Source: Candidatus Hydrogenedentota bacterium
GTDB taxonomy: Bacteria; Hydrogenedentota; Hydrogenedentia; Hydrogenedentales; JAEUWI01
NCBI GenBank assembly: GCA_016791475.1
Contig: JAEUWI010000040.1
Location: 1 to 64,000, forward strand
Direction of reading: 5' to 3'
Length of the DNA: 64,000 bases
The number at the start of each line of letters is the position of its first letter. Position 1 is the first letter of the stretch. The position numbers and the translations under genes were made by a program. This document shows, one piece after another, positions 1 through 64,000 of the stretch. The notes beneath the pieces were generated by a model that saw only the letters and a list, made by a program, of their open reading frames with translations, was not told the origin of the DNA and made no database searches.

Positions 1-76
1 TGTTCTTGGTTAGCTACCCAAGATTGGAACGAATGCGTGGTCGCATTTTCAATTTACAGAACATATGCTACGTCAT

Positions 77-181
77 CATGGGTCGAATGGGTCTTATGAG
101 TTTGTTGTGCAGCGGGCATTCGCTGACAACGGTCAACTATCAACTATCAACTATCAACTATCAACTATCAACTATCAACTA
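77..181. repeat. Partial heptamer-nonamer repeat element
   Basis: Two degenerate nonamer units (GGGTCGAAT, GGGTCTTAT) lie at 80-98. Seven tandem copies of the heptamer TCAACTA run from 133 to 181. The same two repeat types recur together at 2131-2364, 46064-46332 and 53834-53979. A heptamer array in the opposite orientation would be expected to the left but is not seen, so the copy is decayed or cut by the window edge. The flank CAACTACCCTGGA resembles the reverse complement of the left flank of the 2131 copy. The rest of 1-274 shows no gene I can support; reading frames across it simply translate the repeat. Confidence 0.8.
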
Positions 182-274
182 CCCTGGAACCTTTCCCCCT
201 CCCCGTGGATTACCCTGAGTGGGCGCATCGGAATCCATAACACCAGTTTCCATACCAAAGGGAGTCTTGCTTTC

Positions 275-1399
275 ATGGGCGGAATATCCAAATTAGCCAT
301 TTTCGTCGCCGTCGTGCTCCTCACCATTGTTTCCATGTGGACCACCTACGCGAGTCTGAAGGATTCCATCATGCCCGAACCGGTGGTAACCATCCCGCTG
401 GGGCGGGGTTACACCTGGGATTGTTCCATATTCGCCCTCGGGCTCTCCGTCGCCATCGGACTCATGCTCTTTGCCCTGAAGCTGGCCATTATCGATGGAC
501 AAAAGCGCCTGAATATCTTCGGGCTCATCGGCATGACCGTTGTGGCCTCCATTTCCATCACCTTCAACATGGACGTGCTCTACCGGGTAGGTGACCGCGA
601 GTTCTTTCTACGGCACTCCACGGCCAAGGTGAAGAGCACCTACGATACCTACCTCGCCGAGGTACGTACCCAGCTCCTGTCGCAGAAGCAGGGCACTGAA
701 AAGGCCCTCGCCCGTCAGGAAGGCGAGCTGGAGGCCGAGATTCGAGGCCTTCGCGAAGACCCTGCGGGCTATGGACGACGCGCCAGGCAGGAAGATCACC
801 GCCTGACCGTTCTCGAAAAGGAAACAGCCGTGGAGGTCTCCAGCATCGAGGAGGCCCTGATCGCTCAGGAACAGGCCGATGCCCTCCTCGCGAGCAGCCA
901 GCCGAAAACCATTGATGAAGTCCTCCAGTTGCAGGACCAGCTTCGTGTGGCCGTGAAAAACGCGGGCGCTCTGGCGGGTGTGGCCATGCCCGAATCGGTT
1001 TCGGTGGAGAATCCCCTCTTCGCCGTATTCGAGAAGCTCTTTGACTTCGAAACGGTAGGGTGGAAGGAACTCTTCTTCCTCGCGCTGGCCTTCCTCATCG
1101 ATCTGGGGGACATTATCGGTTACTGTCTGGTGCCAGCCGCCGCCGCCGTGCCCGCGTCGACCCACGACGCCTTCAACCCCAGCACCCTCCCCACGCGACG
1201 CCGGCGCGTCGCCGTACCCGAACGAATCCCCGAAGAGTTCCTGCCGTTCCCCGAGCCCGCTCCGCTGGCGGCGGTGAAGGGACCTTTGGACGAGCCCGCC
1301 CCCGAACGCCAGTCGGGACCCGAGCACATTCCACCCGTTCCCCATCAAGGCGCCACCATGACCTTCCGGCGCCGGGGCAGCTCGCGGTTCCGGATGTAG
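275..1399 (+). CDS. Membrane protein with coiled coil, unknown function
   Basis: This 374-residue protein is not recognised. Hydrophobic segments lie at about residues 5-26, 47-70 and 76-98. They are followed by a charged, probably coiled-coil stretch (about 110-225), a fourth hydrophobic segment (about 265-290) and a proline- and arginine-rich C-terminal tail. The layout suggests an inner-membrane protein with a long helical domain. The start ATG at 275 was chosen because GGAG lies at 261-264. The frame stays open upstream to 65, but only by translating the heptamer array. The downstream nuclease gene is convergent, 13 bases away. Confidence 0.75.
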   Translation: MGGISKLAIFVAVVLLTIVSMWTTYASLKDSIMPEPVVTIPLGRGYTWDCSIFALGLSVAIGLMLFALKLAIIDGQKRLNIFGLIGMTVVASISITFNMDVLYRVGDREFFLRHSTAKVKSTYDTYLAEVRTQLLSQKQGTEKALARQEGELEAEIRGLREDPAGYGRRARQEDHRLTVLEKETAVEVSSIEEALIAQEQADALLASSQPKTIDEVLQLQDQLRVAVKNAGALAGVAMPESVSVENPLFAVFEKLFDFETVGWKELFFLALAFLIDLGDIIGYCLVPAAAAVPASTHDAFNPSTLPTRRRRVAVPERIPEEFLPFPEPAPLAAVKGPLDEPAPERQSGPEHIPPVPHQGATMTFRRRGSSRFRM

Positions 1400-1412
1400 C
1401 GCGCCCCTCGAT

Positions 1413-2111
1413 TCAGGGGTTGCAGATACCGCAGGGCTCCAGCCCAAGGGAGAGCGCATCCGATTTCGACACCGCTCGCTTGCTCTTCTTCAGCGAACGA
1501 CATGAGCCCCGGTGATACTTCGAGCCCGTCTCCGTGATGAAGACTTCATTTACCTTCCTATCGGTCTTCGCGGGGACTTTCGAGGTGCGCGGAGCCGGGG
1601 AGGGCTTGCTGGGCGCCACCGCCGACGGCTCGCGTTTCTCCTTGCGAAAGTCCCAGGGCGCGACCGTATCCGGGCGCGACCATACGCCCCGTTTCGCAGA
1701 CTTCGCTTCGTCCTGAAGTCCCTTGAGCAGCGAATCGTTCCGGGCATAGGCCTCGTACCAGTGCGCCAGCCCCGCCTTGATCAGCTCCTGGTTCAGCACC
1801 CGACCGTCGGGTACCGTCACGATACCCACCTTGCGGCCGTAGCGGTCGGTGTCTTTCACGTCGACGGTAACCTCTTTGCCAAAGCACAGGTCCGAGGTGA
1901 AATTGCGCGAAGCCGTTCCAAAGTCCTGCGCCTTCTCCGGCGCATCCACGCCATGAAGCCGCACCTTGATCTGCTCCTTCCCCTGGAGCACGGTGATCGT
2001 GTCCCCATCCGCAACAGACACGACCTTGCCCTCAATCGTCTCCGTCGCAAATATTGGAAACGCCCAGAGCAGCGCCAGAAACAGCAGGGTATAAGTAAAA
2101 CACTGGCGCAC
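1413..2111 (-). CDS. Secreted thermonuclease-family (SNase) protein
   Basis: The 232-residue protein begins with a signal peptide (hydrophobic run YTLLFLALLWAFPIF, then ATE) and continues into a staphylococcal-nuclease-like domain. Diagnostic motifs are DGDTITV, RLHGVDAPE and DTDRYGRKVG, which supply the calcium-binding and catalytic Asp, Arg and Glu positions of the family. A basic, proline-rich linker leads to a C-terminal module with YHRGSC and CGIC, a small Cys/His motif often appended to such nucleases. It probably degrades nucleic acid outside the cytoplasm. The GTG start at 2111 is preferred because GGAGG sits 8 bases upstream. The frame is open a further 105 codons, but this only translates repeats into GSY and QLST runs. 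Confidence 0.85.
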   Translation of the reverse strand: MRQCFTYTLLFLALLWAFPIFATETIEGKVVSVADGDTITVLQGKEQIKVRLHGVDAPEKAQDFGTASRNFTSDLCFGKEVTVDVKDTDRYGRKVGIVTVPDGRVLNQELIKAGLAHWYEAYARNDSLLKGLQDEAKSAKRGVWSRPDTVAPWDFRKEKREPSAVAPSKPSPAPRTSKVPAKTDRKVNEVFITETGSKYHRGSCRSLKKSKRAVSKSDALSLGLEPCGICNP

Positions 2112-2130
2112 GAACAGGGCCTCCAGGATA

Positions 2131-2364
2131 GTTGACAGTTGACAGTTGACAGTTGATAGTTGATAGTTGACAGTTGATTGCCGGTAGCCGATTGCAAATG
2201 CCCGGTCTCCCACAACCCCATACGACCCATACGACCCATACGACCCATACGACCCATACGACCCATAAGACCCATACGACCCATAAGACCCATAAGACCC
2301 ATAAGACCCATAAGACCCATAAGACCCATAAGACCCATAAGCCTGCCAAGTATCAACTTTCAAC
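2131..2364. repeat. Heptamer-nonamer repeat element between divergent genes
   Basis: Seven heptamers of the form GTTGAYA fill 2131-2179. Fourteen nonamers (CCCATACGA or CCCATAAGA) fill 2217-2342. Two heptamers in inverted orientation (TATCAAC, TTTCAAC) lie at 2351-2364. The element occupies nearly the whole gap between the nuclease gene (start 2111, minus) and the glycosyltransferase gene (start 2386, plus), so it must lie in or next to both promoters. Unlike the 46064 copy, its nonamers all face one way. Confidence 0.9.
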
Positions 2365-2385
2365 TGAATATCGTATACTCCCGCC

Positions 2386-3237
2386 ATGGACAATTCACCC
2401 CCCAAGACACCCCGGCTTTCCGTCATTATTCCCTCCTGGGACGGACACCGCGACGGGTGTGTTCCCCGTCTGCTCGAAAGCGTGGGGCGTCAGTCCTTTA
2501 CGGACTTTGAGGTCATCGTGATCAAGGGGGTCTCGCCCCAGGGAAAGGCCATCAATCAGGGCGCGGCCCAGGCCCGGGGCGCGGTCCTCATGATTCTTGA
2601 CGACGACAGTCTCCTGGCCGATGACGACGTATTCGCGCGTATCATACAGACCCTGGATGATGACGAGAAAATCGGTATGGCGGGGGCAAGCATCGTGATT
2701 TTTCCAGACGCCAATGACTTCCAGAAGAAAGCGGCCCTTCAGTTTCCCCGCTTCCACACGCCGGTCGTGAACACCGTAACCGACAGCGATCTGGCCTGCC
2801 ACGGCTGCTGTGCGATTCCGCGCGGCATTTTCGACGCGGTCGGTGGCGAGCGGGAAGATCTGTTGCGCGGCCTGGACCCGGATCTGCGCGTTCGCATCCG
2901 GGAGGCGGGATACCGCGTTGTGCTGGCGCCCCAGGCGCGGATTTATCATCCGTTGCCTTCGGGCTGGGGCAAGCTGTTGCGAATTTTCTTCCGCAACGGA
3001 TTCGGTTCCGCCTATGCCTACAAGTTTCAGCGCGCATCCGTCTTTGAGACCCATGAAAAGCTCCACGACACCGCCTTTCAGCCCCGCACCACCCTGGCCT
3101 ACCGGTGCGCCCGCTTTCCACTGCGCCTGGTCAAGGCGCTGGGCGCCTTCCAATTCATGCGCTTCGGCGCCTATTGCAGCTATGCCCTCGGCTACGGCTG
3201 GGGGCTCCTGACGGCGAAGGAATTGCCTCGTGGTTAA
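2386..3237 (+). CDS. Family 2 glycosyltransferase
   Basis: This 283-residue GT-A fold glycosyltransferase opens with the strand RLSVIIPSW. ILDDDS near residues 71-76 contains the metal- and sugar-nucleotide-binding DxD. The acceptor-side segment GLDPDLRVRIREAGYRVV follows. No membrane segments are obvious beyond weak hydrophobicity at the C-terminus. Its stop codon overlaps the start of the polysaccharide deacetylase gene by 8 bases, so the two are co-translated and probably work on the same surface glycan. A TATACT box at 2374-2379, next to the repeat, sits so close to the ATG that the mRNA may be nearly leaderless. The donor and acceptor cannot be told. Confidence 0.85.
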   Translation: MDNSPPKTPRLSVIIPSWDGHRDGCVPRLLESVGRQSFTDFEVIVIKGVSPQGKAINQGAAQARGAVLMILDDDSLLADDDVFARIIQTLDDDEKIGMAGASIVIFPDANDFQKKAALQFPRFHTPVVNTVTDSDLACHGCCAIPRGIFDAVGGEREDLLRGLDPDLRVRIREAGYRVVLAPQARIYHPLPSGWGKLLRIFFRNGFGSAYAYKFQRASVFETHEKLHDTAFQPRTTLAYRCARFPLRLVKALGAFQFMRFGAYCSYALGYGWGLLTAKELPRG

Positions 3238-4063
3238 GGGGCAGCGCTTGAAGAACCGCATCAAGCAGTTGACGAAGTCCACGATTGGCGCGCTGGGGCC
3301 TATCTTTCTCAGAGAGACGTCTCGGACCCGCATTCTCACCTACCACAGCATCGGCTACCGGCGCTACGAAATGAACGTGACGCCGGAGGCCTTCGCGGTT
3401 CAGATGGCCTGGCTCGCCGCAAATCAGAACGTGATATCCCTCGAATCGGCCGCCACCGGCGAGGAGGGCGTCGCCCTGACTTTCGACGACGGCTATCGGG
3501 ACAACCTAATCAATGCCCTGCCCATTCTGGAGCACTACGGCTTTCCCGCAACCGTTTTTGTCGTCTCGGGATGTCTCGGAGCGACGTTGCCCCGCGAAAA
3601 GGAGCCGGACAGCGGCAGGTTGTTGAGTGCCGAAGAATTGCGGGAGGCTGCTTCACGCGGCCTGATGATCGGCGGCCATACCCGGAGTCATCCACGCCTT
3701 GCCTCCTTGACACCGGAGCGCCAGATGGAGGAGATTGCCGGTTGCAAGGCGGATCTGGAGGCCATTCTTGAATTTTCCATCCGGACCTTCGCCTATCCCT
3801 ACGGCTCCGCGCTGGACTATGATGCCGAAAGTGTTGCGGCGGTGAAGCGCGCGGGCTTTGAACTCGCCTTTTCCAATCGCTACGGTCCGGTCCATGCCGA
3901 CGACGGCCCATTTGCCTTCCGGCGGATCTGGATCGACAGCACCGATACGCTTACGTCATTTGAGGACAAGGTTTCCGGACGGCTGGATGGACTCCGCCTT
4001 CAGGATTCGGCCCTGGGAATCCGCGCACGCCGCCTGCTGAACGCCTGGATGGGAACCCGATAA
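3230..4063 (+). CDS. Polysaccharide deacetylase (NodB family)
   Basis: This 277-residue carbohydrate esterase family 4 protein removes N- or O-acetyl groups from polysaccharide. The catalytic base motif TFDDGY, the metal-binding HTRSHP and the later AYPYG motif are all present in order. The N-terminal segment LTYHSIG is typical of bacterial surface-glycan deacetylases. There is no clear signal peptide. The start is GTG at 3230, inside the last codons of the glycosyltransferase gene, which implies translational coupling. Confidence 0.87.
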   Translation: MVKGQRLKNRIKQLTKSTIGALGPIFLRETSRTRILTYHSIGYRRYEMNVTPEAFAVQMAWLAANQNVISLESAATGEEGVALTFDDGYRDNLINALPILEHYGFPATVFVVSGCLGATLPREKEPDSGRLLSAEELREAASRGLMIGGHTRSHPRLASLTPERQMEEIAGCKADLEAILEFSIRTFAYPYGSALDYDAESVAAVKRAGFELAFSNRYGPVHADDGPFAFRRIWIDSTDTLTSFEDKVSGRLDGLRLQDSALGIRARRLLNAWMGTR

Positions 4064-4078
4064 ATGGGCAAAAAAGAA

Positions 4079-4109
4079 CGCGGACCAGGTCTGGGGGACC
4101 TGACCCGCG
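4079..4109. other. GC-rich hairpin after deacetylase gene
   Basis: CGCGG (4079-4083) pairs with CCGCG (4105-4109) and AGGTC (4087-4091) with GACCT (4097-4101). On the minus strand the stem is followed by TTCTTTTTT, so it could stop antisense transcription. On the plus strand there is no T-run. The rest of 4064-4369 holds no gene, only the fliM promoter region. Confidence 0.4.
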
Positions 4110-4291
4110 TCGGCGCCCGAGGGTAAGCAAGCGCCAAATCCTGAAATAGGGATGCGATTCTGCATAAAGAACGGGGTCGGGTACGCCGGGGTTGACGGGC
4201 GACGTTCGAATCAATTCCGGCCATGGCCCGCGACCGGCGCTCTACCCGCTGTATCTAACTCAAAATAAATGCCTTATCCCACCGGGTGTTG

Positions 4292-4320
4292 TTGCGCAGC
4301 CCCCTACCCTGTGCTATACT
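4292..4320 (+). promoter_or_regulatory. Sigma-70-type promoter of flagellar operon
   Basis: TTGCGC at 4292-4297, a 17-base spacer and TATACT at 4315-4320 form a good vegetative promoter about 50 bases before fliM. No sigma-28 or sigma-54 box was seen here, which fits an operon that itself encodes the flagellar sigma factor. Confidence 0.55.
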
Positions 4321-4369
4321 CGCCTCACATTGGACCCACGCGTAACTGAAATCGGGATGAAGGGTTAGC

Positions 4370-5347
4370 ATGGCCGATATTCTCAGCCAGGACGAAGTCG
4401 ATCTGCTTCTCGGCGCTGTCTCCGAAGGGGAGATTGGCGATGCCGAAGAGGAGGCGCAGCAGGAAGTTCACCTGACCGCCTACGACTTCCGCCGACCGGA
4501 ACGCGTATCCAAGGAACAGCTCAAGGGACTTCAAAGTCTCTTCGAAGCCTTTTCCCGCGAAGTCAGTATTCTATTCCCGCCCTTTCTACGTACCGTGGTG
4601 CGCGTGGACCTGACCTCCATCGACCAATTGACCTACGACGAATTCATCCTCTCCGTCGCGCGGCCCACCGCCCTGTCGATCATCAACATGTCGCCCCTTG
4701 AAGGCACCGCCGTCATTGAAATGAGTCCCTCCATGGTCTTTCCCATCGTGGACCGGGTGCTCGGCGGCAAGGGAATGACCCTGCCGGAACCGCGCGAACT
4801 CACCGAGATCGAGAACCGCATCATCCAGCGAATCGTCATGATGTTACTCGACAGCCTTCGCCGTTCCTGGGAGCAGTTGATCGAGTTTCGCCTCAGCGTG
4901 CTCCAGCAGGAAAGCGACCCGCTTATCGTCCAGATCGTGGCCGGCAGTGAAATGGTGATCCTGGTCGGCTACGAGGTCCACATCGGCGAGACCGTGGGCA
5001 CCATGAATTTCTGCATACCCCTGCTCGTGCTGAACCCCATCCTCGATCAGATTTCCCAGCAGGCCCATTTCTCCCGGCGCATGAGCGAAGAAATGACCAT
5101 CATCACCCAGCGCGCCATCAAGAAGACCCTGATGAAAAGCAAGGTGCCCGTCGAAGCTATCCTCGGGCGCGCCCGCCTGTCGATCCAGGATATCGCCAGT
5201 CTCAGCGTGGGCGATGTGATTCAATTGGATACGTCGCCCCACTACCCGCTGGAAATCGATATCGGACACAAACCCAAGTTTCTCGCCCGGCCCGGCCGGC
5301 GGCGGGAGAGTTCGGCGGTGCAGTTGACAAATTTTTACCAGGAATAA
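4370..5347 (+). CDS. fliM: Flagellar motor switch protein FliM
   Basis: The 325-residue protein starts with LSQDEVDLLL, the conserved N-terminal peptide of FliM that binds phospho-CheY. A CheC-like middle domain (about 60-230) and a C-terminal SPOA domain (about 245-315, with SVGDVIQLDTSPHYPLEIDIGHKPKF split by family-typical glycines) follow. FliM forms the middle of the C-ring and sets rotation direction. It is the first gene of a run of seven closely spaced genes ending at 10164. The ATG at 4370 is preceded by GAAGGG. Confidence 0.95.
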   Translation: MADILSQDEVDLLLGAVSEGEIGDAEEEAQQEVHLTAYDFRRPERVSKEQLKGLQSLFEAFSREVSILFPPFLRTVVRVDLTSIDQLTYDEFILSVARPTALSIINMSPLEGTAVIEMSPSMVFPIVDRVLGGKGMTLPEPRELTEIENRIIQRIVMMLLDSLRRSWEQLIEFRLSVLQQESDPLIVQIVAGSEMVILVGYEVHIGETVGTMNFCIPLLVLNPILDQISQQAHFSRRMSEEMTIITQRAIKKTLMKSKVPVEAILGRARLSIQDIASLSVGDVIQLDTSPHYPLEIDIGHKPKFLARPGRRRESSAVQLTNFYQE

Positions 5348-5357
5348 GTGAGACGGC

Positions 5358-6317
5358 ATGAATCCAATCGCAGCCAACATCGTAGCCACGGGCCTCCTCA
5401 AAGGCGCCTTCGACGTGCTCGATGCCATGTTGAGCACCTCCTTCGACTACAACGTCGGCGCACCCGCGGAACTGGACGAACCCAGGGCGGTCGAGAGCCT
5501 GACGAAGTTCCCCGTCATCATGCAGGGCCGGATTCGCAACAACCTCGGGTCCGTCGCCCTCCTCTTTACCGTGGCCGACGCGGCGCGCTTCGCCGCCATG
5601 ATCCAGGAGCAGGAGTTCGTCGCCCGAGACGCGCTCACCATCGACGAGCGCTCCATGCTTCAGGAAATCGCCGACCCCGCGCTGGGCGGCGGCGTGACCA
5701 ACCTCATGGAGCGCTTCGGCCGCAATGTGGAGCAACTCGAAGAAGTCCTCCTCCTCGACGACGGCGTGGAGGGCGCGGGGCCGCTGGTCGAGCTGATCGG
5801 CCCGGACGGATCCATCGTACCCTTCACGTTTACCGACAACGCCGGGCTGTCGGGCTCCGGCATGGCCCTGCTCAGCCAGAGCCTGGAGGCCATGGTGCCC
5901 GCGGACCAGCTCAGGGCCAAACCCGGCGCGGAGCTGGGCGCACAGGCGGAGTTGAGCCCCGCCGAGATGAACGACATCCTCAGCGGATTCGGCGGCGCCG
6001 CCGGGGGGGGCGCGGCGGCGGCGGCGCCCGAACCGGCCCCGGCCCCCTACATCCCCCATGGCAATCTGGACATGGTCCTCGACATCGGCCTCATCGCCAC
6101 GGCCCGCCTCGGACACGTGGAAATGCCCATCGGCGACATTATGAAGCTGGGGCCCGGCTCCATCATCGAAGTCGGGCATATGGTGGACGAGCCGGTGGAC
6201 CTGTTGGTGAATGGAAAACTGATCGCTCGCGGCGACGTCGTGGTGGTGGACGAGAAATTCGGCCTGCGCATCACCGAAATCGTCAGCGCGCGCGAACGTA
6301 TTGAAAGTCTGCGGTGA
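5358..6317 (+). CDS. fliN: Flagellar motor switch protein FliN/FliY
   Basis: The 319-residue protein has a CheC-like N-terminal half (about 1-200), a low-complexity linker rich in Gly, Ala and Pro, and a C-terminal SPOA domain (about 235-312, LDIGLIATARLGHVEMPIGD, then KLIARGDVVVVD). The length and two-part layout resemble FliY rather than the short enterobacterial FliN. Whether the CheC part has CheY-P phosphatase activity is uncertain. It lies 10 bases after fliM. Its TGA overlaps the GTG of the sigma factor gene (GTGA), so translation is coupled. Confidence 0.9.
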   Translation: MNPIAANIVATGLLKGAFDVLDAMLSTSFDYNVGAPAELDEPRAVESLTKFPVIMQGRIRNNLGSVALLFTVADAARFAAMIQEQEFVARDALTIDERSMLQEIADPALGGGVTNLMERFGRNVEQLEEVLLLDDGVEGAGPLVELIGPDGSIVPFTFTDNAGLSGSGMALLSQSLEAMVPADQLRAKPGAELGAQAELSPAEMNDILSGFGGAAGGGAAAAAPEPAPAPYIPHGNLDMVLDIGLIATARLGHVEMPIGDIMKLGPGSIIEVGHMVDEPVDLLVNGKLIARGDVVVVDEKFGLRITEIVSARERIESLR

Positions 6318-7072
6318 CGGAATCCGACGAGAAAGAATTCTGGCGGCGTTACAAGGAAAAAGGCGACGCCACGGCGCGGGACGCCCTGATCCTGCATCAT
6401 ATGCGTATCGTGAAGTATATCGCGGGCCGTATGGCCATTCACGTGCCCAGTAATGTGGAAATGGACGATCTGGTGGGCTGGGGCTGCATGGGCCTCATGG
6501 ACGCCGTGGAAAAGTATGACCACACCCAGGACATCAAATTTTCCACCTACGCCTCGATCCGCATACGCGGCGCGATCATCGATCAGATCCGCTCCCTCGA
6601 CTGGGCCCCGCGTTCCCTGCGCACCATGGCGCGCAAGGTCGGCGCCGCCCGGGAGAAGCTGCGCCATGTGGAAGGCCGAGAGCCCTCCATCGAATCCATC
6701 GCCACCGAAGTCGGGACCACCCCCGAGCACGTGGAAGACACCCTGGCCCAGCTACAAACCGCCCAGGTCCTCTCGCTGGACGACTATCTCCCTTCCGACG
6801 ATCACTCCGATACGCGCAAGCACGAAGTCGTCGGCAGTTCCAACGCGGCCCACCCCTCGGAGGGCCTCGAACTGGAAGAGCGCAAGACCGCCCTGGTCCG
6901 CGCGATTCTCGAACTTCCCGACCAGCAGCAAAAAGTGCTAAACTTATACTACTATGAAGAACTGACCTTGAAGGAAATCGGCGTGGTGCTCAATGTCTCC
7001 GAGTCCCGAATCTGCCAGATTCACAGCGCCGCCATGAAGGCCCTTCGAAAGGCCGTCAACGAAGAGCGGTAA
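6314..7072 (+). CDS. fliA: RNA polymerase sigma factor FliA/WhiG (sigma-28)
   Basis: The 252-residue sigma-70-family protein has region 2 at about residues 25-95 (HHMRIVKYIAGRMA, then MDDLVGWGCMGLMDAVEKYD), region 3 near 110-165 and region 4 at 200-248 (LTLKEIGVVLNVSESRICQI, a helix-turn-helix). The length and the WGCMGLMDA and STYASIRIRGAIIDQ segments match the FliA/WhiG group that transcribes late flagellar genes. The GTG start overlaps the stop of fliN. I saw no anti-sigma FlgM gene in the window. Confidence 0.92.
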   Translation: MTESDEKEFWRRYKEKGDATARDALILHHMRIVKYIAGRMAIHVPSNVEMDDLVGWGCMGLMDAVEKYDHTQDIKFSTYASIRIRGAIIDQIRSLDWAPRSLRTMARKVGAAREKLRHVEGREPSIESIATEVGTTPEHVEDTLAQLQTAQVLSLDDYLPSDDHSDTRKHEVVGSSNAAHPSEGLELEERKTALVRAILELPDQQQKVLNLYYYEELTLKEIGVVLNVSESRICQIHSAAMKALRKAVNEER

Positions 7073-7094
7073 CGGCGCCCCCGCAGAGGTTCCC

Positions 7095-7439
7095 ATGCCC
7101 CAACCGATCGATCCACAGACCGAGATAGGACGCGCCACGGCGGCCGAGCGCATCCAGCAGATCGCCGACCGGGTTTCCCTCGCCGCCCAGGCCCGCGCCG
7201 CCGCCGAAATGGCCAATGCACGGGCCAGCGCGGAGACCCAGGTCCATCAGGCCATGCGGAAGAACGACGAGGTTGATCGTGAATTGCGCCGCAGAACCCC
7301 CTTCAGCGGGCGGCGGAAGCGCCAGGGCGGCGGGCAGGAAGCGCCGGAGGACACCCGGACCCGGCACTTCTACAACGCGGCCGAAAAAGAAGTGGTGGCG
7401 GATGACGACAGCGCGCACCGCCTCGATATAGAGATCTAG
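7095..7439 (+). CDS. Small hydrophilic protein in flagellar operon
   Basis: This 114-residue protein is not recognised. It is highly charged, with an alanine-rich helical N-terminal half (RATAAERIQQIADRV and what follows) and an arginine-rich centre (RRRTPFSGRRKR). Position suggests a flagellar accessory role, but nothing in the sequence proves it. The start ATG at 7095 has AGAGG upstream (7085-7089). Confidence 0.65.
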   Translation: MPQPIDPQTEIGRATAAERIQQIADRVSLAAQARAAAEMANARASAETQVHQAMRKNDEVDRELRRRTPFSGRRKRQGGGQEAPEDTRTRHFYNAAEKEVVADDDSAHRLDIEI

Positions 7440-7509
7440 CGGAATTCTGGCCCGAGCCCGGAGCGGCGGCCGGATCGTCCCGCCACGGAACAGGTAATCA
7501 GGCAAATCA

Positions 7510-8652
7510 ATGACGGAACTCCTTCAACATCAGGGCACCATGTACTTCCTGAGCGCGGTGGGCTTTGCCGCCGCCCTCTTCTTCGGCGTCATGTTGCGCC
7601 GCAATGAGGCCCGGACGGAGCAACGCCTGAAGCAGGCCCGCGCCGACATCACCGATATGACCATCCTGTTTCAGACCATGCGCGATATCATCGGCCAGCA
7701 GAAAGCGCTCGCCAAAGACTTCAACGAGGAGTTGGAGCACAAGATGGGCCAGGTGAAGCACATCCTCAACCTGAGCATGGAAAAGAACAAACAGCTTTAC
7801 GAGAAGCAGCAGCGCATCGTGGCCGAGCTGGAAGAGGCCCAGATCAAGGTTGACGGACTCTTCCGCCAGCTCAGCCACGCCGGCAAGGCAACGGATGTGG
7901 TTGCCGCGCCCGCGCGCCCGGTTGAACGCCCCGCCCCGGCCCCCATCCCCCCCAAGCCCCTGGAAGCGCGGCCCACGGAATCCGCTCCGCGCGCCACCGT
8001 CACCCCAAGGCAGCCGTCGTCGATCCTGGTGCGCTCGGCCACGCCGGACGTGCGGGATATGCCCGCGGCGACACCCAGACCGACACCCCGACCGGAAAAC
8101 CCCATGCCGCCCCGCCCCGCGCCGGCGCCCAAAGCATTGACGCAGGCGGAAGAAGCCAAGTTGGCGGATACCGGCGTGACCAAAGCACCGTACTCCTCGT
8201 GGATAGCCGAAGACCTGGTTGGCTTCAACTCGAATCCCGGGGGCAATGGCGCATCCGCCGAGGCGCCGCGCACCGCGCCCGCGCCCAGACCCGCGGCGGC
8301 GACCCCGCGACCCGCTGTACCCGTTGATGAAGAAGAACCCGATCTTGAAGTCTCCGGCAATGGAGAGGCCGCCCGCGAGGCCTTCCGGGCCCTGCTCAAT
8401 ATGCCCATGGGGCAGGACGCGCCCCTGGCCCCCGTGGAGATGCCCGGCCAGACCCGCGCCATGGCCGCCGCGATGCGGGGGAACGGCGGGGCCCCGGAAG
8501 AAGTGCAGTTTTCCGCACCGCTCCAGCAGCGCGTGCTCGAATACAGCGAAGCCGGTATGACCGTCGCCGAGGTGTCGCGGGAGCTCGGCATCGGCAAGGG
8601 CGAAGTGCGGCTGATGCTCAGTCTCGCCCGCCAGTCCCAGCCCGGACCATGA
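7510..8652 (+). CDS. Membrane-anchored coiled-coil protein, DUF6115/DUF2802-like C-terminus
   Basis: The 380-residue protein has one N-terminal hydrophobic segment (about 12-27, FLSAVGFAAALFFGVML), a coiled coil (about 30-125), a long linker rich in Pro and Ala (about 130-300) and a short C-terminal helix-turn-helix-like motif (VLEYSEAGMTVAEVSRELGI, then KGEVRLMLSLAR). Such a C-terminal motif after a coiled coil is typical of flagellar-locus proteins of the DUF6115/DUF2802 type; the match was made by eye. It probably sits at the inner membrane near the flagellar base. Role unknown. Confidence 0.7.
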   Translation: MTELLQHQGTMYFLSAVGFAAALFFGVMLRRNEARTEQRLKQARADITDMTILFQTMRDIIGQQKALAKDFNEELEHKMGQVKHILNLSMEKNKQLYEKQQRIVAELEEAQIKVDGLFRQLSHAGKATDVVAAPARPVERPAPAPIPPKPLEARPTESAPRATVTPRQPSSILVRSATPDVRDMPAATPRPTPRPENPMPPRPAPAPKALTQAEEAKLADTGVTKAPYSSWIAEDLVGFNSNPGGNGASAEAPRTAPAPRPAAATPRPAVPVDEEEPDLEVSGNGEAAREAFRALLNMPMGQDAPLAPVEMPGQTRAMAAAMRGNGGAPEEVQFSAPLQQRVLEYSEAGMTVAEVSRELGIGKGEVRLMLSLARQSQPGP

Positions 8653-8686
8653 TGCGGACCCGGGGCGATGGGGGGGCGAGACCGCC

Positions 8687-9883
8687 ATGGTGAGCGGGAT
8701 TCCCCAGTTCTTCCAGTCCATTGCGGCCCTGCCGGTGGCGAAATCGATCCAGCCCGGTCAGACCTATGCCGCCGTCGTGCGGCTGCAGGACAACGTGCTC
8801 GTACTTGCCGCGGGCCGGCTCCAGATTCCCCTGGATGACGGTACCGGCCTGATGCCGGGCCAGCGTGTGACCTTTCAACTCTCGACCACGGCGGCCGGGG
8901 CCCAACTGACCATTACGCCGGAAACGGCCACTGGGTCGACGACGGGTGCGACGACCCAGCCCAACCTCGCCCGCGTCCTCGCACCGATCCTTGAATCCCT
9001 GGGCAAATTGGAACTCGCCCCGCGAATTCACGGGATGATTCCCCGCCATGCACCGGCGACACTCTCGTCTCTCCAGCCCCTGCTGACGGTATTGCTCTCC
9101 GAGCGCGCGCCCGGCGTGGACTTGGAACAGTTCAGCCAGATTCTGGCGTCCGCCGCAAACCAGAGCGGACTCGGGCCGGGGACCGTCCAGGCGATTGCCC
9201 AGTGGCTCGGTCTCGTGCCTCCGACGGACAGCGCCGCGTGGCACGCACTCGTGCTCCGGAGCCGGGCGGAACAGGCGGCCACCGCGCGCCTCGCCGCCGC
9301 CCTGAAAGCCGGGGGTGATACCAAGGGGCTGTCGTCGCTTAAAGATTCAGCGGCCAGCCTCGCGGATCGCTTGCTCTCCGATCCAGCCTTGCTCCAGTCG
9401 CTGAAGGAGGAAGGCGAGCTGGAGCCTTTCAAGGCCCTCGCCCATCGCATTCACGAGCGGGCCGCGGGCGCGGAGATGCAGAACCTCCGCGCGCTGGACC
9501 AGTCCTATCAATTCATCGAGCTACCCGTCCGCGAAAGTCATGGATTCAATCGGGCGCAGATTCACACCTTTCAGGATTCGTCGGGGACGGGCCGCGAAAA
9601 TGGCGCCGCCGTGCATCGCACCGTGCTGGACCTGGACACCACCCAACTCGGCGCGCTCTGGGTGGCTCTGCAGAGCGCGGGCAATCAGTGCGGCTGCCAC
9701 TTCCGCGTGGAAGACCCCGAGGTACTCGCGCTGCTCGAAAGCGAGGCGCCCGCGCTGGAGGCGGCGCTGGCGGAGGCCGGTTTCGCCAGGGCCACCGTCA
9801 CCGCGACCCTGTGGGACGGCAACCGGGACGAGGCGCTCATCACCCTCCTCGCGCCCTATCAGAAGCTGGATCTGGAAGCATGA
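8687..9883 (+). CDS. fliK: Flagellar hook-length control protein FliK-like
   Basis: The 398-residue protein has an N-terminal barrel-like segment (about 20-80, AAVVRLQDNVLVLAAGRLQI, then GLMPGQRVTFQL) seen in FliK relatives. A helical, low-complexity middle follows. The C-terminal domain (about 280-395) has VLDLDTTQLGALWVAL followed by FRVEDPEVLALL and a leucine-rich helix, the pattern of the Flg_hook domain. FliK measures the hook and switches export specificity through FlhB. This fits its overlap (ATGA) with the FlhB-like gene that follows. Confidence 0.75.
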   Translation: MVSGIPQFFQSIAALPVAKSIQPGQTYAAVVRLQDNVLVLAAGRLQIPLDDGTGLMPGQRVTFQLSTTAAGAQLTITPETATGSTTGATTQPNLARVLAPILESLGKLELAPRIHGMIPRHAPATLSSLQPLLTVLLSERAPGVDLEQFSQILASAANQSGLGPGTVQAIAQWLGLVPPTDSAAWHALVLRSRAEQAATARLAAALKAGGDTKGLSSLKDSAASLADRLLSDPALLQSLKEEGELEPFKALAHRIHERAAGAEMQNLRALDQSYQFIELPVRESHGFNRAQIHTFQDSSGTGRENGAAVHRTVLDLDTTQLGALWVALQSAGNQCGCHFRVEDPEVLALLESEAPALEAALAEAGFARATVTATLWDGNRDEALITLLAPYQKLDLEA

Positions 9884-10164
9884 TGGATCCCGCGCCCCCC
9901 GAAAAGCGCCAGCAGGCCGTCGCCATTCGCTACAAGGCCGAGGAAGATGCCGCCCCGCGCGTGATCGCAAAAGGCCAGGGGCTCCTGGCGGAGCGCATCA
10001 TGGAGATCGCCCGCGCCGAGGGCATCCACATCAAAGAAGACCCGGATCTCGTGGGGCTGCTGGCCAAGCTGGACGTGGACACGGCCATTCCCGAGGAGCT
10101 CTACAAGGCCGTAGCCGAGGTGCTGGCTTTTGTGTATCGACTTAACCGGGGTTATGGGAAATGA
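9880..10164 (+). CDS. FlhB C-terminal-domain homologue (FlhX type)
   Basis: The 94-residue protein corresponds only to the cytoplasmic C-terminal part of FlhB/YscU. It contains APRVIAKGQGLLAERIMEIA, EDPDLVGLLAKLD and IPEELYKAVAEVLAFVYRLN, the conserved core after the self-cleavage site. The membrane domain and the NPTH autocleavage motif are absent, as in the FlhX paralogues that can stand in for the cleaved C-terminal fragment. The ATG at 9880 overlaps the fliK stop. It is the last gene of the flagellar run; no clear terminator follows. Confidence 0.85.
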   Translation: MMDPAPPEKRQQAVAIRYKAEEDAAPRVIAKGQGLLAERIMEIARAEGIHIKEDPDLVGLLAKLDVDTAIPEELYKAVAEVLAFVYRLNRGYGK

Positions 10165-10240
10165 GGCGACGCTGTCTCGATTGCAAAGGCTAACCGCAAT
10201 CTTACGCAAATGCTCCCAGATTCTTGGCGTGAGATTTGAA

Positions 10241-10271
10241 CCGCGAATGAACGCGAATAAACGCGAATAAG
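10241..10271. repeat. Decamer tandem repeat CGCGAATRAA
   Basis: Three tandem decamers (CGCGAATGAA, CGCGAATAAA, CGCGAATAAG) lie here. The same unit, in both orientations, recurs at 48929-49038. The gap 10165-10728 holds no gene I can support. Besides this repeat it contains the palindrome at 10501-10600 and two short hairpins at 10633-10677. Confidence 0.75.
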
Positions 10272-10500
10272 AAAATTAAGCGCTGGCGGTCTTGGGCATC
10301 CACGAACTCAGCAGCGAACCACGCCGGAATTGGTCCATTGGCCGGGGTCAAGTCAACGTCCCAGGAGACTTCCGAAACATCAGAAAAGTACCCGCAAGCC
10401 GGATGGGCCAGAATTCATCAGGCTCCGCCGTTCCACCGTCAATCTTTGTGACGATAATGGGGGAGACTAACCGCCGTTGACAGTATATACTTCCGCCGTA

Positions 10501-10600
10501 TTAGCTCCGAAGGAGCGGCATATCGTAGCCCAGGTCGAAGACGCGCCCACCACGGCGCGTCTTCGACCTGGGCTACGATATGCCGTCCCTGCGGGACTAA
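10501..10600. repeat. REPIN-like 100-base double palindrome
   Basis: A perfect 32-base inverted repeat (10516-10547 and 10554-10585) surrounds a 6-base loop. Each outer end carries its own small hairpin (CTCC-GAA-GGAG at 10505-10515 and TCCC-TGC-GGGA at 10586-10596), and the element ends in TTAG and CTAA. Two inverted REP-like units facing each other is the form of REPINs, which are moved by RAYT transposases. No transposase gene is in the window. Confidence 0.8.
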
Positions 10601-10632
10601 AACCCAACGTGACTTTACATTCAATCCACCGC

Positions 10633-10686
10633 GGCTCCTTTTAGGAGCCTTCCTCATACCACCGGTTCTACCGGTGGCTACTGATT
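10633..10686 (+). terminator. Two short hairpins, second followed by T-run
   Basis: GGCTCCT-TTT-AGGAGCC (10633-10649) is followed by CCACCGG-TTCTA-CCGGTGG (10659-10677) and then ACTGATTTTTT. The second may end transcription coming from the flagellar side, although it is more than 490 bases past the last gene. It could instead be another repeat fragment. Confidence 0.35.
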
Positions 10687-10728
10687 TTTTCAATTTGCTG
10701 AATACTACCAAGGAGGATAGCGTTTCCC

Positions 10729-11007
10729 ATGATATGCCTTTGCGGACACCAGTTCATTCCCGAGCCAAGGGTCAGGGAGCGCACCTCCTTCGCAGTTATC
10801 TCCGATGCAAAATACGGGCGATTTCTTGCATCGGAGCGAAAGATCCGCGAGGCGTCGACTCGTGAAGAGAGCCTCACGGCCATTGCCCAGAGCGCTCGAC
10901 TTGTAGGCAGCCTGCGAGCGTGCCCGGTGTGTGCGCGGCTGGTATTTGTCCATCCGGGTGGGGAGAAGGTGGAGTACTTCAAACGGGAAATAGATCAGGA
11001 TGTTTGA
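10729..11007 (+). CDS. Small protein with paired Cys motifs, unknown
   Basis: This 92-residue protein is not recognised. CLCGHQF at the N-terminus and CPVCARLVFVHP near residues 66-77 could together bind one zinc ion, in the manner of a zinc ribbon. AGGAGG lies at 10711-10716, 12 bases before the ATG. It overlaps the next gene by 8 bases, so the two form a pair. The codon use is plainer and the local GC lower than in the flagellar operon, which may indicate acquired DNA. Confidence 0.6.
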   Translation: MICLCGHQFIPEPRVRERTSFAVISDAKYGRFLASERKIREASTREESLTAIAQSARLVGSLRACPVCARLVFVHPGGEKVEYFKREIDQDV

Positions 11008-11800
11008 GATAGCCTTTGACCGGAAAATTGAGGCGCGCTGTGAGGCACATTTCAATGCAGTACTCGAACGCCGGGCCGAGGGCGCTTCCGAAGGATGCTC
11101 TCTTGGATTGTCGGTGACCGATATGTGGGAAAAATGCGAAGACGTCGCCCGTCGCGTTGCGATCTTGTCCGACATGGAGCAGCGCTTTCCCCTGGCCGGG
11201 GAGTATGACAATGACCTCGAATACGAAACTGACCTGAGGCCGTGGACCTTCTCGAACCTCCTTCTCGCCATTTCTCACGTGCTCGTCTTTCAACCGGACC
11301 GGGCATCCGATCACTTGGGCCTGTTCGCATCAACCATCGAAATCGAGCGCCTCTTATTCCACGATCGACTTGACTCAGTATCCGTTGCCGGGCGGTGGCC
11401 GTCCGATCTTCGCCGCCAGTATATTCGGATACGCAACTATCGCTTGGAGAGTGATCCACTGGGTAGGTTGACGGTACTGCCACTATCGGAATTCGATGCG
11501 CATGAAGACGACCTGTATCGTTCGTTTCGGGATAACTACATATTGCTGGACGATCTGGACGAAGAGTACGAACTGTACATTCGCCAGTTTTGCCGACTGA
11601 CGCTCGAACTCGCGGGCTATTGTGCTGGCTTCTGTGAAGCTATGGCGGCGTGGGTGGGGGATGAACGCGTTGGTGATATGGATACCGAATCGGAGCTTCA
11701 GGTGATCGCCCGAATCACGCTTTACGCAAGATCCATCGCGGCCTTTGGACTCCGATTTGGATACGCCTCCTGGCTGGAAACACTTGATTCTCGATATTGA
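11000..11800 (+). CDS. Unknown 266-residue protein
   Basis: Not recognised. The protein is acidic and probably soluble and helical, with no membrane segment and no motif I can name. Blocks such as LEYETDLRPWTFSNLLLAIS and YIRQFCRLTLELAGYCAGF suggest a folded single domain. It starts inside the preceding zinc-ribbon-like gene (8-base overlap), which implies a joint function. The GC content is lower than that of the flanking genes. Confidence 0.6.
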   Translation: MFEIAFDRKIEARCEAHFNAVLERRAEGASEGCSLGLSVTDMWEKCEDVARRVAILSDMEQRFPLAGEYDNDLEYETDLRPWTFSNLLLAISHVLVFQPDRASDHLGLFASTIEIERLLFHDRLDSVSVAGRWPSDLRRQYIRIRNYRLESDPLGRLTVLPLSEFDAHEDDLYRSFRDNYILLDDLDEEYELYIRQFCRLTLELAGYCAGFCEAMAAWVGDERVGDMDTESELQVIARITLYARSIAAFGLRFGYASWLETLDSRY

Positions 11801-11881
11801 TGGGTTGGCGTGTGTATTCTGGTCGTCTGACGTGATCACAGCCTTGCAACGGGCTCCCGAACCTGCAACGTGATCGTGCAC

Positions 11882-11910
11882 GGCTGGGAGCGTCTTCGAC
11901 GCTCCCAGCC
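11882..11910 (+). terminator. 13-base-pair hairpin after unknown gene
   Basis: GGCTGGGAGCGTC and GACGCTCCCAGCC form a perfect stem with a TTC loop, followed by ATTCGCATTTTTG. It lies 82 bases after the unknown gene and may be its terminator or a REP-type hairpin. The rest of 11801-12181 shows only two copies of GGACGGTCCCG (near 12078 and 12167) and no gene. Confidence 0.5.
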
Positions 11911-12181
11911 ATTCGCATTTTTGTTGCAGTATCAAGCCGTGGCGAGAAGTCGGCGACTCGACCCCATTCGTCTGAAGTGTTATCAAACTCCTTCGCTACG
12001 TGATTGTGTTTGAGGGTGGCACCCGGAATAAACTCCAACTGCACCAGATCATGCCTGTAAGTTAGTGAAATTCGGGACGGTCCCGCACGCCTGATCGTTG
12101 CCGCTCTTCCGCAGGGGCTGCGCGACTCGCGGTGACCTTGGCTTTGCGGGTGCCCTTGCGTGCAGGACGGTCCCGTCGCCT

Positions 12182-12754
<573 letters not shown>

Positions 12755-12802
12755 GACCATCTCCCTGTTCGTACGCTGCAAAAGCGTGGGCCGAGTATGA
12801 AC

Positions 12803-12834
12803 AAAAAACAGCGGAGGCGCGAGACCTCCGCTGT
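12803..12834 (-). terminator. Rho-independent terminator of PKD lipoprotein gene
   Basis: ACAGCGGAGG (12808-12817) and CCTCCGCTGT (12825-12834) pair around a 7-base loop. Read on the minus strand, the stem is followed by six T residues. It lies 60 bases after the stop of the PKD gene and just ahead of the channel gene. Confidence 0.85.
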
Positions 12835-12893
12835 CCGTAACAACGTTCATTCTGGCCGCCGATTATACAGGCAAAAGCGCGGCCGATCTTGTT

Positions 12894-15032
12894 TTATTCG
12901 GCCCCTACGAGGATGGGGGCGTCGAGTTCAATGAGGCCATCGCTGGTGAGCCAGTCGGCCGCGTCGTCGTCCAGGGCCGACTTCGTGCAGATGCCGGCAC
13001 GGAGCAACTCCTTCTTGTGCTCGAAGAGCTTCTTGCTGCCCGAGGCCAGCTCGAAGCCGAGGATGCCAAAGTTATAACCCGCGGCGCCCTGGAAGAGGGC
13101 GTCCGCCGACTGACAGGGGTTGATGCCGGGGGTGTAGGCGCCGCCGACGAGAAACGCGACCTGGGCCCAGGGCACGAGGGTGCCGCCCGCGATGCTCAGC
13201 GTCACGCGGGGGAAACCGATGCCGAAGTTGGCGGAGATGGCGCTGGAGGCGCCGGTCTGGTGGATGGCATCGCCGAAGGTGGTGTTGCCCGCGCGCCCGC
13301 CGGCCGTTACTTCGGTGCCGTTGAAGGAGAACCCGAGGTCGCTGTCGTACTTGAAGACCGTTCCGACCTGGGCGCTGCCGTCAAGGGGCACCACCGCGTT
13401 GGCCACAAACTGGGCGCCGACGCTCAGCGTGGCGGGGATATAGGCGATAGCAAAAGGGATCTTGAGAATAGGAATGGGCAGCTTGAAGTCGAGGGCGTCG
13501 GTGCCGGATCCCGCCATGACGAGCTTGAGGTCCGTATTGCCGCGCAGACCCTTGAGTTCATGACCGAAATTGGTGAGCTGGCCGCTCTCGAACAGAATCT
13601 GGTTCTTGTTGCGGAATTGCTCGAACTGGCCCTTGGCGGTGAACCGCGCCTTCACGCCCGCGCCGATGCCCTTGGTCACCGTAAACTCGAAATCGGCGGC
13701 CGTCTTCTTCAGCACCACCGCGAGTTCGTATTTATAGTCGCCCTGCTCGAAGTTGATGTTGATCGGCGTGTCCGCCTTCACGGGGAACTCGCCCACGCCG
13801 GGGATCTCGATGCTCTTGACGGTCTCCGCCGTGAACTGAACCCCATAGTCCCACGAAATTTCACCGTCGGTGAAGATCTCGTTGAGGGGCATTTCTTCAA
13901 CTTCGAGATAGATCTCGTCGCCGGTTACATCAAGCACGGATATGCGGCCCACATCGATCCCGTCCAGGATGAGCGGTTCGCCCAGGGCAATGTTCAGCCC
14001 CAGCCGGTCGGTCTCGGTCTTGTCCAGCAGATAGGCGTGTTCCTCCGGGTTCCACTGGAGGATGACGTTCTCCAGCTCGGCCTCGGGCACGCGGAGCACC
14101 GCCGCGGCAAGGGTTACCTCGAAGGTGGAGGTGTCGGGCTCCATGGCGGTTTCTTCCGCGACCGTGATGAAGTCCGTCTTAGTTTCCGTGTCCAATCCAT
14201 CCAGCGTGGTGACCGTCAAGCTCACGGTGTAACTGCCCGCCGCGCTGTAGATGTGGGAGGGGTTCTCCCCTTCGCTGGTGCCGCCGTCACCGAAATCCCA
14301 GCGCCAGGTCGTGATGGGGCTGGTGCCTTCGGTCGATTCATCCGTGAACTGGACCGTGAGCGGCGCGTTGCCTGTCACCACGTCCGCACTGAAGGCCGCC
14401 GTCGGGGCCGTGCCCGAACCGGAGGTCACGGTGATCACATTGGCCCGAATCTCTTCGTCACTTCCGTCATCGGAGGTCACCGTCAGCGAGACGTTGTAGG
14501 TTCCGGCATTCTCGTAGACGTGCGAAGGGTTCTCCTCGGTGCTCGTCTCGCCGTCGCCGAAATCCCAGGTCCAGGCCTCGACCGGGCTGCTGCCATCGAC
14601 CGAATCATCGGTGAACTGAACCGTGAGTGGCGCGGGGCCGGAAGTCGGGGTTGCCGAAAAGTCCGCCGTGGGCGCGCTGGGGGTCCCGGTCCCCACGGTG
14701 ATGAAGTTCGTCTTGGTTTCCGTGTCCGACCCATCCTCCGAGGTTACGGTCAGGGAGACGGTATACGTCCCGTCGGTCTCGTAGGCGTAGGTGGGGTTCT
14801 CTTCCGTGCTGATGTTCCCATCACCGAAGGACCACGCCCAGGTGGTAATGGGACTGGTGCCATCGGTGGACTGATCCGTGAAGCCCACGGTCAGGGGCGC
14901 GGCGCCCGAAGTCGGGGTCGCCGTGAAGGCGGCCGAGGGCGGGGTGGTCTCGGGGGTAGGCGGGCACCCGCTCAGGTTGGCCGCGAGGGACGCAAGTCCA
15001 AGGGTGGCAAGGATTAGGCGAAGCAATGGCAT
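12894..15032 (-). CDS. Lipoprotein with three PKD domains
   Basis: The 712-residue protein starts with a lipoprotein signal (LILATLGLASLAANLSGC), so it is probably anchored to a membrane and exposed outside. Three PKD domains follow in tandem (about 33-112, 120-200, 208-290). Each has the family core FGDG, in contexts such as WAWSFGDG, WTWDFGDG and WRWDFGDG, and TYTVSLTVT-like strands. The remaining roughly 400 residues are rich in beta-type sequence and are not recognised. PKD domains usually bind carbohydrate or protein at the surface. The ATG at 15032 starts the lipoprotein signal; GGAGAG lies upstream. A terminator follows at 12834-12803. Confidence 0.85.
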   Translation of the reverse strand: MPLLRLILATLGLASLAANLSGCPPTPETTPPSAAFTATPTSGAAPLTVGFTDQSTDGTSPITTWAWSFGDGNISTEENPTYAYETDGTYTVSLTVTSEDGSDTETKTNFITVGTGTPSAPTADFSATPTSGPAPLTVQFTDDSVDGSSPVEAWTWDFGDGETSTEENPSHVYENAGTYNVSLTVTSDDGSDEEIRANVITVTSGSGTAPTAAFSADVVTGNAPLTVQFTDESTEGTSPITTWRWDFGDGGTSEGENPSHIYSAAGSYTVSLTVTTLDGLDTETKTDFITVAEETAMEPDTSTFEVTLAAAVLRVPEAELENVILQWNPEEHAYLLDKTETDRLGLNIALGEPLILDGIDVGRISVLDVTGDEIYLEVEEMPLNEIFTDGEISWDYGVQFTAETVKSIEIPGVGEFPVKADTPININFEQGDYKYELAVVLKKTAADFEFTVTKGIGAGVKARFTAKGQFEQFRNKNQILFESGQLTNFGHELKGLRGNTDLKLVMAGSGTDALDFKLPIPILKIPFAIAYIPATLSVGAQFVANAVVPLDGSAQVGTVFKYDSDLGFSFNGTEVTAGGRAGNTTFGDAIHQTGASSAISANFGIGFPRVTLSIAGGTLVPWAQVAFLVGGAYTPGINPCQSADALFQGAAGYNFGILGFELASGSKKLFEHKKELLRAGICTKSALDDDAADWLTSDGLIELDAPILVGAE

Positions 15033-15294
15033 GTTCACGGACTTCTCTCCAAGTGGGGCGAGTGGGGCTGCCACGCGTACGCCACATCGGGGAACACGAG
15101 CCCACCCGCGCTGTCAAGAGTTTAATGGTCGAGGCGCGGTTGAATCAACTCGAAAGTGGCCCGGCCCGGAGGCAAACCAACGGGAATGGAGCGCGTTGGC
15201 AAATCGTTACGTATAGCACGCTCCGGCGATTCCTCCCTTCGGCCCTCCGGCCTGTTCTGGAACAGAACACCGCGGGGCGGTACGCCACAAGTGG

Positions 15295-15325
15295 TTGGCA
15301 TTAAACCATGAACATACAGTAGAAT
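15295..15325 (+). promoter_or_regulatory. Possible promoter of pyruvate:ferredoxin oxidoreductase gene
   Basis: TTGGCA at 15295-15300 and TAGAAT at 15320-15325 are separated by 19 bases, longer than ideal. A perfect palindrome CTGTTC-TG-GAACAG lies just upstream (15252-15265) and may bind a regulator. A hairpin (CCGCCTG/CAGGCGG, 15403-15425) lies in the presumed leader. The gap 15033-15510 holds no gene besides these. Confidence 0.35.
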
Positions 15326-15510
15326 ACCCCGCTGCAATCCGGATACCTTCGAGTGCAAGGGCTGTGAGTCCCGGATTGCGGATCCAGATATCCACCAGGA
15401 ACCCGCCTGTATTTTTTGCAGGCGGCCCCCATATACGCCCGCGGTTACGATTACCCGCGGCGCGCGATTTCGAGCAATCGGAACGGGCAATGAAGGAAAG
15501 GCACCAGTCC

Positions 15511-20151
<4,641 letters not shown>

Positions 20152-20177
20152 GCGATTGCCGGATATAGTGAACTGCG

Positions 20178-20216
20178 ATCACCCGCGCTTCGAAATGAGG
20201 CGCGGGTGATTTTTTT
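20178..20216 (+). terminator. Rho-independent terminator of oxidoreductase gene
   Basis: ATCACCCGCGC (20178-20188) pairs with GCGCGGGTGAT (20200-20210), followed by six T residues. It sits 26 bases after the stop codon. Confidence 0.92.
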
Positions 20217-20260
20217 GATCGGGGCGGGAAGGGGACTTTTCTTTTCTGATTTGCGCTGGT

Positions 20261-20334
20261 ATAACCGATACGACGGATGGGACCGATAGGACGGATACCT
20301 CAATCGGTCCTATCCGTCGAATCCGTCCTGTAAG
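20261..20334. repeat. Inverted nonamer repeat (GAYNGACSG type)
   Basis: Units such as GATACGACG, GATGGGACC and GATAGGACG run to the right in 20261-20297, and the same units run inverted in 20303-20334 (ATCGGTCC, TATCCGTCG, AATCCGTCC). Together they can form a large hairpin. The unit is a variant of the nonamer at 2217-2342; the closest relative is inside the 53834-53979 element. No heptamer arrays flank this copy. Confidence 0.8.
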
Positions 20335-20359
20335 TCACGATGCTGCAAGCCGAGGCCTA

Positions 20360-20388
20360 TTGACATGCCGCCAGGCGAATGCTTTAAT
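20360..20388 (+). promoter_or_regulatory. Sigma-70 promoter of antitoxin remnant
   Basis: TTGACA (20360-20365), a 17-base spacer and TTTAAT (20383-20388) form a near-consensus promoter 41 bases before the antitoxin ATG. The same pair of boxes and the same spacing, each with TGC before the -10 box, recur before the PIN toxin at 22851-22879. Confidence 0.7.
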
Positions 20389-20429
20389 TGCATAGAAGGG
20401 CCAAGCACTTGGTCTCGAGGTCCCATCGC

Positions 20430-20657
20430 ATGACCATCGATCAACTGAAAAGCGAAATTGGGAAAATCGGACTCGCCGACAGACTGTTACTTGTCGAAGA
20501 TGTTTGGGATTCTATCGCGGACGAGAATGAGTCGCTTCCGATGCCAGAATGGCACCGAAGAGAACTCGATCGCTGATCCGAGGAGCAGCGGAAGGGGGAG
20601 CTTGAGTTCCACGAAGGGGAGCAGGTTCATGGAGTCATCCGAGAGCAGTACAAGTAA
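20430..20657 (+). pseudogene. RelB/ParD-type addiction-module antitoxin with in-frame stop
   Basis: The reading frame MTIDQLKSEIGKIGLADRLL, then VEDVWDSIADENESLPMPEW, resembles the small addiction-module component antitoxins (about 70-75 residues). It ends at TGA 20574-20576 after 48 residues (ELDR-stop). Translation past the stop continues in the same frame for 26 sensible residues (SEEQRKGELEFHEGEQ and on) to TAA at 20657. A single change of CGA to TGA would explain this. No toxin gene follows: 20658-20713 holds only a short unrecognisable stretch before a gene on the other strand. It is probably a dead toxin-antitoxin remnant, unless TGA is read through. Confidence 0.7.
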
Positions 20658-20713
20658 AAGGATTCTCTCATCCCGCGGGCCTTGGAAAAATCGGTCACTT
20701 CCCGATGGGCATG

Positions 20714-21286
20714 CTACTGATCCGCCAACTTTCTTAGCTCATCCGCCAACTCTCGATTGACGGATCCACTCTTCGTCAGGGTTGCAACCATTTCTGTTAC
20801 TTCAACACTCGTACAGTTCTTGTGTTCAGGGCCCTGTAGCACTCCCGCAGGTCCGGGTTTGGTCGCCTTGAGGCCGTCAGCGACAGGCTTGGAATACGAT
20901 GCGACCGTTTTTCGTGAGACCAGGCTGGTCGTCGGTTGCTTCCTCTGATCCACGATACTTCGCTGCGGTGTGCAGGAGCAGACGACTCTTTTTACGGGAT
21001 CAGTCGTGAACATGTAGACTTCTTCGCTTTTCTTCCAGCGTCTGGTCTGCAGCCAGCCAGCATCTTCGGCGATTTCATTCCACACCACGATGTTGGCTTG
21101 ATCTGGCGAAAAGCGCCAGGTCGCTTCCCAAACTACGGTAGACGTATTGCCATCATTTTCAGCGAATACAGTAATTCCGGGACTCTTTGAAGGCGAGATT
21201 TCCCGGTAGCTGATTCTCCTCCAAGCGGAGGAGGCCGCGTCCGCAAGAACTAAGACAATGCACCCGAAAATTAACAATTGCTTCAT
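20714..21286 (-). CDS. Unknown exported protein
   Basis: Not recognised. The 190-residue protein starts with a signal peptide (KQLLIFGCIVLVLADAASSA), followed by a mature part with VVWEATWRFSPDQANIVVWN and a C-terminal polar, helical tail (VNRELADELRKLAD). AGGAGG lies just before the ATG at 21286, which fixes the start. It stands between the antitoxin remnant and the sugar dehydrogenase gene and has no obvious partner. Confidence 0.6.
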   Translation of the reverse strand: MKQLLIFGCIVLVLADAASSAWRRISYREISPSKSPGITVFAENDGNTSTVVWEATWRFSPDQANIVVWNEIAEDAGWLQTRRWKKSEEVYMFTTDPVKRVVCSCTPQRSIVDQRKQPTTSLVSRKTVASYSKPVADGLKATKPGPAGVLQGPEHKNCTSVEVTEMVATLTKSGSVNRELADELRKLADQ

Positions 21287-21535
21287 AAGCCCTCCTGAAA
21301 AAGCGCGCAAGGCAGTCCTGTGCAGTCGAGCCGAGCAGGTCTTACAGGCCATGCCGTGCGTCGGGTGTCGACTTAGACGACTATATCACAAGAGTCCCAA
21401 GCGCAAGGATAAAAATTCGAAGCTTTCAGTCACAACAGCCACTCGCCAGCGGGCCCTCCGCGAGAGCGCGATTCCAAGCTGCTAATTGCCACAACCATGC
21501 AATTGCTTGAGCCGCGCCACCCGGATCCCGTAGCA

Positions 21536-21573
21536 TGGTGGGCCGAACGGGGAATCGAACCTTTACCTACCCA
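21536..21573 (-). other. Possible tRNA 3'-end fragment
   Basis: Read on the minus strand, this stretch contains GGTTCGATTCCCC, like a T-arm, followed by an acceptor-like strand ending GGCCCACCA. No matching 5' half lies within 100 bases, and T-stem pairing is poor, so it is not a complete tRNA. Such 3' ends are left behind at integration sites. The gap 21287-21589 otherwise shows no feature. Confidence 0.35.
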
Positions 21574-21589
21574 ATGGAGTCTTTATCGA

Positions 21590-22714
21590 ATGAAATCCGC
21601 CACCGCCCTGCTTTCCCTCACCGCCGCCGCCTTCGTCACGGCCGGCGCCGCCTTTGCCGCAGACCTCCCGCTGGACAAGATCAAGCTGCCGGAGGGCTTC
21701 ACCATCAGCGTCTACGCCGACACCGTGCCCGGTGCGCGCTTCATGGCACAGGGCGATAATGGTACCCTCTTCGTCGGCACCCGCGGCCAGAAGACGGTCT
21801 ACGCGCTGGTTGATACCGATGGCGACAAGAAGGTGGACCAGACCCACACCATCACCGACGGGTTGGAGAGTCCGAACGGCGTGCTCTTTCACAACGGATC
21901 ACTCTATGTTGGCGAGGTCAATCGCATCCTCCGCTATGACAACATAGAGGCCAACCTCGCGTCGATTCCCGCGCCCGTGGTCGTGACGGACGCCCTGCCC
22001 GCTGAAGCGGCCCACGGTTCCAAGGATCTCTCCATCGGCCCGGACGGACGCATGTACTTCGGTATCGGCGCGCCCTGCGACCACTGCGATCCCACCGTCG
22101 ATTTCAACGACCCGCGCCTGGGCACCATCACCTCCATGAACCTCGACGGCTCCGACATCCAGCCCTACGTCATGGGCGTGCGCAATTCCGTGGGCCTCGC
22201 GTGGAGCCCGGAAAACGGCACGCTCTACTTCACCGACAACGGCCGCGACAAACTCGGCGATGACCGGCCCGACTGCGAACTCAATCGCGTCACCCAGCCC
22301 GGCCAGCACTTCGGCAACCCCTACATCCACGGCGGCGACGTGCCCGATCCGGAAAATGGCAAGGGCAAGAATCCCGACGACTACGTGAAGCCCGTCCAGA
22401 AGCTCGGCGCCCACGTTACGCCCCTCGGCCTCAATTTCTACACCGGCGACCAGTTTCCAAAGGCGTACAAGAACCGTCTCTTCATCGCCCTCAAAGGCTC
22501 CACCGACCGCACCATCAAGATCGGCTACGCCATCAAGACCGTGACCCTCGATAAAGACGGCAATGTGAAGAAATACGAAGACTTCGCCACCGGCTGGGTC
22601 CAGCGCGAAGAAGCCTGGGACCGTCCGGTCGACGTGATCGTGACCAACGACGGCGCCCTCTTCGTCTCCGGCGAACAGGCCGGCGTGATCTACCGCATCG
22701 CCTACGCGAAATAA
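21590..22714 (+). CDS. Periplasmic PQQ-type sugar dehydrogenase-like beta-propeller
   Basis: The 374-residue protein has a signal peptide (ALLSLTAAAFVTAGAAFA) and then a six-blade propeller of the glucose/sorbosone dehydrogenase type. Typical segments are LPEGFTISVYA, LESPNGVLFHNGSLYVGEV, GPDGRMYFGIG, GVRNSVGLAWSPENGTLYFT and QHFGNPYIHGG, and the C-terminal strand VDVIVTNDGALFVSGEQAGV. Family members oxidise sugars or aldehydes with PQQ outside the cytoplasm; cofactor use here is inferred. CDHCD near residue 165 is an additional Cys pair. The ATG at 21590 starts the signal peptide. The longer frame would translate the tRNA-like stretch upstream. Confidence 0.8.
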   Translation: MKSATALLSLTAAAFVTAGAAFAADLPLDKIKLPEGFTISVYADTVPGARFMAQGDNGTLFVGTRGQKTVYALVDTDGDKKVDQTHTITDGLESPNGVLFHNGSLYVGEVNRILRYDNIEANLASIPAPVVVTDALPAEAAHGSKDLSIGPDGRMYFGIGAPCDHCDPTVDFNDPRLGTITSMNLDGSDIQPYVMGVRNSVGLAWSPENGTLYFTDNGRDKLGDDRPDCELNRVTQPGQHFGNPYIHGGDVPDPENGKGKNPDDYVKPVQKLGAHVTPLGLNFYTGDQFPKAYKNRLFIALKGSTDRTIKIGYAIKTVTLDKDGNVKKYEDFATGWVQREEAWDRPVDVIVTNDGALFVSGEQAGVIYRIAYAK

Positions 22715-22739
22715 CCCAGAGTTTAGCTTCTCCACAATA

Positions 22740-22770
22740 GGCCCGCGGTCACACAGTGATCGCGGGCCTT
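22740..22770 (+). terminator. Terminator of sugar dehydrogenase gene
   Basis: GGCCCGCGGTCAC and GTGATCGCGGGCC form a 13-base stem with one G-T pair around ACA. The T-run after it is short (TT-CC). It lies 25 bases after the stop. Confidence 0.65.
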
Positions 22771-22789
22771 TCCATATCCATACGGAAGA

Positions 22790-22835
22790 ATGGAGTGGGG
22801 GCTTTCAGCCCCCGTCCCGCGCAACGCAGTTGCGC
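22790..22835. repeat. REP-like element, copy 1 of 2
   Basis: The stretch has GGGGGCT-TTC-AGCCCCC (hairpin) followed by GCAACGCAGTTGC (palindrome). A copy differing at only a few bases lies at 57137-57184, which shows a dispersed repeat family rather than a chance hairpin. Confidence 0.8.
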
Positions 22836-22850
22836 GCAGTCCGATTGCTG

Positions 22851-22879
22851 TTGACAGTACCCGGCCCGAGTGCTTTAAT
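22851..22879 (+). promoter_or_regulatory. Sigma-70 promoter of PIN toxin operon
   Basis: TTGACA (22851-22856), a 17-base spacer and TTTAAT (22874-22879) precede the PIN gene by 45 bases. The pattern is the same as at 20360-20388. Confidence 0.7.
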
Positions 22880-22924
22880 AGAGGCAATAGTTGCGGCTGG
22901 AAAATGCGGAGCGAGTTCAAAGAG

Positions 22925-23422
22925 ATGAAGCCCACGGTCTACGTCGAGACATCAGTCATCAGCTACCTCGCGGCAAGGCCGAGTCGGGATTTGGTAGTTG
23001 CCGCACGGCAGGCGATAACGCGGGACTGGTGGGAGAATCAACGACGAAGATTCGAGTTGCGCATCTCGACGCTTGTGGAGGAGGAAATTTCAGACGGAGA
23101 CGCTCTGGCTGCCGCGAGGCGTTTGTCCTGGGTTTCGGATATTCCCAGCCTTTCCATCACAGATGAGGCAAATTTGATTGCCCGGCTCCTGATTTCAAAA
23201 GGAACGGTACCGGCGGGAAGCGAGGAAGATGCGCTGCATATCGGCATTGCTGCGTCGCAAGGCGCTGAGTACTTGCTGACATGGAACTTTCGCCACATGA
23301 ACAATGCTGAGACGAAAGACGCCATTGCGAGTATAATCAGATTGAATGGCTACGAATGTCCGCGGCTGTGTTCGCCCGAAGAGCTTGGAGGTAAAAACGA
23401 TGTTTCCAGACCCGATTGTTGA
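22925..23422 (+). CDS. PIN-domain protein, VapC-type toxin
   Basis: The 165-residue protein begins VYVETSVISYLAARPSRD, in the style of PIN-domain ribonucleases. It has EEEISDGD in the middle and SEEDALHIGIAA then YLLTWNFRHMNN near the end, which supply the conserved acidic residues. VapC proteins cut tRNA or rRNA. An ATG at 22904 is also in frame, but the one at 22925 fits the homologous start. The partner overlaps its 3' end (ATG at 23400). The toxin-first order is less usual for VapBC. Confidence 0.78.
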   Translation: MKPTVYVETSVISYLAARPSRDLVVAARQAITRDWWENQRRRFELRISTLVEEEISDGDALAAARRLSWVSDIPSLSITDEANLIARLLISKGTVPAGSEEDALHIGIAASQGAEYLLTWNFRHMNNAETKDAIASIIRLNGYECPRLCSPEELGGKNDVSRPDC

Positions 23423-23597
23423 AGAAGTACGCCGTATTCGACAAGAGCATGCGGCAAAATACGGAAATGACCTCGATCGAATCGTAGAGGCGCTTCGTGA
23501 AAAGGAGCGGCTATCCACGCGGCCAGTGCTTAACCCGGGACCACGGCGGATACCGATAAAGCATGTGTCGGAGAGCGAGGAACCCTATGGTGGATAG
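23400..23597 (+). CDS. Small partner protein of PIN toxin, paralogue 1
   Basis: The 65-residue protein has the core PDPIVEEVRRIRQEHAAKYG followed by NDLDRIVEALREKE. Its ATG lies inside the PIN gene, and GGAGG is 8 bases upstream. The position suggests an antitoxin, but no known DNA-binding fold is visible. Two paralogues follow at 23688 and 23947 and share the P-I-V-x-E-I/V, HAA-x-YGNDL and RIV blocks. The conserved block is a helical region; the C-terminal half is variable. Confidence 0.7.
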   Translation: MFPDPIVEEVRRIRQEHAAKYGNDLDRIVEALREKERLSTRPVLNPGPRRIPIKHVSESEEPYGG

Positions 23598-23687
23598 TCC
23601 AAGAACTGAGTAGGTTTTGAAGAAGGGAAGCCCATCTTCACGGCACTGTTTTGACGCGCTTGGAAGGTGTTGCGGAAGGAGGTAAGG

Positions 23688-23903
23688 ATGATTGACGACC
23701 CAATTGTGAAAGAAATTCGCAAGTACCGCAAAGAACACGCGGCGCAGTATGGAAACGATCTTAAGCGAATAGTGCAAGCCTACCAGGAGATGGAGCGCGC
23801 ATCGGGTCGAGAATTTGTCAACTTCGAAGCCAAGCGCGTTCGGGTAACGAGGGCTTCGGAAGAGTCGACGCCGTACAAACCTTTGACTGAGGGAACTTCG
23901 TGA
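23688..23903 (+). CDS. Small partner protein, paralogue 2
   Basis: The 71-residue protein starts MIDDPIVKEIRKYRKEHAAQ, then YGNDLKRIVQAYQEMERA. It is plainly homologous to the 23400 protein, with a diverged C-terminal half. GGAGG lies at 23679-23683 ahead of the ATG. Whether it neutralises the PIN protein or a lost second toxin is unknown. Confidence 0.7.
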   Translation: MIDDPIVKEIRKYRKEHAAQYGNDLKRIVQAYQEMERASGREFVNFEAKRVRVTRASEESTPYKPLTEGTS

Positions 23904-23946
23904 ACCCATTAGACTGCGCCGCTCTGGGAAAGTGGAGGTTTAGCCA

Positions 23947-24171
23947 ATCATTCCAGACCCGATTGTTGAAGAAATTCGCGAAATTGTCAAGGCCCACGCG
24001 GCAAAGTATGGCAATGATTTAGATAGAATTGTCGAGGCGCTTCGCGAGGACGAGCGCGCGTCGTCACGTGTGTTTCTCAACCCCGGACCGAGACTTCTCT
24101 CAACCCAGAAAGTTTCCGAGGAGTCGGGCAGCGATATCTCTGGAGTGAATTGGAGCCACAATAAGTCTTGA
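23947..24171 (+). pseudogene. Small partner protein, paralogue 3, without normal start codon
   Basis: The frame PDPIVEEIREIVKAHAAKYG, then NDLDRIVEALREDERASSRV, continues to TGA at 24169-24171. It matches paralogue 1 closely, including the GPR motif. Where paralogue 1 has GGAGG-8 bases-ATG-TTT-CCA, this copy has GGAGG-8 bases-ATC-ATT-CCA. The ribosome-binding site is intact, but the start codon is ATC or ATT. Either it is translated weakly from a non-standard codon or it has been silenced by a point mutation. Confidence 0.65.
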
Positions 24172-24255
24172 AGTTGCGGATACGTAGAAAGAAAGCGGCG
24201 CTTTCCGTAGCATTGAATTTGCGATTACGTAGAACGAAGGACGGGGCGGCAGCCT

Positions 24256-25347
24256 ATGGCAAACTCGAGATCGGTGCTGGTCGGTGCATCAGTGGGACTG
24301 CTCACTGTTTTGTGCGGGATCTTTCTGTTGCGGAACTCATTCACAATTGATCGCGATCAGGATCCTGAAACGGGCGAGTCACCGGTCGAAGTCGAATTGG
24401 TCGCGGATGAAGGAGACAAACCATCTCCAGCAAGGGCAGTTCCCCTTGAGCCGTATCTGCCGGTCAGCGGCGCTGATTCCATGCGAGTGCCGGATGAGAA
24501 GGAGGTGATGATGCAGAAGATTCTCGTTCTTGTCGGCACCGAAGAAATCCCTATTCATACGCTTTACGCAGATGCGACGAGTGGGCTAGATCGGGAGTGC
24601 CTTCCACTGCTGCGCGATATGCTGAAAGACCCGGCCTATAAGAATCGCTGGCGCTCCATTAGCAGCATGCTCGCATGGCTGAGCGATAGCAGGGATGAGG
24701 CTTCGTTAAACGCCATACTCGCTTATATTCGTCGTCCAGACCTCTGGAAAGACGCCGACGCAAGTAAAGGCCATGGCTATGTCAACGTCTATGGGAAGGC
24801 GGCGGCTGTGGGTTTACTTGGTTTCTTCGAGCTTGATTCCGCAACGTCAACGCTCAGGCGGGCGTTTACCAAGGAAGGCGCGGAAGAGCTGATTGGGACA
24901 TGGGTCAACGTGCCCCATGCAGTGGACGACTATAGTGCATCGTACACGGTAGAGAGTGTCCGGATGCAAGCGGCGTCGGGTCTGGCCTTGTCGCAGGATG
25001 CAGCGAACATTGCCCTTATCGAAGCGCAAATAGAAGCGTTGGCGCACTGGACATGGTCGGATGAATACGAGCAAAGCGAAGACGCGGACGATGTTATGGA
25101 GTCTTCGCTGGACGGTGGGATTCCGTATCATTCGCTGGCGGACGCCATGACGCGGCTGGACAGAATTCGGGATGTTGGCCTCGAAGAATTTCTTCTTCAC
25201 GACGACACGTCGGACGGGTTTGGTTTGAAAATGCCGTATGCACTCAAGTACTGGGGCCAGAGGTTGCCCAACGGAAGAACAGTCTTGGACCCGTGTCCGA
25301 TTTGCGGAACAACGCGGCGACCAGGGACCAGGGAGATTTCGAATTGA
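24256..25347 (+). CDS. Membrane-anchored protein with HEAT-like helices, unknown
   Basis: Not recognised. The 363-residue protein has one N-terminal hydrophobic anchor (about 5-28, SVLVGASVGLLTVLCGIFLL), an acidic linker and a helical body of repeats resembling HEAT or armadillo helices (for example LPLLRDMLKDPAYKNRWRSI). The C-terminus holds CPICG. The stop is followed 1 base later by the ATG of the next gene, so the two are co-translated. Upstream, 24172-24245 carries a rough direct repeat (TACGTAGAAAGAA and TACGTAGAACGAA). Confidence 0.6.
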   Translation: MANSRSVLVGASVGLLTVLCGIFLLRNSFTIDRDQDPETGESPVEVELVADEGDKPSPARAVPLEPYLPVSGADSMRVPDEKEVMMQKILVLVGTEEIPIHTLYADATSGLDRECLPLLRDMLKDPAYKNRWRSISSMLAWLSDSRDEASLNAILAYIRRPDLWKDADASKGHGYVNVYGKAAAVGLLGFFELDSATSTLRRAFTKEGAEELIGTWVNVPHAVDDYSASYTVESVRMQAASGLALSQDAANIALIEAQIEALAHWTWSDEYEQSEDADDVMESSLDGGIPYHSLADAMTRLDRIRDVGLEEFLLHDDTSDGFGLKMPYALKYWGQRLPNGRTVLDPCPICGTTRRPGTREISN

Positions 25348-25348
25348 C

Positions 25349-25960
25349 ATGTCGGAAGATCGGGAAAGCTGCGCGGTGTCAATGGATTTCTGCTATTCGC
25401 CTGAAACCAGAAAGTGGATGAATTCACATATAAGAAGATCGGGAAGCATTTTGGCTTTTGTGTTGGTACTATTGGATTCTTCCCCTTCCATGATCTGGTT
25501 AGTTCCTGTAGAAGGAGAGAACTTTCCTGGTCTCGGCGCACTACTGGGGGCAACAATCTTCGTGATGGTTCTATTCAACGTGGTACTCACGCCCATTCTG
25601 TCGAGACTCGGGGGGCTATACAGGATTGACGGTGACAGCCTCAGCCATATACTTCAAGGAAATGTATGGCTCCCGGTTATCACTTTGTCTTTGGTGTCAA
25701 AGGTGGTCGCGGGTAGAGGGCCAAGTGATGGAGAGTATCGAGTGCTCGTTGAGGATCAGCACGGGAACGCGTTGGTAGTCCATCCTCTCGCGAATATGCC
25801 TGCGTTCATCGCTGAACTTGAGCGAAGGGTTACTGTACCCATTGAACGCACGGACGAGAAATTGTCTCCGTGGACTCGACGCGACAGATTGCGGTTTCTT
25901 TTCGTGTTTGTTGGGTTTCCTTCTATTCTATTTGGTGCGAGATTTATATTTGGTTTCTGA
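25349..25960 (+). CDS. Membrane protein, unknown
   Basis: Not recognised. The 203-residue protein has hydrophobic segments near residues 29-50 (GSILAFVLVLLDSSPSMIWL), 58-80 (ALLGATIFVMVLFNVVLTPI) and at the extreme C-terminus (FLFVFVGFPSILFGARFIFG). The soluble stretch between (about 105-175) has a YRVLVEDQHGNALVV strand pattern. It starts 1 base after the stop of the HEAT-like gene and is probably its partner. Confidence 0.6.
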   Translation: MSEDRESCAVSMDFCYSPETRKWMNSHIRRSGSILAFVLVLLDSSPSMIWLVPVEGENFPGLGALLGATIFVMVLFNVVLTPILSRLGGLYRIDGDSLSHILQGNVWLPVITLSLVSKVVAGRGPSDGEYRVLVEDQHGNALVVHPLANMPAFIAELERRVTVPIERTDEKLSPWTRRDRLRFLFVFVGFPSILFGARFIFGF

Positions 25961-26041
25961 ATTCGAGTAGGGAATCGGCAAGTTGATTTGTCTTGAATGC
26001 CGCGTTTCTCAGTTGCACCACAAAATCCAGCCCGCCCTCGT

Positions 26042-27091
26042 TCACGGCCCATTCGGCACCAAACTCGCCAATCCCAACGTAGCCCATGCCGCACCGGCGC
26101 AGGTGATCGGCGTCAACAGCTTCGAACTCCCCGGGCTGCCGTCGGGCGTGGCGCGTGAAGTCATCAGCCAACTGCCGTCCTCCGCTTGCGTCGTGACGAG
26201 GAAATCTATGCCGCGTTGTATGGGGGCGTCGGCAGGCGTATACCCGGCGAGGGAGAGCACGTACAAGACCTCGCCTGTGGCGAAGGCGTCGCTGGGCATG
26301 TCTGCTTTCTGGCCCCAACCACCGTCTTCCAGTTGGAGAGCGAGGATTTCGTCGATGGGCGTTTGCATCTCGGCGCGCGATTTGCCCGCGCGACTGGCCA
26401 GGAGCAGCCCCAGGGCCTTGTCCTGGAGATTATCGGGCGGCGATGCGTTCGCCAACCACGCCGAAGCTTTTTCGATGGCCCCACGGCGCGAATCCAGCGC
26501 GCCAGGTCGATTATCGGCCTGCAACGCCATGATGATCCAGACCGCATCCGTCGTCTGGCTTTCGTTGACCGGTGAGCGGCTGAGAAAGAACTCCCAGGAG
26601 CCGTCCCCGCGCTGCTTCTTGACGATGTCGTCGGCGATGAAAGTGACGGTGTCTCTCTGGCCCGGTTCCAGCGGTAGCAGCGATGACCCTACGGCGGCCA
26701 TGAAGGCGGCACCGATGTTCACGCCCGCCGCCATCGGGCGCGGGTCGGGCGGATTGGCCGGATTCGCTTGCAATCCCACGGCCATCAGTTTTTCCACGCT
26801 GCCCAGCGCGGTTTCGGTGGTATCAGTAATGAATTGCTTATCGACTTCATAGCCCCGCCGGTCCGCTTCGCTCAGCGCCCAAAGGGCCATGGGAATGTGG
26901 TGGCAGGCGGCGCAGGTGCGTGAGCTCAGCCAGGCCGCGCTTTCGGTTCGCAAGTATGCAGTGGCGCGCGTTACGGTCTGCTGGACGGTCTGGGCCGATG
27001 CGCCGGAGTTGGAGGAGACTTTGCCGTTGAGTGCCGGGGGCGAAATGCAAAGTCCAGCGAGCAGCGTTGCGAAGACCAACGTGCGAGCCAT
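26042..27091 (-). CDS. Exported alpha/alpha-toroid protein with CxxCH motif
   Basis: The 349-residue protein has a signal peptide (TLVFATLLAGLCISPPA). Near residue 55 is TCAACHH, a c-type haem attachment motif, in a context (CAACHHIPMALWAL) that may supply a Met. The rest shows repeats of the squalene-cyclase/prenyltransferase toroid kind: KQRGDGSWEFF, LQLEDGGWGQ and TQAEDGSWLM are QW-like motifs. Such fused cytochrome-toroid proteins occur in planctomycete-like bacteria; substrate unknown. It may be a haem-binding protein rather than a cyclase, because the DxDD motif of cyclases was not seen. The ATG at 27091 has GGAG 9 bases upstream. Confidence 0.7.
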   Translation of the reverse strand: MARTLVFATLLAGLCISPPALNGKVSSNSGASAQTVQQTVTRATAYLRTESAAWLSSRTCAACHHIPMALWALSEADRRGYEVDKQFITDTTETALGSVEKLMAVGLQANPANPPDPRPMAAGVNIGAAFMAAVGSSLLPLEPGQRDTVTFIADDIVKKQRGDGSWEFFLSRSPVNESQTTDAVWIIMALQADNRPGALDSRRGAIEKASAWLANASPPDNLQDKALGLLLASRAGKSRAEMQTPIDEILALQLEDGGWGQKADMPSDAFATGEVLYVLSLAGYTPADAPIQRGIDFLVTTQAEDGSWLMTSRATPDGSPGSSKLLTPITCAGAAWATLGLASLVPNGP

Positions 27092-27266
27092 GGGAGGATC
27101 TCCGGATAACAACTACCTTGCGGATGAGTGAGGGAAAAATTTTTATATCGCTAGTGCATCCCGACAGTAACACATGCTGTGGTAACTGTCAATGGCGTCG
27201 TCTTTACCTGTAGGTCCGTGTGGTGAATTGAAAACTTGGCCGCGAAGGAACGCAAAGATCGCAAAG

Positions 27267-27437
27267 GAATGTGGCACAGCCGTCCCGGCTGTGATTGGGT
27301 GCGGGGGGGAAGCTGGATAGCATCGACGAGAACCCATGTTTGCACCCGATTCTCCTCTCGAGGAGTTGGTGCAAACAATGGTCGAAAGTGACTTCGAGTA
27401 AGCGAGAAAACACAGCCGGGACGGCTGTGCCACATTC
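27267..27437. repeat. Nested inverted repeat (MITE-like)
   Basis: Perfect 27-base arms (27267-27293 and 27411-27437) flank a 117-base interior. Each arm contains its own palindrome (CAGCCG-TCC-CGGCTG). Inside lies GTTTGCACC/GGTGCAAAC (27338-27376), which in turn encloses CTCCTC-TC-GAGGAG. CGCGAAGGAACGCAAAGA (27241-27258), just outside, belongs to another repeat type. The gap 27092-27562 holds no gene I can support. Confidence 0.8.
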
Positions 27438-27562
27438 TCTTGCCGCCCATCCGCAGGGGAAAGTCGATTTTTTCTAGATTGCGCCAACTATGGAACGCAC
27501 CGACTTTCTGCACAATTCGGTTTGACGGAATTACCAGGAATTCAGGAGCGAAAGCTCCGGCC

Positions 27563-28330
27563 CTAGTCCCTCGGCCGCCCAGGAAAAAACGCGGGTGTCT
27601 TCCGCACATACTCCGCGTATTTTGGTCGCGTCTCGGCCATGCGCTTTTCCAGCAGGGGCACGCCGGAGACCTTCATGAGCAGCAGCGTCATCACGATGGG
27701 ACTTAGCACGGTGTAGATCACGTTGGGCGCGGGGAGGGCGGTGATGAAGAGGCCCCACCAGAGTAGGGCGTCACCGAAGTAGTTCGGGTGGCGGGTGTAG
27801 CGCCAGAGTCCCTGATCCATGACCTTGCCCTTGTTCTCCGGCTTCGCTTTGAAGCGCGCAAGCTCCCAGTCCCCGATGCTTTCGAAGGTCAGGCCCGCGA
27901 GAAAAATCACCACGCCGACCAGTGCCAGGCCATCCCAGGGCACGGGCGATTCCGACGCGATTGCGACCTGCAGCGGCAGGGAGATAAACCATGTGAGGAA
28001 GCCCTGCAACAGGAACACGGTGAAGAGGCTTTTCCACGCGAAGGCGGGTCCGTGGTGATCGCGCATGGCCTTGTAGCGGTAGTCCTCCGGCTGGCCCCAG
28101 TTGCGCCACGTGAGGTAAAGGGAGAGGCGCGCGCCCCAGAGGAAAACCATGCCCGCGAGCAGGACCTGGTGCGGGGTGGGCGGGTCGTAGAGGCGCAGTC
28201 CGACGGTGCATACGAGGATGAAGCCGAGGCCCCAGAAGCAGTCGATGATGCTGGCGTTGCGCATCAGCAGGCTGAGCCCCCAGAGCAGGAGGGCGAAGAC
28301 GAGCAGGGCCAGGGCAGTGGTTATGAACAT
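27563..28330 (-). CDS. DUF1295 / isoprenylcysteine methyltransferase-like membrane protein
   Basis: The 255-residue protein has about six hydrophobic segments and the family signature GLWRYTRHPNYFGDALLWWG near residue 185, followed by the C-terminal KYAEYVRKTPAFFP. This is the DUF1295 branch of the steroid-5-alpha-reductase/ICMT fold, which binds a small nucleotide cofactor at the inner membrane. The substrate is unknown. The start at 28330 has GAGGA upstream. The longer frame to 28411 is not supported. Confidence 0.82.
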   Translation of the reverse strand: MFITTALALLVFALLLWGLSLLMRNASIIDCFWGLGFILVCTVGLRLYDPPTPHQVLLAGMVFLWGARLSLYLTWRNWGQPEDYRYKAMRDHHGPAFAWKSLFTVFLLQGFLTWFISLPLQVAIASESPVPWDGLALVGVVIFLAGLTFESIGDWELARFKAKPENKGKVMDQGLWRYTRHPNYFGDALLWWGLFITALPAPNVIYTVLSPIVMTLLLMKVSGVPLLEKRMAETRPKYAEYVRKTPAFFPGRPRD

Positions 28331-28528
28331 GAAGGGGTCCTCGCGGCGCTGGGGCCAGCCCCGTGCGCGCCATCCTGAATTCGTGCATGCATGGATTCGA
28401 TATCGGGCCATGGTAGCGTTTGGCTACATTTTCAGACCCAGCGAATCCGAGTTCCGCTATCGTATCACGGAGGCAATCCCAAAGCCTAAGTGATTGGAGT
28501 AAAGGATGTTGCATGGCGGGGGTGGCAC

Positions 28529-28545
28529 TTGGCACGGAAGGCGCT
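28529..28545 (+). promoter_or_regulatory. Sigma-54-type promoter of mini-protein cluster
   Basis: TTGGCACGGAAGGCGCT has the invariant GG (-24) and GC (-12) with exactly 10 bases between, and matches TTGGCACG of the -24 consensus in full. It lies 71 bases before the first mini-protein ATG. No sigma-54 activator gene is next to it. The gap 28331-28615 holds nothing else I can name. Confidence 0.55.
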
Positions 28546-28615
28546 TAGCGTGAGCATGTGCCGATGAAAGGCACGGGCCAAACAAAAATCCCGAACTCGG
28601 GTGGAGGAAGAAACC

Positions 28616-28789
28616 ATGAGCACGATCAAAATCACCGACTTGAACGAGACCACGGAAGTCACCACAGTCCAGGCTGAAAATGTGAAGGGGGGCGCCGCCT
28701 ACATCAAGTTCGATGGTATCGACGGCGAAAGCAAGCGGGCTGACCACAAGGGTGAAATCTTGATGAGCTTTTCCACGCCCAAGTCCTGA
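28616..28789 (+). CDS. Double-glycine-leader mini-protein 1, Hcp-like N-terminal strand
   Basis: This 57-residue protein has the leader MSTIKITDLN plus ENVKGG ending at residue 26, and a 31-residue cargo. The cargo YIKFDGIDGES, then HKGEI and SFS, closely follows the first strands of the type VI tube protein Hcp (iYlKfdGIkGes, HkgeI, lSws), then stops where Hcp would continue for 120 residues. A leader ending in Gly-Gly suggests cleavage and export by a C39-peptidase ABC transporter; none is in the window. GGAGGAAG lies 5 bases before the ATG. First of three tandem copies. Confidence 0.75.
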   Translation: MSTIKITDLNETTEVTTVQAENVKGGAAYIKFDGIDGESKRADHKGEILMSFSTPKS

Positions 28790-28846
28790 TTCTTTGTTAA
28801 CGATTTCATCAACTCAACGCCCCGCGATGGGGAGGAGGAACCTGCC

Positions 28847-29029
28847 ATGAGCACCATTAAACTGAACGAATTGACCGACACAACCGCCGTAAACGAGCAG
28901 GAAGCTGCCCAGGTGAAAGGTGGCCCGATTTACATGCAGTACGAAGGCATCAAAGGCGATGTCTCCGTCCAGAGCAAGCACATCGGCGGCGTCAACGTGG
29001 CCCTTGGCGACGGCTCCGTTCGATTCTAA
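28847..29029 (+). CDS. Double-glycine-leader mini-protein 2, Hcp-like strand joined to H-X9-DG motif
   Basis: This 60-residue protein has the leader MSTIKLNELT and AAQVKGG (cleavage after residue 26). The 34-residue cargo begins IYMQYEGIKGDV, matching the Hcp start. It ends H-IGGVNVALG-DG (H45, D55, G56) then SVRF, exactly the H-X9-DG pattern found at the C-terminus of DUF1559 pseudopilin-like proteins. It thus joins two unrelated motifs in 34 residues. GAGGAGGAACC precedes the ATG. It starts 57 bases after mini-protein 1. Confidence 0.75.
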   Translation: MSTIKLNELTDTTAVNEQEAAQVKGGPIYMQYEGIKGDVSVQSKHIGGVNVALGDGSVRF

Positions 29030-29080
29030 CGATTCAATTTTCACTGCGAAACACCAGACATCAACGAAAGGAGTCCCACT

Positions 29081-29263
29081 ATGGCAACTGTAAAGATAGA
29101 CGACTTGAATTCAGAATCCGCTGAAGCCCAGCCCGTGACCCTGGAAGAAGCGGCCCAGATTGTGGGCGGCGCCGAAGCCAAGCCCAAGCCCAAGCCGAAG
29201 TCCGAGCAACAGGTGTACTTGAACTACAAGCTCGAAAACGTGCTGGTCTCCTCATACTCCTGA
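29081..29263 (+). CDS. Double-glycine-leader mini-protein 3, Hcp-like C-terminal strand
   Basis: This 60-residue protein has the leader MATVKIDDLN and EEAAQIVGG (cleavage after residue 30). The cargo has a KPKPKPK spacer and then VYLNYKLENVLVSSYS, which matches the later Hcp strand (itLknvLvSSYs) rather than the N-terminal one carried by mini-proteins 1 and 2. GAAAGGAGT precedes the ATG. It starts 51 bases after mini-protein 2. Together the three carry the beginning and a later part of one fold on separate exported peptides. Confidence 0.75.
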   Translation: MATVKIDDLNSESAEAQPVTLEEAAQIVGGAEAKPKPKPKSEQQVYLNYKLENVLVSSYS

Positions 29264-29317
29264 CGCGTCGCACGCCTCAGCAACGCAAGTCCACGGAGCC
29301 CCCAAAGAAACAATGCA

Positions 29318-29395
29318 CGGGCGCGATGTCCGGGCCGTGCGGATACAGTCCGCACCGATCCCCTACGACAAGGATCTGAGCCCACATCGCGCCCG
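29318..29395 (+). ncRNA. Three-way-junction structure after mini-protein cluster
   Basis: Twelve outer base pairs (29318-29329 with 29384-29395) are extended by GGGC/GCCC (29332-29335 with 29380-29383). Inside are two hairpins: GTGCGGA-TACAG-TCCGCAC (29337-29355) and GATCC/GGATC (29357-29376). About 28 base pairs fall in 78 bases, which is too ordered for chance. No T-run follows, so it is not a simple terminator. It could be a 3'-UTR structure, a small RNA or a repeat unit. The strand is assumed from the upstream genes. The rest of 29264-30086 holds a repeat at 29887-30035 and no gene I can support. Confidence 0.5.
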
Positions 29396-29886
29396 CGCGG
29401 GGTGACAAACGAAGCAGAACCTCAACGAGGCGGATCCAGGGCTAACTTTCCTCGGCTCAATAGGGTAGCTTGGCTTGTACAAAAATGTACGGGGCAAAGG
29501 TCGCAACGCAATCGCGTGGCCGGGCATCGTGGGCTACTCTCGGATAATCGGGCGCACGATTTCCCAATCCCATCGCCCGCGCTGCCGCCGCCTCCGCGAT
29601 CCTGTCTTGTAAGACGCCGCAGCCCCGCCAAGCGGGACAAAAAATACCAGAGGCAGCCCCCGTTGGCCGCGACACCGTTCTTGAAGAGGTCTGGCTCTTG
29701 GGACGGAAGTCTCTCGTCTGCTTTACGCTCCGCGCCTCAGCGTGCTCCGTGGCCTTTTTCTTTCAGTTGACCACGAAAATAACTGAAACTCACCGATGGT
29801 CTCATAAGACCTCGAAAATGGGGCGCCAAGACGTGGAGCAGATCGAGAGTTCTCCGAGATTTTCCATGCCCGCATGGCCGGAAGAT

Positions 29887-30035
29887 TTTTCACCACGAAG
29901 ATACGAAGGGCACGAAGAACAAGCAGGTAAGGAAGCGCTCTGCGTACATGATTCCTCCCGGCGAACAAGGCGGGGCCGATTTGAGCTTGCGTCCCAACTT
30001 TCTTTGCGACTTCGCGCCTTTGCGTGCAAGACATC
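29887..30035. repeat. CACGAAG-type inverted tandem repeat, copy 1
   Basis: The left arm has CACCACGAAG, ATACGAAGGG and CACGAAGAAC (29887-29920). The right arm, 70 bases on, has the related units inverted: CTTTGCGACTTCGCGCCTTT then GCGTGCAA (29989-30035). The same arrangement, spacing and right-arm sequence recur at 50572-50718. Confidence 0.7.
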
Positions 30036-30086
30036 AGAATGTATGCCAGGGGCGACTGAACGCACCCCGAAGGAATTCTCTCCAGC

Positions 30087-30617
30087 TTATTCCTGGTCGT
30101 ACGTGGCCGAGTCCGAGCCGCCGAATTGCTCCGTAAGCGCCGCCACGAAGCGCTCCGGATCTTCCGGCGAGACGACCAAGGGCTTCCGCGCCGTACGAAG
30201 GACCACGGCTCGCTTGGGATCCGTCACGAAAGGCCGGAAGTTACCCAGTTTCCGGCTCCGGAAATAACCTGAGTAGCAGAAGAGCCCGCCATTGCCGCAA
30301 ATGCGCCAGCTCCCCTTCATCGCATCCGGGTCGATGCTGAAATCGCGCAAATCACGGAGATCGACGGTGGAACTCCAGCCCAGCCGCCGAATACGAAGCC
30401 GGTCAGGCTCCAGGGAGTATCCACGGACCATGAAAATCGGGCCGATTGCCATAAAACCAAGCGGCATAACCACCATCGACAGGGTCCAGACCGCAAGCTC
30501 TCTCGGACCGGTAAACAGGCCAAAGCCGATGATGACCGCAAGCAGGGCATAGGTGAAGATGGTCGTCCCGCGAATCAGGGCGCTCATTGGTGCGGCGGAA
30601 AAGTACGGGCTGTTCAT
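30087..30617 (-). CDS. Membrane protein with bacterial PH-like domain
   Basis: The 176-residue protein has two N-terminal hydrophobic segments (about 15-35 and 42-62). A C-terminal soluble domain follows with YSLEPDRLRIRRLGWSSTVD and YFRSRKLGNFRPFVTDPKRA, then VVLRT. This is the strand pattern of the bacterial PH domain (PF10882 type) often attached to membrane anchors. Function unknown. The start at 30617 has GGAG 9 bases upstream. Confidence 0.65.
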   Translation of the reverse strand: MNSPYFSAAPMSALIRGTTIFTYALLAVIIGFGLFTGPRELAVWTLSMVVMPLGFMAIGPIFMVRGYSLEPDRLRIRRLGWSSTVDLRDLRDFSIDPDAMKGSWRICGNGGLFCYSGYFRSRKLGNFRPFVTDPKRAVVLRTARKPLVVSPEDPERFVAALTEQFGGSDSATYDQE

Positions 30618-30695
30618 GGCGGGATCTCCAACCTGATATACCAACGTCAAGCCAGACTCATTCGTCCCATCGGGTCGCGGGGCGCGCAAGACCCA

Positions 30696-32702
30696 TCATT
30701 GCTTAATCAGCTCATCCAGGTTCATGCGCGGGCGTTCCCAGTACGCGGTGGCGTGGAAGAGATCCGAGAAGAAGCTGAGCTCATGGGCCTTTCGGAAGGC
30801 CACCAGCGCCTCAAGCGCCGCCAAGCCTTCGCCCACCTTCTCCGGTGGCAGTGATTCTTCTCCGTCGTAAACTGCGGCCAGGCGCGAGGCAAGTTTGGCG
30901 TGTTCGAGACCAAGCTGGACGAAGCGGACCCGCTCGGCAAACTGGGTGTCGGGCAGGCTCGTCGTTGCGGCCAGAGCCTCCTCCAGCAGCGCCTCCGCCG
31001 GGGCAAAAGATTCCGGCGGAAACATATGGTGGGCGCGTTTCACGTAGTTGGCGTAGCGCCGTTCGACTTCCCGATACAGCTCCGTAAAGGGGAGGGTGTT
31101 TTCCGTAGCGTAGTTTTCCCAGTACTGGTAATAGCGGTCGATGGCGTCCGCCGCGGGGCCGAAGGCGGCGAGGAACTCCGCGCGCATGGCCTCCAGCTCC
31201 AGTTCCGGTTTCTCGAAAAGTCGCAAATGCATGTACAGGCGCGGCAGTTGCGCAGCCCACTGACCCGTCAGGGAATCAAAGGAGGCGCCTTCCATACCGT
31301 GCTCGACGGCAAACTTGAAGAACTCGCCTTCCTGTCGGGTCTCGAAGTGGGGCATCACGTAGCCGTCGTGCAGGTAGTTGGGGCGGTAGCCCATCCGGAT
31401 GCCCGTCGCGCGCCATCCGAGCCACTGTTCCTTGAGCCATTCCACGGCCTCGTCCGGCATGGGAAAATAGCGCAGGTGCGGGTCCTGCCATTGCACGAAT
31501 TCGCCGTAGAAATCCCGATTGAGCGTGACGCCCGTCACCGGCGCAGTGAATTCGTTCTCATAGATAAAGGAAATCGACACCTGCGCGTTGGGGTTCTTCT
31601 TGCGGGCTTTTTCCTGCATGATTTTCCAGAAGCGCGCCATGCGGTCCGAGGTCGCCCCGCCATACAGTCCCTCGCTGCGCGGGTCCGCGCCATAGTGGTA
31701 GGAGGCAAACCACGGCGGATTCACGGGCTGAGGGCCGTCCCACGCGCGACAATTCGCACAGGTGCAGCGGCCTGGACGGTCCACCGGGCCCAGCACCAGC
31801 ACGCCCTGGCCGTCCCACTGGTCAATCGCGAAGTCCTGCAATTCCTCGTTCGATTCGCACATCGGCGTGTTGTCGTAGTCGGGGTCAGGGTGGCCTCGGG
31901 TGCCGTCGGTGCGCAGCGCGAACCACTCCGGGTGCTCCTTGCCATAGCGCTTCCACCAACCGTGGAAATAGTGGCCGGTCGGCGGCTTGATGTCCATCCC
32001 GCCCATGCGGTGCCGGCGCAGCAGCACCTCCAGCGCTTTCGCGTAGGCCGCCGCGCCTTCCACACTGAAGCCCACGCGCGCATTGTCCGCGTCGATGGGT
32101 TGACCGTTGATGACCGAATGGATATGCGACAGATAGAAACGGCGAAACTGGAGCGCAGGCGCTTTGGTCTCGTTCACGGCCGAGAAAGCGATGGTCGCGG
32201 TTCCCGGCACATAAGTCCCCAGTTCACCGGGCCAGAGCCAGCGTACGCCGACGAAGCGCTCCAGCAACTCGTAAACGCCGAAGAGCGTCCCCGAATCGGG
32301 ATTGCTGTCGGACATTGGATCGCCGCCCGCGTCGCGCCCCGCGATGAACAGGTCATTGCCCACGGAACGGATCAGGTACGTTTCACGGGGCAACTGGTCA
32401 GGCTCGATACCCAGTCGTCGTCCCGTCTCCGTATCGCCAATGAAGACGCGGGTGTGCAGCGTCTCCGGAATTGCCGCTTCCGTGACCACCGCCAGCCGGA
32501 CCCCCGTGGCCTTCTCCACATGCTCCGTGAGTTCCTTCACGGCATACTGCGTGGTGGGTGTGGGCTGCATGGCGGTGACGATGGCGGCTGTAGCCCTGCC
32601 CTCGCTCACAATCGAAACCTGGGCGAAAACGGGAAGGGTCAGTGCAAGCGCGGCGAACGCCATCGGGCACAAACGAATGGGCAACACAAATAATGACTTC
32701 AT
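30696..32702 (-). CDS. Exported DUF4838 glycosidase-like protein
   Basis: The 668-residue protein has a signal peptide (CPMAFAALALTLPVFA) and then an N-terminal GH20b-like domain (about 30-150, TTQYAVKELTEHVEKATGVR, then VFIGDT). The large DUF4838 domain follows with GVYELLERFVGVRWLWPGE, PPTGHYFHGWWKRYGKEHPE, and a CTCANC motif near residue 320. DUF4838 proteins are thought to act on polysaccharides, but the reaction is not established. The neighbouring sialidase and sugar-type symporter support a role in glycan use. The start at 32702 opens the signal peptide, with AAGGAA upstream. Confidence 0.8.
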   Translation of the reverse strand: MKSLFVLPIRLCPMAFAALALTLPVFAQVSIVSEGRATAAIVTAMQPTPTTQYAVKELTEHVEKATGVRLAVVTEAAIPETLHTRVFIGDTETGRRLGIEPDQLPRETYLIRSVGNDLFIAGRDAGGDPMSDSNPDSGTLFGVYELLERFVGVRWLWPGELGTYVPGTATIAFSAVNETKAPALQFRRFYLSHIHSVINGQPIDADNARVGFSVEGAAAYAKALEVLLRRHRMGGMDIKPPTGHYFHGWWKRYGKEHPEWFALRTDGTRGHPDPDYDNTPMCESNEELQDFAIDQWDGQGVLVLGPVDRPGRCTCANCRAWDGPQPVNPPWFASYHYGADPRSEGLYGGATSDRMARFWKIMQEKARKKNPNAQVSISFIYENEFTAPVTGVTLNRDFYGEFVQWQDPHLRYFPMPDEAVEWLKEQWLGWRATGIRMGYRPNYLHDGYVMPHFETRQEGEFFKFAVEHGMEGASFDSLTGQWAAQLPRLYMHLRLFEKPELELEAMRAEFLAAFGPAADAIDRYYQYWENYATENTLPFTELYREVERRYANYVKRAHHMFPPESFAPAEALLEEALAATTSLPDTQFAERVRFVQLGLEHAKLASRLAAVYDGEESLPPEKVGEGLAALEALVAFRKAHELSFFSDLFHATAYWERPRMNLDELIKQ

Positions 32703-32779
32703 CCGGACGGGTTCCTTCAGGGCAATGGAAAATGGCGAGTGCCTTTATCCTGCACGCCGGACGCCGGGATGTCAATGGT

Positions 32780-32842
32780 AGGGGTCTTATGGGTCGCGCG
32801 GGCATTCAGGAAGTCCTTCTCATAGGTCCCATACGCCCCATT
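32780..32842. repeat. Short inverted nonamer repeat
   Basis: GGGGTCTTATGGGTCGCG (32781-32798) faces CATAGGTCCCATACGCCCCA (32821-32840) in inverted orientation. The units are variants of the nonamer CCCATACGA/CCCATAAGA at 2217. No heptamers flank it. Confidence 0.7.
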
Positions 32843-32850
32843 CCCCCGCC

Positions 32851-32892
32851 CAAAAGCAAAGCGCCCGGGATCTCGTCGAGATCCCGGGCGCT
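32851..32892 (-). terminator. Terminator of Dabb gene
   Basis: AGCGCCCGGGATCTC (32860-32874) and its perfect complement (32878-32892) form a 15-base stem with a 3-base loop. On the minus strand it is followed by TTGCTTTTG. It lies 11 bases after the stop of the Dabb gene. Confidence 0.85.
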
Positions 32893-32903
32893 CCCAATTG
32901 CCC

Positions 32904-33293
32904 TTATTCCGCCCAGTAGTCAAACACGCAAACGTCGGTCACCTTGTTGCCCAGGTTCCCGGCGAAGTTCTTGTGCGCTTCGTGGACGATGTAGGCGTCC
33001 AAGTCTTCCTGGCTGTGGAAAGTCAGGGTGAAGGCGTGGGTGAGGCCCTTGTCCAGGTTTTCCTTGCTCACGTTCGTGCCCCATTCGAAGCCCTTGATCT
33101 GGTCGATCTCTTCTTCCAGCTTCACAAAAGCGGCGGAAACTTCTTTGGCCGCTTCTTCGCTGGAAAACTTGAACATGACGATGTGGCGCAATACTTTCAT
33201 GGGTGCTTTCTCTTCCACGGCGCTGGCGCGCAGTACGGAGCCCGCGACGCAGGCCACCAGGGCAATACACGATACGACAAGCAGGTTTTTCAT
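32904..33293 (-). CDS. Exported Dabb (stress-responsive alpha/beta barrel) protein
   Basis: The 129-residue protein has a signal peptide (NLLVVSCIALVACVAGSVL). One Dabb domain follows: LRHIVMFKFSSEEA at the start, GFEWGTNVSKENLDKGLTHA in the middle, and LDAYIVHEAHKNF near the end. The lead His and the HxxH-like end fit the ferredoxin-like dimeric barrel. Its role is unclear. It starts 2 bases after the sialidase stop and is therefore second in a two-gene operon. A strong terminator follows. Confidence 0.82.
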   Translation of the reverse strand: MKNLLVVSCIALVACVAGSVLRASAVEEKAPMKVLRHIVMFKFSSEEAAKEVSAAFVKLEEEIDQIKGFEWGTNVSKENLDKGLTHAFTLTFHSQEDLDAYIVHEAHKNFAGNLGNKVTDVCVFDYWAE

Positions 33294-33295
33294 GG

Positions 33296-34450
33296 TCAAA
33301 ATTCCTCTTGGATTACGGGGGCGTTTTCCAGGTTGGTGTACAGATCCTCCAGCTTGAGCCGGGTGACCTTGGTCGTTTGCAGGCCATTGTTTTCTTTGCC
33401 GCGGATACCGGCGCAATAGCCGAGGAGCGCATGCCCCTCCGCGAAATCCATGGCGGTATAACAATACCATCCCGCCGGATTGTCCTCCAATGTTTTCACC
33501 ACGCGCCAGGTCTTGCCGTCGTCCTGCGATAGCGCGGCGCGAAGGGGCGTTCGCTTATCCTTCAATTCTTCTGAGATGCCGGTGTGGTCGTTCCAGACCA
33601 GCAGCAGGTCGTCGCCGCCGGGAATGCGCTCCACCGTGGCGGGCGAAGTGGGGGAGAGAAGATTCGTGCGCTCCACCGCGCTCCAGGTGTCGCCGCCGTC
33701 GGCGGAGAAAGAGCGATACTGCGCGCCGCCGTTCGTGCGACAGATCATCAGCAGCCGCCCATCCTTCATTTCGAGCACCAGGGGTTCCTGAAGGCCCGAC
33801 GAGATCTCCGTCGGCGCTTCCAGCAGCGACTGGCTCATGCGCCAGGTCTTGCCGTTGTCGTCGGAGAGCACGCAAAGCGCTTTGCCCGGCTGAAACTTTT
33901 CTTCGCCCTTGAGGACATGCCGTGCCGCGGGAATGACCAAGCGGCCGCTCTTGAGCTGGACCATGCGATCGTTGTTTACCACATAGTACCCCGCGGGCTC
34001 CGTGATGCACGCCGTGGGCTCCGACCAGGTCTCGCCCTCGTCGGTGGAAATGCGCAGTTGGGGCAGGCAATTGTCGAAATCGACCTTGCGCAGATAGAGC
34101 AGGGCGATGGCGCCATTCTGAAGTCGCAACAGCGAGACGGACATGACATTGTGTCCGCCTTCGTGAGCCACTACAACCCGATCCTCGCTGCTCCACGTCT
34201 GGCCGCCATCGCTGGACACGCGCGAGGCCAGGTGGGCCTCCGCATAGTCGCTCGCTCCCGTGGTGAAGTGGGTGTAGACGAAAAGTACTCGGCCATCCTT
34301 AAGCGCGATGAAGTCACCTTCGGAATTGCGTGGATTGGCTGGCGTGGGCGCCAGCAGGAGATTCTCCGGCATGGTAACGGGCTCGGCGGCGGATGCCGTG
34401 CTTGCGAGCCCTGCAATCGACGTAAGGATCAGGGGTAGAAAGCGTGTCAT
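33296..34450 (-). CDS. Exported sialidase-family (BNR-repeat) protein
   Basis: The 384-residue protein has a signal peptide (FLPLILTSIAGLASTASA) and then a six-blade propeller with Asp-box motifs: SSDGGQTWS, STDEGETWS, SDDNGKTWR, SADGGDTWS and SQDDGKTWR. These mark the sialidase/neuraminidase superfamily. The true substrate may be sialic acid or another sugar, because the catalytic Arg triad and Tyr cannot be assigned by eye. It lies between the SSS symporter gene and the Dabb gene on the same strand. The start at 34450 has AAAGGAAA upstream. Confidence 0.85.
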   Translation of the reverse strand: MTRFLPLILTSIAGLASTASAAEPVTMPENLLLAPTPANPRNSEGDFIALKDGRVLFVYTHFTTGASDYAEAHLASRVSSDGGQTWSSEDRVVVAHEGGHNVMSVSLLRLQNGAIALLYLRKVDFDNCLPQLRISTDEGETWSEPTACITEPAGYYVVNNDRMVQLKSGRLVIPAARHVLKGEEKFQPGKALCVLSDDNGKTWRMSQSLLEAPTEISSGLQEPLVLEMKDGRLLMICRTNGGAQYRSFSADGGDTWSAVERTNLLSPTSPATVERIPGGDDLLLVWNDHTGISEELKDKRTPLRAALSQDDGKTWRVVKTLEDNPAGWYCYTAMDFAEGHALLGYCAGIRGKENNGLQTTKVTRLKLEDLYTNLENAPVIQEEF

Positions 34451-34473
34451 GGGGTTGATTTCCTTTCGCGCCC

Positions 34474-34514
34474 ATCGTAGCGGAACAGGCCCGGCCCGTG
34501 TCAATTGTTATAAC
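34474..34514 (-). promoter_or_regulatory. Possible promoter and operator of sialidase gene
   Basis: On the minus strand TTGACA (34499-34504) and TACGAT (34474-34479) are 19 bases apart, ahead of the sialidase start. A perfect palindrome GTTATAAC (34507-34514), part of a longer imperfect one (TTGTTATAACCAA), lies just upstream and could be an operator for a sugar-responsive regulator. Confidence 0.35.
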
Positions 34515-34534
34515 CAATACAAGATCTCCGGGAA

Positions 34535-36157
34535 TTACCCCCGGAAGTAGATCCACAAAAAGGCCACAATACCAAAGAGCACCAGGCTCAGACCCACATC
34601 CTTCGCGCGCCACGATGCCGATACGGGGCGTCCCAGCGTTGGAACGCCCTTGACCGTAGCGTGGGTGAGTCCATGAACCTGCGAGGTACTCGGGGCCGGG
34701 GTCGCCAGACTCACCAGTACGAGCACGCCACTGCACACGACAAAAAGCAGGCAGGCGTAGTGCAGGAAGTTGATGGAGGCTAGTTCCAATGCAAAGCCGG
34801 AGAGGCTGTCCTTGTTCAATTCCAGCGCGAGCCGTCCCATCCCAAGGAGGAAGCCGGTGAGGAGCGAGGCAATGGCGCCCTGGGCATTGACCCGTCCCCA
34901 GAGGAGGCCAATGAGAAAGACGGCGGCAATGGGCGGGGCGATGTAGGCCTGCACACTCTGGAGATACTGATAGAGCTGTTCCGAGACATGGGCCATCAGG
35001 GGGATCCACAGAAGTCCCAGGACCACGAGTACGCCCGTGGACCACTGGCCCACGCGCACAAGGGTCTTCTCAGTCGCGTCGGGGCGCATCTTGCGATAGA
35101 TGTCCCAGGTGATGAGGGTGGAGCAGGAATTGAACACGGAGGACAGGGAGCTCATGAGGGCCGCCAGGAGTCCGGCGACCACGACGCCGCGCAGCCCCAT
35201 GGGGAGCACCGTCGCCACGAGCGTGGGCAGGGCCGCGTCGCTTCGTTCCAGGGTGAGCGCCCCCTGCTGGCTCAGCACATAGGCCACAATCCCGGGGATA
35301 ACAAAAATGAACAACGGGAGTTGCTTCAAGAATCCGGCCATTATCGTGCCCCGCCGCGCGTCGTCTTCCCCGTGAGCGGCGAGCACGCGCTGGACGATAA
35401 ACTGATCCGTGCACCAGTACCAGACGCCCAGAATGGGCGCGCCGAAGAGAATGCCGGTCCAGGGGAAGGCCGGATCGGTCATGGGCTTCCACACGGAGAA
35501 AAAGCCCGCCGGGGCCGCCTCCCGAAGCGCGGTCCATCCTCCGGCCTGATTAATCCCGACGACGGTAATCAGAACGGAGCCGCCGACGAGCACGAAGACC
35601 TGCAGCAGGTCCGTATAGAGCACGGCACGAAGGCCGCCGAGGACCGTGTAGGCCCCCGTGGCAACGACGACCAGAATCGCACCGGTCCAGAAATTCATCC
35701 CCATCAGCGACTCGAAGACGATGCCGCCGGCGGCAATGGTGACCGATATCTTGGTCAGCACATAGCCCACGACGGAGATGAGGGCGAGATACCAGCGCAC
35801 GGTGGGGGAGTAGCGCCGCTCCATGAACTCCGGCATGGTGTAGACGCCGCTGCGGAGGTAAAAGGGCACGAAAAACCAGCCGAGGAGCAGTAGTATCAGC
35901 GAGGCCTGAATCTCAAACTGGGCCACGGCCAGCCCGCTGGCCGCACCCGTGCCCGCCAGGCCGATCAGGTGTTCCGAGCCGATGTTCGAGGCGAAGAGGG
36001 ATCCGCCGATGACAAACCAGCCCGCGTTGCGCCCGGCCAGAAAGTAGTCGGCGCTGTTGCGCTCGTGGTTCTTCTCGCCGCGCGAGGCCCACCACGCCAC
36101 AGCAAAGACGACGAGGAAATAGCCGCCGATTACAATCCAGTCCATGCCATTCAACAT
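34535..36157 (-). CDS. Sodium:solute symporter (SSS family)
   Basis: The 540-residue protein has about 13-14 membrane helices. SSS hallmarks are ADYFLAGRNAGWFVIGGSLF and ASNIGSEHLIGLAGTGAASG near residues 36-77, the helix WYWCTDQFIVQRVLAA near 240, and LMSSLSSVFNSCSTLITWDI near 345, which carries the sodium-site serines. It resembles the SGLT-like branch that takes up sugars. Together with the sialidase gene downstream it could import released monosaccharides. GGAGAG lies just ahead of the ATG. Confidence 0.9.
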   Translation of the reverse strand: MLNGMDWIVIGGYFLVVFAVAWWASRGEKNHERNSADYFLAGRNAGWFVIGGSLFASNIGSEHLIGLAGTGAASGLAVAQFEIQASLILLLLGWFFVPFYLRSGVYTMPEFMERRYSPTVRWYLALISVVGYVLTKISVTIAAGGIVFESLMGMNFWTGAILVVVATGAYTVLGGLRAVLYTDLLQVFVLVGGSVLITVVGINQAGGWTALREAAPAGFFSVWKPMTDPAFPWTGILFGAPILGVWYWCTDQFIVQRVLAAHGEDDARRGTIMAGFLKQLPLFIFVIPGIVAYVLSQQGALTLERSDAALPTLVATVLPMGLRGVVVAGLLAALMSSLSSVFNSCSTLITWDIYRKMRPDATEKTLVRVGQWSTGVLVVLGLLWIPLMAHVSEQLYQYLQSVQAYIAPPIAAVFLIGLLWGRVNAQGAIASLLTGFLLGMGRLALELNKDSLSGFALELASINFLHYACLLFVVCSGVLVLVSLATPAPSTSQVHGLTHATVKGVPTLGRPVSASWRAKDVGLSLVLFGIVAFLWIYFRG

Positions 36158-36288
36158 CGCGCTCTCCTTCGCGTTCAGGTCGCGAATCCGCTATACTTCC
36201 CCAGACCGCTCCGTGCTCTCGAAGCGCCCGGGCTGATGGTAACGCATGACGTCCGCTGGAGCAAGCGGCGAACTCTGGATCTGAATTC

Positions 36289-36543
36289 ATGGCCAAGCTG
36301 AAACTCGACCTCCACGACATCTACAACAAAGGCGGACGCATCGAAGAAGAACTGAACCGCATTATACGCGAGGCGGTGGAGAAGCGGATCGTGCTGGTGG
36401 AGATTATCCCCGGCAAGGGAAGTGGCCAGTTGAAGAAAAGCGTCCTCAGGTTCCTGGAACGCGGCGAGATCAAGGCGCTCTACCACCGCGTCGAAAAAGA
36501 CAGCAAGAACTTCGGGCGGCTCTTCGTCCATTTCCGGTTCTGA
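36289..36543 (+). CDS. Smr-domain protein
   Basis: The 84-residue protein consists of a single Smr domain. LDLHDIYNKGGRIEEELNRI has the conserved LDLH, and IIPGKGSGQLKKSVLRFL has the GKGSG motif. Stand-alone Smr proteins can nick or cleave nucleic acid, for example at stalled ribosomes. The stop is 3 bases before the next ATG. Confidence 0.85.
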   Translation: MAKLKLDLHDIYNKGGRIEEELNRIIREAVEKRIVLVEIIPGKGSGQLKKSVLRFLERGEIKALYHRVEKDSKNFGRLFVHFRF

Positions 36544-36546
36544 ACC

Positions 36547-38163
36547 ATGGCGCACCCCGCCATCGATGCCTGGCGACAGACCCTGGGCCAGGCGAAAGTC
36601 GACACCACCTCTGAAGCCATCGCCCGCTTTGCCCGCACCATGCAGCCCCAGGGCACCACGCCCAACTGCGTGCTCTATCCCGAATCGCCGGAAGATGTGC
36701 AGGCTATCGTTCGCATTGCCCAGGAGCATGCCCACGGCGTCTATCCCATCTCCGGCGGGAAGAACTGGGGCTATGGCGACGCCTGCGCGGCGGTGGACGA
36801 CGCCGCCATCATTGATCTCGGGCGCATGAATCGGATTTTTGAGATCAACCGCGAACTGGGCTACGCGGTCATCGAGCCCGGCGTCACCCAGCAGCAACTC
36901 TTCGACGCCGTCCGCCGGCAGGCCCCGGAATACTGGGTGGACGTTACCGGGGCCGGACCGGATGCCAGCATCGTCGGCAACATGTGCGAGCGGGGTTTTG
37001 GTCACACCGCCTACGGGGATCATGTGCGCACTACCTGCGGCATGACGGTGGTCCTGCCCGACGGACGTCTTCTCGACACGGGATTTGGCCACTTTCCGGG
37101 CGCAAAATCGGCCCACGTCTATCCCTACGGTGTGGGGCCCATCCTCGACGGGCTATTCATGCAATCCAACCTCGGCATCGTCGTGCGCATCGGCATATGG
37201 CTCTGCCCGAAGCCCGAAGCATTCAGCTTTTTCCTCGTGCGCGTGCCCGATGAGGACCAACTGGCCGAGGCCATCGATCGACTGCGGCCCCTGCGGCTCC
37301 ACGGCATCCTGAACAGCGCGGTGCACATCGGCAACGACCTGCGGGTCTTCACCAGCATGGACCAATACCCCTGGGAGCGCGCCAAGGGCGAGACGCCCCT
37401 GCCGGAGGATCTGCGCCGCACCCTGCGCGCGGAAACCCGCCTCGGCGCGTGGAACATCACCGGATCCTTTTCCGGAACGCCGCCCCAGGTGCGCGAGGCC
37501 CGACGTCGGCTGAAGCGGATTTTCGGCGACATGGGCAAGGTCGTCTTCGTCAATGATCGCAAGCTCGCCCTCGGCAGGCGCGTCGCAGGCTGGCTCGGCC
37601 GAATCGGCCTGGCTCCCACCCTGCGCAAGCACCTCGACGCCCTCGAACCAAACTATGGCCTGCTCAAGGGCATTCCCACCGACATGCCCCTCCAGAGCCT
37701 CGGCTGGCGACTGCGCGAAGGGTGGGAGGGACGTATCACCGATCCACTCGACACCCCGGCGGGCCTGATCTGGCTCGCGCCCGTGCTGCCCCTCCGCGGG
37801 GAAGACGCCCGGCGGGTTGTCGATATCGTCACTCCCATATTCCAGCGCCACGGCTTTGACCTGCCCATGACCTTTACCCTGCTCAACGAGCGATCCATGG
37901 TCGCGGTGATGAACGTTTCCTTCGACAAGTCACAGCCGGACGACGTGGACCGTGCCCGGTCCTGCTACGCGGCCGCCGCCGAGGCCGTCATCGCCGAAGG
38001 CTACATCCCCTACCGCAGCAGTCCAGCAGGCATGGCGCGCCTCGTCCGCCGGGGCGACGTCTATTGGGAGGCCGCGGCGCAAATTAAAAGCGCCCTCGAT
38101 CCCAACCAGGTGTTGGCGCGAGGGCGCTATATTCCGACATCGGACGGAGGCGACAAAGCCTAG
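36547..38163 (+). CDS. FAD-linked oxidase, vanillyl-alcohol oxidase family
   Basis: The 538-residue protein has an N-terminal FAD-binding domain. CVLYPESPEDVQAIVRIAQE is followed by PISGGKNWGYGDA, the diphosphate-binding loop typical of 4-cresol dehydrogenase, eugenol hydroxylase and vanillyl-alcohol oxidase. A VTGAGPDASIVGNMCERGFG-like segment and a C-terminal substrate domain come next. It probably oxidises a phenolic or related alcohol. No cytochrome subunit gene adjoins. The stop TAG lies in a CTAG that also supplies the stop of the convergent foldase gene. Confidence 0.85.
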   Translation: MAHPAIDAWRQTLGQAKVDTTSEAIARFARTMQPQGTTPNCVLYPESPEDVQAIVRIAQEHAHGVYPISGGKNWGYGDACAAVDDAAIIDLGRMNRIFEINRELGYAVIEPGVTQQQLFDAVRRQAPEYWVDVTGAGPDASIVGNMCERGFGHTAYGDHVRTTCGMTVVLPDGRLLDTGFGHFPGAKSAHVYPYGVGPILDGLFMQSNLGIVVRIGIWLCPKPEAFSFFLVRVPDEDQLAEAIDRLRPLRLHGILNSAVHIGNDLRVFTSMDQYPWERAKGETPLPEDLRRTLRAETRLGAWNITGSFSGTPPQVREARRRLKRIFGDMGKVVFVNDRKLALGRRVAGWLGRIGLAPTLRKHLDALEPNYGLLKGIPTDMPLQSLGWRLREGWEGRITDPLDTPAGLIWLAPVLPLRGEDARRVVDIVTPIFQRHGFDLPMTFTLLNERSMVAVMNVSFDKSQPDDVDRARSCYAAAAEAVIAEGYIPYRSSPAGMARLVRRGDVYWEAAAQIKSALDPNQVLARGRYIPTSDGGDKA

Positions 38164-39287
38164 CTTTCAAAGATGTCCTTATCACCACCCCGGGGTTCAG
38201 GAATCTTGTCCTCGAAGATCTCCGCGCCCTTTTCTTCCCAAAGTCTGTCCATCATCGCGGTGAAGGCCACCGGACCCGAGACATAGGGGCGCGCCTCTTC
38301 GAAAGGCAACACCTCGGCGGGCTTGGCTTCCAGTACCTTGAATACGATCCAGCACTCCGGCACCGTCTCCTGAACCGCCTGGCCGTTCGCATCCTTGCTC
38401 ACCCGGCCATAGTCGGGCATATACGTCGGCCCGAGCACATCGCCAACCGCCGCGCCGGAGGCCTCCTGCCAGAAGCCCTTGAAACGCTCGAGCGAGGGGT
38501 TGTTCTCGATAACGGACTCGATTCCATAGCGGATGTCTTTTGCAAGGTATTCGTTCAGAATATCCTCAAAGGTCTCCCCGGCATTCAACCGTTCCCGCAC
38601 CTTGGAAGCCTCGGCGGAGGATCCGGGCTCGGACGTGGGAAACTGGAGCCCGAGAATCGTGAGGCTCTCAAAACTCTTGAAGTTCTCCTTGTTGACCTCG
38701 TACTCCATCTTGAGGTCTTCCTCGTCGAGCACCAGTTCTTTCGCCAGGAAAGCCTTCTGAGCCAGATAAGAGACCGCCTGATCGCCCTGAATCTTATCCA
38801 GCATCACGTCCGTTTCCTGCTCGATCATGTCCTTGACCCGCTGGATCTCTTCGGCGGTCAGGTTGTAGATCTGCATGAGCTGGGATTCCTCACCGGGCTT
38901 CGGAACCGGAATGGCCCACATGTGGCGATAGGTCTCCTCTTTGTCGCCGGCCGTCTTGAAAAACTCTTCACGCACGGCGTCGCGGTCGACCTTGATTTCA
39001 CCTTTGGCGGCAAGCTCGATACCGAGCGGGATCTTGATCTCCTTGTCGATGTACTGTCTCAGCACCCGAACATAGTCCTGGCGCGTACGGATGATTGGTC
39101 GCTTGTCATCCGGCATGTCGTAGATGTAATGCTGCAACGTGCCTCTCGTAATGTTCTTGTCGCCAATCTTGGCAACCACGATCCGGTCCGTGTCCGCGAT
39201 CCAGCCGCACCCCGAACTGACCACGGCCAGAATCGCAACTACCGCAACCACGCGAAGTGCAACAACGCCCCGACTGAGATAACGCAT
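38160..39287 (-). CDS. Lipoprotein with SurA/PpiC-type foldase layout
   Basis: The 375-residue protein has a lipoprotein signal (VVAVVAILAVVSSGCG). The N-terminal SurA-like helical domain begins VAKIGDKNITRGTLQHYIYD. A parvulin-like region follows (about 225-345, VRERLNAGETFEDILNEYLA, then GDVLGPTYMPDYGRV and CWIVFKVLEAKPAEVLPFEE). It probably assists folding of exported proteins in the periplasm. The parvulin part is diverged, so isomerase activity is uncertain. The start at 39287 has GGAG 9 bases upstream. Confidence 0.75.
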   Translation of the reverse strand: MRYLSRGVVALRVVAVVAILAVVSSGCGWIADTDRIVVAKIGDKNITRGTLQHYIYDMPDDKRPIIRTRQDYVRVLRQYIDKEIKIPLGIELAAKGEIKVDRDAVREEFFKTAGDKEETYRHMWAIPVPKPGEESQLMQIYNLTAEEIQRVKDMIEQETDVMLDKIQGDQAVSYLAQKAFLAKELVLDEEDLKMEYEVNKENFKSFESLTILGLQFPTSEPGSSAEASKVRERLNAGETFEDILNEYLAKDIRYGIESVIENNPSLERFKGFWQEASGAAVGDVLGPTYMPDYGRVSKDANGQAVQETVPECWIVFKVLEAKPAEVLPFEEARPYVSGPVAFTAMMDRLWEEKGAEIFEDKIPEPRGGDKDIFES

Positions 39288-39709
39288 ACAAGTGCTCCTT
39301 GATTTGGCCACAAGGCGGCCCGAGTGAACTACATAATGATATCGCCTATCGTAGCATCCGGAGCGGCCATATTAACAATCCCCCACCCGCCGGCGCAGCC
39401 CCCCGGACATCCCGGGTCCGCCGCGCCAAACCGTCCGGTATCGCCGGATTTTCGTGGCGGGGCCGCCGCTTTATCCCCCGGCGCTGTTGAGCTATACTCA
39501 CAGTGTGGGTCTCCACGCCAATCCCGGCTCGCCGGGAGCGGCGCCGCCATTCGGGGCAGGATGACCACCTGCTGGATCGAGAGCAAAAGGCTGTAAACCA
39601 TGAGAGCGTATCTTTCTGTGGCCGCGGTGCCGCGCGGGGGCGATGGCCCCGCCGCACGGGGACGCGCCACCCTCAAGGCGGGTGCCCGCCGGGAGGGCTC
39701 GCCATCGTG

Positions 39710-42568
39710 ATGCGGGACACCATTCGCCACTCGGTGGCCCTGAAAGTGTTGCTACCCCTCGTGGTCGCGGCCGTTCTTGCCGTGGCCGCCGTCTGCACCG
39801 TCTCCGCCAGTCTCGGGGGCCTGGTGGCCCTGCTCATGGCCATGATGACGCTCCTCGCCTATGTCCTCCTGCGGCGCTACGTGCTCGATCCCATCCACGC
39901 CATCGAACTCGCCCTCGATTCGCGCGCACGCGGGGAGGAAGGTGTCTACGCCAACATAATCGCCCGGGACGAAGTCGGCTCACTCGCCATCGCACTCAAT
40001 ACCATGATCGAGCAGCAACTGGAGAGCCAGGTTAAGTATAAGAAAGTCCTCGACACCATCACCGACGGCGTTGTCGTGCTCGATGCCCGCGGCCTGATCC
40101 AGGCGGCCAACCCCGCAATTCGCACCATGTTCGGCTTCGAAAACGAAAACATGACCGGGGAGAACTTCCTCGATCTCCTCCTCGGCCAGACCGAAGCCTC
40201 CGACTTCCTGCCCAGCATCGCCGATCTCCACGCCCAGCACGCCAGCGAAATCGGCCTGGCGGCGGGCGAGCTGATCGCCCGACGCCGCGATGGGCGAAAA
40301 TTTCCTGTCGAAATATCCCTGACCGCCATGGAAACCCGCGAAGGCCCCGCCTTCACCGGCGTCATCCGCGATATAACCGCCCACAAGGCGACCCAGGAAG
40401 CGCTGGAATTCAACAACGAAGCCCTCCGCCTCCAGGCTACCCTCTACGCCTTCATACAGCACGCCTACAGCCTCGAACACCTCTTCCAGAGCATCCTTCC
40501 GGTCATCGCGAGCATCCGCGAAATGAAGGCCGAGCGGCGCGTCGCCGTTTATCTGAATGAGCCCGCCGAAGCCGAACTCCACCTTGCCGCGGTCTACGAT
40601 GAGGACCAGGACCCCGCCTGGCGACCGGATATGGAAAAGGTGGTCCAATCTTTCTGGGCCAAAGGCGAGATTGAAGGGCGCCAGGTGCTCGTGTATAGCG
40701 CCGCCCAGGGAGAGGCCCTCGAAGAGCGATTCGGAAGTTACATCATACCCCTCTACGCCGGCGGCGAGATTCAGGGACTCCTCTATGCCCGCTGCCACAG
40801 CCGGCCCCGGCGCGACGCCCTCTGGTTGTCGGTACTCGAAGGGATCGGCGGTCAGCTCGGCATGGCCGTGCTTGACCAGCGCAGAAAATCCGAGGTGGAG
40901 CGCGCCCGCGACGCCGCCCTGCGGCTCAACAACGAACTCGCGGTCTCCGTCGAGCATGCCCGCGAAATGGCCCAGGCCGCCCGCGCCGCCAGCGTGGCCA
41001 AGAGCCAGTTTCTGGCCAACATGAGCCACGAAATACGTACCCCCATGAACGGCGTGCTGGGCATGCTGGAACTGCTCCGCGAAACCGAACTCACGGCGGA
41101 ACAGCAGGATTTTGCCGACACCATCAAGACCTCGGCGGAGTCCCTCCTCGATCTGCTGAATGAGATCCTGGACTTCTCCAAGATCGAAGCGGGCAAGGTC
41201 GAACTGGAATCCCTCGATTTCGACCTCCGGAATACCCTCGACGAATGCCTGGAACTCCTCGGCGCACGCGCCGAAGAGAAAAACCTGGAGCTGGCCTGCC
41301 TCGTACACGCCGAAGTGCCCCAGTGTGTCAACGGCGACCCGGGAAGGCTCCGCCAGATCCTCCTTAACCTCATCAGCAACGCCCTCAAATTTACCGACGA
41401 AGGCGAGGTCACCGTGGTCGTCGCATTGGATGAGAATGGCGACGACGGGGACCGCGTCCGCTTCGAAGTCTCCGACACGGGGATCGGTATCCCGCAGGAT
41501 CGCATGAGCCGCCTCTTCGAATCCTTTACCCAGGCCGACGAGTCCACCACCCGGAAGTACGGTGGTACCGGATTGGGGCTGGCCATCTCCAAGCAACTGG
41601 CCGAATTGATGCAGGGCGGATTGCGCTGCGAGAGCGAGCCGGGCCGGGGTACCACCTTCACCGCCACGCTCCAGTTCCGGCCCCCCCTCAAGCCGGCCAG
41701 CAAACCCGTCATCGAGTCCATCGACATGACCGGCTTGCGGGTGCTCCTCGCCGATGACAACGCCGTGAGCCGCGCCTTCATCAGCACCATCCTGGAAGGC
41801 TGCGGGGCCGCCGTATCAAGTGTCCCCGGCGGCCCCGAGGCCCTGGAACTCCTGGCCGATCCCGCCGTCCCACCCTTTGAAGTGGCCCTCCTCGACCACG
41901 GTATGCCGGAGATGAACGGCCCCGCGCTGGCCCGCCACATCCGCGCGCTGCCTCAGGCCCGCGAACTGCCCCTGATCCTCCTCGCCAGTCTCGCCGTTCG
42001 CGGCGACGCGCGCAAGATGGAGGAGGCGGGCTTCTCCGGATTCCTGCCGAAACCGGTCAAAGCGGAGCGCCTCCTCGACTGTATCGCGGCCGTACTCGGA
42101 AAGAAGGAAGGCGAAGGAAAACCCGCCATGGTCACCCGCCACTATGTTCAGGAGGCGCGGCGGCAGCAGAAATTCCGTATCTTGCTGGCCGAGGATAACC
42201 TCGTCAATCAGAAGGTGGCCGTGCGCATGCTGGAGCGTCAGGGCTACGTTTGCGACGTGGTCTGCAATGGCCGGGAGGCGGTGGAGAGTGTGGGCCGGGA
42301 AGACTTCGATCTGGTCTTGATGGACTGCCAGATGCCCGAAATGGACGGATTCGAAGCCACGGAGCAAATCCGGGCGAGAGAGGACGGCGGGCGGAGAATT
42401 CCCATCGTCGCGCTGACGGCCAACGCGATCCAGGGCGACAGGGAGCGCTGCCTCGCCGCGGGCATGGATGATTACGTCAGCAAGCCGATCAACCCCGGCC
42501 TGCTCCACGAAGTCCTCGAGCGCTGGATGGACCCCGATCGTTCCCGAAAATCCCTCCGGGGCGCCTGA
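39710..42568 (+). CDS. Hybrid sensor histidine kinase with PAS, GAF-like and two receiver domains
   Basis: The 952-residue protein has two N-terminal membrane segments (about 8-45) with almost no periplasmic loop, and a HAMP-like linker. A PAS domain (about 109-225, YKKVLDTITDGVVVLDARGL) and a GAF-like region (about 250-400) follow. The phosphoacceptor domain has His440 in NMSHEIRTPMNG, and an ATPase domain follows with DTGIGIPQ and GGTGLGLAI. Two receiver domains have Asp near 727 (LLDHGMPEM) and 869 (LMDCQMPEM). The signal is unknown. The ATG at 39710 is one codon after a possible GTG. The next kinase gene is convergent, 3 bases away. Confidence 0.9.
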   Translation: MRDTIRHSVALKVLLPLVVAAVLAVAAVCTVSASLGGLVALLMAMMTLLAYVLLRRYVLDPIHAIELALDSRARGEEGVYANIIARDEVGSLAIALNTMIEQQLESQVKYKKVLDTITDGVVVLDARGLIQAANPAIRTMFGFENENMTGENFLDLLLGQTEASDFLPSIADLHAQHASEIGLAAGELIARRRDGRKFPVEISLTAMETREGPAFTGVIRDITAHKATQEALEFNNEALRLQATLYAFIQHAYSLEHLFQSILPVIASIREMKAERRVAVYLNEPAEAELHLAAVYDEDQDPAWRPDMEKVVQSFWAKGEIEGRQVLVYSAAQGEALEERFGSYIIPLYAGGEIQGLLYARCHSRPRRDALWLSVLEGIGGQLGMAVLDQRRKSEVERARDAALRLNNELAVSVEHAREMAQAARAASVAKSQFLANMSHEIRTPMNGVLGMLELLRETELTAEQQDFADTIKTSAESLLDLLNEILDFSKIEAGKVELESLDFDLRNTLDECLELLGARAEEKNLELACLVHAEVPQCVNGDPGRLRQILLNLISNALKFTDEGEVTVVVALDENGDDGDRVRFEVSDTGIGIPQDRMSRLFESFTQADESTTRKYGGTGLGLAISKQLAELMQGGLRCESEPGRGTTFTATLQFRPPLKPASKPVIESIDMTGLRVLLADDNAVSRAFISTILEGCGAAVSSVPGGPEALELLADPAVPPFEVALLDHGMPEMNGPALARHIRALPQARELPLILLASLAVRGDARKMEEAGFSGFLPKPVKAERLLDCIAAVLGKKEGEGKPAMVTRHYVQEARRQQKFRILLAEDNLVNQKVAVRMLERQGYVCDVVCNGREAVESVGREDFDLVLMDCQMPEMDGFEATEQIRAREDGGRRIPIVALTANAIQGDRERCLAAGMDDYVSKPINPGLLHEVLERWMDPDRSRKSLRGA

Positions 42569-42571
42569 GGC

Positions 42572-43804
42572 TCAGCGGCGGTAGGGAAAGGTCAATTGGA
42601 AGCACGCGCCGCGACCCTCCCGGGGGACCAGCGTCACTTCGCCGCCATGCTGGTGCATCACATTCCGCACCACGCTCAGGCCCAGTCCCGTGCCCTTCTT
42701 ACCCTTCGTCGTGAAGAGGGTGTAGAAGATGCGCTGGCGGTCCTTCTCCGGTATGCCGGGGCCCGTGTCTTCGATGGTCAGCACAAGCTGGTTCGTCTCG
42801 CAGCGTGTCGTGATGGTGATCTCTCGCGGATCCGCCTGGGCTTCCATCGCCTGGCAGGCGTTGTAAATCAGGTTCAGAATCGCCTGGCGCACCAGCACAA
42901 AATCGCCCACGCAGATCGAGATGTCCGGGCTCAGATCCGTGCGAAGCGTCACCTGCTGGCGCGTAAGCAGTGGCCGCGCCACATCCAGGCAGACTTCCAC
43001 CGCGGTGTTGATATCAAAAGGGGACTGTTCGTCCGGCGTATGGCGCAGGAAATTCATCGTGGAGCGGACCAGCTCGGTGCAATGCCGGACCTGAGACTCC
43101 ATCGTTCCCAGGCGTTTCATCAGGCTCTCGTGCGAGGGGTCGGCGCTCAGAAGTTCAAGGTGCGTGCCCAGCACGGAGAGGGGCGTGCCCAGATCGTGCA
43201 TCGTGCCCGATACCAGTCGGCCCAGCGTCTCGAAGCGATTCGCCTCCATGGTGAGGCATTCCAGCGCTTTCCGGTCTTCTTCCCGGCGGCGCTTTTCCAC
43301 ACACGCCCGAATCTTTTCCAGCATGATGCGGTGATCAAAGGGCTTTTCCAGGTAGGCAAAGGCGCCATACTCTATCGCCTTCATCGCCGTATCCAGCTCG
43401 CCATAGCCCGTCAGGATGATGAACTCGATGTCATCGTGCTCTTCGCGAACTTCGCGCAGGAGATCCATGCCCGTCTTATGCGGCATGCGGATATCCGTAA
43501 TGATGATGTCCACCAGCTCTTCCTTGAGCTGGCCCAGCGCATCGTCCACGCCCGTCGCCAGGGACACGTCGTACTCTTCCTTCAACAGCATGCGAAGGGA
43601 CTGGCGCGGACCGTTCTCGTCATCCACAATCAGGATGCGTGGCGTCGTATTGAAATTGAAATCGATCGGAGGGCGGCTGGAACTGCGAACCTTGGTCATG
43701 AGGTTGCGGCGCGGCCGGCGTTCTTCGGGGCTCGCGTCCCCCAGAGCCGAAGCTATCGTCAGGGCTGCGCTGGGAAGGGGGAGTATTTGTGTGACTGCGT
43801 CCAC
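42572..43804 (-). CDS. Receiver-domain histidine kinase (REC-HK)
   Basis: The 410-residue soluble protein has an N-terminal receiver domain (about 55-170, ILIVDDENGPRQS; Asp in IIITDIRMP near 103; Lys in YLEKPFD). A histidine kinase follows, with His near 202 in SGTMHDLGTPLSVLG and an ATPase domain with DTGPGIPEKD and GKKGTGLGLSVV. It is therefore a kinase whose activity could be set by phosphotransfer to its own receiver, possibly from the neighbouring hybrid kinase. The start is GTG at 43804 with GGAG 5 bases upstream. An ATG at 43699 is possible. Confidence 0.87.
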   Translation of the reverse strand: MDAVTQILPLPSAALTIASALGDASPEERRPRRNLMTKVRSSSRPPIDFNFNTTPRILIVDDENGPRQSLRMLLKEEYDVSLATGVDDALGQLKEELVDIIITDIRMPHKTGMDLLREVREEHDDIEFIILTGYGELDTAMKAIEYGAFAYLEKPFDHRIMLEKIRACVEKRRREEDRKALECLTMEANRFETLGRLVSGTMHDLGTPLSVLGTHLELLSADPSHESLMKRLGTMESQVRHCTELVRSTMNFLRHTPDEQSPFDINTAVEVCLDVARPLLTRQQVTLRTDLSPDISICVGDFVLVRQAILNLIYNACQAMEAQADPREITITTRCETNQLVLTIEDTGPGIPEKDRQRIFYTLFTTKGKKGTGLGLSVVRNVMHQHGGEVTLVPREGRGACFQLTFPYRR

Positions 43805-44193
43805 GGGGGCTCCGATCTAACTGCGTCCGTTACAGATTTTCCGCTTCCTCGACCCCCGAAGAAAGCCTCTGGTTCTTTCCGGAGGGAAGAACCTGAATGC
43901 TGCACTGTGTAACGCATGGAGCGTGCCAGACTTGGTTTGTCACACTAAGTTTATTGGTATCAGTACCTTACGCCATGGTCGGCGCGGAGATGTGGTGTAC
44001 GTTTTTGTACAGCGCCCCTGTCGCCCAGAGAATCCGTTCAATTTTGTACGCCACCATTACATGTTTTTCGAGTTTTGCTGGACGCCAGCACGAAAAAAAA
44101 GATCGAGCGACACCCGAGAAAGTGCGCATATTCCCGTTAATGGGGGAGAGAACACGGTGGCGAGGGCGAATTCTAGCGCGCGGGAATTTTTTC
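43805..44193. other. Intergenic region without recognised gene
   Basis: I see no supported gene here. It holds the promoter region of the receiver-kinase gene and A/T-richer stretches (AGTTTATTGGTATCAGTACC near 43947, GTACGTTTTTGTAC near 43998). The short frames overlapping it have no ribosome-binding site or recognisable product. Confidence 0.5.
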
Positions 44194-44222
44194 TTGCGCA
44201 GAAATGTCTCTCCTGATAGACT
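44194..44222 (+). promoter_or_regulatory. Promoter of possible small RNA or 38-residue gene
   Basis: TTGCGC (44194-44199), 17 bases and TAGACT (44217-44222) match the boxes and spacing of the fliM promoter (TTGCGC-17-TATACT). Transcription would begin near 44229. Confidence 0.5.
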
Positions 44223-44256
44223 ACGCACCATTCACTTCAACCAGGGAATTCCTACC

Positions 44257-44373
44257 ATGTTTACCAACCCGGGCGAAAAAGCCACGAAATGCAACACGAT
44301 GCGATTCCTCGTATTCGTGTGGCATGCCAATGTAATTGGCGTGGCCGGGCTCCGGGTGAGGCATATGCACTAG
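44257..44373 (+). CDS. Possible 38-residue protein
   Basis: The frame MFTNPGEKATKCNTMRFLVF, then VWHANVIGVAGLRVRHMH, lies between the promoter at 44194 and the terminator at 44409-44439. AGGGAA stands 8 bases before the ATG. Not recognised. The middle is mildly hydrophobic. The same stretch contains GCCAAT-GTA-ATTGGC, so the transcript may instead act as RNA. Confidence 0.35.
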   Translation: MFTNPGEKATKCNTMRFLVFVWHANVIGVAGLRVRHMH

Positions 44374-44408
44374 CAATTCCGCGAAGACATAGCACAGCTT
44401 ACCCAGCC

Positions 44409-44439
44409 ACAGGCCCCCAAAAGCCTGTGGTTTTCTTTT
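44409..44439 (+). terminator. Rho-independent terminator
   Basis: CCACAGGC and GCCTGTGG pair around CCCCAAAA, followed by TTTTCTTTT. It ends the unit starting near 44229, giving a transcript of about 210 bases. Confidence 0.85.
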
Positions 44440-44499
44440 AAACCCGGTTGGCCGATGTTCGGCCCGCCACAACCAAACAGACCCAGAAGGAATCTCAAC

Positions 44500-44655
44500 A
44501 TGAAACACGTCAATGTAGCCGCCCGAGTAAAACGCGCCAACGTATCCCCCACGTGGCGCCGAATTATGTTTACCGAATCCCTGTTCTACGCGGGTCAGGG
44601 CGACACACAACAAAAATTCAGAGACGAAAGAGAGCCGAGATATGGCCAGCTATAA
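44500..44655 (+). CDS. Possible 51-residue basic protein
   Basis: The frame MKHVNVAARVKRANVSPTWR and onward ends in TAA-like context at 44655, overlapping the start of the sigma-4-like gene by 14 bases. GAAGGAA lies 7 bases before the ATG, a good ribosome-binding site. The product is basic and not recognised. It could serve as a leader coupling translation to the next gene. Confidence 0.45.
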   Translation: MKHVNVAARVKRANVSPTWRRIMFTESLFYAGQGDTQQKFRDEREPRYGQL

Positions 44656-45064
44656 TCCCGATTTCTGGGAAATCCCCACCGAAATGGCGACCCTTGACCG
44701 GGTGCCCGCCACCGAAGCTTTGTATTACGAGTCCGAAGACGACCGCGAACGACGCTACGCCATGCAGTCGTTCTACGAGGACGTGAAGCCGTCCGTCAGC
44801 GACTTCATCGAGAAGTGCCTCACCCCCCGTCAGAAGGAAGTGGTGAAGCTTTATTATTACTATGGGAAGACGCAGGAAGATATCGCCGTCATTCTCCAAC
44901 TGACCCAGTCCACCGTCAGCCGCCACCTTTTCGGAACCGTCCGGAGCGGCAAGAAAGTGGGCGGGGCCATTCCGAAACTGCGCAAATTGATCGACCGGAC
45001 CGACAACCCGGTGATCGCGGGCGCACTTGAAACCCTTCAGGGCCGACTCAAGGAGGCCGTCTGA
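44642..45064 (+). CDS. Sigma-70 region-4-like DNA-binding protein
   Basis: The 140-residue protein has an acidic N-terminal half. The C-terminal helix-turn-helix LTPRQKEVVKLYYYYGKTQE, then DIAVILQLTQSTVSRHLFGT, is the layout of sigma region 4 without region 2. It is therefore more likely a stand-alone regulator or phage-type factor than a sigma factor. The YYY run and the KVGGAIPKLRKLID tail are unusual. AGAGCCGAG lies before the ATG. Confidence 0.7.
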   Translation: MASYNPDFWEIPTEMATLDRVPATEALYYESEDDRERRYAMQSFYEDVKPSVSDFIEKCLTPRQKEVVKLYYYYGKTQEDIAVILQLTQSTVSRHLFGTVRSGKKVGGAIPKLRKLIDRTDNPVIAGALETLQGRLKEAV

Positions 45065-45233
45065 TGTCGGGTCAAGCCCTTTATTTCCAGTACCCTGGAC
45101 AACGCCCAAGGGCGCCCGACGGAAGTTGCATGCCCCTTCCCGGCATGATAGAATAGCCCCCAGAGTTTGAATCCTAACGGATTGGACTCAGGCGGTATGG
45201 TGTCGGGAAACCGCCGAATCAGGTGGGTATTGC

Positions 45234-45262
45234 TTGACACGCCCTGAGTATTGTGGTTAAAT
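45234..45262 (+). promoter_or_regulatory. Promoter of OmpA-family gene
   Basis: TTGACA (45234-45239), 17 bases and TTAAAT (45257-45262) form a near-consensus promoter, 88 bases before the ATG. A palindrome CAATTTAAATTG lies in the leader near 45315. The gap 45065-45350 holds nothing else. Confidence 0.7.
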
Positions 45263-45350
45263 GGTTGGTACGGAGCTATGTATGCTTTGTATGACCAAAA
45301 AAGACGCGGAATGACAATTTAAATTGCAGCGAAGAAGGAGAAAGACCGCC

Positions 45351-46007
45351 ATGAAACGATTAGTTGCATTGGCCCTGATTGCCGCCGTATGTGGTTTTGG
45401 TGGCAAGGCAGAAGCCGCAAAACATTGGGACGATATGTCCTGGTGGGGTAACACCGGTGCTACCCCCGCACCGACCGCTGACACCAAGGGCCGTTCCGGT
45501 TACTGGTGGTGGCCGATTGAACCCGCCTCCAACGCCGACGACGGCGAGCTGTGGGGCAACCGTGGTATTGTGTACCACACGTACGCTCCTGCCGCTCCGG
45601 CGGAACCCGCCAAAGAGGTAGCGCCCGAACCTGAGCAGAAGGCGAACGAAGTTCCCACGCGCACCGCTATCGTGCTGAACAACGTGCTCTTCGACTTCGA
45701 CAAGTCCACGCTGAAGCCCGAAGGCAAAGCTGAAATCGACAAGCTCGTCGCTGAGATGACCAAGTTCCCCGGTGACACGGTGGTCGTGGTCGGTCACACC
45801 GACAGCGTCGGCACCGATGCGTACAACATGGCCCTTGGCCAGCGTCGTGCGGATGCCGTGGTGGCCTACATGAAGGCTGCCGGTATCGACGCCGCCCGCA
45901 TCGGCTCCAAGAGCATGGGCGAGAGCTCCCCGGCTGTGCCGAACGACTCGGCCGCCAACCGCGCGCTTAACCGCCGTGCCGTGTTCGAAATCACCCTGGG
46001 CAACTAA
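45351..46007 (+). CDS. OmpA-family outer-membrane/peptidoglycan-binding protein
   Basis: The 218-residue protein has a signal peptide (LVALALIAAVCGFGGKAEA). A Trp-rich segment (WDDMSWWGN, SGYWWWPIE) and a linker of Pro, Ala and Glu follow. The C-terminal OmpA domain (about 108-218) has LFDFDKSTLKPEG, VVGHTDSVGTDAYN, ALGQRRADAVVAYM and NRALNRRAVFEI, the residues that hold meso-diaminopimelate. It probably tethers the envelope to peptidoglycan. A good promoter, AAGGAG and a strong terminator suggest high expression. Confidence 0.9.
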   Translation: MKRLVALALIAAVCGFGGKAEAAKHWDDMSWWGNTGATPAPTADTKGRSGYWWWPIEPASNADDGELWGNRGIVYHTYAPAAPAEPAKEVAPEPEQKANEVPTRTAIVLNNVLFDFDKSTLKPEGKAEIDKLVAEMTKFPGDTVVVVGHTDSVGTDAYNMALGQRRADAVVAYMKAAGIDAARIGSKSMGESSPAVPNDSAANRALNRRAVFEITLGN

Positions 46008-46033
46008 GCTCGGGTAACAAAAGCTGAAGATTC

Positions 46034-46063
46034 CCCGGCGCCTTTCGAGGCGCCGGGTTTTTT
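46034..46063 (+). terminator. Terminator of OmpA-family gene
   Basis: CCCGGCGCCT and AGGCGCCGGG form a 10-base stem with a TTCG tetraloop, followed by six T residues. It ends one base before the left arm of the repeat at 46064. Confidence 0.95.
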
Positions 46064-46332
46064 ATTTCAGTTGACAATGGACAGTTGACAGTTGACAGCG
46101 AAGAATGGGGGATGGGTCTTATGGGTCCTGTGGGTCCTGTGGGTCGGAGTCGGGGTCGTATGGGTCATCGGCAGTTGCTTCAATCCCTTTCATACGACCC
46201 ATACGACCCATACGACCCATACGACCCATACGACCCATACGACCCATTTCTCTGCTATAGTAAGCCCCACGGCGCAGCGCAAGGCACCCCGCCCCCGCTG
46301 TCAACTGTCCACTGTCCACTGTCAACTGAAAT
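46064..46332. repeat. Complete heptamer-nonamer nested inverted element
   Basis: The outer arms of 35 bases (46064-46098 and 46298-46332) are inverted copies differing at three positions. They are built of heptamers of the type CAGTTGA. Inside, nonamers of the GGGTCCTGT/GGGTCGTAT type run to about 46167, and six or seven nonamers of the CATACGACC type run inverted at about 46194-46249. The whole 269 bases could fold into one long hairpin. The right arm ends 1 base before the ATG of the Xer recombinase gene, leaving no room for a normal ribosome-binding site. Confidence 0.92.
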
Positions 46333-46333
46333 A

Positions 46334-47224
46334 ATGCTCCTCGAAACCGCTCTCGATCGTTACCTGGAAATGGCCGTCTTTGAAGCCGGCCTGTCCGAAG
46401 CCACGCTTTCGGCCTATGGGACCGATCTGCGTCGCTATATCGGCTTTCTCGGCGACAATGGCGTGACCTCGGCGTCGGAGGTGGTTCGTGAAGATGTGCT
46501 GGACCATCTGGGCAGCCTCATTGCGTCCGGGCTTCAGGCGCGCTCGCTGGCGCGGCACCTGAGCGCCATACGCCGCTTCCATGTGTTCCTGCGCGATGAG
46601 CATCTGGCGCCCCTCGATCCCTCCGAAGGCATCGAGACGCCCCAGCTCGCGCGCCTGCTGCCCCACAGCCTGAGTAATGATGAAGTGGAGCGGCTGCTCG
46701 CGGCGCCGGGCCTCGATCCCGAGGCGGTCCACGGCATACGAGACGCGGCGATCCTCGAACTGTTCTATTCTTGTGGGTTGCGCATTTCGGAGCTCGCCAA
46801 TCTGCCCGTGAATCACGCGGACCTCGCGGAGAGCATCGTGCGAGTCCGGGGCAAGGGCAGCAAGGTGCGTATCGTGCCCCTGGGCGCGCGCGCGCGCGAA
46901 GCGATCCGTGCCTGGCATGGGGTGCGCGAGAACCAGCCCCGCCTGGATGACACGCTCTTTCTAACGGGCAAAGGCAAGCGCATGAGCCGGGGCATGGTGT
47001 GGAAAGTGGTGAAGCACTGGGTTCGCGCGGCGGGCATCTCCCGCAACGTGACGCCCCACATGCTCCGCCACAGTTTCGCCACGCACCTCCTTGATCACGG
47101 TGCCGACCTCCGCGCCGTCCAGGAACTCCTGGGCCATGCGGATATCAGTACAACCCAGATCTACACCCACGTGAGTATCGCGCGGCAACAGGAGGCCCAC
47201 CGGAAGTTTCATCCACGCGCGTAG
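46334..47224 (+). CDS. xerC: Tyrosine recombinase XerC/XerD
   Basis: The 296-residue protein has the N-terminal SAM-like domain (1-95, LDRYLEMAVFEAGLSEATLS) and the catalytic domain with Arg near 149 (SCGLRISELANL), HMLRHSFATHLLDHG, ELLGHADISTTQIY and the nucleophile Tyr near 277. Length and motifs match chromosome-dimer resolvases; XerC and XerD cannot be told apart by eye. There is no Shine-Dalgarno sequence because the repeat arm ends next to the ATG. The stop TAG lies inside the terminal inverted repeat of the element at 47220. Confidence 0.9.
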   Translation: MLLETALDRYLEMAVFEAGLSEATLSAYGTDLRRYIGFLGDNGVTSASEVVREDVLDHLGSLIASGLQARSLARHLSAIRRFHVFLRDEHLAPLDPSEGIETPQLARLLPHSLSNDEVERLLAAPGLDPEAVHGIRDAAILELFYSCGLRISELANLPVNHADLAESIVRVRGKGSKVRIVPLGARAREAIRAWHGVRENQPRLDDTLFLTGKGKRMSRGMVWKVVKHWVRAAGISRNVTPHMLRHSFATHLLDHGADLRAVQELLGHADISTTQIYTHVSIARQQEAHRKFHPRA

Positions 47225-47530
47225 GGACTGACGCACCCACTGTGACTCGCCCGGATCGTCTTGCACTGCGACCAAAGATCCGCTCTGACAAGGCGTCGAT
47301 TTTCCTGATGGGTGTGGCTGTCCCGTCGTGCGGGAAGTGGACTCGTCGCCACCATAGACATCTCAACAGGCAACGTGTCGTCTGGTTGATGTGGCACCGT
47401 AAACTGGGTTTACCTCCGCGAGCGACGGGACAGCCACACCCCGCGACATCATGGACTCGCAGCCGGGACAATCGATACGTTGTGGATCACGAAGATCTCC
47501 ACCGAAAACGCGGGTGCGTCAGTCCCTACG
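47220..47530. mobile_element. MITE-like element with 19-base terminal inverted repeats
   Basis: CGTAGGGACTGACGCACCC (47220-47238) is perfectly inverted at 47512-47530. A second perfect 19-base pair, GGGTGTGGCTGTCCCGTCG, lies inside (47310-47328 and 47423-47441). The 311-base element encodes nothing convincing, which fits a non-autonomous element. The left end supplies the last bases and stop of xerC. No flanking duplication could be confirmed. It fills the gap up to the LacI gene. Confidence 0.7.
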
Positions 47531-47563
47531 GTCGCGAGCCATTCGGCAACTGTCCCCGTGTTG

Positions 47564-48634
47564 TCAACTATGCACGCTGAACACGGGCCGTGGCGGTGCC
47601 GTATCGCCGTCTTTGGGGGTCTCGTAGAGGATGGGGCGGTAGAGCACCTGAAACGGCTCGGCGCGGCGCTCATAGAACCAGTCGGCGAGCAGCTCCAGGC
47701 CCTCGGAGCCCGCCTCGCGCACGGGGAGCCAGACGTGGGCGACGGCCTCGGAGACAACCGACGCTTTGTAGGTGTAGGTCCATTCCACGATGTCGAGGTT
47801 TTCGCCGGGCATTCGACCCGCGCGACGCGCGCCCTCCCGAAGTCCGGAGGCGTCCTCGGTGCCGCTGCTCTCCACCAGCGCGGTGATATCGCGATCGAGC
47901 AGGAGGCGATGGGTAAGTCGAATGTTCTGATCGGAATCGAAGGTGGCCGGGCGTAACAGGGACTCGTCATAGGGGACACCCGCTTCATCGAGGGCGCGGC
48001 GATAGCCTCTGCGACGCTCGACACCGGGCTGGAAACCATCGAGCCCCAGGAGCATGCCCACCCGGGTGTGGCCGCGCTCAAGAAGAAAGCGGGTGCTGAG
48101 GTAGGCAGCCTCCTCATAGTCCACCGTGGCGGAGCTGATCTCGGGCATCGCGTCGAGCCGACCAAGTACCATATAGGGGCACCCTGCGGTGTGTACGCGG
48201 CGTATGACCGAGTCGTCGGAGCGGAGAGGGCCGGCCACTACGCAGGCGCCGAATCGCTGCTCGCTCACGCCCCGGGCGTAGTCGTACTGGCCGTCGCGTG
48301 GCGGTGGATTCATGTCGAAGCCGATGAACTCGCCGTCGTTGAAAATCCGGTTCAATTCGAAGAAGAGCCAGGTGAGGATGTCATTGCTGATGGGCAATAC
48401 GTCCAGCGGCGAGGTGACGGCAACACCGATGCAGTCCAGCCGCTGGCGTCGGAGGCTGCGCGCGCCGGAGTGGGGGTGGAAGTTGACTTCCTGGATGAAG
48501 TCCTCGATTCGCTTCCGGGTGCCCTTGCCCACGCCCGCCTGTTTGTTCAGCACGCGACTTACGGTGCGAGCCGACACCCCCAACTCATGGGCAATGTCGT
48601 GGATGGTGTATCGGCCTGTGGTTTTCTGTGCCAT
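47564..48634 (-). CDS. LacI-family transcriptional regulator
   Basis: The 356-residue protein has an N-terminal helix-turn-helix (YTIHDIAHELGVSARTVSRV, then LNKQAGVGKGTRKRI). A periplasmic-binding-protein-like domain follows (IGVAVTSPLDVLP; CPYMVLGRLDAM; FLLERGHTRVGMLLG; ERRRGYRRALDEAGV). It should bind a sugar-like effector. The last 70 residues diverge from the usual LacI end. The target operon is not adjacent. The start at 48634 begins the DNA-binding domain. Confidence 0.87.
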   Translation of the reverse strand: MAQKTTGRYTIHDIAHELGVSARTVSRVLNKQAGVGKGTRKRIEDFIQEVNFHPHSGARSLRRQRLDCIGVAVTSPLDVLPISNDILTWLFFELNRIFNDGEFIGFDMNPPPRDGQYDYARGVSEQRFGACVVAGPLRSDDSVIRRVHTAGCPYMVLGRLDAMPEISSATVDYEEAAYLSTRFLLERGHTRVGMLLGLDGFQPGVERRRGYRRALDEAGVPYDESLLRPATFDSDQNIRLTHRLLLDRDITALVESSGTEDASGLREGARRAGRMPGENLDIVEWTYTYKASVVSEAVAHVWLPVREAGSEGLELLADWFYERRAEPFQVLYRPILYETPKDGDTAPPRPVFSVHS

Positions 48635-48717
48635 CGTGATCGATTCGTTCCGCTGCTTTTCCCAACGCGTCACGGTATCATATTGATCGGACGCAATGAA
48701 ACGAATTATGGTTTTGC

Positions 48718-48910
48718 GCCCCGAAGGGGCATCACAGCTTAGCCCAGGGCAACGCCCTGGGTAAGTTGAATTAGTTAATATTCAGCCCTGAAAGGGCGAC
48801 ACAGTTTGCCAACTGTGGCCGTGCTCTGCCGCCCTTTCAGGGCTTGAACCAGGTTACATCGTTTTCCCTGGGCGTTGCCCAGGGCTACTATGTCAGTGGC
48901 CCTTCGGGCC
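48718..48910. repeat. Mirror-ordered array of seven hairpins
   Basis: Hairpin units occur in the order A-B-C-D-C'-B'-A': GCCCCGAAGGGGC (48718-48730), CCCAGGGC/GCCCTGGG (48743-48761), AGCCCTGAAAGGGCG (48784-48798), CACAGTT/AACTGTG (48800-48817), CGCCCTTTCAGGGCT (48830-48844), CCCTGGGC/GCCCAGGG (48866-48884), GGCCCTTCGGGCC (48898-48910). It lies upstream of the LacI gene. The gap 48635-49115 contains this array and the decamer repeat only. Confidence 0.8.
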
Positions 48911-48928
48911 GGAAGACCTCTTTCTCAT

Positions 48929-49038
<110 letters not shown>

Positions 49039-49115
49039 GGATTCCCTTGAGCCTCAGACCACAACCGAGGTAAATAGACTAATCACGAAAGCCCTGTCCG
49101 ACCCCTTCGTCGGGT

Positions 49116-50141
49116 TCAGCGCGCGAGTTTCAGCTCGCCGAACTGCTCGAAGTAGTACACAAACTTGAAGGCATCCTGGTCGAGCGGCACGCCGAAGAGC
49201 ATCTTGAGGCGCATGGGACCATGATACTTCATGCCGTCGTCCTCCGTTTCCTGACCGTCCACGAGGACTTTGATATTGTGGACACTGAAACACTTTTCCA
49301 TGTCGTCCAGTCCCGTGTACTTCAGTCCGAGGGGCGCCAGGGCCAGCTCGCCCGGCTCCCAGTGGGTGAAGCCCTGGGTTCGCTCCTGGGGCGTGATAGT
49401 GACATCGAGCCAGACATAGCGCAGGGGTACGAAGGGTTTGACGTCGTCTTCGTCGCCGTCCTGCTCCTCCTCGGCGATTGAAGCGGGCTTCTCCGTCCAG
49501 GCATGGCCGTGCAACTGACAGGTGGCCCCCTCCAGCGCCTTGCCCTTCATCTTAAAGGGTGCGGTGAATATCTTGTACATGAGCCATTTGCCGATGAGTC
49601 CGATCAACACATACTTAATGACGAAGTAGGCCCCGATGAGCCCGCCGCCGAGCCAGTAGGGGACATAAGCGAAGTACATGCTCGCAATCAGGCCCAGCAG
49701 GATCAGGAGTCGCACCGGCTTGAGTTTGAAGCGCTTCTTTGCCGGCGTATCGGGCGTGCTTTCGTCGCCTGCGGTCACCGCCGGAACTGGCGACGGGGCA
49801 GGGGGCGCTGTGGCGGACCCTGAGGGCGCGGGACCGGGTTCGTTGGACCAGAAGGCGGCTTGCGGCGCACTACCCGCGCGGGCCACCTCTTCGGCCAGCC
49901 GATCCCGCATGGTCTGGGCTTTTTCATAGCCCAGTTCGTTGACCAGCCGATCACACAGGGCGAGGGCCTCGTCGTAGCGCTGCAACTGCTCCAGCGTGCG
50001 CACGCGAGCGTTCAATACCCGGTGGTTATTCGGGAAGGCCCCATCCAGGGCATCCAGATCGGCCAGCGCATCTTCAAAGCGGCCATAAGTAAACAGCTTG
50101 TCAGCTTTCTGAAAGCGTCGTTCCGCTTCGGACTTGTCCAT
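49116..50141 (-). CDS. TPR-containing membrane protein, unknown
   Basis: The 341-residue protein has N-terminal TPR-like helices (about 3-85, ADKLFTYGRFEDALADLDAL, then RVRTLEQLQRYDEALALCD). A linker of Pro and Ala, two hydrophobic segments (about 148-168 and 172-195) and a C-terminal soluble domain with WLDVTITPQE and DDMEKCFSVHNIKVLVDGQE follow. The C-terminal domain is not recognised. The start at 50141 has GGAGAGG upstream. It stands alone. Confidence 0.65.
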   Translation of the reverse strand: MDKSEAERRFQKADKLFTYGRFEDALADLDALDGAFPNNHRVLNARVRTLEQLQRYDEALALCDRLVNELGYEKAQTMRDRLAEEVARAGSAPQAAFWSNEPGPAPSGSATAPPAPSPVPAVTAGDESTPDTPAKKRFKLKPVRLLILLGLIASMYFAYVPYWLGGGLIGAYFVIKYVLIGLIGKWLMYKIFTAPFKMKGKALEGATCQLHGHAWTEKPASIAEEEQDGDEDDVKPFVPLRYVWLDVTITPQERTQGFTHWEPGELALAPLGLKYTGLDDMEKCFSVHNIKVLVDGQETEDDGMKYHGPMRLKMLFGVPLDQDAFKFVYYFEQFGELKLAR

Positions 50142-50571
50142 CAATCGCCTCTCCATTCAGCAAGTCAGGGGTGTAGGGGGCGACGCGGACCGGTTTTCCC
50201 ATGGGACCGGCCCGGAACACGTTGCAGCATCAAGTGTCCGCCCTTGGGGAAATATAGTGTGGGGTGCGTGCGGAAAATGTCAAGCGCACGACGGCGCAAA
50301 AAGGGGCAGCGCCGGGAGGGGCGCGCCCGGCGCTGCATGGGGATTCGGCGCGGTTTGGGGGCGCACCGTGGAAAGGGTATGAGAAACATGGCCTCGCGTT
50401 GTTAGCGGCGCGGCCGGATCAAGGAGTGAGAAAGGGGATGGCGCCATCCATGCTTCGCGTCCCCGGGCCTGGAGTGCCCGCGGATTCCCTGGTATCGGAA
50501 CGAACACCCACACTGTGGCGAGGTGGGGCGATGTTGTTACAGGGGGGATCAGCCGTTGGCCGCAACCCAAT
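50142..50571. other. Intergenic region without recognised gene
   Basis: Nothing supported here. The region is GC-rich and has short frames on both strands without ribosome-binding sites or recognisable products. The repeat at 50572-50718 follows, and then the end of coaBC. Confidence 0.5.
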
Positions 50572-50718
50572 GTTTCACCACGAAGGCCACGAAGGGGGCA
50601 CGAAGAAGAAAAAGGGAAGAGGAAAGAGGGTCATTGCGCGCCTGTGAATCCCCCGGCAATCGGGTAAGATCGCATCCCAATTGTCTTTGCGCCTTCGCGC
50701 CTTTGCGTGCAATAAACC
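50572..50718. repeat. CACGAAG-type inverted tandem repeat, copy 2
   Basis: The left arm has CACCACGAAGGCCACGAAGG and GGGCACGAAGAAG (50576-50608). The right arm, 65 bases on, has ATCCCAATTGTCTTTGCGCC then TTCGCGCCTTTGCGTGCAA (50671-50711). Arm order, spacing and the right-arm sequence match 29887-30035. Confidence 0.7.
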
Positions 50719-50812
50719 AAGAAGAATGCCACGGATGGCGGAGCGATCTCCCGACGGTCCATAGTACCGCAACGTTGTACTTCGTGTAGTGAAACCGGCC
50801 AGACGTGCCGCT

Positions 50813-52033
50813 CTAGTGGGCGGGAGCGGCGGGGATGCGTGTCGCGATGCGGTCGAAGAGGCGTCGGGCAAGCTCAGCCTTCGTCACCAGCGGGAGTGTC
50901 TCGTGTTCCCCGTCGGGCGACAGAATCCAGGCGCGCGTGGTATTCGTTCCAAAGCCGGAATCGTGGCTTTTCACGTCGTTGGCGACGATCAGGTCGAGGT
51001 GTTTCTTTTCCAGCTTGGCCGCGGCGTTTATGAGGATGTCGTTCGTCTCCGCGGCGAATCCCACCGCGATCTGATCCGGACGGCGCGTCAGGCCCGCGTG
51101 GGCCGCGATATCGGGATTGGGCACCAGATTGATGGTGAGACCGCTTTCGTCCCGTTTCTGTTTCTCCTGGGCCGGATGATCCACGCGGTAATCCGCCACG
51201 GCGGCGGCGGCGATGAAGATATCGGCCTGTGGCAGGCACGCGTTTACGGCATCCAGCATCGCCTGCGCGGTGGGGGCGTTTACGACGTGGGCGAGATCGG
51301 GCGGGGGAACCTCGCAGGGGCCGGAAACCACGGTAACCTCGGCACCGCGCATGAGGGCTTCCAGCGCGATGGCGTAGCCCATCTTGCCGCTGCTGCGGTT
51401 GCCGATGTAGCGCACGGGATCGATGGGTTCGTGGTTCCCGCCGCTGGTGATGAGCACGCGCTTACCCGCGAGGCTGCGATCATTGCGCAGGGCGATGCGG
51501 GCGGACTCGAGGATGGCGGCGGTTTCGATGAGGCGTCCGGGGCCAAACTCGCCACAGGCGAGGGCGCCGGTGCCGGGCCCGACAAAATGGCAGCCCCGCG
51601 ATTTCAGCAAGGCGATGTTGTCCTGCGTGGCGGGGTGCTGGTACATCATGGTGTTCATGGCCGGCGCGAAGAGGATGGGTGCGCGGGTTGCCAGAAGTGT
51701 GGTGGTGAGCCAGTCGTCCGCCAAGCCGTGGGCCGCTTTGGCGATGATGTTGGCTGTGGCGGGCGCGATGAGGAAAAGGTCCGCGCGGCGGGCCACGGCG
51801 ATGTGCTCGATTTCCGGGTTCTGAGCCGGCTCGAACATATCCGTGATGGCGCGCTGGCCGGTGATGCCTTCGAGGCTGGCCGCGCCCAAAAATTCGCGCC
51901 CCCCGGCGGAGAGGACCGGCAGAACGGTTGCGCCGGCCTCCACGAGCCGGGAGGCGATATCACACGCTTTATAGGCAGCGATGGAGCCGGTAACGCCGAG
52001 GACGATTACCTTGCCATCAAAGTCGCCGGCCAT
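50813..52033 (-). CDS. coaBC: CoaBC, phosphopantothenoylcysteine synthetase/decarboxylase
   Basis: The 406-residue bifunctional enzyme carries out two steps of coenzyme A synthesis. The N-terminal flavin decarboxylase part (1-180) has VTGSIAAYKA, the catalytic His in IEHIAVARRADLFLIAPATA, and FAPAMNTMMY. The C-terminal synthetase part has ITSGGNHEPIDPVRYIGNRS then SGKMGYAIA, and KKHLDLIVAND. It is last in the operon yicC-gmk-rpoZ-coaBC, a gene order common in bacteria. Confidence 0.95.
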   Translation of the reverse strand: MAGDFDGKVIVLGVTGSIAAYKACDIASRLVEAGATVLPVLSAGGREFLGAASLEGITGQRAITDMFEPAQNPEIEHIAVARRADLFLIAPATANIIAKAAHGLADDWLTTTLLATRAPILFAPAMNTMMYQHPATQDNIALLKSRGCHFVGPGTGALACGEFGPGRLIETAAILESARIALRNDRSLAGKRVLITSGGNHEPIDPVRYIGNRSSGKMGYAIALEALMRGAEVTVVSGPCEVPPPDLAHVVNAPTAQAMLDAVNACLPQADIFIAAAAVADYRVDHPAQEKQKRDESGLTINLVPNPDIAAHAGLTRRPDQIAVGFAAETNDILINAAAKLEKKHLDLIVANDVKSHDSGFGTNTTRAWILSPDGEHETLPLVTKAELARRLFDRIATRIPAAPAH

Positions 52034-52036
52034 GGG

Positions 52037-52264
52037 TTACTCCAGGTAGTTCTCTTCTTCCTGGGTGGCCGTGATGTAGCCAAGCTTGTCGTCCAGCACT
52101 TCCTCCAGGGCCGTGATGGTCGATTTCTTGGCGTTGGTCACCGTGCCGAAGCCGTGGGACTCGTTCTTGTTGATCTGGTTGGCGCGACGGGCGGCCACGA
52201 TCACAAGGCGGTACAGGCTGTCGATTTTGCCTTGGAATTCATCTACCGAGAACGGGGTGGGCAT
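52037..52264 (-). CDS. rpoZ: RNA polymerase omega subunit
   Basis: The 75-residue protein has the conserved LYRLVIVAARRANQINKNES segment and a TALEEVLDDKLGY tail typical of omega, which helps assemble the beta-prime subunit. It lies between gmk and coaBC, with 10 and 3 bases of spacing. The start at 52264 was chosen by family length. Confidence 0.9.
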   Translation of the reverse strand: MPTPFSVDEFQGKIDSLYRLVIVAARRANQINKNESHGFGTVTNAKKSTITALEEVLDDKLGYITATQEEENYLE

Positions 52265-52274
52265 TTGCAGTCTC

Positions 52275-52859
52275 CTAAGGTTGCCGAAAGGCGCGGCAGC
52301 GTTCGGCGCGAATAATCGCTTCCAGATCACTGGCCGCCTGTTCAATTTTATCATTCACCACAATATAGTCAAAGCCATGGCGCTGGGCCAATTCGTCGCT
52401 GGCGTTTTTCAGCCGCAGGGCTATAACATCGTCTTCATCCGTGCCCCGGTTGCGCAGCCGGTTCTCCAGCACCTCCAGCGAGGGGGGCATGAGGAACACC
52501 GTCACCACGTCGTGGCGGATTTCCTTGAGGCTTTCCATGCCCTGAACGTCCAGCTCGAGGATCACGTCCTTGCCTGTGGCGAGGCAGCGGTCCAACTCGC
52601 TGAAGAGGGTGCCGTAGAGATTGCCGTGGACCTCGGCCCACTCCACAAACTCCTCAGCTTCTCGCTTTAACTCAAATTCTTCGCGCGACAGAAAATAGTA
52701 GTCCCGCCCGTGCTCTTCTCCCGTTCGGGGTGAGCGTGTCGTGGCTGAAACGGTCGTTACAAAAGAACCGGCCTGGCTCTCGCGCACCTTGTTGAGCAGC
52801 GTGAGCTTGCCGGCGCCGGAGGGCGCGGAAATTACCAGAAGTACACCTTGCTTCGCCAC
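52275..52859 (-). CDS. gmk: Guanylate kinase
   Basis: The 194-residue enzyme phosphorylates GMP to GDP. It has SAPSGAGKLTLLNKV (P-loop), TTRSPRTGEEHGRDYYFLSR (GMP site), FVEWAEVHGNLYGT, and VILELDVQGM. The P-loop has Leu where most guanylate kinases have Ser, Thr or Gly after GK, a small oddity that leaves the next Thr in place. It is second in the yicC operon. Confidence 0.95.
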   Translation of the reverse strand: MAKQGVLLVISAPSGAGKLTLLNKVRESQAGSFVTTVSATTRSPRTGEEHGRDYYFLSREEFELKREAEEFVEWAEVHGNLYGTLFSELDRCLATGKDVILELDVQGMESLKEIRHDVVTVFLMPPSLEVLENRLRNRGTDEDDVIALRLKNASDELAQRHGFDYIVVNDKIEQAASDLEAIIRAERCRAFRQP

Positions 52860-52868
52860 GCGGGTCCT

Positions 52869-53747
52869 CTACTCGATGTTCTGCGCCTGTTCGCGCAGCT
52901 TTTCCAGTTCCGCTTTGAGGCGGAGGACTTCACGGGTGACATCCAGATCGCGCATTTTCGAGCCGAGCGTATTGATCTCGCGCTGCAACTCCTGAGACAG
53001 GAAATTGAGGTCGCGGCCGATGGGCTCTTTCTGGCGCAGGAGGCTCAAGACTTTCTCAAAATGGCTCTTGAGTCGAACGACTTCCTCGTTAACATCCATC
53101 TTGTCGGCCATAAGGGCGATTTCGATGGCGAGGCGCTCCTGGGTAAGTCCCACGTCCACGTTCAGTTCGTTGACCCGGGCGCGGAGGCGCTCTTCGTAGG
53201 CCTGGGCCAGATCGGGGAGCATGCCCTCGATGATCGAGAGCGCGTCCTGCATCTCGGTGATGCGCGCGGCCACATCGCGGGCGAGGGATTCACCCTCTTC
53301 CGCGCGGGACTGATTCAACTGGTTCAGCGCTTCCACAAAGGCCGCGCAAAGGGGATCTTTCACCGCGTCCAGATCCTGCTCCTGCTCTTCCTGATAGAAG
53401 ACGCCTTCCATCTGGGCGAGCACGTCGAGGGACATGGCGCCGGTGCTGTTCATCAAGCGGGCCAGCTCTTTGCTTGCGTCGATATACTGTTTGGCGTTTT
53501 CCGCATCGAAATGGATCGCGGGGCGGCCCATGGGGCCCCGACTGCGGCGGATGGAGACGTTGAGTTTGCCGCGCGACAGGGCATCCTTGACCAGATTGCG
53601 CAGAGGCGTTTCCAGAGCGGCCCAGACGCTGGGCATGCGAAAGGTGCATTCGAGGAAGCGGTGGTTCACCGTGCTCACTTCGATGGTGACGCTTTCGTTG
53701 TCGATATCGGCGCTTACGCGGCCAAAACCGGTCATGCTGCGGGTCAT
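52869..53747 (-). CDS. yicC: YicC-family endoribonuclease
   Basis: The 292-residue protein starts MTRSMTGFGR and has FLECTFRMPSVWAALE, GKLNVSIRR, and the C-terminal PIGRDLNFLSQELQREINTL, then GSKMRD. These are the defining segments of YicC/YloC, now known as RNases. It is the first gene of the operon. AGGAG precedes the ATG at 53747. The frame open to 53864 only translates the heptamer repeat. Confidence 0.93.
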   Translation of the reverse strand: MTRSMTGFGRVSADIDNESVTIEVSTVNHRFLECTFRMPSVWAALETPLRNLVKDALSRGKLNVSIRRSRGPMGRPAIHFDAENAKQYIDASKELARLMNSTGAMSLDVLAQMEGVFYQEEQEQDLDAVKDPLCAAFVEALNQLNQSRAEEGESLARDVAARITEMQDALSIIEGMLPDLAQAYEERLRARVNELNVDVGLTQERLAIEIALMADKMDVNEEVVRLKSHFEKVLSLLRQKEPIGRDLNFLSQELQREINTLGSKMRDLDVTREVLRLKAELEKLREQAQNIE

Positions 53748-53833
53748 AGGGGGCTCCTGAGTCTCTTGCGGAAACTCCGAAGTATACCGGAGTGGGGGAG
53801 TTTTTCGCAAACTTTTGCGGGGGAAGGAGTTAG

Positions 53834-53979
53834 CAGTTGACAGTTGACAGTTGACGGTTGACAACGATAGGACGGATAAGACCGATACGACCGTTATTAC
53901 AAAATCAGTCCTATCGGTCCAATTCGTCGTACTAAGGCTCCCTCCTCGTTGTCAATTGTCAATTGTCAATTGTCAATTG
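53834..53979. repeat. Heptamer-nonamer element, variant copy
   Basis: The left arm has four heptamers (CAGTTGA three times, CGGTTGA) plus CAACG (53834-53866). The right arm has CGTTG plus four TCAATTG (53947-53979), inverted. Every right-arm unit differs from the left-arm units at the same base. Between them, nonamers of the type GGACGGATA/AGACCGATA face inverted ones (GTCCTATCG, GTCCAATTC), resembling the 20261 repeat. The last right-arm unit supplies the TGA stop of the glutaminyl cyclotransferase gene. Confidence 0.9.
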
Positions 53980-54986
53980 GCCGGCACCACGCTTACCTCA
54001 AACATGAGGGGCCAGAGCTTGCCGGTCACAAAGAGCCGACTGCCGTTCTTGTCCCAGGCGATGCCGTTGAGCACGTCGGCGCGGGCGTCCTGGGCCTCGG
54101 TGAGGAGGCCGCTGAAGTCTATCCAGCCACTCACGACACCTGTGGTGGGGTTGATGCGGGCGACCAGGTCGGTCTGCCAGACGTTGGCCCAGATCTCGCC
54201 GTTGATGTATTCGAGCTCATTGAGCTGGGTCACGGGCGCGCCCCGATCATAGACGTGGAGCTGGCGCACCTCCTGAAAGGTCTCGGGATTGAGAATTCGG
54301 AGGATGTTCGTACCGTCGCTCATGATGAGTTCGTCGTCGTCTTTCGTGAGGCCCCAGCCCTCGGTGTTGTACGAGAAATCACCGGACTGTTCGAACGTGT
54401 TGCGGTTGTAGACGAAGCCCTTCTTGTTGCGCCACGTTAGTTGCACGATGCTATCCCCCCATACGGTGATGCCCTCGCCAAAATAGGTGGCGTCGAGGTT
54501 CACCTGCTGTTCGACGGAGCCGGTGGCCAGATCCACACGCCTGAGGGAGGAACGGCCATTCAGACCGGTACCTTCATAGAGGATGCCATCTTCGATTTCG
54601 AGGCCCTGGGTAAAGGCGGCGGTGTCGTGGGGGTAGGTGTTCAGGACGGTGTAGGTATAGAAGATCGGTAGCTCGCCCTCGCCTTCCCCCTCACCTTCGC
54701 CTTCGCCCTCACCCTCTCCTTCACCCCCGGACACCCCCAGTTCCGAGGCGCTGAGTTCGCCATTGCTGTCGGTGTCCAGTTGGGCGAACTGATCGTCCGT
54801 CATTGCTTCGACTTGCGCCTGTGCTTCGGCCAGACTCAAGGCGCCGCTGTGATCCGCGTCTGCGGAGGAAAAATGGTCCCGAAGGAGGATGGTGACTTCC
54901 GCAAGCGTTGGACCCGGATCAACCGGGCCGGGACAACCCGAAAGGGGGCCGACGGCGACGAAAAGGCAGCAGATTAGCAAGCGCAT
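53973..54986 (-). CDS. Lipoprotein with EF-hands and glutaminyl-peptide cyclotransferase domain
   Basis: The 337-residue protein has a lipoprotein signal (MRLLICCLFVAVGPLSGC). Two EF-hand-like calcium motifs follow (DADHSGALSLAE; DTDSNGELSASE), then a run of eight or nine GE pairs as a linker. The five-blade propeller of the plant-type glutaminyl cyclotransferase comes last (PHDTAAFTQGLEI; YEGTGLNGRSSLR; FGEGITVWGDSIVQLTWRNK; WGLTKDDDELIMSDGT; LNELEYINGEIWANVWQTD; VLNGIAWD). It forms pyroglutamate on exported peptides. The start at 54986 opens the signal. The frame is open to 55379 only because the 36-base repeat is a multiple of three. Confidence 0.88.
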   Translation of the reverse strand: MRLLICCLFVAVGPLSGCPGPVDPGPTLAEVTILLRDHFSSADADHSGALSLAEAQAQVEAMTDDQFAQLDTDSNGELSASELGVSGGEGEGEGEGEGEGEGEGELPIFYTYTVLNTYPHDTAAFTQGLEIEDGILYEGTGLNGRSSLRRVDLATGSVEQQVNLDATYFGEGITVWGDSIVQLTWRNKKGFVYNRNTFEQSGDFSYNTEGWGLTKDDDELIMSDGTNILRILNPETFQEVRQLHVYDRGAPVTQLNELEYINGEIWANVWQTDLVARINPTTGVVSGWIDFSGLLTEAQDARADVLNGIAWDKNGSRLFVTGKLWPLMFEVSVVPAN

Positions 54987-55019
54987 GAAGACGTTCCTGG
55001 TGAGGTGCCGCTGTAGAAG

Positions 55020-55250
55020 CCCCCCCCTGCCCCCCCGCAAGCGGGGGGGACCAAGAGGTTCACTTTGACAAGTAAGGTTCCCCCCGCTTGCAGGGGGGCA
55101 GGGGCAAGTAAGGTTCCCCTCGCCTGCGGGTGGGCTGGGACAAGAAAGGTTCCCCCCGCTTGCGGGGGGGCAGGGGCAAGTAAGGTTCCCCTCGCCCGCG
55201 GGTGGGCTGGGACAAAAAAGGTTCCCCCCGCTTGCGGGGGGGTAGGGGGA
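55020..55250. repeat. Alternating 36-base tandem repeat, GC-rich palindromic
   Basis: Units of exactly 36 bases start at 55076, 55112, 55148, 55184 and 55220 (last one partial). Two types alternate: A (GGTTCCCCCCGCTTGC and then G-run, CAAGTAA) and B (GGTTCCCCTCGCCTGC and then GGGTGGGCTGGGACAAGAAA). An inverted A unit lies at 55020-55053. Each unit holds a CCCCCGC/GCGGGGG-type palindrome. There are no spacers, so it is not a CRISPR array. It fills most of the gap 54987-55396, upstream of both neighbouring genes. Confidence 0.85.
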
Positions 55251-55396
55251 GTATAAACTGAACACGATCTTCATCCTCCATGGGTGAGGCGAAGCCTCGT
55301 GAATGGCTGTACTGGGTGCGGCGCATGGGGGTATTATACCGCACGTCATGGCGGTCGCCACTACCTGCGCCGCCCCCAACCCTTCAGGAGCAGATC

Positions 55397-56419
55397 ATGC
55401 GTGTTTTGGTTATCGGCGGCACCGGCCTCATCAGCACCGCCATCGTCCAACGGCTGTTGGCGTCCGGCCATGAGCCCATCCTGTTCAATCGGGGGACGAC
55501 GACCTCACGGCTCCAGGGCGATGTGGAAATGCTCCACGGGGACCGGCAGGACTTCGAGGGCTTCGCCGCCGCCGTCGCTCCACTGCGGATCGATGCCGTG
55601 GTCGATATGTTGACCTATGACCGACCCACGGCCCAGCACGCGGTTTCGCTATTCCGCGGACGGGTGAGCCAGTACCTGTTCTGCAGCACGGTGTGTGTCT
55701 ATGGTGGGCCGCTTTCGAAGATTCCCGCGCTGGAAAACGAGCCGCGTACTCCGGTGAGCGCTTACGGGCAAAAGAAGCTGGAAGCGGAAGATGTTTTCTT
55801 TGAAGCGTTCTCCCGCGACCGTTTTCCCGTGACCCTGTTCCGTCCGTCCCACTGCTACGGGCCCGGTCAGCCGCTCCTCGACATCTGGGGCTATGACGCG
55901 AGCCTGGTCACGCGCCTGCGGGAGGGCCGACCGATCCTCGTGGCGGGGGATGGCCATGGCTTGTGGCAGCCGGGGCACGTGGACGATATGGCCAAGGGAT
56001 TCGTGGGCGCCCTCGGCCGCACGACGGTGCTTGGTCAGGCCTACAATATCGTGGGCGACGAGATCATGACCTGGCGGCGCTTCCATGAGCGCATGGCGGA
56101 GGCCATCGGCGTCACGGCGAACATTGTGACCATGACAACCGAGCAGATCGCCGCGGGTACGCCGCAGGGCAAAGCGGAGTGGCTGAAAGAGAATTTTCAA
56201 TACCACGCGGCCTACAGCAGCCAGGCGCTCCAGCGCGACGTGCCGGAATTTCGGAACTTAATGAAGTGGGAAGACGGTGTCCGAGACGTCGTGCGCTGGA
56301 TGGACGAAAACAACCTGCACGAACCGGCGAACGCCAAGCCGTGGGTGGATGCATTGGCGGCGAAGGCGCGGGGGTTTGTCGAGTCGCTGGGGACGGACAC
56401 GCGCCCGTCACTGGAATGA
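55397..56419 (+). CDS. NAD-dependent epimerase/dehydratase-family protein
   Basis: The 340-residue extended short-chain dehydrogenase starts MRVLVIGGTGLISTAIVQRL with the glycine-rich NAD site. It has FCSTVCVYG, then SAYGQKK, where Tyr and Lys of the YxxxK pair appear as YGQKK. FRPSHCYGPGQP and HVDDMAKGFVGAL follow. It resembles the mRNA-binding/epimerase-like group that acts on nucleotide sugars or lacks known activity. CAGGAG lies 6 bases before the ATG. Confidence 0.82.
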   Translation: MRVLVIGGTGLISTAIVQRLLASGHEPILFNRGTTTSRLQGDVEMLHGDRQDFEGFAAAVAPLRIDAVVDMLTYDRPTAQHAVSLFRGRVSQYLFCSTVCVYGGPLSKIPALENEPRTPVSAYGQKKLEAEDVFFEAFSRDRFPVTLFRPSHCYGPGQPLLDIWGYDASLVTRLREGRPILVAGDGHGLWQPGHVDDMAKGFVGALGRTTVLGQAYNIVGDEIMTWRRFHERMAEAIGVTANIVTMTTEQIAAGTPQGKAEWLKENFQYHAAYSSQALQRDVPEFRNLMKWEDGVRDVVRWMDENNLHEPANAKPWVDALAAKARGFVESLGTDTRPSLE

Positions 56420-56554
56420 GGTCAAGCCGCACCGCGACACTCCGGCCGCATCGAGTCGAGAAGGCAGCCCGATCACGCGTGCCTGTCCCAGGGGATGAGT
56501 GAGATGACCAGGTGCTGCATCGAGTCGCGATTCCTGCGTCCAATGTGCCCTGCG

Positions 56555-56800
56555 TTACCTGATCAGTCTCAGGCGGCGCAAATCGTCCTCTGTCCATTTG
56601 ATCTGATGTTTGAGCATGACGGAGAGGGTGCCCAGCGGGAAAGTATCGGAGGCACGGTGTACCGTGACCGTTACGGCCCGCCCGTCTTCGTGTATGTAAC
56701 GGTGGTGCGAGCCGACGGTGCGTGAGCAGAGGAAACCATCTTTTTCCAGTGCGGAAATCAATTCCCGAACGGTAAGCGACTTAAGCTGAGAAAAGTCCAC
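56555..56800 (-). CDS. hicA: HicA-family toxin
   Basis: The 81-residue protein has LTVRELISALEKDGF, GSHHRYIHEDGR with the catalytic His of the dsRBD-like fold, and TFPLGTLSVMLKH, the HicA/YcfA pattern. It cuts mRNA. The GTG start lies 2 bases after the hicB stop. The antitoxin is thus first, reversed from the usual hicAB order. Confidence 0.87.
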   Translation of the reverse strand: MDFSQLKSLTVRELISALEKDGFLCSRTVGSHHRYIHEDGRAVTVTVHRASDTFPLGTLSVMLKHQIKWTEDDLRRLRLIR

Positions 56801-56802
56801 GA

Positions 56803-57036
56803 CTAGTGCCCCACGGCCTCCTTAACCTCTGCCGCACGTTGAAGGCAATCGTAGAGATCCTTGCCTTCTTTCGGGAGCTCCTCAATCGTCATCTTAAGGA
56901 CTTCCACCAGATTACGCCCGGCTTCTTCCTTGGTGTGGCCCCAAGTGGACACGCCCTGCTCCAACAGTTCCGGCACGCAGGCGAACCAATGATCGCCATC
57001 GGGCTCGACCACAAAAGTCAATGAAAAGCTTTCCAT
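56803..57036 (-). CDS. hicB: HicB-family antitoxin
   Basis: The 77-residue protein has FTFVVEPDGDHWFACVPELL-like strands (LTFVVEPDGDHWFACVPE), GVSTWGHTKEEAGRNLVEVL, and a helical end. This is the partial RNase-H fold of HicB without an added DNA-binding domain. The start at 57036 follows family length. Confidence 0.87.
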   Translation of the reverse strand: MESFSLTFVVEPDGDHWFACVPELLEQGVSTWGHTKEEAGRNLVEVLKMTIEELPKEGKDLYDCLQRAAEVKEAVGH

Positions 57037-57136
57037 GCCTGAGATGTCCTCCGATACGGTTGGTAACATTATGATAGCACAAGCAGGTGTGGGAGGCGGG
57101 GAAATCGTATCGTTATTTCAGTGATTGCGGCGGGCC

Positions 57137-57184
57137 ATGGAGCGGGGGCTTTCCAGCCCCCGACCCGTGCAACGCAGTTGCAAC
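57137..57184. repeat. REP-like element, copy 2 of 2
   Basis: GGGGGCT-TTCC-AGCCCCC and GCAACGCAGTTGC repeat the sequence at 22790-22835 with few changes. The gap 57037-57357 holds this and the nonamer repeat at 57279-57350. Confidence 0.8.
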
Positions 57185-57278
57185 GGGAAAGCGATGATAT
57201 AAAGAAGGGGGCAAGGGGCCTTGTGACTGCCGCGCGTCACGATTTCAACATCCGCCCGTGACTACGTAGGCGGGACGT

Positions 57279-57350
57279 TATGGGTCTTATGAAAAAAGGG
57301 CCTCATGAATCATACGACCCATAAGACCCATTGAACCCATAAGACCCATT
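57279..57350. repeat. Inverted nonamer repeat
   Basis: TTATGGGTCTTATG (57279-57292) faces CATACGACC, CATAAGACC, CATTGAACC and CATAAGACC (57311-57346). It is the same nonamer family as at 2217 and 46064, without heptamers. It lies just after the DUF3500 gene and could act as its terminator hairpin. Confidence 0.75.
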
Positions 57351-57357
57351 CTTGTCC

Positions 57358-58365
57358 TCAGTGTTTGTGGTCGGCGGCGTAGTGCTCTTTGAGCAGGTCG
57401 CGGCCGAAGTCGCCGTGGAAATCGCGCCAGGCGGCGTGGACGTGGTTGGCGTTATTCTGGGTGTTGTCATATTCCACGATGAAGGTCTTGCCCTGCAGGC
57501 GGTAGTAGTGGCCCTGGCCCTTTTCGAGACTGCCCATCCAGGCAAATTTAACATCGTCAATGCCGGCTTTCTGGATGCGGGCCAGGCGCTGGGCGGAAAC
57601 TTCGGGAAGCTGAATCCGGGCGTGGGCCTCGATCAGCGCGATGAAGTCCTGCTTCTGCTTTTCGGTGAGGGCGGAATAGGCGATGCCCTTGTCCTCCTGC
57701 ATCGGGGCTTCAACCTTGTCGCCGGTGAAGACGTCGTTCGGGGCCGTGGCGTCTATGATGGCCACGGCCTTCTGCTCGTCGCTCATCCCCGAAATGAAAG
57801 CACGGCCCAGATCTTCCAGATCGCCGAGGGCCCGGGTGCCCGCCAGCGGACCCGATTTCACGTCGCCGGGGTTGGTGCCCATAAACTGGGGAGAGTCGGA
57901 GATGGCCTTGCCCTTGACGATGGTCCAGTTCAGGGAGAGATGGTGGCCCTCGTAGCGGAAGCCCCAGGTGCCATCTTTCGTCGGCGTGCCAAAAACGGTG
58001 AAATGGTAGTCCAGCGGGTTGCGGTGGGTGGCCTGGGGACCCTCCAGTTCGCGCAAGACGCCTTCCAGCGAGCGAATCGTCTCGACCGTCTTATACCCGT
58101 GATCGCTCAGGGCGGCCTTGAGTACCGCGTGGGCCAGGGGAAGCTGGGCTTCGCTCAATTGCTCCAGAGAAATGCCATTGCGCTTGGTCGGCACAAAGTG
58201 CCAGTTCCAGCGCTCCTCGGCGTCGAAGGGGTAAACCGCGATGGCGCGCTGCTCTTCCGTGAGGCTGGCGGTGAAGGTGTTCACGGCGTCCGCCAGACCG
58301 TCGGCGGGGTTCAGGGCGGAGGCCGCGGCACTCAGCAGCAACAGGAAAGAAGTCGTACTCAGCAT
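57358..58365 (-). CDS. Exported DUF3500-family protein
   Basis: The 335-residue protein has a signal peptide (TTSFLLLLSAAASALN) and then the DUF3500 pattern: WNWHFVPTKRNGISLEQLSE, DYHFTVFGTPTKDGTWGFRY, EGHHLSLNWTIVKGK, FMGTNPGDVKSGPLAGTRAL, and the C-terminal FIVEYDNTQNNANHVHAAWR, then DFHGDFG. The family has conserved His and Asp residues and is thought to be an exported enzyme, but the reaction is unknown. GGAG lies 9 bases before the ATG at 58365. Confidence 0.82.
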   Translation of the reverse strand: MLSTTSFLLLLSAAASALNPADGLADAVNTFTASLTEEQRAIAVYPFDAEERWNWHFVPTKRNGISLEQLSEAQLPLAHAVLKAALSDHGYKTVETIRSLEGVLRELEGPQATHRNPLDYHFTVFGTPTKDGTWGFRYEGHHLSLNWTIVKGKAISDSPQFMGTNPGDVKSGPLAGTRALGDLEDLGRAFISGMSDEQKAVAIIDATAPNDVFTGDKVEAPMQEDKGIAYSALTEKQKQDFIALIEAHARIQLPEVSAQRLARIQKAGIDDVKFAWMGSLEKGQGHYYRLQGKTFIVEYDNTQNNANHVHAAWRDFHGDFGRDLLKEHYAADHKH

Positions 58366-58500
58366 GAATCGTGCTCCGTGACCCGGGAAAGGGCCCAATT
58401 TTGCGGGGATGCCCGCCAAGGGTAGGGCAGGGAGACTCGCAACGGGCCTCCAGACCGGGCGCGAGCATAATGAATGGGACGGGAAAATAGCAAGGGAAAT

Positions 58501-58531
58501 TTGTACAGGCTCCGCGCTCCTGTGGTACAAT
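58501..58531 (+). promoter_or_regulatory. Promoter of infA
   Basis: TTGTAC (58501-58506) and TACAAT (58526-58531) are 19 bases apart, about 105 bases ahead of infA. The -10 box is strong; the -35 box is off-spacing. Confidence 0.45.
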
Positions 58532-58635
58532 CCCGCAGGAGTGCGTTCGGGGCCCGTACGCTTGACCGGACGTTGTACTCCTCCGTCTTTTCCCCTCAGA
58601 TGCTCCACAGTAGCAAAAGGTTTGAAGCGCAACAT

Positions 58636-58854
58636 ATGCAGAAAGAAGAATCCATACAAGTCGAAGGCACGGTGGTTGAACCTTTGCCGAACGCCATGTT
58701 CCGCGTAAAGCTTCAGAATGACCACATGGTGCTGGCGCACATTTCCGGCAAGATGCGGAAGTTCTATATCCGCATTCTCCCCGGTGACCGCGTCACCCTG
58801 GAAATGTCCCCCTACGACCTGAGCAAAGGTCGTATCACCTACCGGTACAAATAA
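58636..58854 (+). CDS. infA: Translation initiation factor IF-1
   Basis: The 72-residue protein is nearly the full family consensus: [40 protein letters not shown], and [14 protein letters not shown]. It binds the ribosomal A site during initiation. It is monocistronic here, away from the ribosomal protein operon. The Shine-Dalgarno sequence is weak (AAAGG about 15 bases upstream). Confidence 0.97.
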
Positions 58855-58954
58855 GCCTTCCGTACCGCTCTCCGGGTTCGCCCGTCTCCTCCATTCGAAG
58901 TCATGCTCTGGTGGAGTGTTGTGCCGTATCCACGCCAGGTCTTTTTCGCCCCGC

Positions 58955-61747
58955 TCAGGGTGCGGCTTTTGGCACCGGCACGTTCTGTGGGCCCGTCGCC
59001 CGGGGCTGCCAGTCTTTGGGAACCAATTCCATCGGTCGATAACTCGCATCGACCGCGCCGTCCTTATTTACGTTCACGGTATACAGCCGGCTCTGCAGGG
59101 TTGCCGGGCGCGACCACTGGTCGAACACGAAGTTACCCATGCTGTAGATAATCAGGCCGTCCTTGTACCAGGCGGCATCCTGCTGCACGTGGGGGTGGTG
59201 CCCCGCCACGACATCCGCCCCCTGATCAATCGTGTATTGCCCCAACTCCACCTGTTGCGGGCTGGGCGCGTTTTGATATTCCGTTCCCCAGTGGTACGAC
59301 ACGATGATCACGTCCGCATTCGGCTTCAAGGCCGCAATATCCCGTGCGACGGCCTCTTTCTCCGCCCGGGCGGGTCTCTTCTCGAATTTCATGAATTCGG
59401 GCGGATAGGCATAGGGCGATTCAGGGTCGGCGTAGCCCAGAAATCCGATGCGCAACCCCTTGCGCTCGATCACTACCGGCTGCTGGGGCGTGTTCCCGGT
59501 GACAATGCCCAGCGGGGGAATTGCGCTATTACCGAGGATTAGAAGCGTGTCGTCAAGGGCGATGGCGCCATAGTCCAGCGTATGGTTGTTCGCGAGCGAA
59601 AGCAAATCAAAACCCGCGAACTGGAGCCCCTCGACGGCCTCCGGCGGGGCGTTAAAAACATACTTCTTCTGGAGCGCCTCACCCTTGCCGGAGATGGGGC
59701 ACTCCAGATTGCCGAAAGCGATATCCGCCGCCTGTAGCAGCGGGGCCGCCTCCTTGAAGGGATAGGTGAAATCCAGATTGCGCGTGGCCAGATCCTTTGC
59801 CACGTTGCGCGAAAGCATGATATCGCCCACCAGCGCGATGCTGACCGTGTCGGGCGCGTGCGCGGCGGGCGCGGCGGAGGCAACGGGCGCGGGTGAAACC
59901 GCAGCAGCCGGACCGGAAGGCTCGGGGACTGCCGCTTCCACGGAATCCGACTCCTCCGCAGGCTCCTTCTCCATGGATTCCGAGCGGGTGGGCTTCGCCT
60001 CCGGAGCTGGTACGCGCGTAGCGTCGTCGGCGCGATAAAAAAGAAGCAATCCCAGCAAGAAGCAAACATAGGCGACGCCCAGTATGTGACGCATTTCGAT
60101 ACGGGATTTTGGTGGTGTCGGCATGGCGGTAGGCACGGGCGCTTTGGAAACCTCCGGAGTCGCTTCTGAAGTTGGGCTGGGTTCCGCGGTGGCCAGTGCG
60201 GGAGCCGGCACAACTTGCGAAAGGGCGGGTGCCACAAGCGCGTGTTGCCCTTCCGCAGCGGCAACAGACTCGCGCCGGGGAAGGAGATGGACGCCCACGA
60301 TATACAGCCCCAGCACGAGGTAGAGGCAGGAAAGAATGAAGCACAAGTCGAAGTTCAGTTCCATGCCGCCACGGCGGAGGGCGTAGGAAATGATGGTGAC
60401 CGCGAAGAAGAGGCCCGAGCCAATGGCGTTGCGGGTGAGTTCGAGCCGGGGCAGGAAAATGAGGAGCGGGACAATCAGCATGACATAGTAATAAAACGTC
60501 GGGGCGGTCAGAAAGAAGGCGGGCACGAAGCCGAGGCCGATGGCCTGCCAGGGTTTCATGCGGCGCGCCGCGGCGAAGCTGAGTCCCAGGGCGACCGCCA
60601 TGATGGCGCGCCAGAGCCCCTGGTGTTCAGTAAAGGCATTGGATTTGCCCGCAACGCCCTCGTAGGGCCAGAGAAAGATATACTTGAAGCCCACGCGCGT
60701 GGTCGAAATGTCGTCGTTGTGGACACCAATTTTGGCGAAGAATTCCTTCCACAGGGGAAGTCCGTAGTAGACGTATGCCGCGAGGGTCAGCAGGACTCCC
60801 GTTACCGCGAAAGCGGCAAAGAAGCGAACGTAATCCCGGTTGAGCTTGCGCGTGGCGAGGAACTCCCAGCAGAGCAGGGCGCCCAGACCGAAAGCAAAGA
60901 TTCCGGGGAAGATGCGCGCGGCGGCGGCGTAGGCCAGCACCACGCCCGCGCTCCGGTAGTGCTTCAAGTGGAGCAGGCACATGCTCGCCACGAGGCAGGC
61001 GACCCAGTCCATGCGCATCAATGCGCCCTTGATATGCACGAAAGCCAGGGCGAAATTGGTGCCGAAGAAGGCCAGGGCGAAGAGGGCGCACCACGGACCA
61101 AAAGCGCGCCAGATGAGGAGAAACATGCCGAGCAGTATGAGCGGATCGAGGGCCACGAGGAACTGCATGCCCGCTTCGCTGCTGGTGGGGACGAGATTCG
61201 TCAGCATACCCGCGAAGAGCGACCAGACCGGGGTTCCATTGTACCCTTTGTCCCGGAGCATGTCCTGCCACTTCGCCTTGGGTACCAGTCCCTGAAAATA
61301 GGCGATATCCTTCTTGAACTCTTCCCAGCGTTCCGGGGTGAAGCGGCCCTTGATGGCGTCCTTGTTCGCGAGAACGTCTTTCACCGGCGTGTAGCCGTGC
61401 GTCGCGAGATTCCGGATGGGCTGCTTGGTGTTGTAGATCTTTTTGCCCTCCAGATCGGCGAGGAGGGATGCCGCGTACTGGTTGTGATACCCCAGCTCCG
61501 GTGCGTATTTGGTGCCCGTGTAGTAATGGTAGAAATCGTGGGGGTTCATGAAACGGCCGTAACGCACCCAGCCGAACTCATAGTACGACGCGACGGCGCC
61601 CGCGCCGATGAGGACGAGAGCGATGAATAGGGGCCACATCCGGGCCTGCAGGCGCTGGCGCACGCAGATGGCGTAGATGACAAGTGCGGCCAGTGCGCCC
61701 TCCGCGAGAAGCGCTTTCAAGAATTCACGAAATGCTGGTGTGTCCAT
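58955..61747 (-). CDS. Fusion of polytopic membrane protein and CapA-type domain
   Basis: The 930-residue protein has an N-terminal half with about ten membrane helices (1-480) and a loop with PHDFYHYYTGTKYAPELGY, resembling GT87-type mannosyltransferases. A Pro/Ala linker, one further helix near 560 and a second linker follow. The C-terminal CapA domain (about 630-920) has GDIMLSR near 640, GNLECPISG near 680, ANNHTLDYG near 718, HWGTEY near 816 and GHHPHV near 846, the metal-site motifs of poly-gamma-glutamate/capsule synthesis proteins. It probably builds or transfers an envelope polymer. It follows the YfhO gene by 22 bases. Confidence 0.85.
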   Translation of the reverse strand: MDTPAFREFLKALLAEGALAALVIYAICVRQRLQARMWPLFIALVLIGAGAVASYYEFGWVRYGRFMNPHDFYHYYTGTKYAPELGYHNQYAASLLADLEGKKIYNTKQPIRNLATHGYTPVKDVLANKDAIKGRFTPERWEEFKKDIAYFQGLVPKAKWQDMLRDKGYNGTPVWSLFAGMLTNLVPTSSEAGMQFLVALDPLILLGMFLLIWRAFGPWCALFALAFFGTNFALAFVHIKGALMRMDWVACLVASMCLLHLKHYRSAGVVLAYAAAARIFPGIFAFGLGALLCWEFLATRKLNRDYVRFFAAFAVTGVLLTLAAYVYYGLPLWKEFFAKIGVHNDDISTTRVGFKYIFLWPYEGVAGKSNAFTEHQGLWRAIMAVALGLSFAAARRMKPWQAIGLGFVPAFFLTAPTFYYYVMLIVPLLIFLPRLELTRNAIGSGLFFAVTIISYALRRGGMELNFDLCFILSCLYLVLGLYIVGVHLLPRRESVAAAEGQHALVAPALSQVVPAPALATAEPSPTSEATPEVSKAPVPTAMPTPPKSRIEMRHILGVAYVCFLLGLLLFYRADDATRVPAPEAKPTRSESMEKEPAEESDSVEAAVPEPSGPAAAVSPAPVASAAPAAHAPDTVSIALVGDIMLSRNVAKDLATRNLDFTYPFKEAAPLLQAADIAFGNLECPISGKGEALQKKYVFNAPPEAVEGLQFAGFDLLSLANNHTLDYGAIALDDTLLILGNSAIPPLGIVTGNTPQQPVVIERKGLRIGFLGYADPESPYAYPPEFMKFEKRPARAEKEAVARDIAALKPNADVIIVSYHWGTEYQNAPSPQQVELGQYTIDQGADVVAGHHPHVQQDAAWYKDGLIIYSMGNFVFDQWSRPATLQSRLYTVNVNKDGAVDASYRPMELVPKDWQPRATGPQNVPVPKAAP

Positions 61748-61769
61748 GGGGCCTGCAGGGGGTTAAAAC

Positions 61770-63995
61770 TCAGGGGATATTGGTCTCGGGTACGACGGTG
61801 GCAACACGGTCTGCCCGTGCGCGCCAGACGCCATAGCCCAGAGCGCCTGCAATTATAATCAAAGTGGCCCCTGCAATCCGAAACCCGAGGAAAAGGCGCG
61901 CGGGATTGTAACTGAACACGACTTCGTGGGTGCCCGCGGGCACCGCGATGGCCTTGAAGGCTTCGTTGGCCAGAAAGATCGGGGTTTCCTTGCCGTCTAC
62001 GGTGGCTTTCCAGCCGGGGTACATGGCGTCCATGAAGGTGAGGAGGCGCGGCCCCGGCAGATCGGTCAGGGTGACGGCAACGGAGTTGGCCAGGCGCTTC
62101 TTGATTGTGATCAGCGGGTTCTCGTCGCGCTTGTCGGCCAGGATGTCGAATTGATTGAAGCGAATCGCGCTGGCCGCGGCCGTGGCTTCCAGCGTGAGCG
62201 AGGTCTCGGTGATGGGAAAGTCCGGCAGGGCCATTTCCACCGTGGCCCCTTCCTTTGCGGTCTTGCGCAGGCGCTGGGTCATGCCGTGGACCCAATTGCC
62301 GGACGCGGGGTCGGTAAAGCGAACCCGCAGCGTGGCATTGCCGGGGGCCACGTATTGAACCGCCAAGGTGTTGTGTCGGCCGGAGAACTCGATGGGGGGC
62401 AGGTCGAAAGACTGCTTCTTCGCACCGCCTTTGGCGTTGAAGTGGAAGGGGCTGCCGTCTTTGTGGGTTAGCGTGCGCCGCTCCACGTCTTCGGAGTGCA
62501 TCTTGTTCTGAACTTCGGCAACTTCGACTCGGGGAATCGGGATTTCCTGCGCGGCGTCCAGGAAGGTGGTCGTCGTGCTCATGAAGGGCACGCTTCGCTT
62601 CGGCAGGGGACCAACAACGTACTGGCTGGACAGCCAGAAGGCGCGTTTCAACAGGAGATTTCCGCGCACATTGGCCTCGGTGGGCTCGTCGGGATTGATG
62701 AGGCGCCGATAGCCTTTCAGGCGCGCATCGCTCCCGGCCACATCGCGCACGCGGCCGATGTGGGCGGGCTCGTAGCCGTTCATGACGCCGCGCAGGGCAT
62801 AGAGGTGGCGGTTCGCCAGAGGGTCCGTGCCGCGCACGTTGTCGGCCCAGAGGGTCTCGCTGCCGTCGAAGACGCCGGCCCACTTGGGGAAGTTTTCCCG
62901 GTAGATCAGCCAGTGCACATAGGGCCGCGACCACACGAGGGTCTCCGCAAAGATCAGCGCCACAATGACCACGCGCCACAGGGGCTTTCCGGGTAGCCAC
63001 GCCACCAGCGCCACGGCGGCCAGGGTCAGCGCGGGGATGCCGACGCCCTTCAGCGGCGAAACCTCCAGGAAGCCTTTCGGCTCCAGCAGAGGCCACAGCG
63101 AATACAGACAGAACCCGCCGACGGCCAGCGCGAGGAGCCAGGAGAGGGCGCTGCGTCGGTTAAGGGCGCGGGTCACGGTGTCAAAGCCCATGGCGGCCAC
63201 TAGGCCGAAGAGGATGAGCCCGAAGTCCAGCGCGCGGTTGGAGCTGACCATTTCCATGGGCGTGATTTTGTATACCAACGTGGCCATGGGGAAGGGCACG
63301 CCCATGGCGCAATCGAAGAGCACCACGAGGACGCCCAGCGCGGGCAGGAGCTCTTTCCAGCGGGGGAAGCCGAGTCCGGCGAAGGCCAGAATGATGGCGC
63401 CGACGCCCGCGCCGCGAATGGCCTCGGACTCGTACTTCAAGCCCGGATAGCGGATGAAATTCTGAAAGAGCTCGTAAAACGTGCCCTTGTAGACGGGCGG
63501 CAGAAAGGTGTACTCCCCGTTTCCGCCCCGGCTGCCAAAACTGGAAAGTTCCGACCCCGCCAGCAGCAGGGGAGAGGCCAACATACCCCCCAGGCCAAAC
63601 ATAAGGCCGATGAAGAGGGCGTCGCCCGACAGAACCCGAACAATGCCGCGCGCGCTGAACTTGATGGGGCCTTCGATGAGGGTGATGCGGTAGAGCAGGG
63701 CATACATGCCCACACTGAGCCCGAAATAGGGTGCGATGTTGATGGCGCCGGAGAGGAGGGCATTCCCCACGATGAGGCTGCATGCCGTGCCGGATAACGC
63801 TTTCGTCAACACGGAGGGGCTGCGCAGGGTGTGGCGCGCGATGAGGAAGAGCCAGGGCACCCACGCGACCATGGTGATGAAATGGTATTCACACACGCGT
63901 CGCACCCAGATGGCGCTGAACATGAAGATGATAGCGGCGAGGAGGCTCGCGAGCAGCGAAAGTTTGTGATCCTTCGCGAGGTAGGTGATGCCCAC
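61770..63995 (-). CDS. YfhO-family membrane protein, N-terminus beyond window
   Basis: At least 741 residues are present; the frame reaches the window edge and the family has about 850, so the true start lies outside. About twelve helices come first, with IWVRRVCEYHFITMVAWVPW and SNRALDFGLILFGLVAAMGF. A large exported domain follows (about 360-700), then a last helix with WKATVDGKETPIFLANEAFK, then PAGTHEVVFSYNP, the end typical of YfhO. These act as lipid-linked glycosyltransferases for lipoteichoic-acid-like or protein glycans. It shares an operon with the CapA fusion. Confidence 0.85.
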   Translation of the reverse strand: MGITYLAKDHKLSLLASLLAAIIFMFSAIWVRRVCEYHFITMVAWVPWLFLIARHTLRSPSVLTKALSGTACSLIVGNALLSGAINIAPYFGLSVGMYALLYRITLIEGPIKFSARGIVRVLSGDALFIGLMFGLGGMLASPLLLAGSELSSFGSRGGNGEYTFLPPVYKGTFYELFQNFIRYPGLKYESEAIRGAGVGAIILAFAGLGFPRWKELLPALGVLVVLFDCAMGVPFPMATLVYKITPMEMVSSNRALDFGLILFGLVAAMGFDTVTRALNRRSALSWLLALAVGGFCLYSLWPLLEPKGFLEVSPLKGVGIPALTLAAVALVAWLPGKPLWRVVIVALIFAETLVWSRPYVHWLIYRENFPKWAGVFDGSETLWADNVRGTDPLANRHLYALRGVMNGYEPAHIGRVRDVAGSDARLKGYRRLINPDEPTEANVRGNLLLKRAFWLSSQYVVGPLPKRSVPFMSTTTTFLDAAQEIPIPRVEVAEVQNKMHSEDVERRTLTHKDGSPFHFNAKGGAKKQSFDLPPIEFSGRHNTLAVQYVAPGNATLRVRFTDPASGNWVHGMTQRLRKTAKEGATVEMALPDFPITETSLTLEATAAASAIRFNQFDILADKRDENPLITIKKRLANSVAVTLTDLPGPRLLTFMDAMYPGWKATVDGKETPIFLANEAFKAIAVPAGTHEVVFSYNPARLFLGFRIAGATLIIIAGALGYGVWRARADRVATVVPETNIP

Positions 63996-64000
63996 GCCCG

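Follow-up and report, generated by a model that had tools for sequence, protein, structure and literature searches.

C39-ABC exporters cut their substrates after a double-glycine (GG) motif and export them, and RRE domains bind leaders. Dominant-negative microproteins, small pieces of larger oligomeric proteins, are known as agents that could poison the corresponding assemblies. Among exporters, HetC of Nostoc has the architecture that concerns us here; its peptidase works, but no substrate is known for it (PMC10986499). In the window, the whole 64,000-nt stretch of Hydrogenedentota DNA that we analysed, three tandem genes (P1, P2 and P3) join such GG leaders to pieces of secretion-machine proteins. 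We tentatively favour the view, which we hold at somewhat less than an even chance, that they are precursors of a sigma-54-controlled, PCAT-exported RiPP-like regulon, the products of which would mimic motifs of Hcp and DUF1559 proteins.

P1 (28616-28789), P2 (28847-29029) and P3 (29081-29263), all on the + strand, encode GG-leader mini-proteins of 57, 60 and 60 aa, each behind a purine-rich ribosome site, as an earlier sequence-only reading had described. Upstream, on the same strand, a sigma-54 type promoter (-24/-12, GG-N10-GC; TTGGCACGGAAGGCGCT) at 28529-28545 is the sole match to its pattern in the 64-kb window; its first base is where that reading had begun the cluster, and the end chosen there, 29395, falls inside a strong nested hairpin 3' of P3 (29300-29402, + strand; -56 kcal/mol, z -5.7). 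The P1 leader (residues 1-26, 28616-28693) reads MSTIKITDLNETTEVTTVQAENVKGG and its cargo (residues 27-57, 28694-28786) AAYIKFDGIDGESKRADHKGEILMSFSTPKS, composed of the Hcp N-terminal strand AAYIKFDGIDGESKRADHKGEI followed by LMSFSTPKS. In P2, the leader MSTIKLNELTDTTAVNEQEAAQVKGG (28847-28924) precedes the chimeric cargo PIYMQYEGIKGDVSVQSKHIGGVNVALGDGSVRF, which combines IYMQYEGIKGDV (28928-28963), the Hcp N-terminal word, with a DUF1559 H-X9-DG domain (28973-29026). The P3 leader MATVKIDDLNSESAEAQPVTLEEAAQIVGG (29081-29170) is followed by AEAKPKPKPKSEQQVYLNYKLENVLVSSYS, in which a late Hcp strand, QVYLNYKLENVLVSSYS, lies after a Lys/Pro linker within 29198-29260.

The nested hairpin is a possible transcript end. 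It is present in a single copy, with no second in the four genomes searched, and an Rfam search returned no match. Folds of similar strength follow the mini-protein clusters at L056 934 and L054 9009; a conserved 3' RNA structure for the family was rejected, as strong folds follow 3 of 17 clusters only, and a hairpin before the ribosome site was rejected for not rising above background. Many mini-protein genes have in common a GCAGGGGxGGAGG-like sequence that overlaps the ribosome site (upstream of L045 10053, L050 9983, L051 9962, L053 3291 and 3539, L048 10361 and L054 9769). Elsewhere in the window, at 22790-24161, a PIN-domain-like protein precedes a tandem trio of small ORFs (23346-23597, 23667-23903 and a third opposite 23940-24161) that share PIVxEIRxxRxEHAAxYGNDLxxIVxALxE and look like a triplicated antitoxin-type partner.

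We next consider what the cargos are. Taken by the sequence-only reading as pieces of Hcp, P1 and P3 did align with PF05638, P1 through the N-terminal strand (positions 1-21, 17.8 bits, E 0.004) and P3 through a late strand (positions 88-108, 14.6 bits, E 0.04); both scores fall below the gathering cut-off of 23.5, so that each match alone is weak. Relatives at G006 C6 exceed the same cut-off, with 31.7 and 27.7 bits. P1 and P3 hold 21-residue stretches of Hcp, and the full domain of ~129 residues is absent. Local alignment placed P1 on residues 4-23 of the T6SS Hcp of the host (z 9.2), P3 on residues 92-112 of the same protein (z 5.9) and P2 on residues 310-331 of a DUF1559 protein (z 10). 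For P2, the proposed Hcp N-terminus stands as IYMQYEGIKGDV, but a complete H-X9-DG domain had been missed (TIGR04294 of NCBIfam, 34 bits, E 1.6e-8, cut-off 19; PF07596 of Pfam, 25.4 bits, over cut-off). P2 has a GG leader and a 34-residue cargo; a prepilin N-terminal leader and a full DUF1559 domain are absent.

A leader profile search of 68 Hydrogenedentota genomes extended the family to about 32 readable genes in four of them, the genome of the window (G000, 7.7 Mb; nine genes at five places) and three genomes of the same taxonomic family (G001, G003 and G006), with no members in the remainder; the paralogues anticipated for these leaders thus exist. The genes are solitary or form clusters of up to four. 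Their leaders follow the consensus M-x-x-I-x-[IV]-x-[DE]-L ... V-K-G-G, in which GG is invariant and V occupies position -4 in at least 90%, in keeping with the double-glycine leaders first proposed, and they match the ComC, Bacteriocin_IIc and TIGR01847 models, mostly weakly. The cargos, 14-46 residues long, draw one to three words each from a small vocabulary of conserved Hcp and DUF1559 words. From Hcp come the N-terminal strand ([PA]AY[ILM]K[LIF]GDIKGES), a middle word (TGKRQHKPxTITKELDKASPLL) and late words (LENVLVSSYS, with last strands SLNYERIRF or EVEWTY); from DUF1559 come LLLPAVQKVREAA, CSNNLKQLGLATHNF, SITDGTSNT and GDGSVRF. The first word usually stands directly after GG and the second, if any, at or near the C-terminus, in the N-to-C order of the parent protein. 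P2 and G001 C1 mix Hcp and DUF1559 words in one gene, as the G000 C7 cargo probably does, and several cargos have no recognisable word of either kind (among them the G001 C4 cargos and the first cargo at G001 C22). Three genes carry words in tandem: KLGDIKGES x3 (L054 9009-9239), TSYKL x2-3 (L047 15693-15884) and LGDGSVR x2 (L044 9929-10117), which points to the word, not the fold, as the unit. A C-terminal Phe ends 8 of 32 members (p about 3e-5), six of them in hydrophobic-[K/R]-Phe. Behind one mini-protein, a remnant at L054 9290-9350 (DEAARTKSLNKHVATTFASK) repeats the end of a neighbouring DUF1559-type mini-protein, a trace of duplication and cargo replacement. No copies in viral contigs were confirmed.

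The assignment of words exceeds what composition would give. PF05638 was matched by 6 of 31 real cargos and PF07596 by 5 of 31 (best E 6.8e-8 and 3.2e-10), against 0 of 31 for either Pfam model when shuffled cargos were placed behind intact leaders; NCBIfam models found H-X9-DG in five members and TssD/Hcp in two, and the solved structure of Hcp3 (3he1 75-103) was matched by a cargo of G006 at E 2.9e-6. The words also bear the marks of selection: pN was 0.056 with pS 0.52 for LLLPAVQKVR, 0 with 0.56 for LGDGSVR and 0.26 for the Hcp word, with pS of 0.52-0.59 across words, in rows chosen by motif, a choice that biases pN somewhat downwards. A single G001 gene, between flanks that are 73, 85 and 57% identical, is the syntenic counterpart of the window cluster, and it has the same late Hcp strand as P3 (ELENVRITSYQ). 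G001 C27 and G003 C651 are likewise syntenic, with LLLPAVQKVREAA in both, and G000 and G003 agree at their exporter loci, each of which has both cargo types. Because words are kept while codons diverge and cargo types recur at syntenic loci, the frames on which the sequence-only reading was built look conserved and selected, not noise.

Mini-proteins lie beside exporter and partner genes on contig C88 of G000 and on C278 of G003. The expected pairing of this leader with a C39 transporter therefore holds for the other members on C88, not for the window genes, which are not adjacent to the exporter. Its presence in the genome, with family members adjoining it, supports the idea that the peptides would be exported by a C39-peptidase ABC transporter. 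The exporter, of 1041 residues, joins two cNMP stretches to Peptidase_C39 and an ABC exporter (HetC-like). Encoded with it are a PpiC-type protein (TIGR04500-related, 52 bits, below cut-off), an HlyD protein, a sigma-54 activator (AAA and HTH_8, with a sigma-54 interaction domain), a Cys-rich protein of no Pfam family and a short companion, RLDDLD...VVGG...KLLFGE. At full strength the exporter occurs in exactly 3 of 68 Hydrogenedentota genomes (G000, G001 and G003), each with mini-proteins of its own; in G006, which is 60% complete, mini-proteins adjoin the genes for activator, Cys-rich protein and companion, and G002, G004 and G005, of the same family, have neither exporter nor mini-proteins. 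Such an overlap would arise by chance at ~8e-5 if the genomes were independent, which they are not.

Beyond Hydrogenedentota, Verrucomicrobia and Gemmatimonadota also have the PpiC-ABC-HlyD-activator operon (exporter identity about 50%), accompanied there by GG peptides whose leaders obey the same grammar but whose cargo is Gly/His-rich. No match to the family (A3) was found in 16 exporter-bearing genomes of Verrucomicrobia, Gemmatimonadota and others, and 388 Verrucomicrobiota genomes gave one true leader, in G197 with a Gly-rich cargo, the other matches being due to chance. At L174 of G197, within 1381-1827 on the - strand, the same-type leader MARIKITDLAEDTTVSADEMKAICGG is accompanied by the Gly-rich repeats GISIFGGGGASYGGSNC. 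The companion (L046 8108-8341, L054 12423-12707 and L093 7497-7679) keeps its signature, [VL]I[RQ]LDDL...GG...[LI][LV]FG, from Hydrogenedentota to Verrucomicrobia beside the exporter, and may be its ancestral substrate.

The Cys-rich protein (L046 10011-11162, L054 11115-12206, L047 16474-17652 and L056 2461-3537) was found in the four Hydrogenedentota only and has many invariant Cys. In a predicted structure of overall pLDDT 60, with fair confidence in the RRE-like part and low confidence elsewhere, its last 90 residues (286-374) resemble RRE folds (TigE Z 8.3, ThcOx 6.4, McbB 6.1 and TbiB1 6.0; Foldseek E 0.3). A PqqD assignment was rejected, with fold likeness and no Pfam match. The Cys-rich family is possibly a new peptide maturase. 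The predicted RRE-like domain also feeds the strongest alternative, in which the products are RiPP natural products: Hcp and DUF1559 words would serve as scaffold, and side-chain chemistry introduced by the Cys-rich RRE and PpiC proteins, not mimicry, would be the active principle. Leaders that match RiPP and bacteriocin models speak for it, as does the cluster for the graspetide rosaritide, where a PCAT accompanies a TIGR04500-type protein (PMC13097080). Yet Pfam placed no known modifying-enzyme family in the exporter locus, no ATP-grasp ligase was among the C88 locus proteins tested, and words from two source families only are kept beyond the seeming need of a scaffold. We regard this alternative as somewhat unlikely.

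Across the family, a sigma-54 site lies 52-187 nt before the first gene in 17 of 19 clusters, compared with 4% of random 250-nt windows; at C88, one of the two exceptions, the site precedes the companion gene that heads the cluster. The Verrucomicrobia genes tested had no such sites, and a search for a conserved upstream activator site gave no strong k-mer. Shared sites at clusters spread over the genome make these look like one regulon of the activator encoded at the exporter locus, and the two parts of a putative sigma-54 regulon, promoters and an activator with the interaction domain, are both present by sequence. Such a regulon would also suit a communication system in which the clusters encode peptide signals, with the CHASE hybrid kinase close to the C88 locus (L046 11820-16844) as one candidate sensor. 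Conservation of the companion KLLFGE peptide to Verrucomicrobia and the function of HetC-type exporters in cell differentiation (PMC10986499) agree with signalling; the number of different cargos in one genome (up to about ten), their variation between species and a CHASE kinase not found at other loci do not, and we consider it distinctly unlikely.

The host's own pseudopilins (about 47 in each genome) do not read like the cargos: they have LLPALARAREAARR and PGGxNVLYMDGHVxF. Copying from them was rejected, as LLPALARAREAARR with DGHVxF in the host contrasts with LLLPAVQKVREAA with DGSVRF in the cargos. The cargos have DUF1559 words of the planctomycete type. In a search that covered only plasmids of Planctomycetota, the likely holders of the model DUF1559, the nearest DUF1559 proteins encountered were planctomycete (59-64%). 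Because these words differ from the host pseudopilins, they would imitate foreign or generic proteins. Of full T6SS Hcp proteins the host has a single one, encoded on contig C10 next to a TssC-like gene; P1 and P3 resemble it, so that the model for the Hcp words may be self or foreign. Frameshifted or truncated full-length genes were rejected, with no Hcp or DUF1559 homology past the stops in any frame.

Two further readings are weaker. The genes could be relics, left over when internal deletions shortened what were once full-length GG-leader Hcp and GG-leader DUF1559 proteins, as the N-to-C order of the pieces and one dead duplicate remnant downstream of L054 9349 would allow; however, no full-length GG form was found in 68 Hydrogenedentota or 388 Verrucomicrobiota genomes, parent homology ends at the stops, and decay fits poorly with the uniform length, the chimeras across families, the tandem words and the purifying selection, which leaves relics improbable. 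That the mature peptides complement each other, or join into, cap or copy an Hcp tube, as the sequence-only reading proposed, has in its favour that P1 and P3 are strands of the same fold, but is highly improbable: each genome encodes several copies of the same N-terminal strand, none was found to hold every strand that a barrel requires, many cargos bear DUF1559 words in place of Hcp ones and P2 is itself an Hcp/DUF1559 chimera.

Imitation remains the reading that we prefer, since only two families supply the words, each made up of assembling subunits of secretion-machine or pilin-like kind, and since the words are retained by selection and occur in tandem copies, as would be the case if the word were the active unit. 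Family membership, leaders, cargo identity, promoters, co-occurrence with the exporter and selection on the words can all be read from the DNA itself. For the steps that would follow, we propose that the dedicated sigma-54 activator turns on the dispersed clusters, and that the leader would be recognised by the TIGR04500-like PpiC protein and the Cys-rich protein with its RRE-like domain. The HetC-like cNMP-C39-ABC exporter would then cut after Gly-Gly and export the peptides with its HlyD partner, leaving mature peptides that display the most conserved words of Hcp and DUF1559 pseudopilins. Outside the cell, these would most likely dock onto Hcp or DUF1559 assemblies, or their binders, in neighbouring bacteria, where docked mimics would compete with full-length subunits. 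We infer processing, export and modification, and above all the mimic or antagonist action.

Several observations weigh against this reading. Hcp is cytosolic in the target cell and hard for an outside peptide to reach, and the resemblance of P1 and P3 to the host's own T6SS Hcp means that the target could be self. The window cluster lies apart from the exporter, several cargos are wordless, the Verrucomicrobia form of the exporter goes with wordless Gly/His-rich cargos, and a non-systematic look identified no immunity gene. The most specific version, in which the repertoire consists of fragment-mimic assembly poisons or decoys against the Hcp tubes and DUF1559 pseudopilins of other bacteria, a new class of inter-bacterial agent, is one that we think unlikely. 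If the peptides do act on those machines, nature already uses exported fragment inhibitors of protein assemblies; even without such action, they form a clear candidate substrate set for a HetC-type exporter (C39 with a cyclic-nucleotide domain), which is missing for HetC. Double-glycine export is well known; for cargos made from words of two unrelated secretion-machine proteins, a literature search found no described precedent or counterpart, in line with the novelty first claimed for the locus.

Set beside known systems, the locus is nearest to HetC and other PCATs in its cNMP, C39 and ABC architecture, GG leaders and matches to bacteriocin-type leader models. HetC has no known substrate or nearby membrane fusion partner (PMC10986499), whereas the Hydrogenedentota system has many candidate substrates with Hcp and DUF1559 cargos, RRE-like and PpiC partners and sigma-54 control. 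The nitrile hydratase- and Nif11-related RiPP precursors (PMC2887384) are similarly export-linked, contain a piece of an unrelated cellular protein and are many per genome, but there the leader is the derived part, whereas the mini-proteins join an ordinary leader to a derived cargo. The rosaritide graspetide cluster (PMC13097080) shares the combination of a PpiC-type TIGR04500 protein, a PCAT and a precursor, and differs in its cargo and in the ATP-grasp ligase that was not found at C88. With Hcp (PF05638, TIGR03344) the mini-proteins share the N-terminal strand, TGxRxHxPxxITKxxDKASPLL and the late strands, although they hold only about 10-30 Hcp residues, no domain and no T6SS context, behind a GG leader. 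Likewise, LLLPAVQKVREAA, DGTSNT and the H-X9-DG words are those of DUF1559/H-X9-DG pseudopilins (PF07596, TIGR04294), without the prepilin leader and most of the domain. Compared with dominant-negative microproteins, whose poisoning of assemblies would be the putative action here too, the mini-proteins are distinguished by being multiplied and probably exported.
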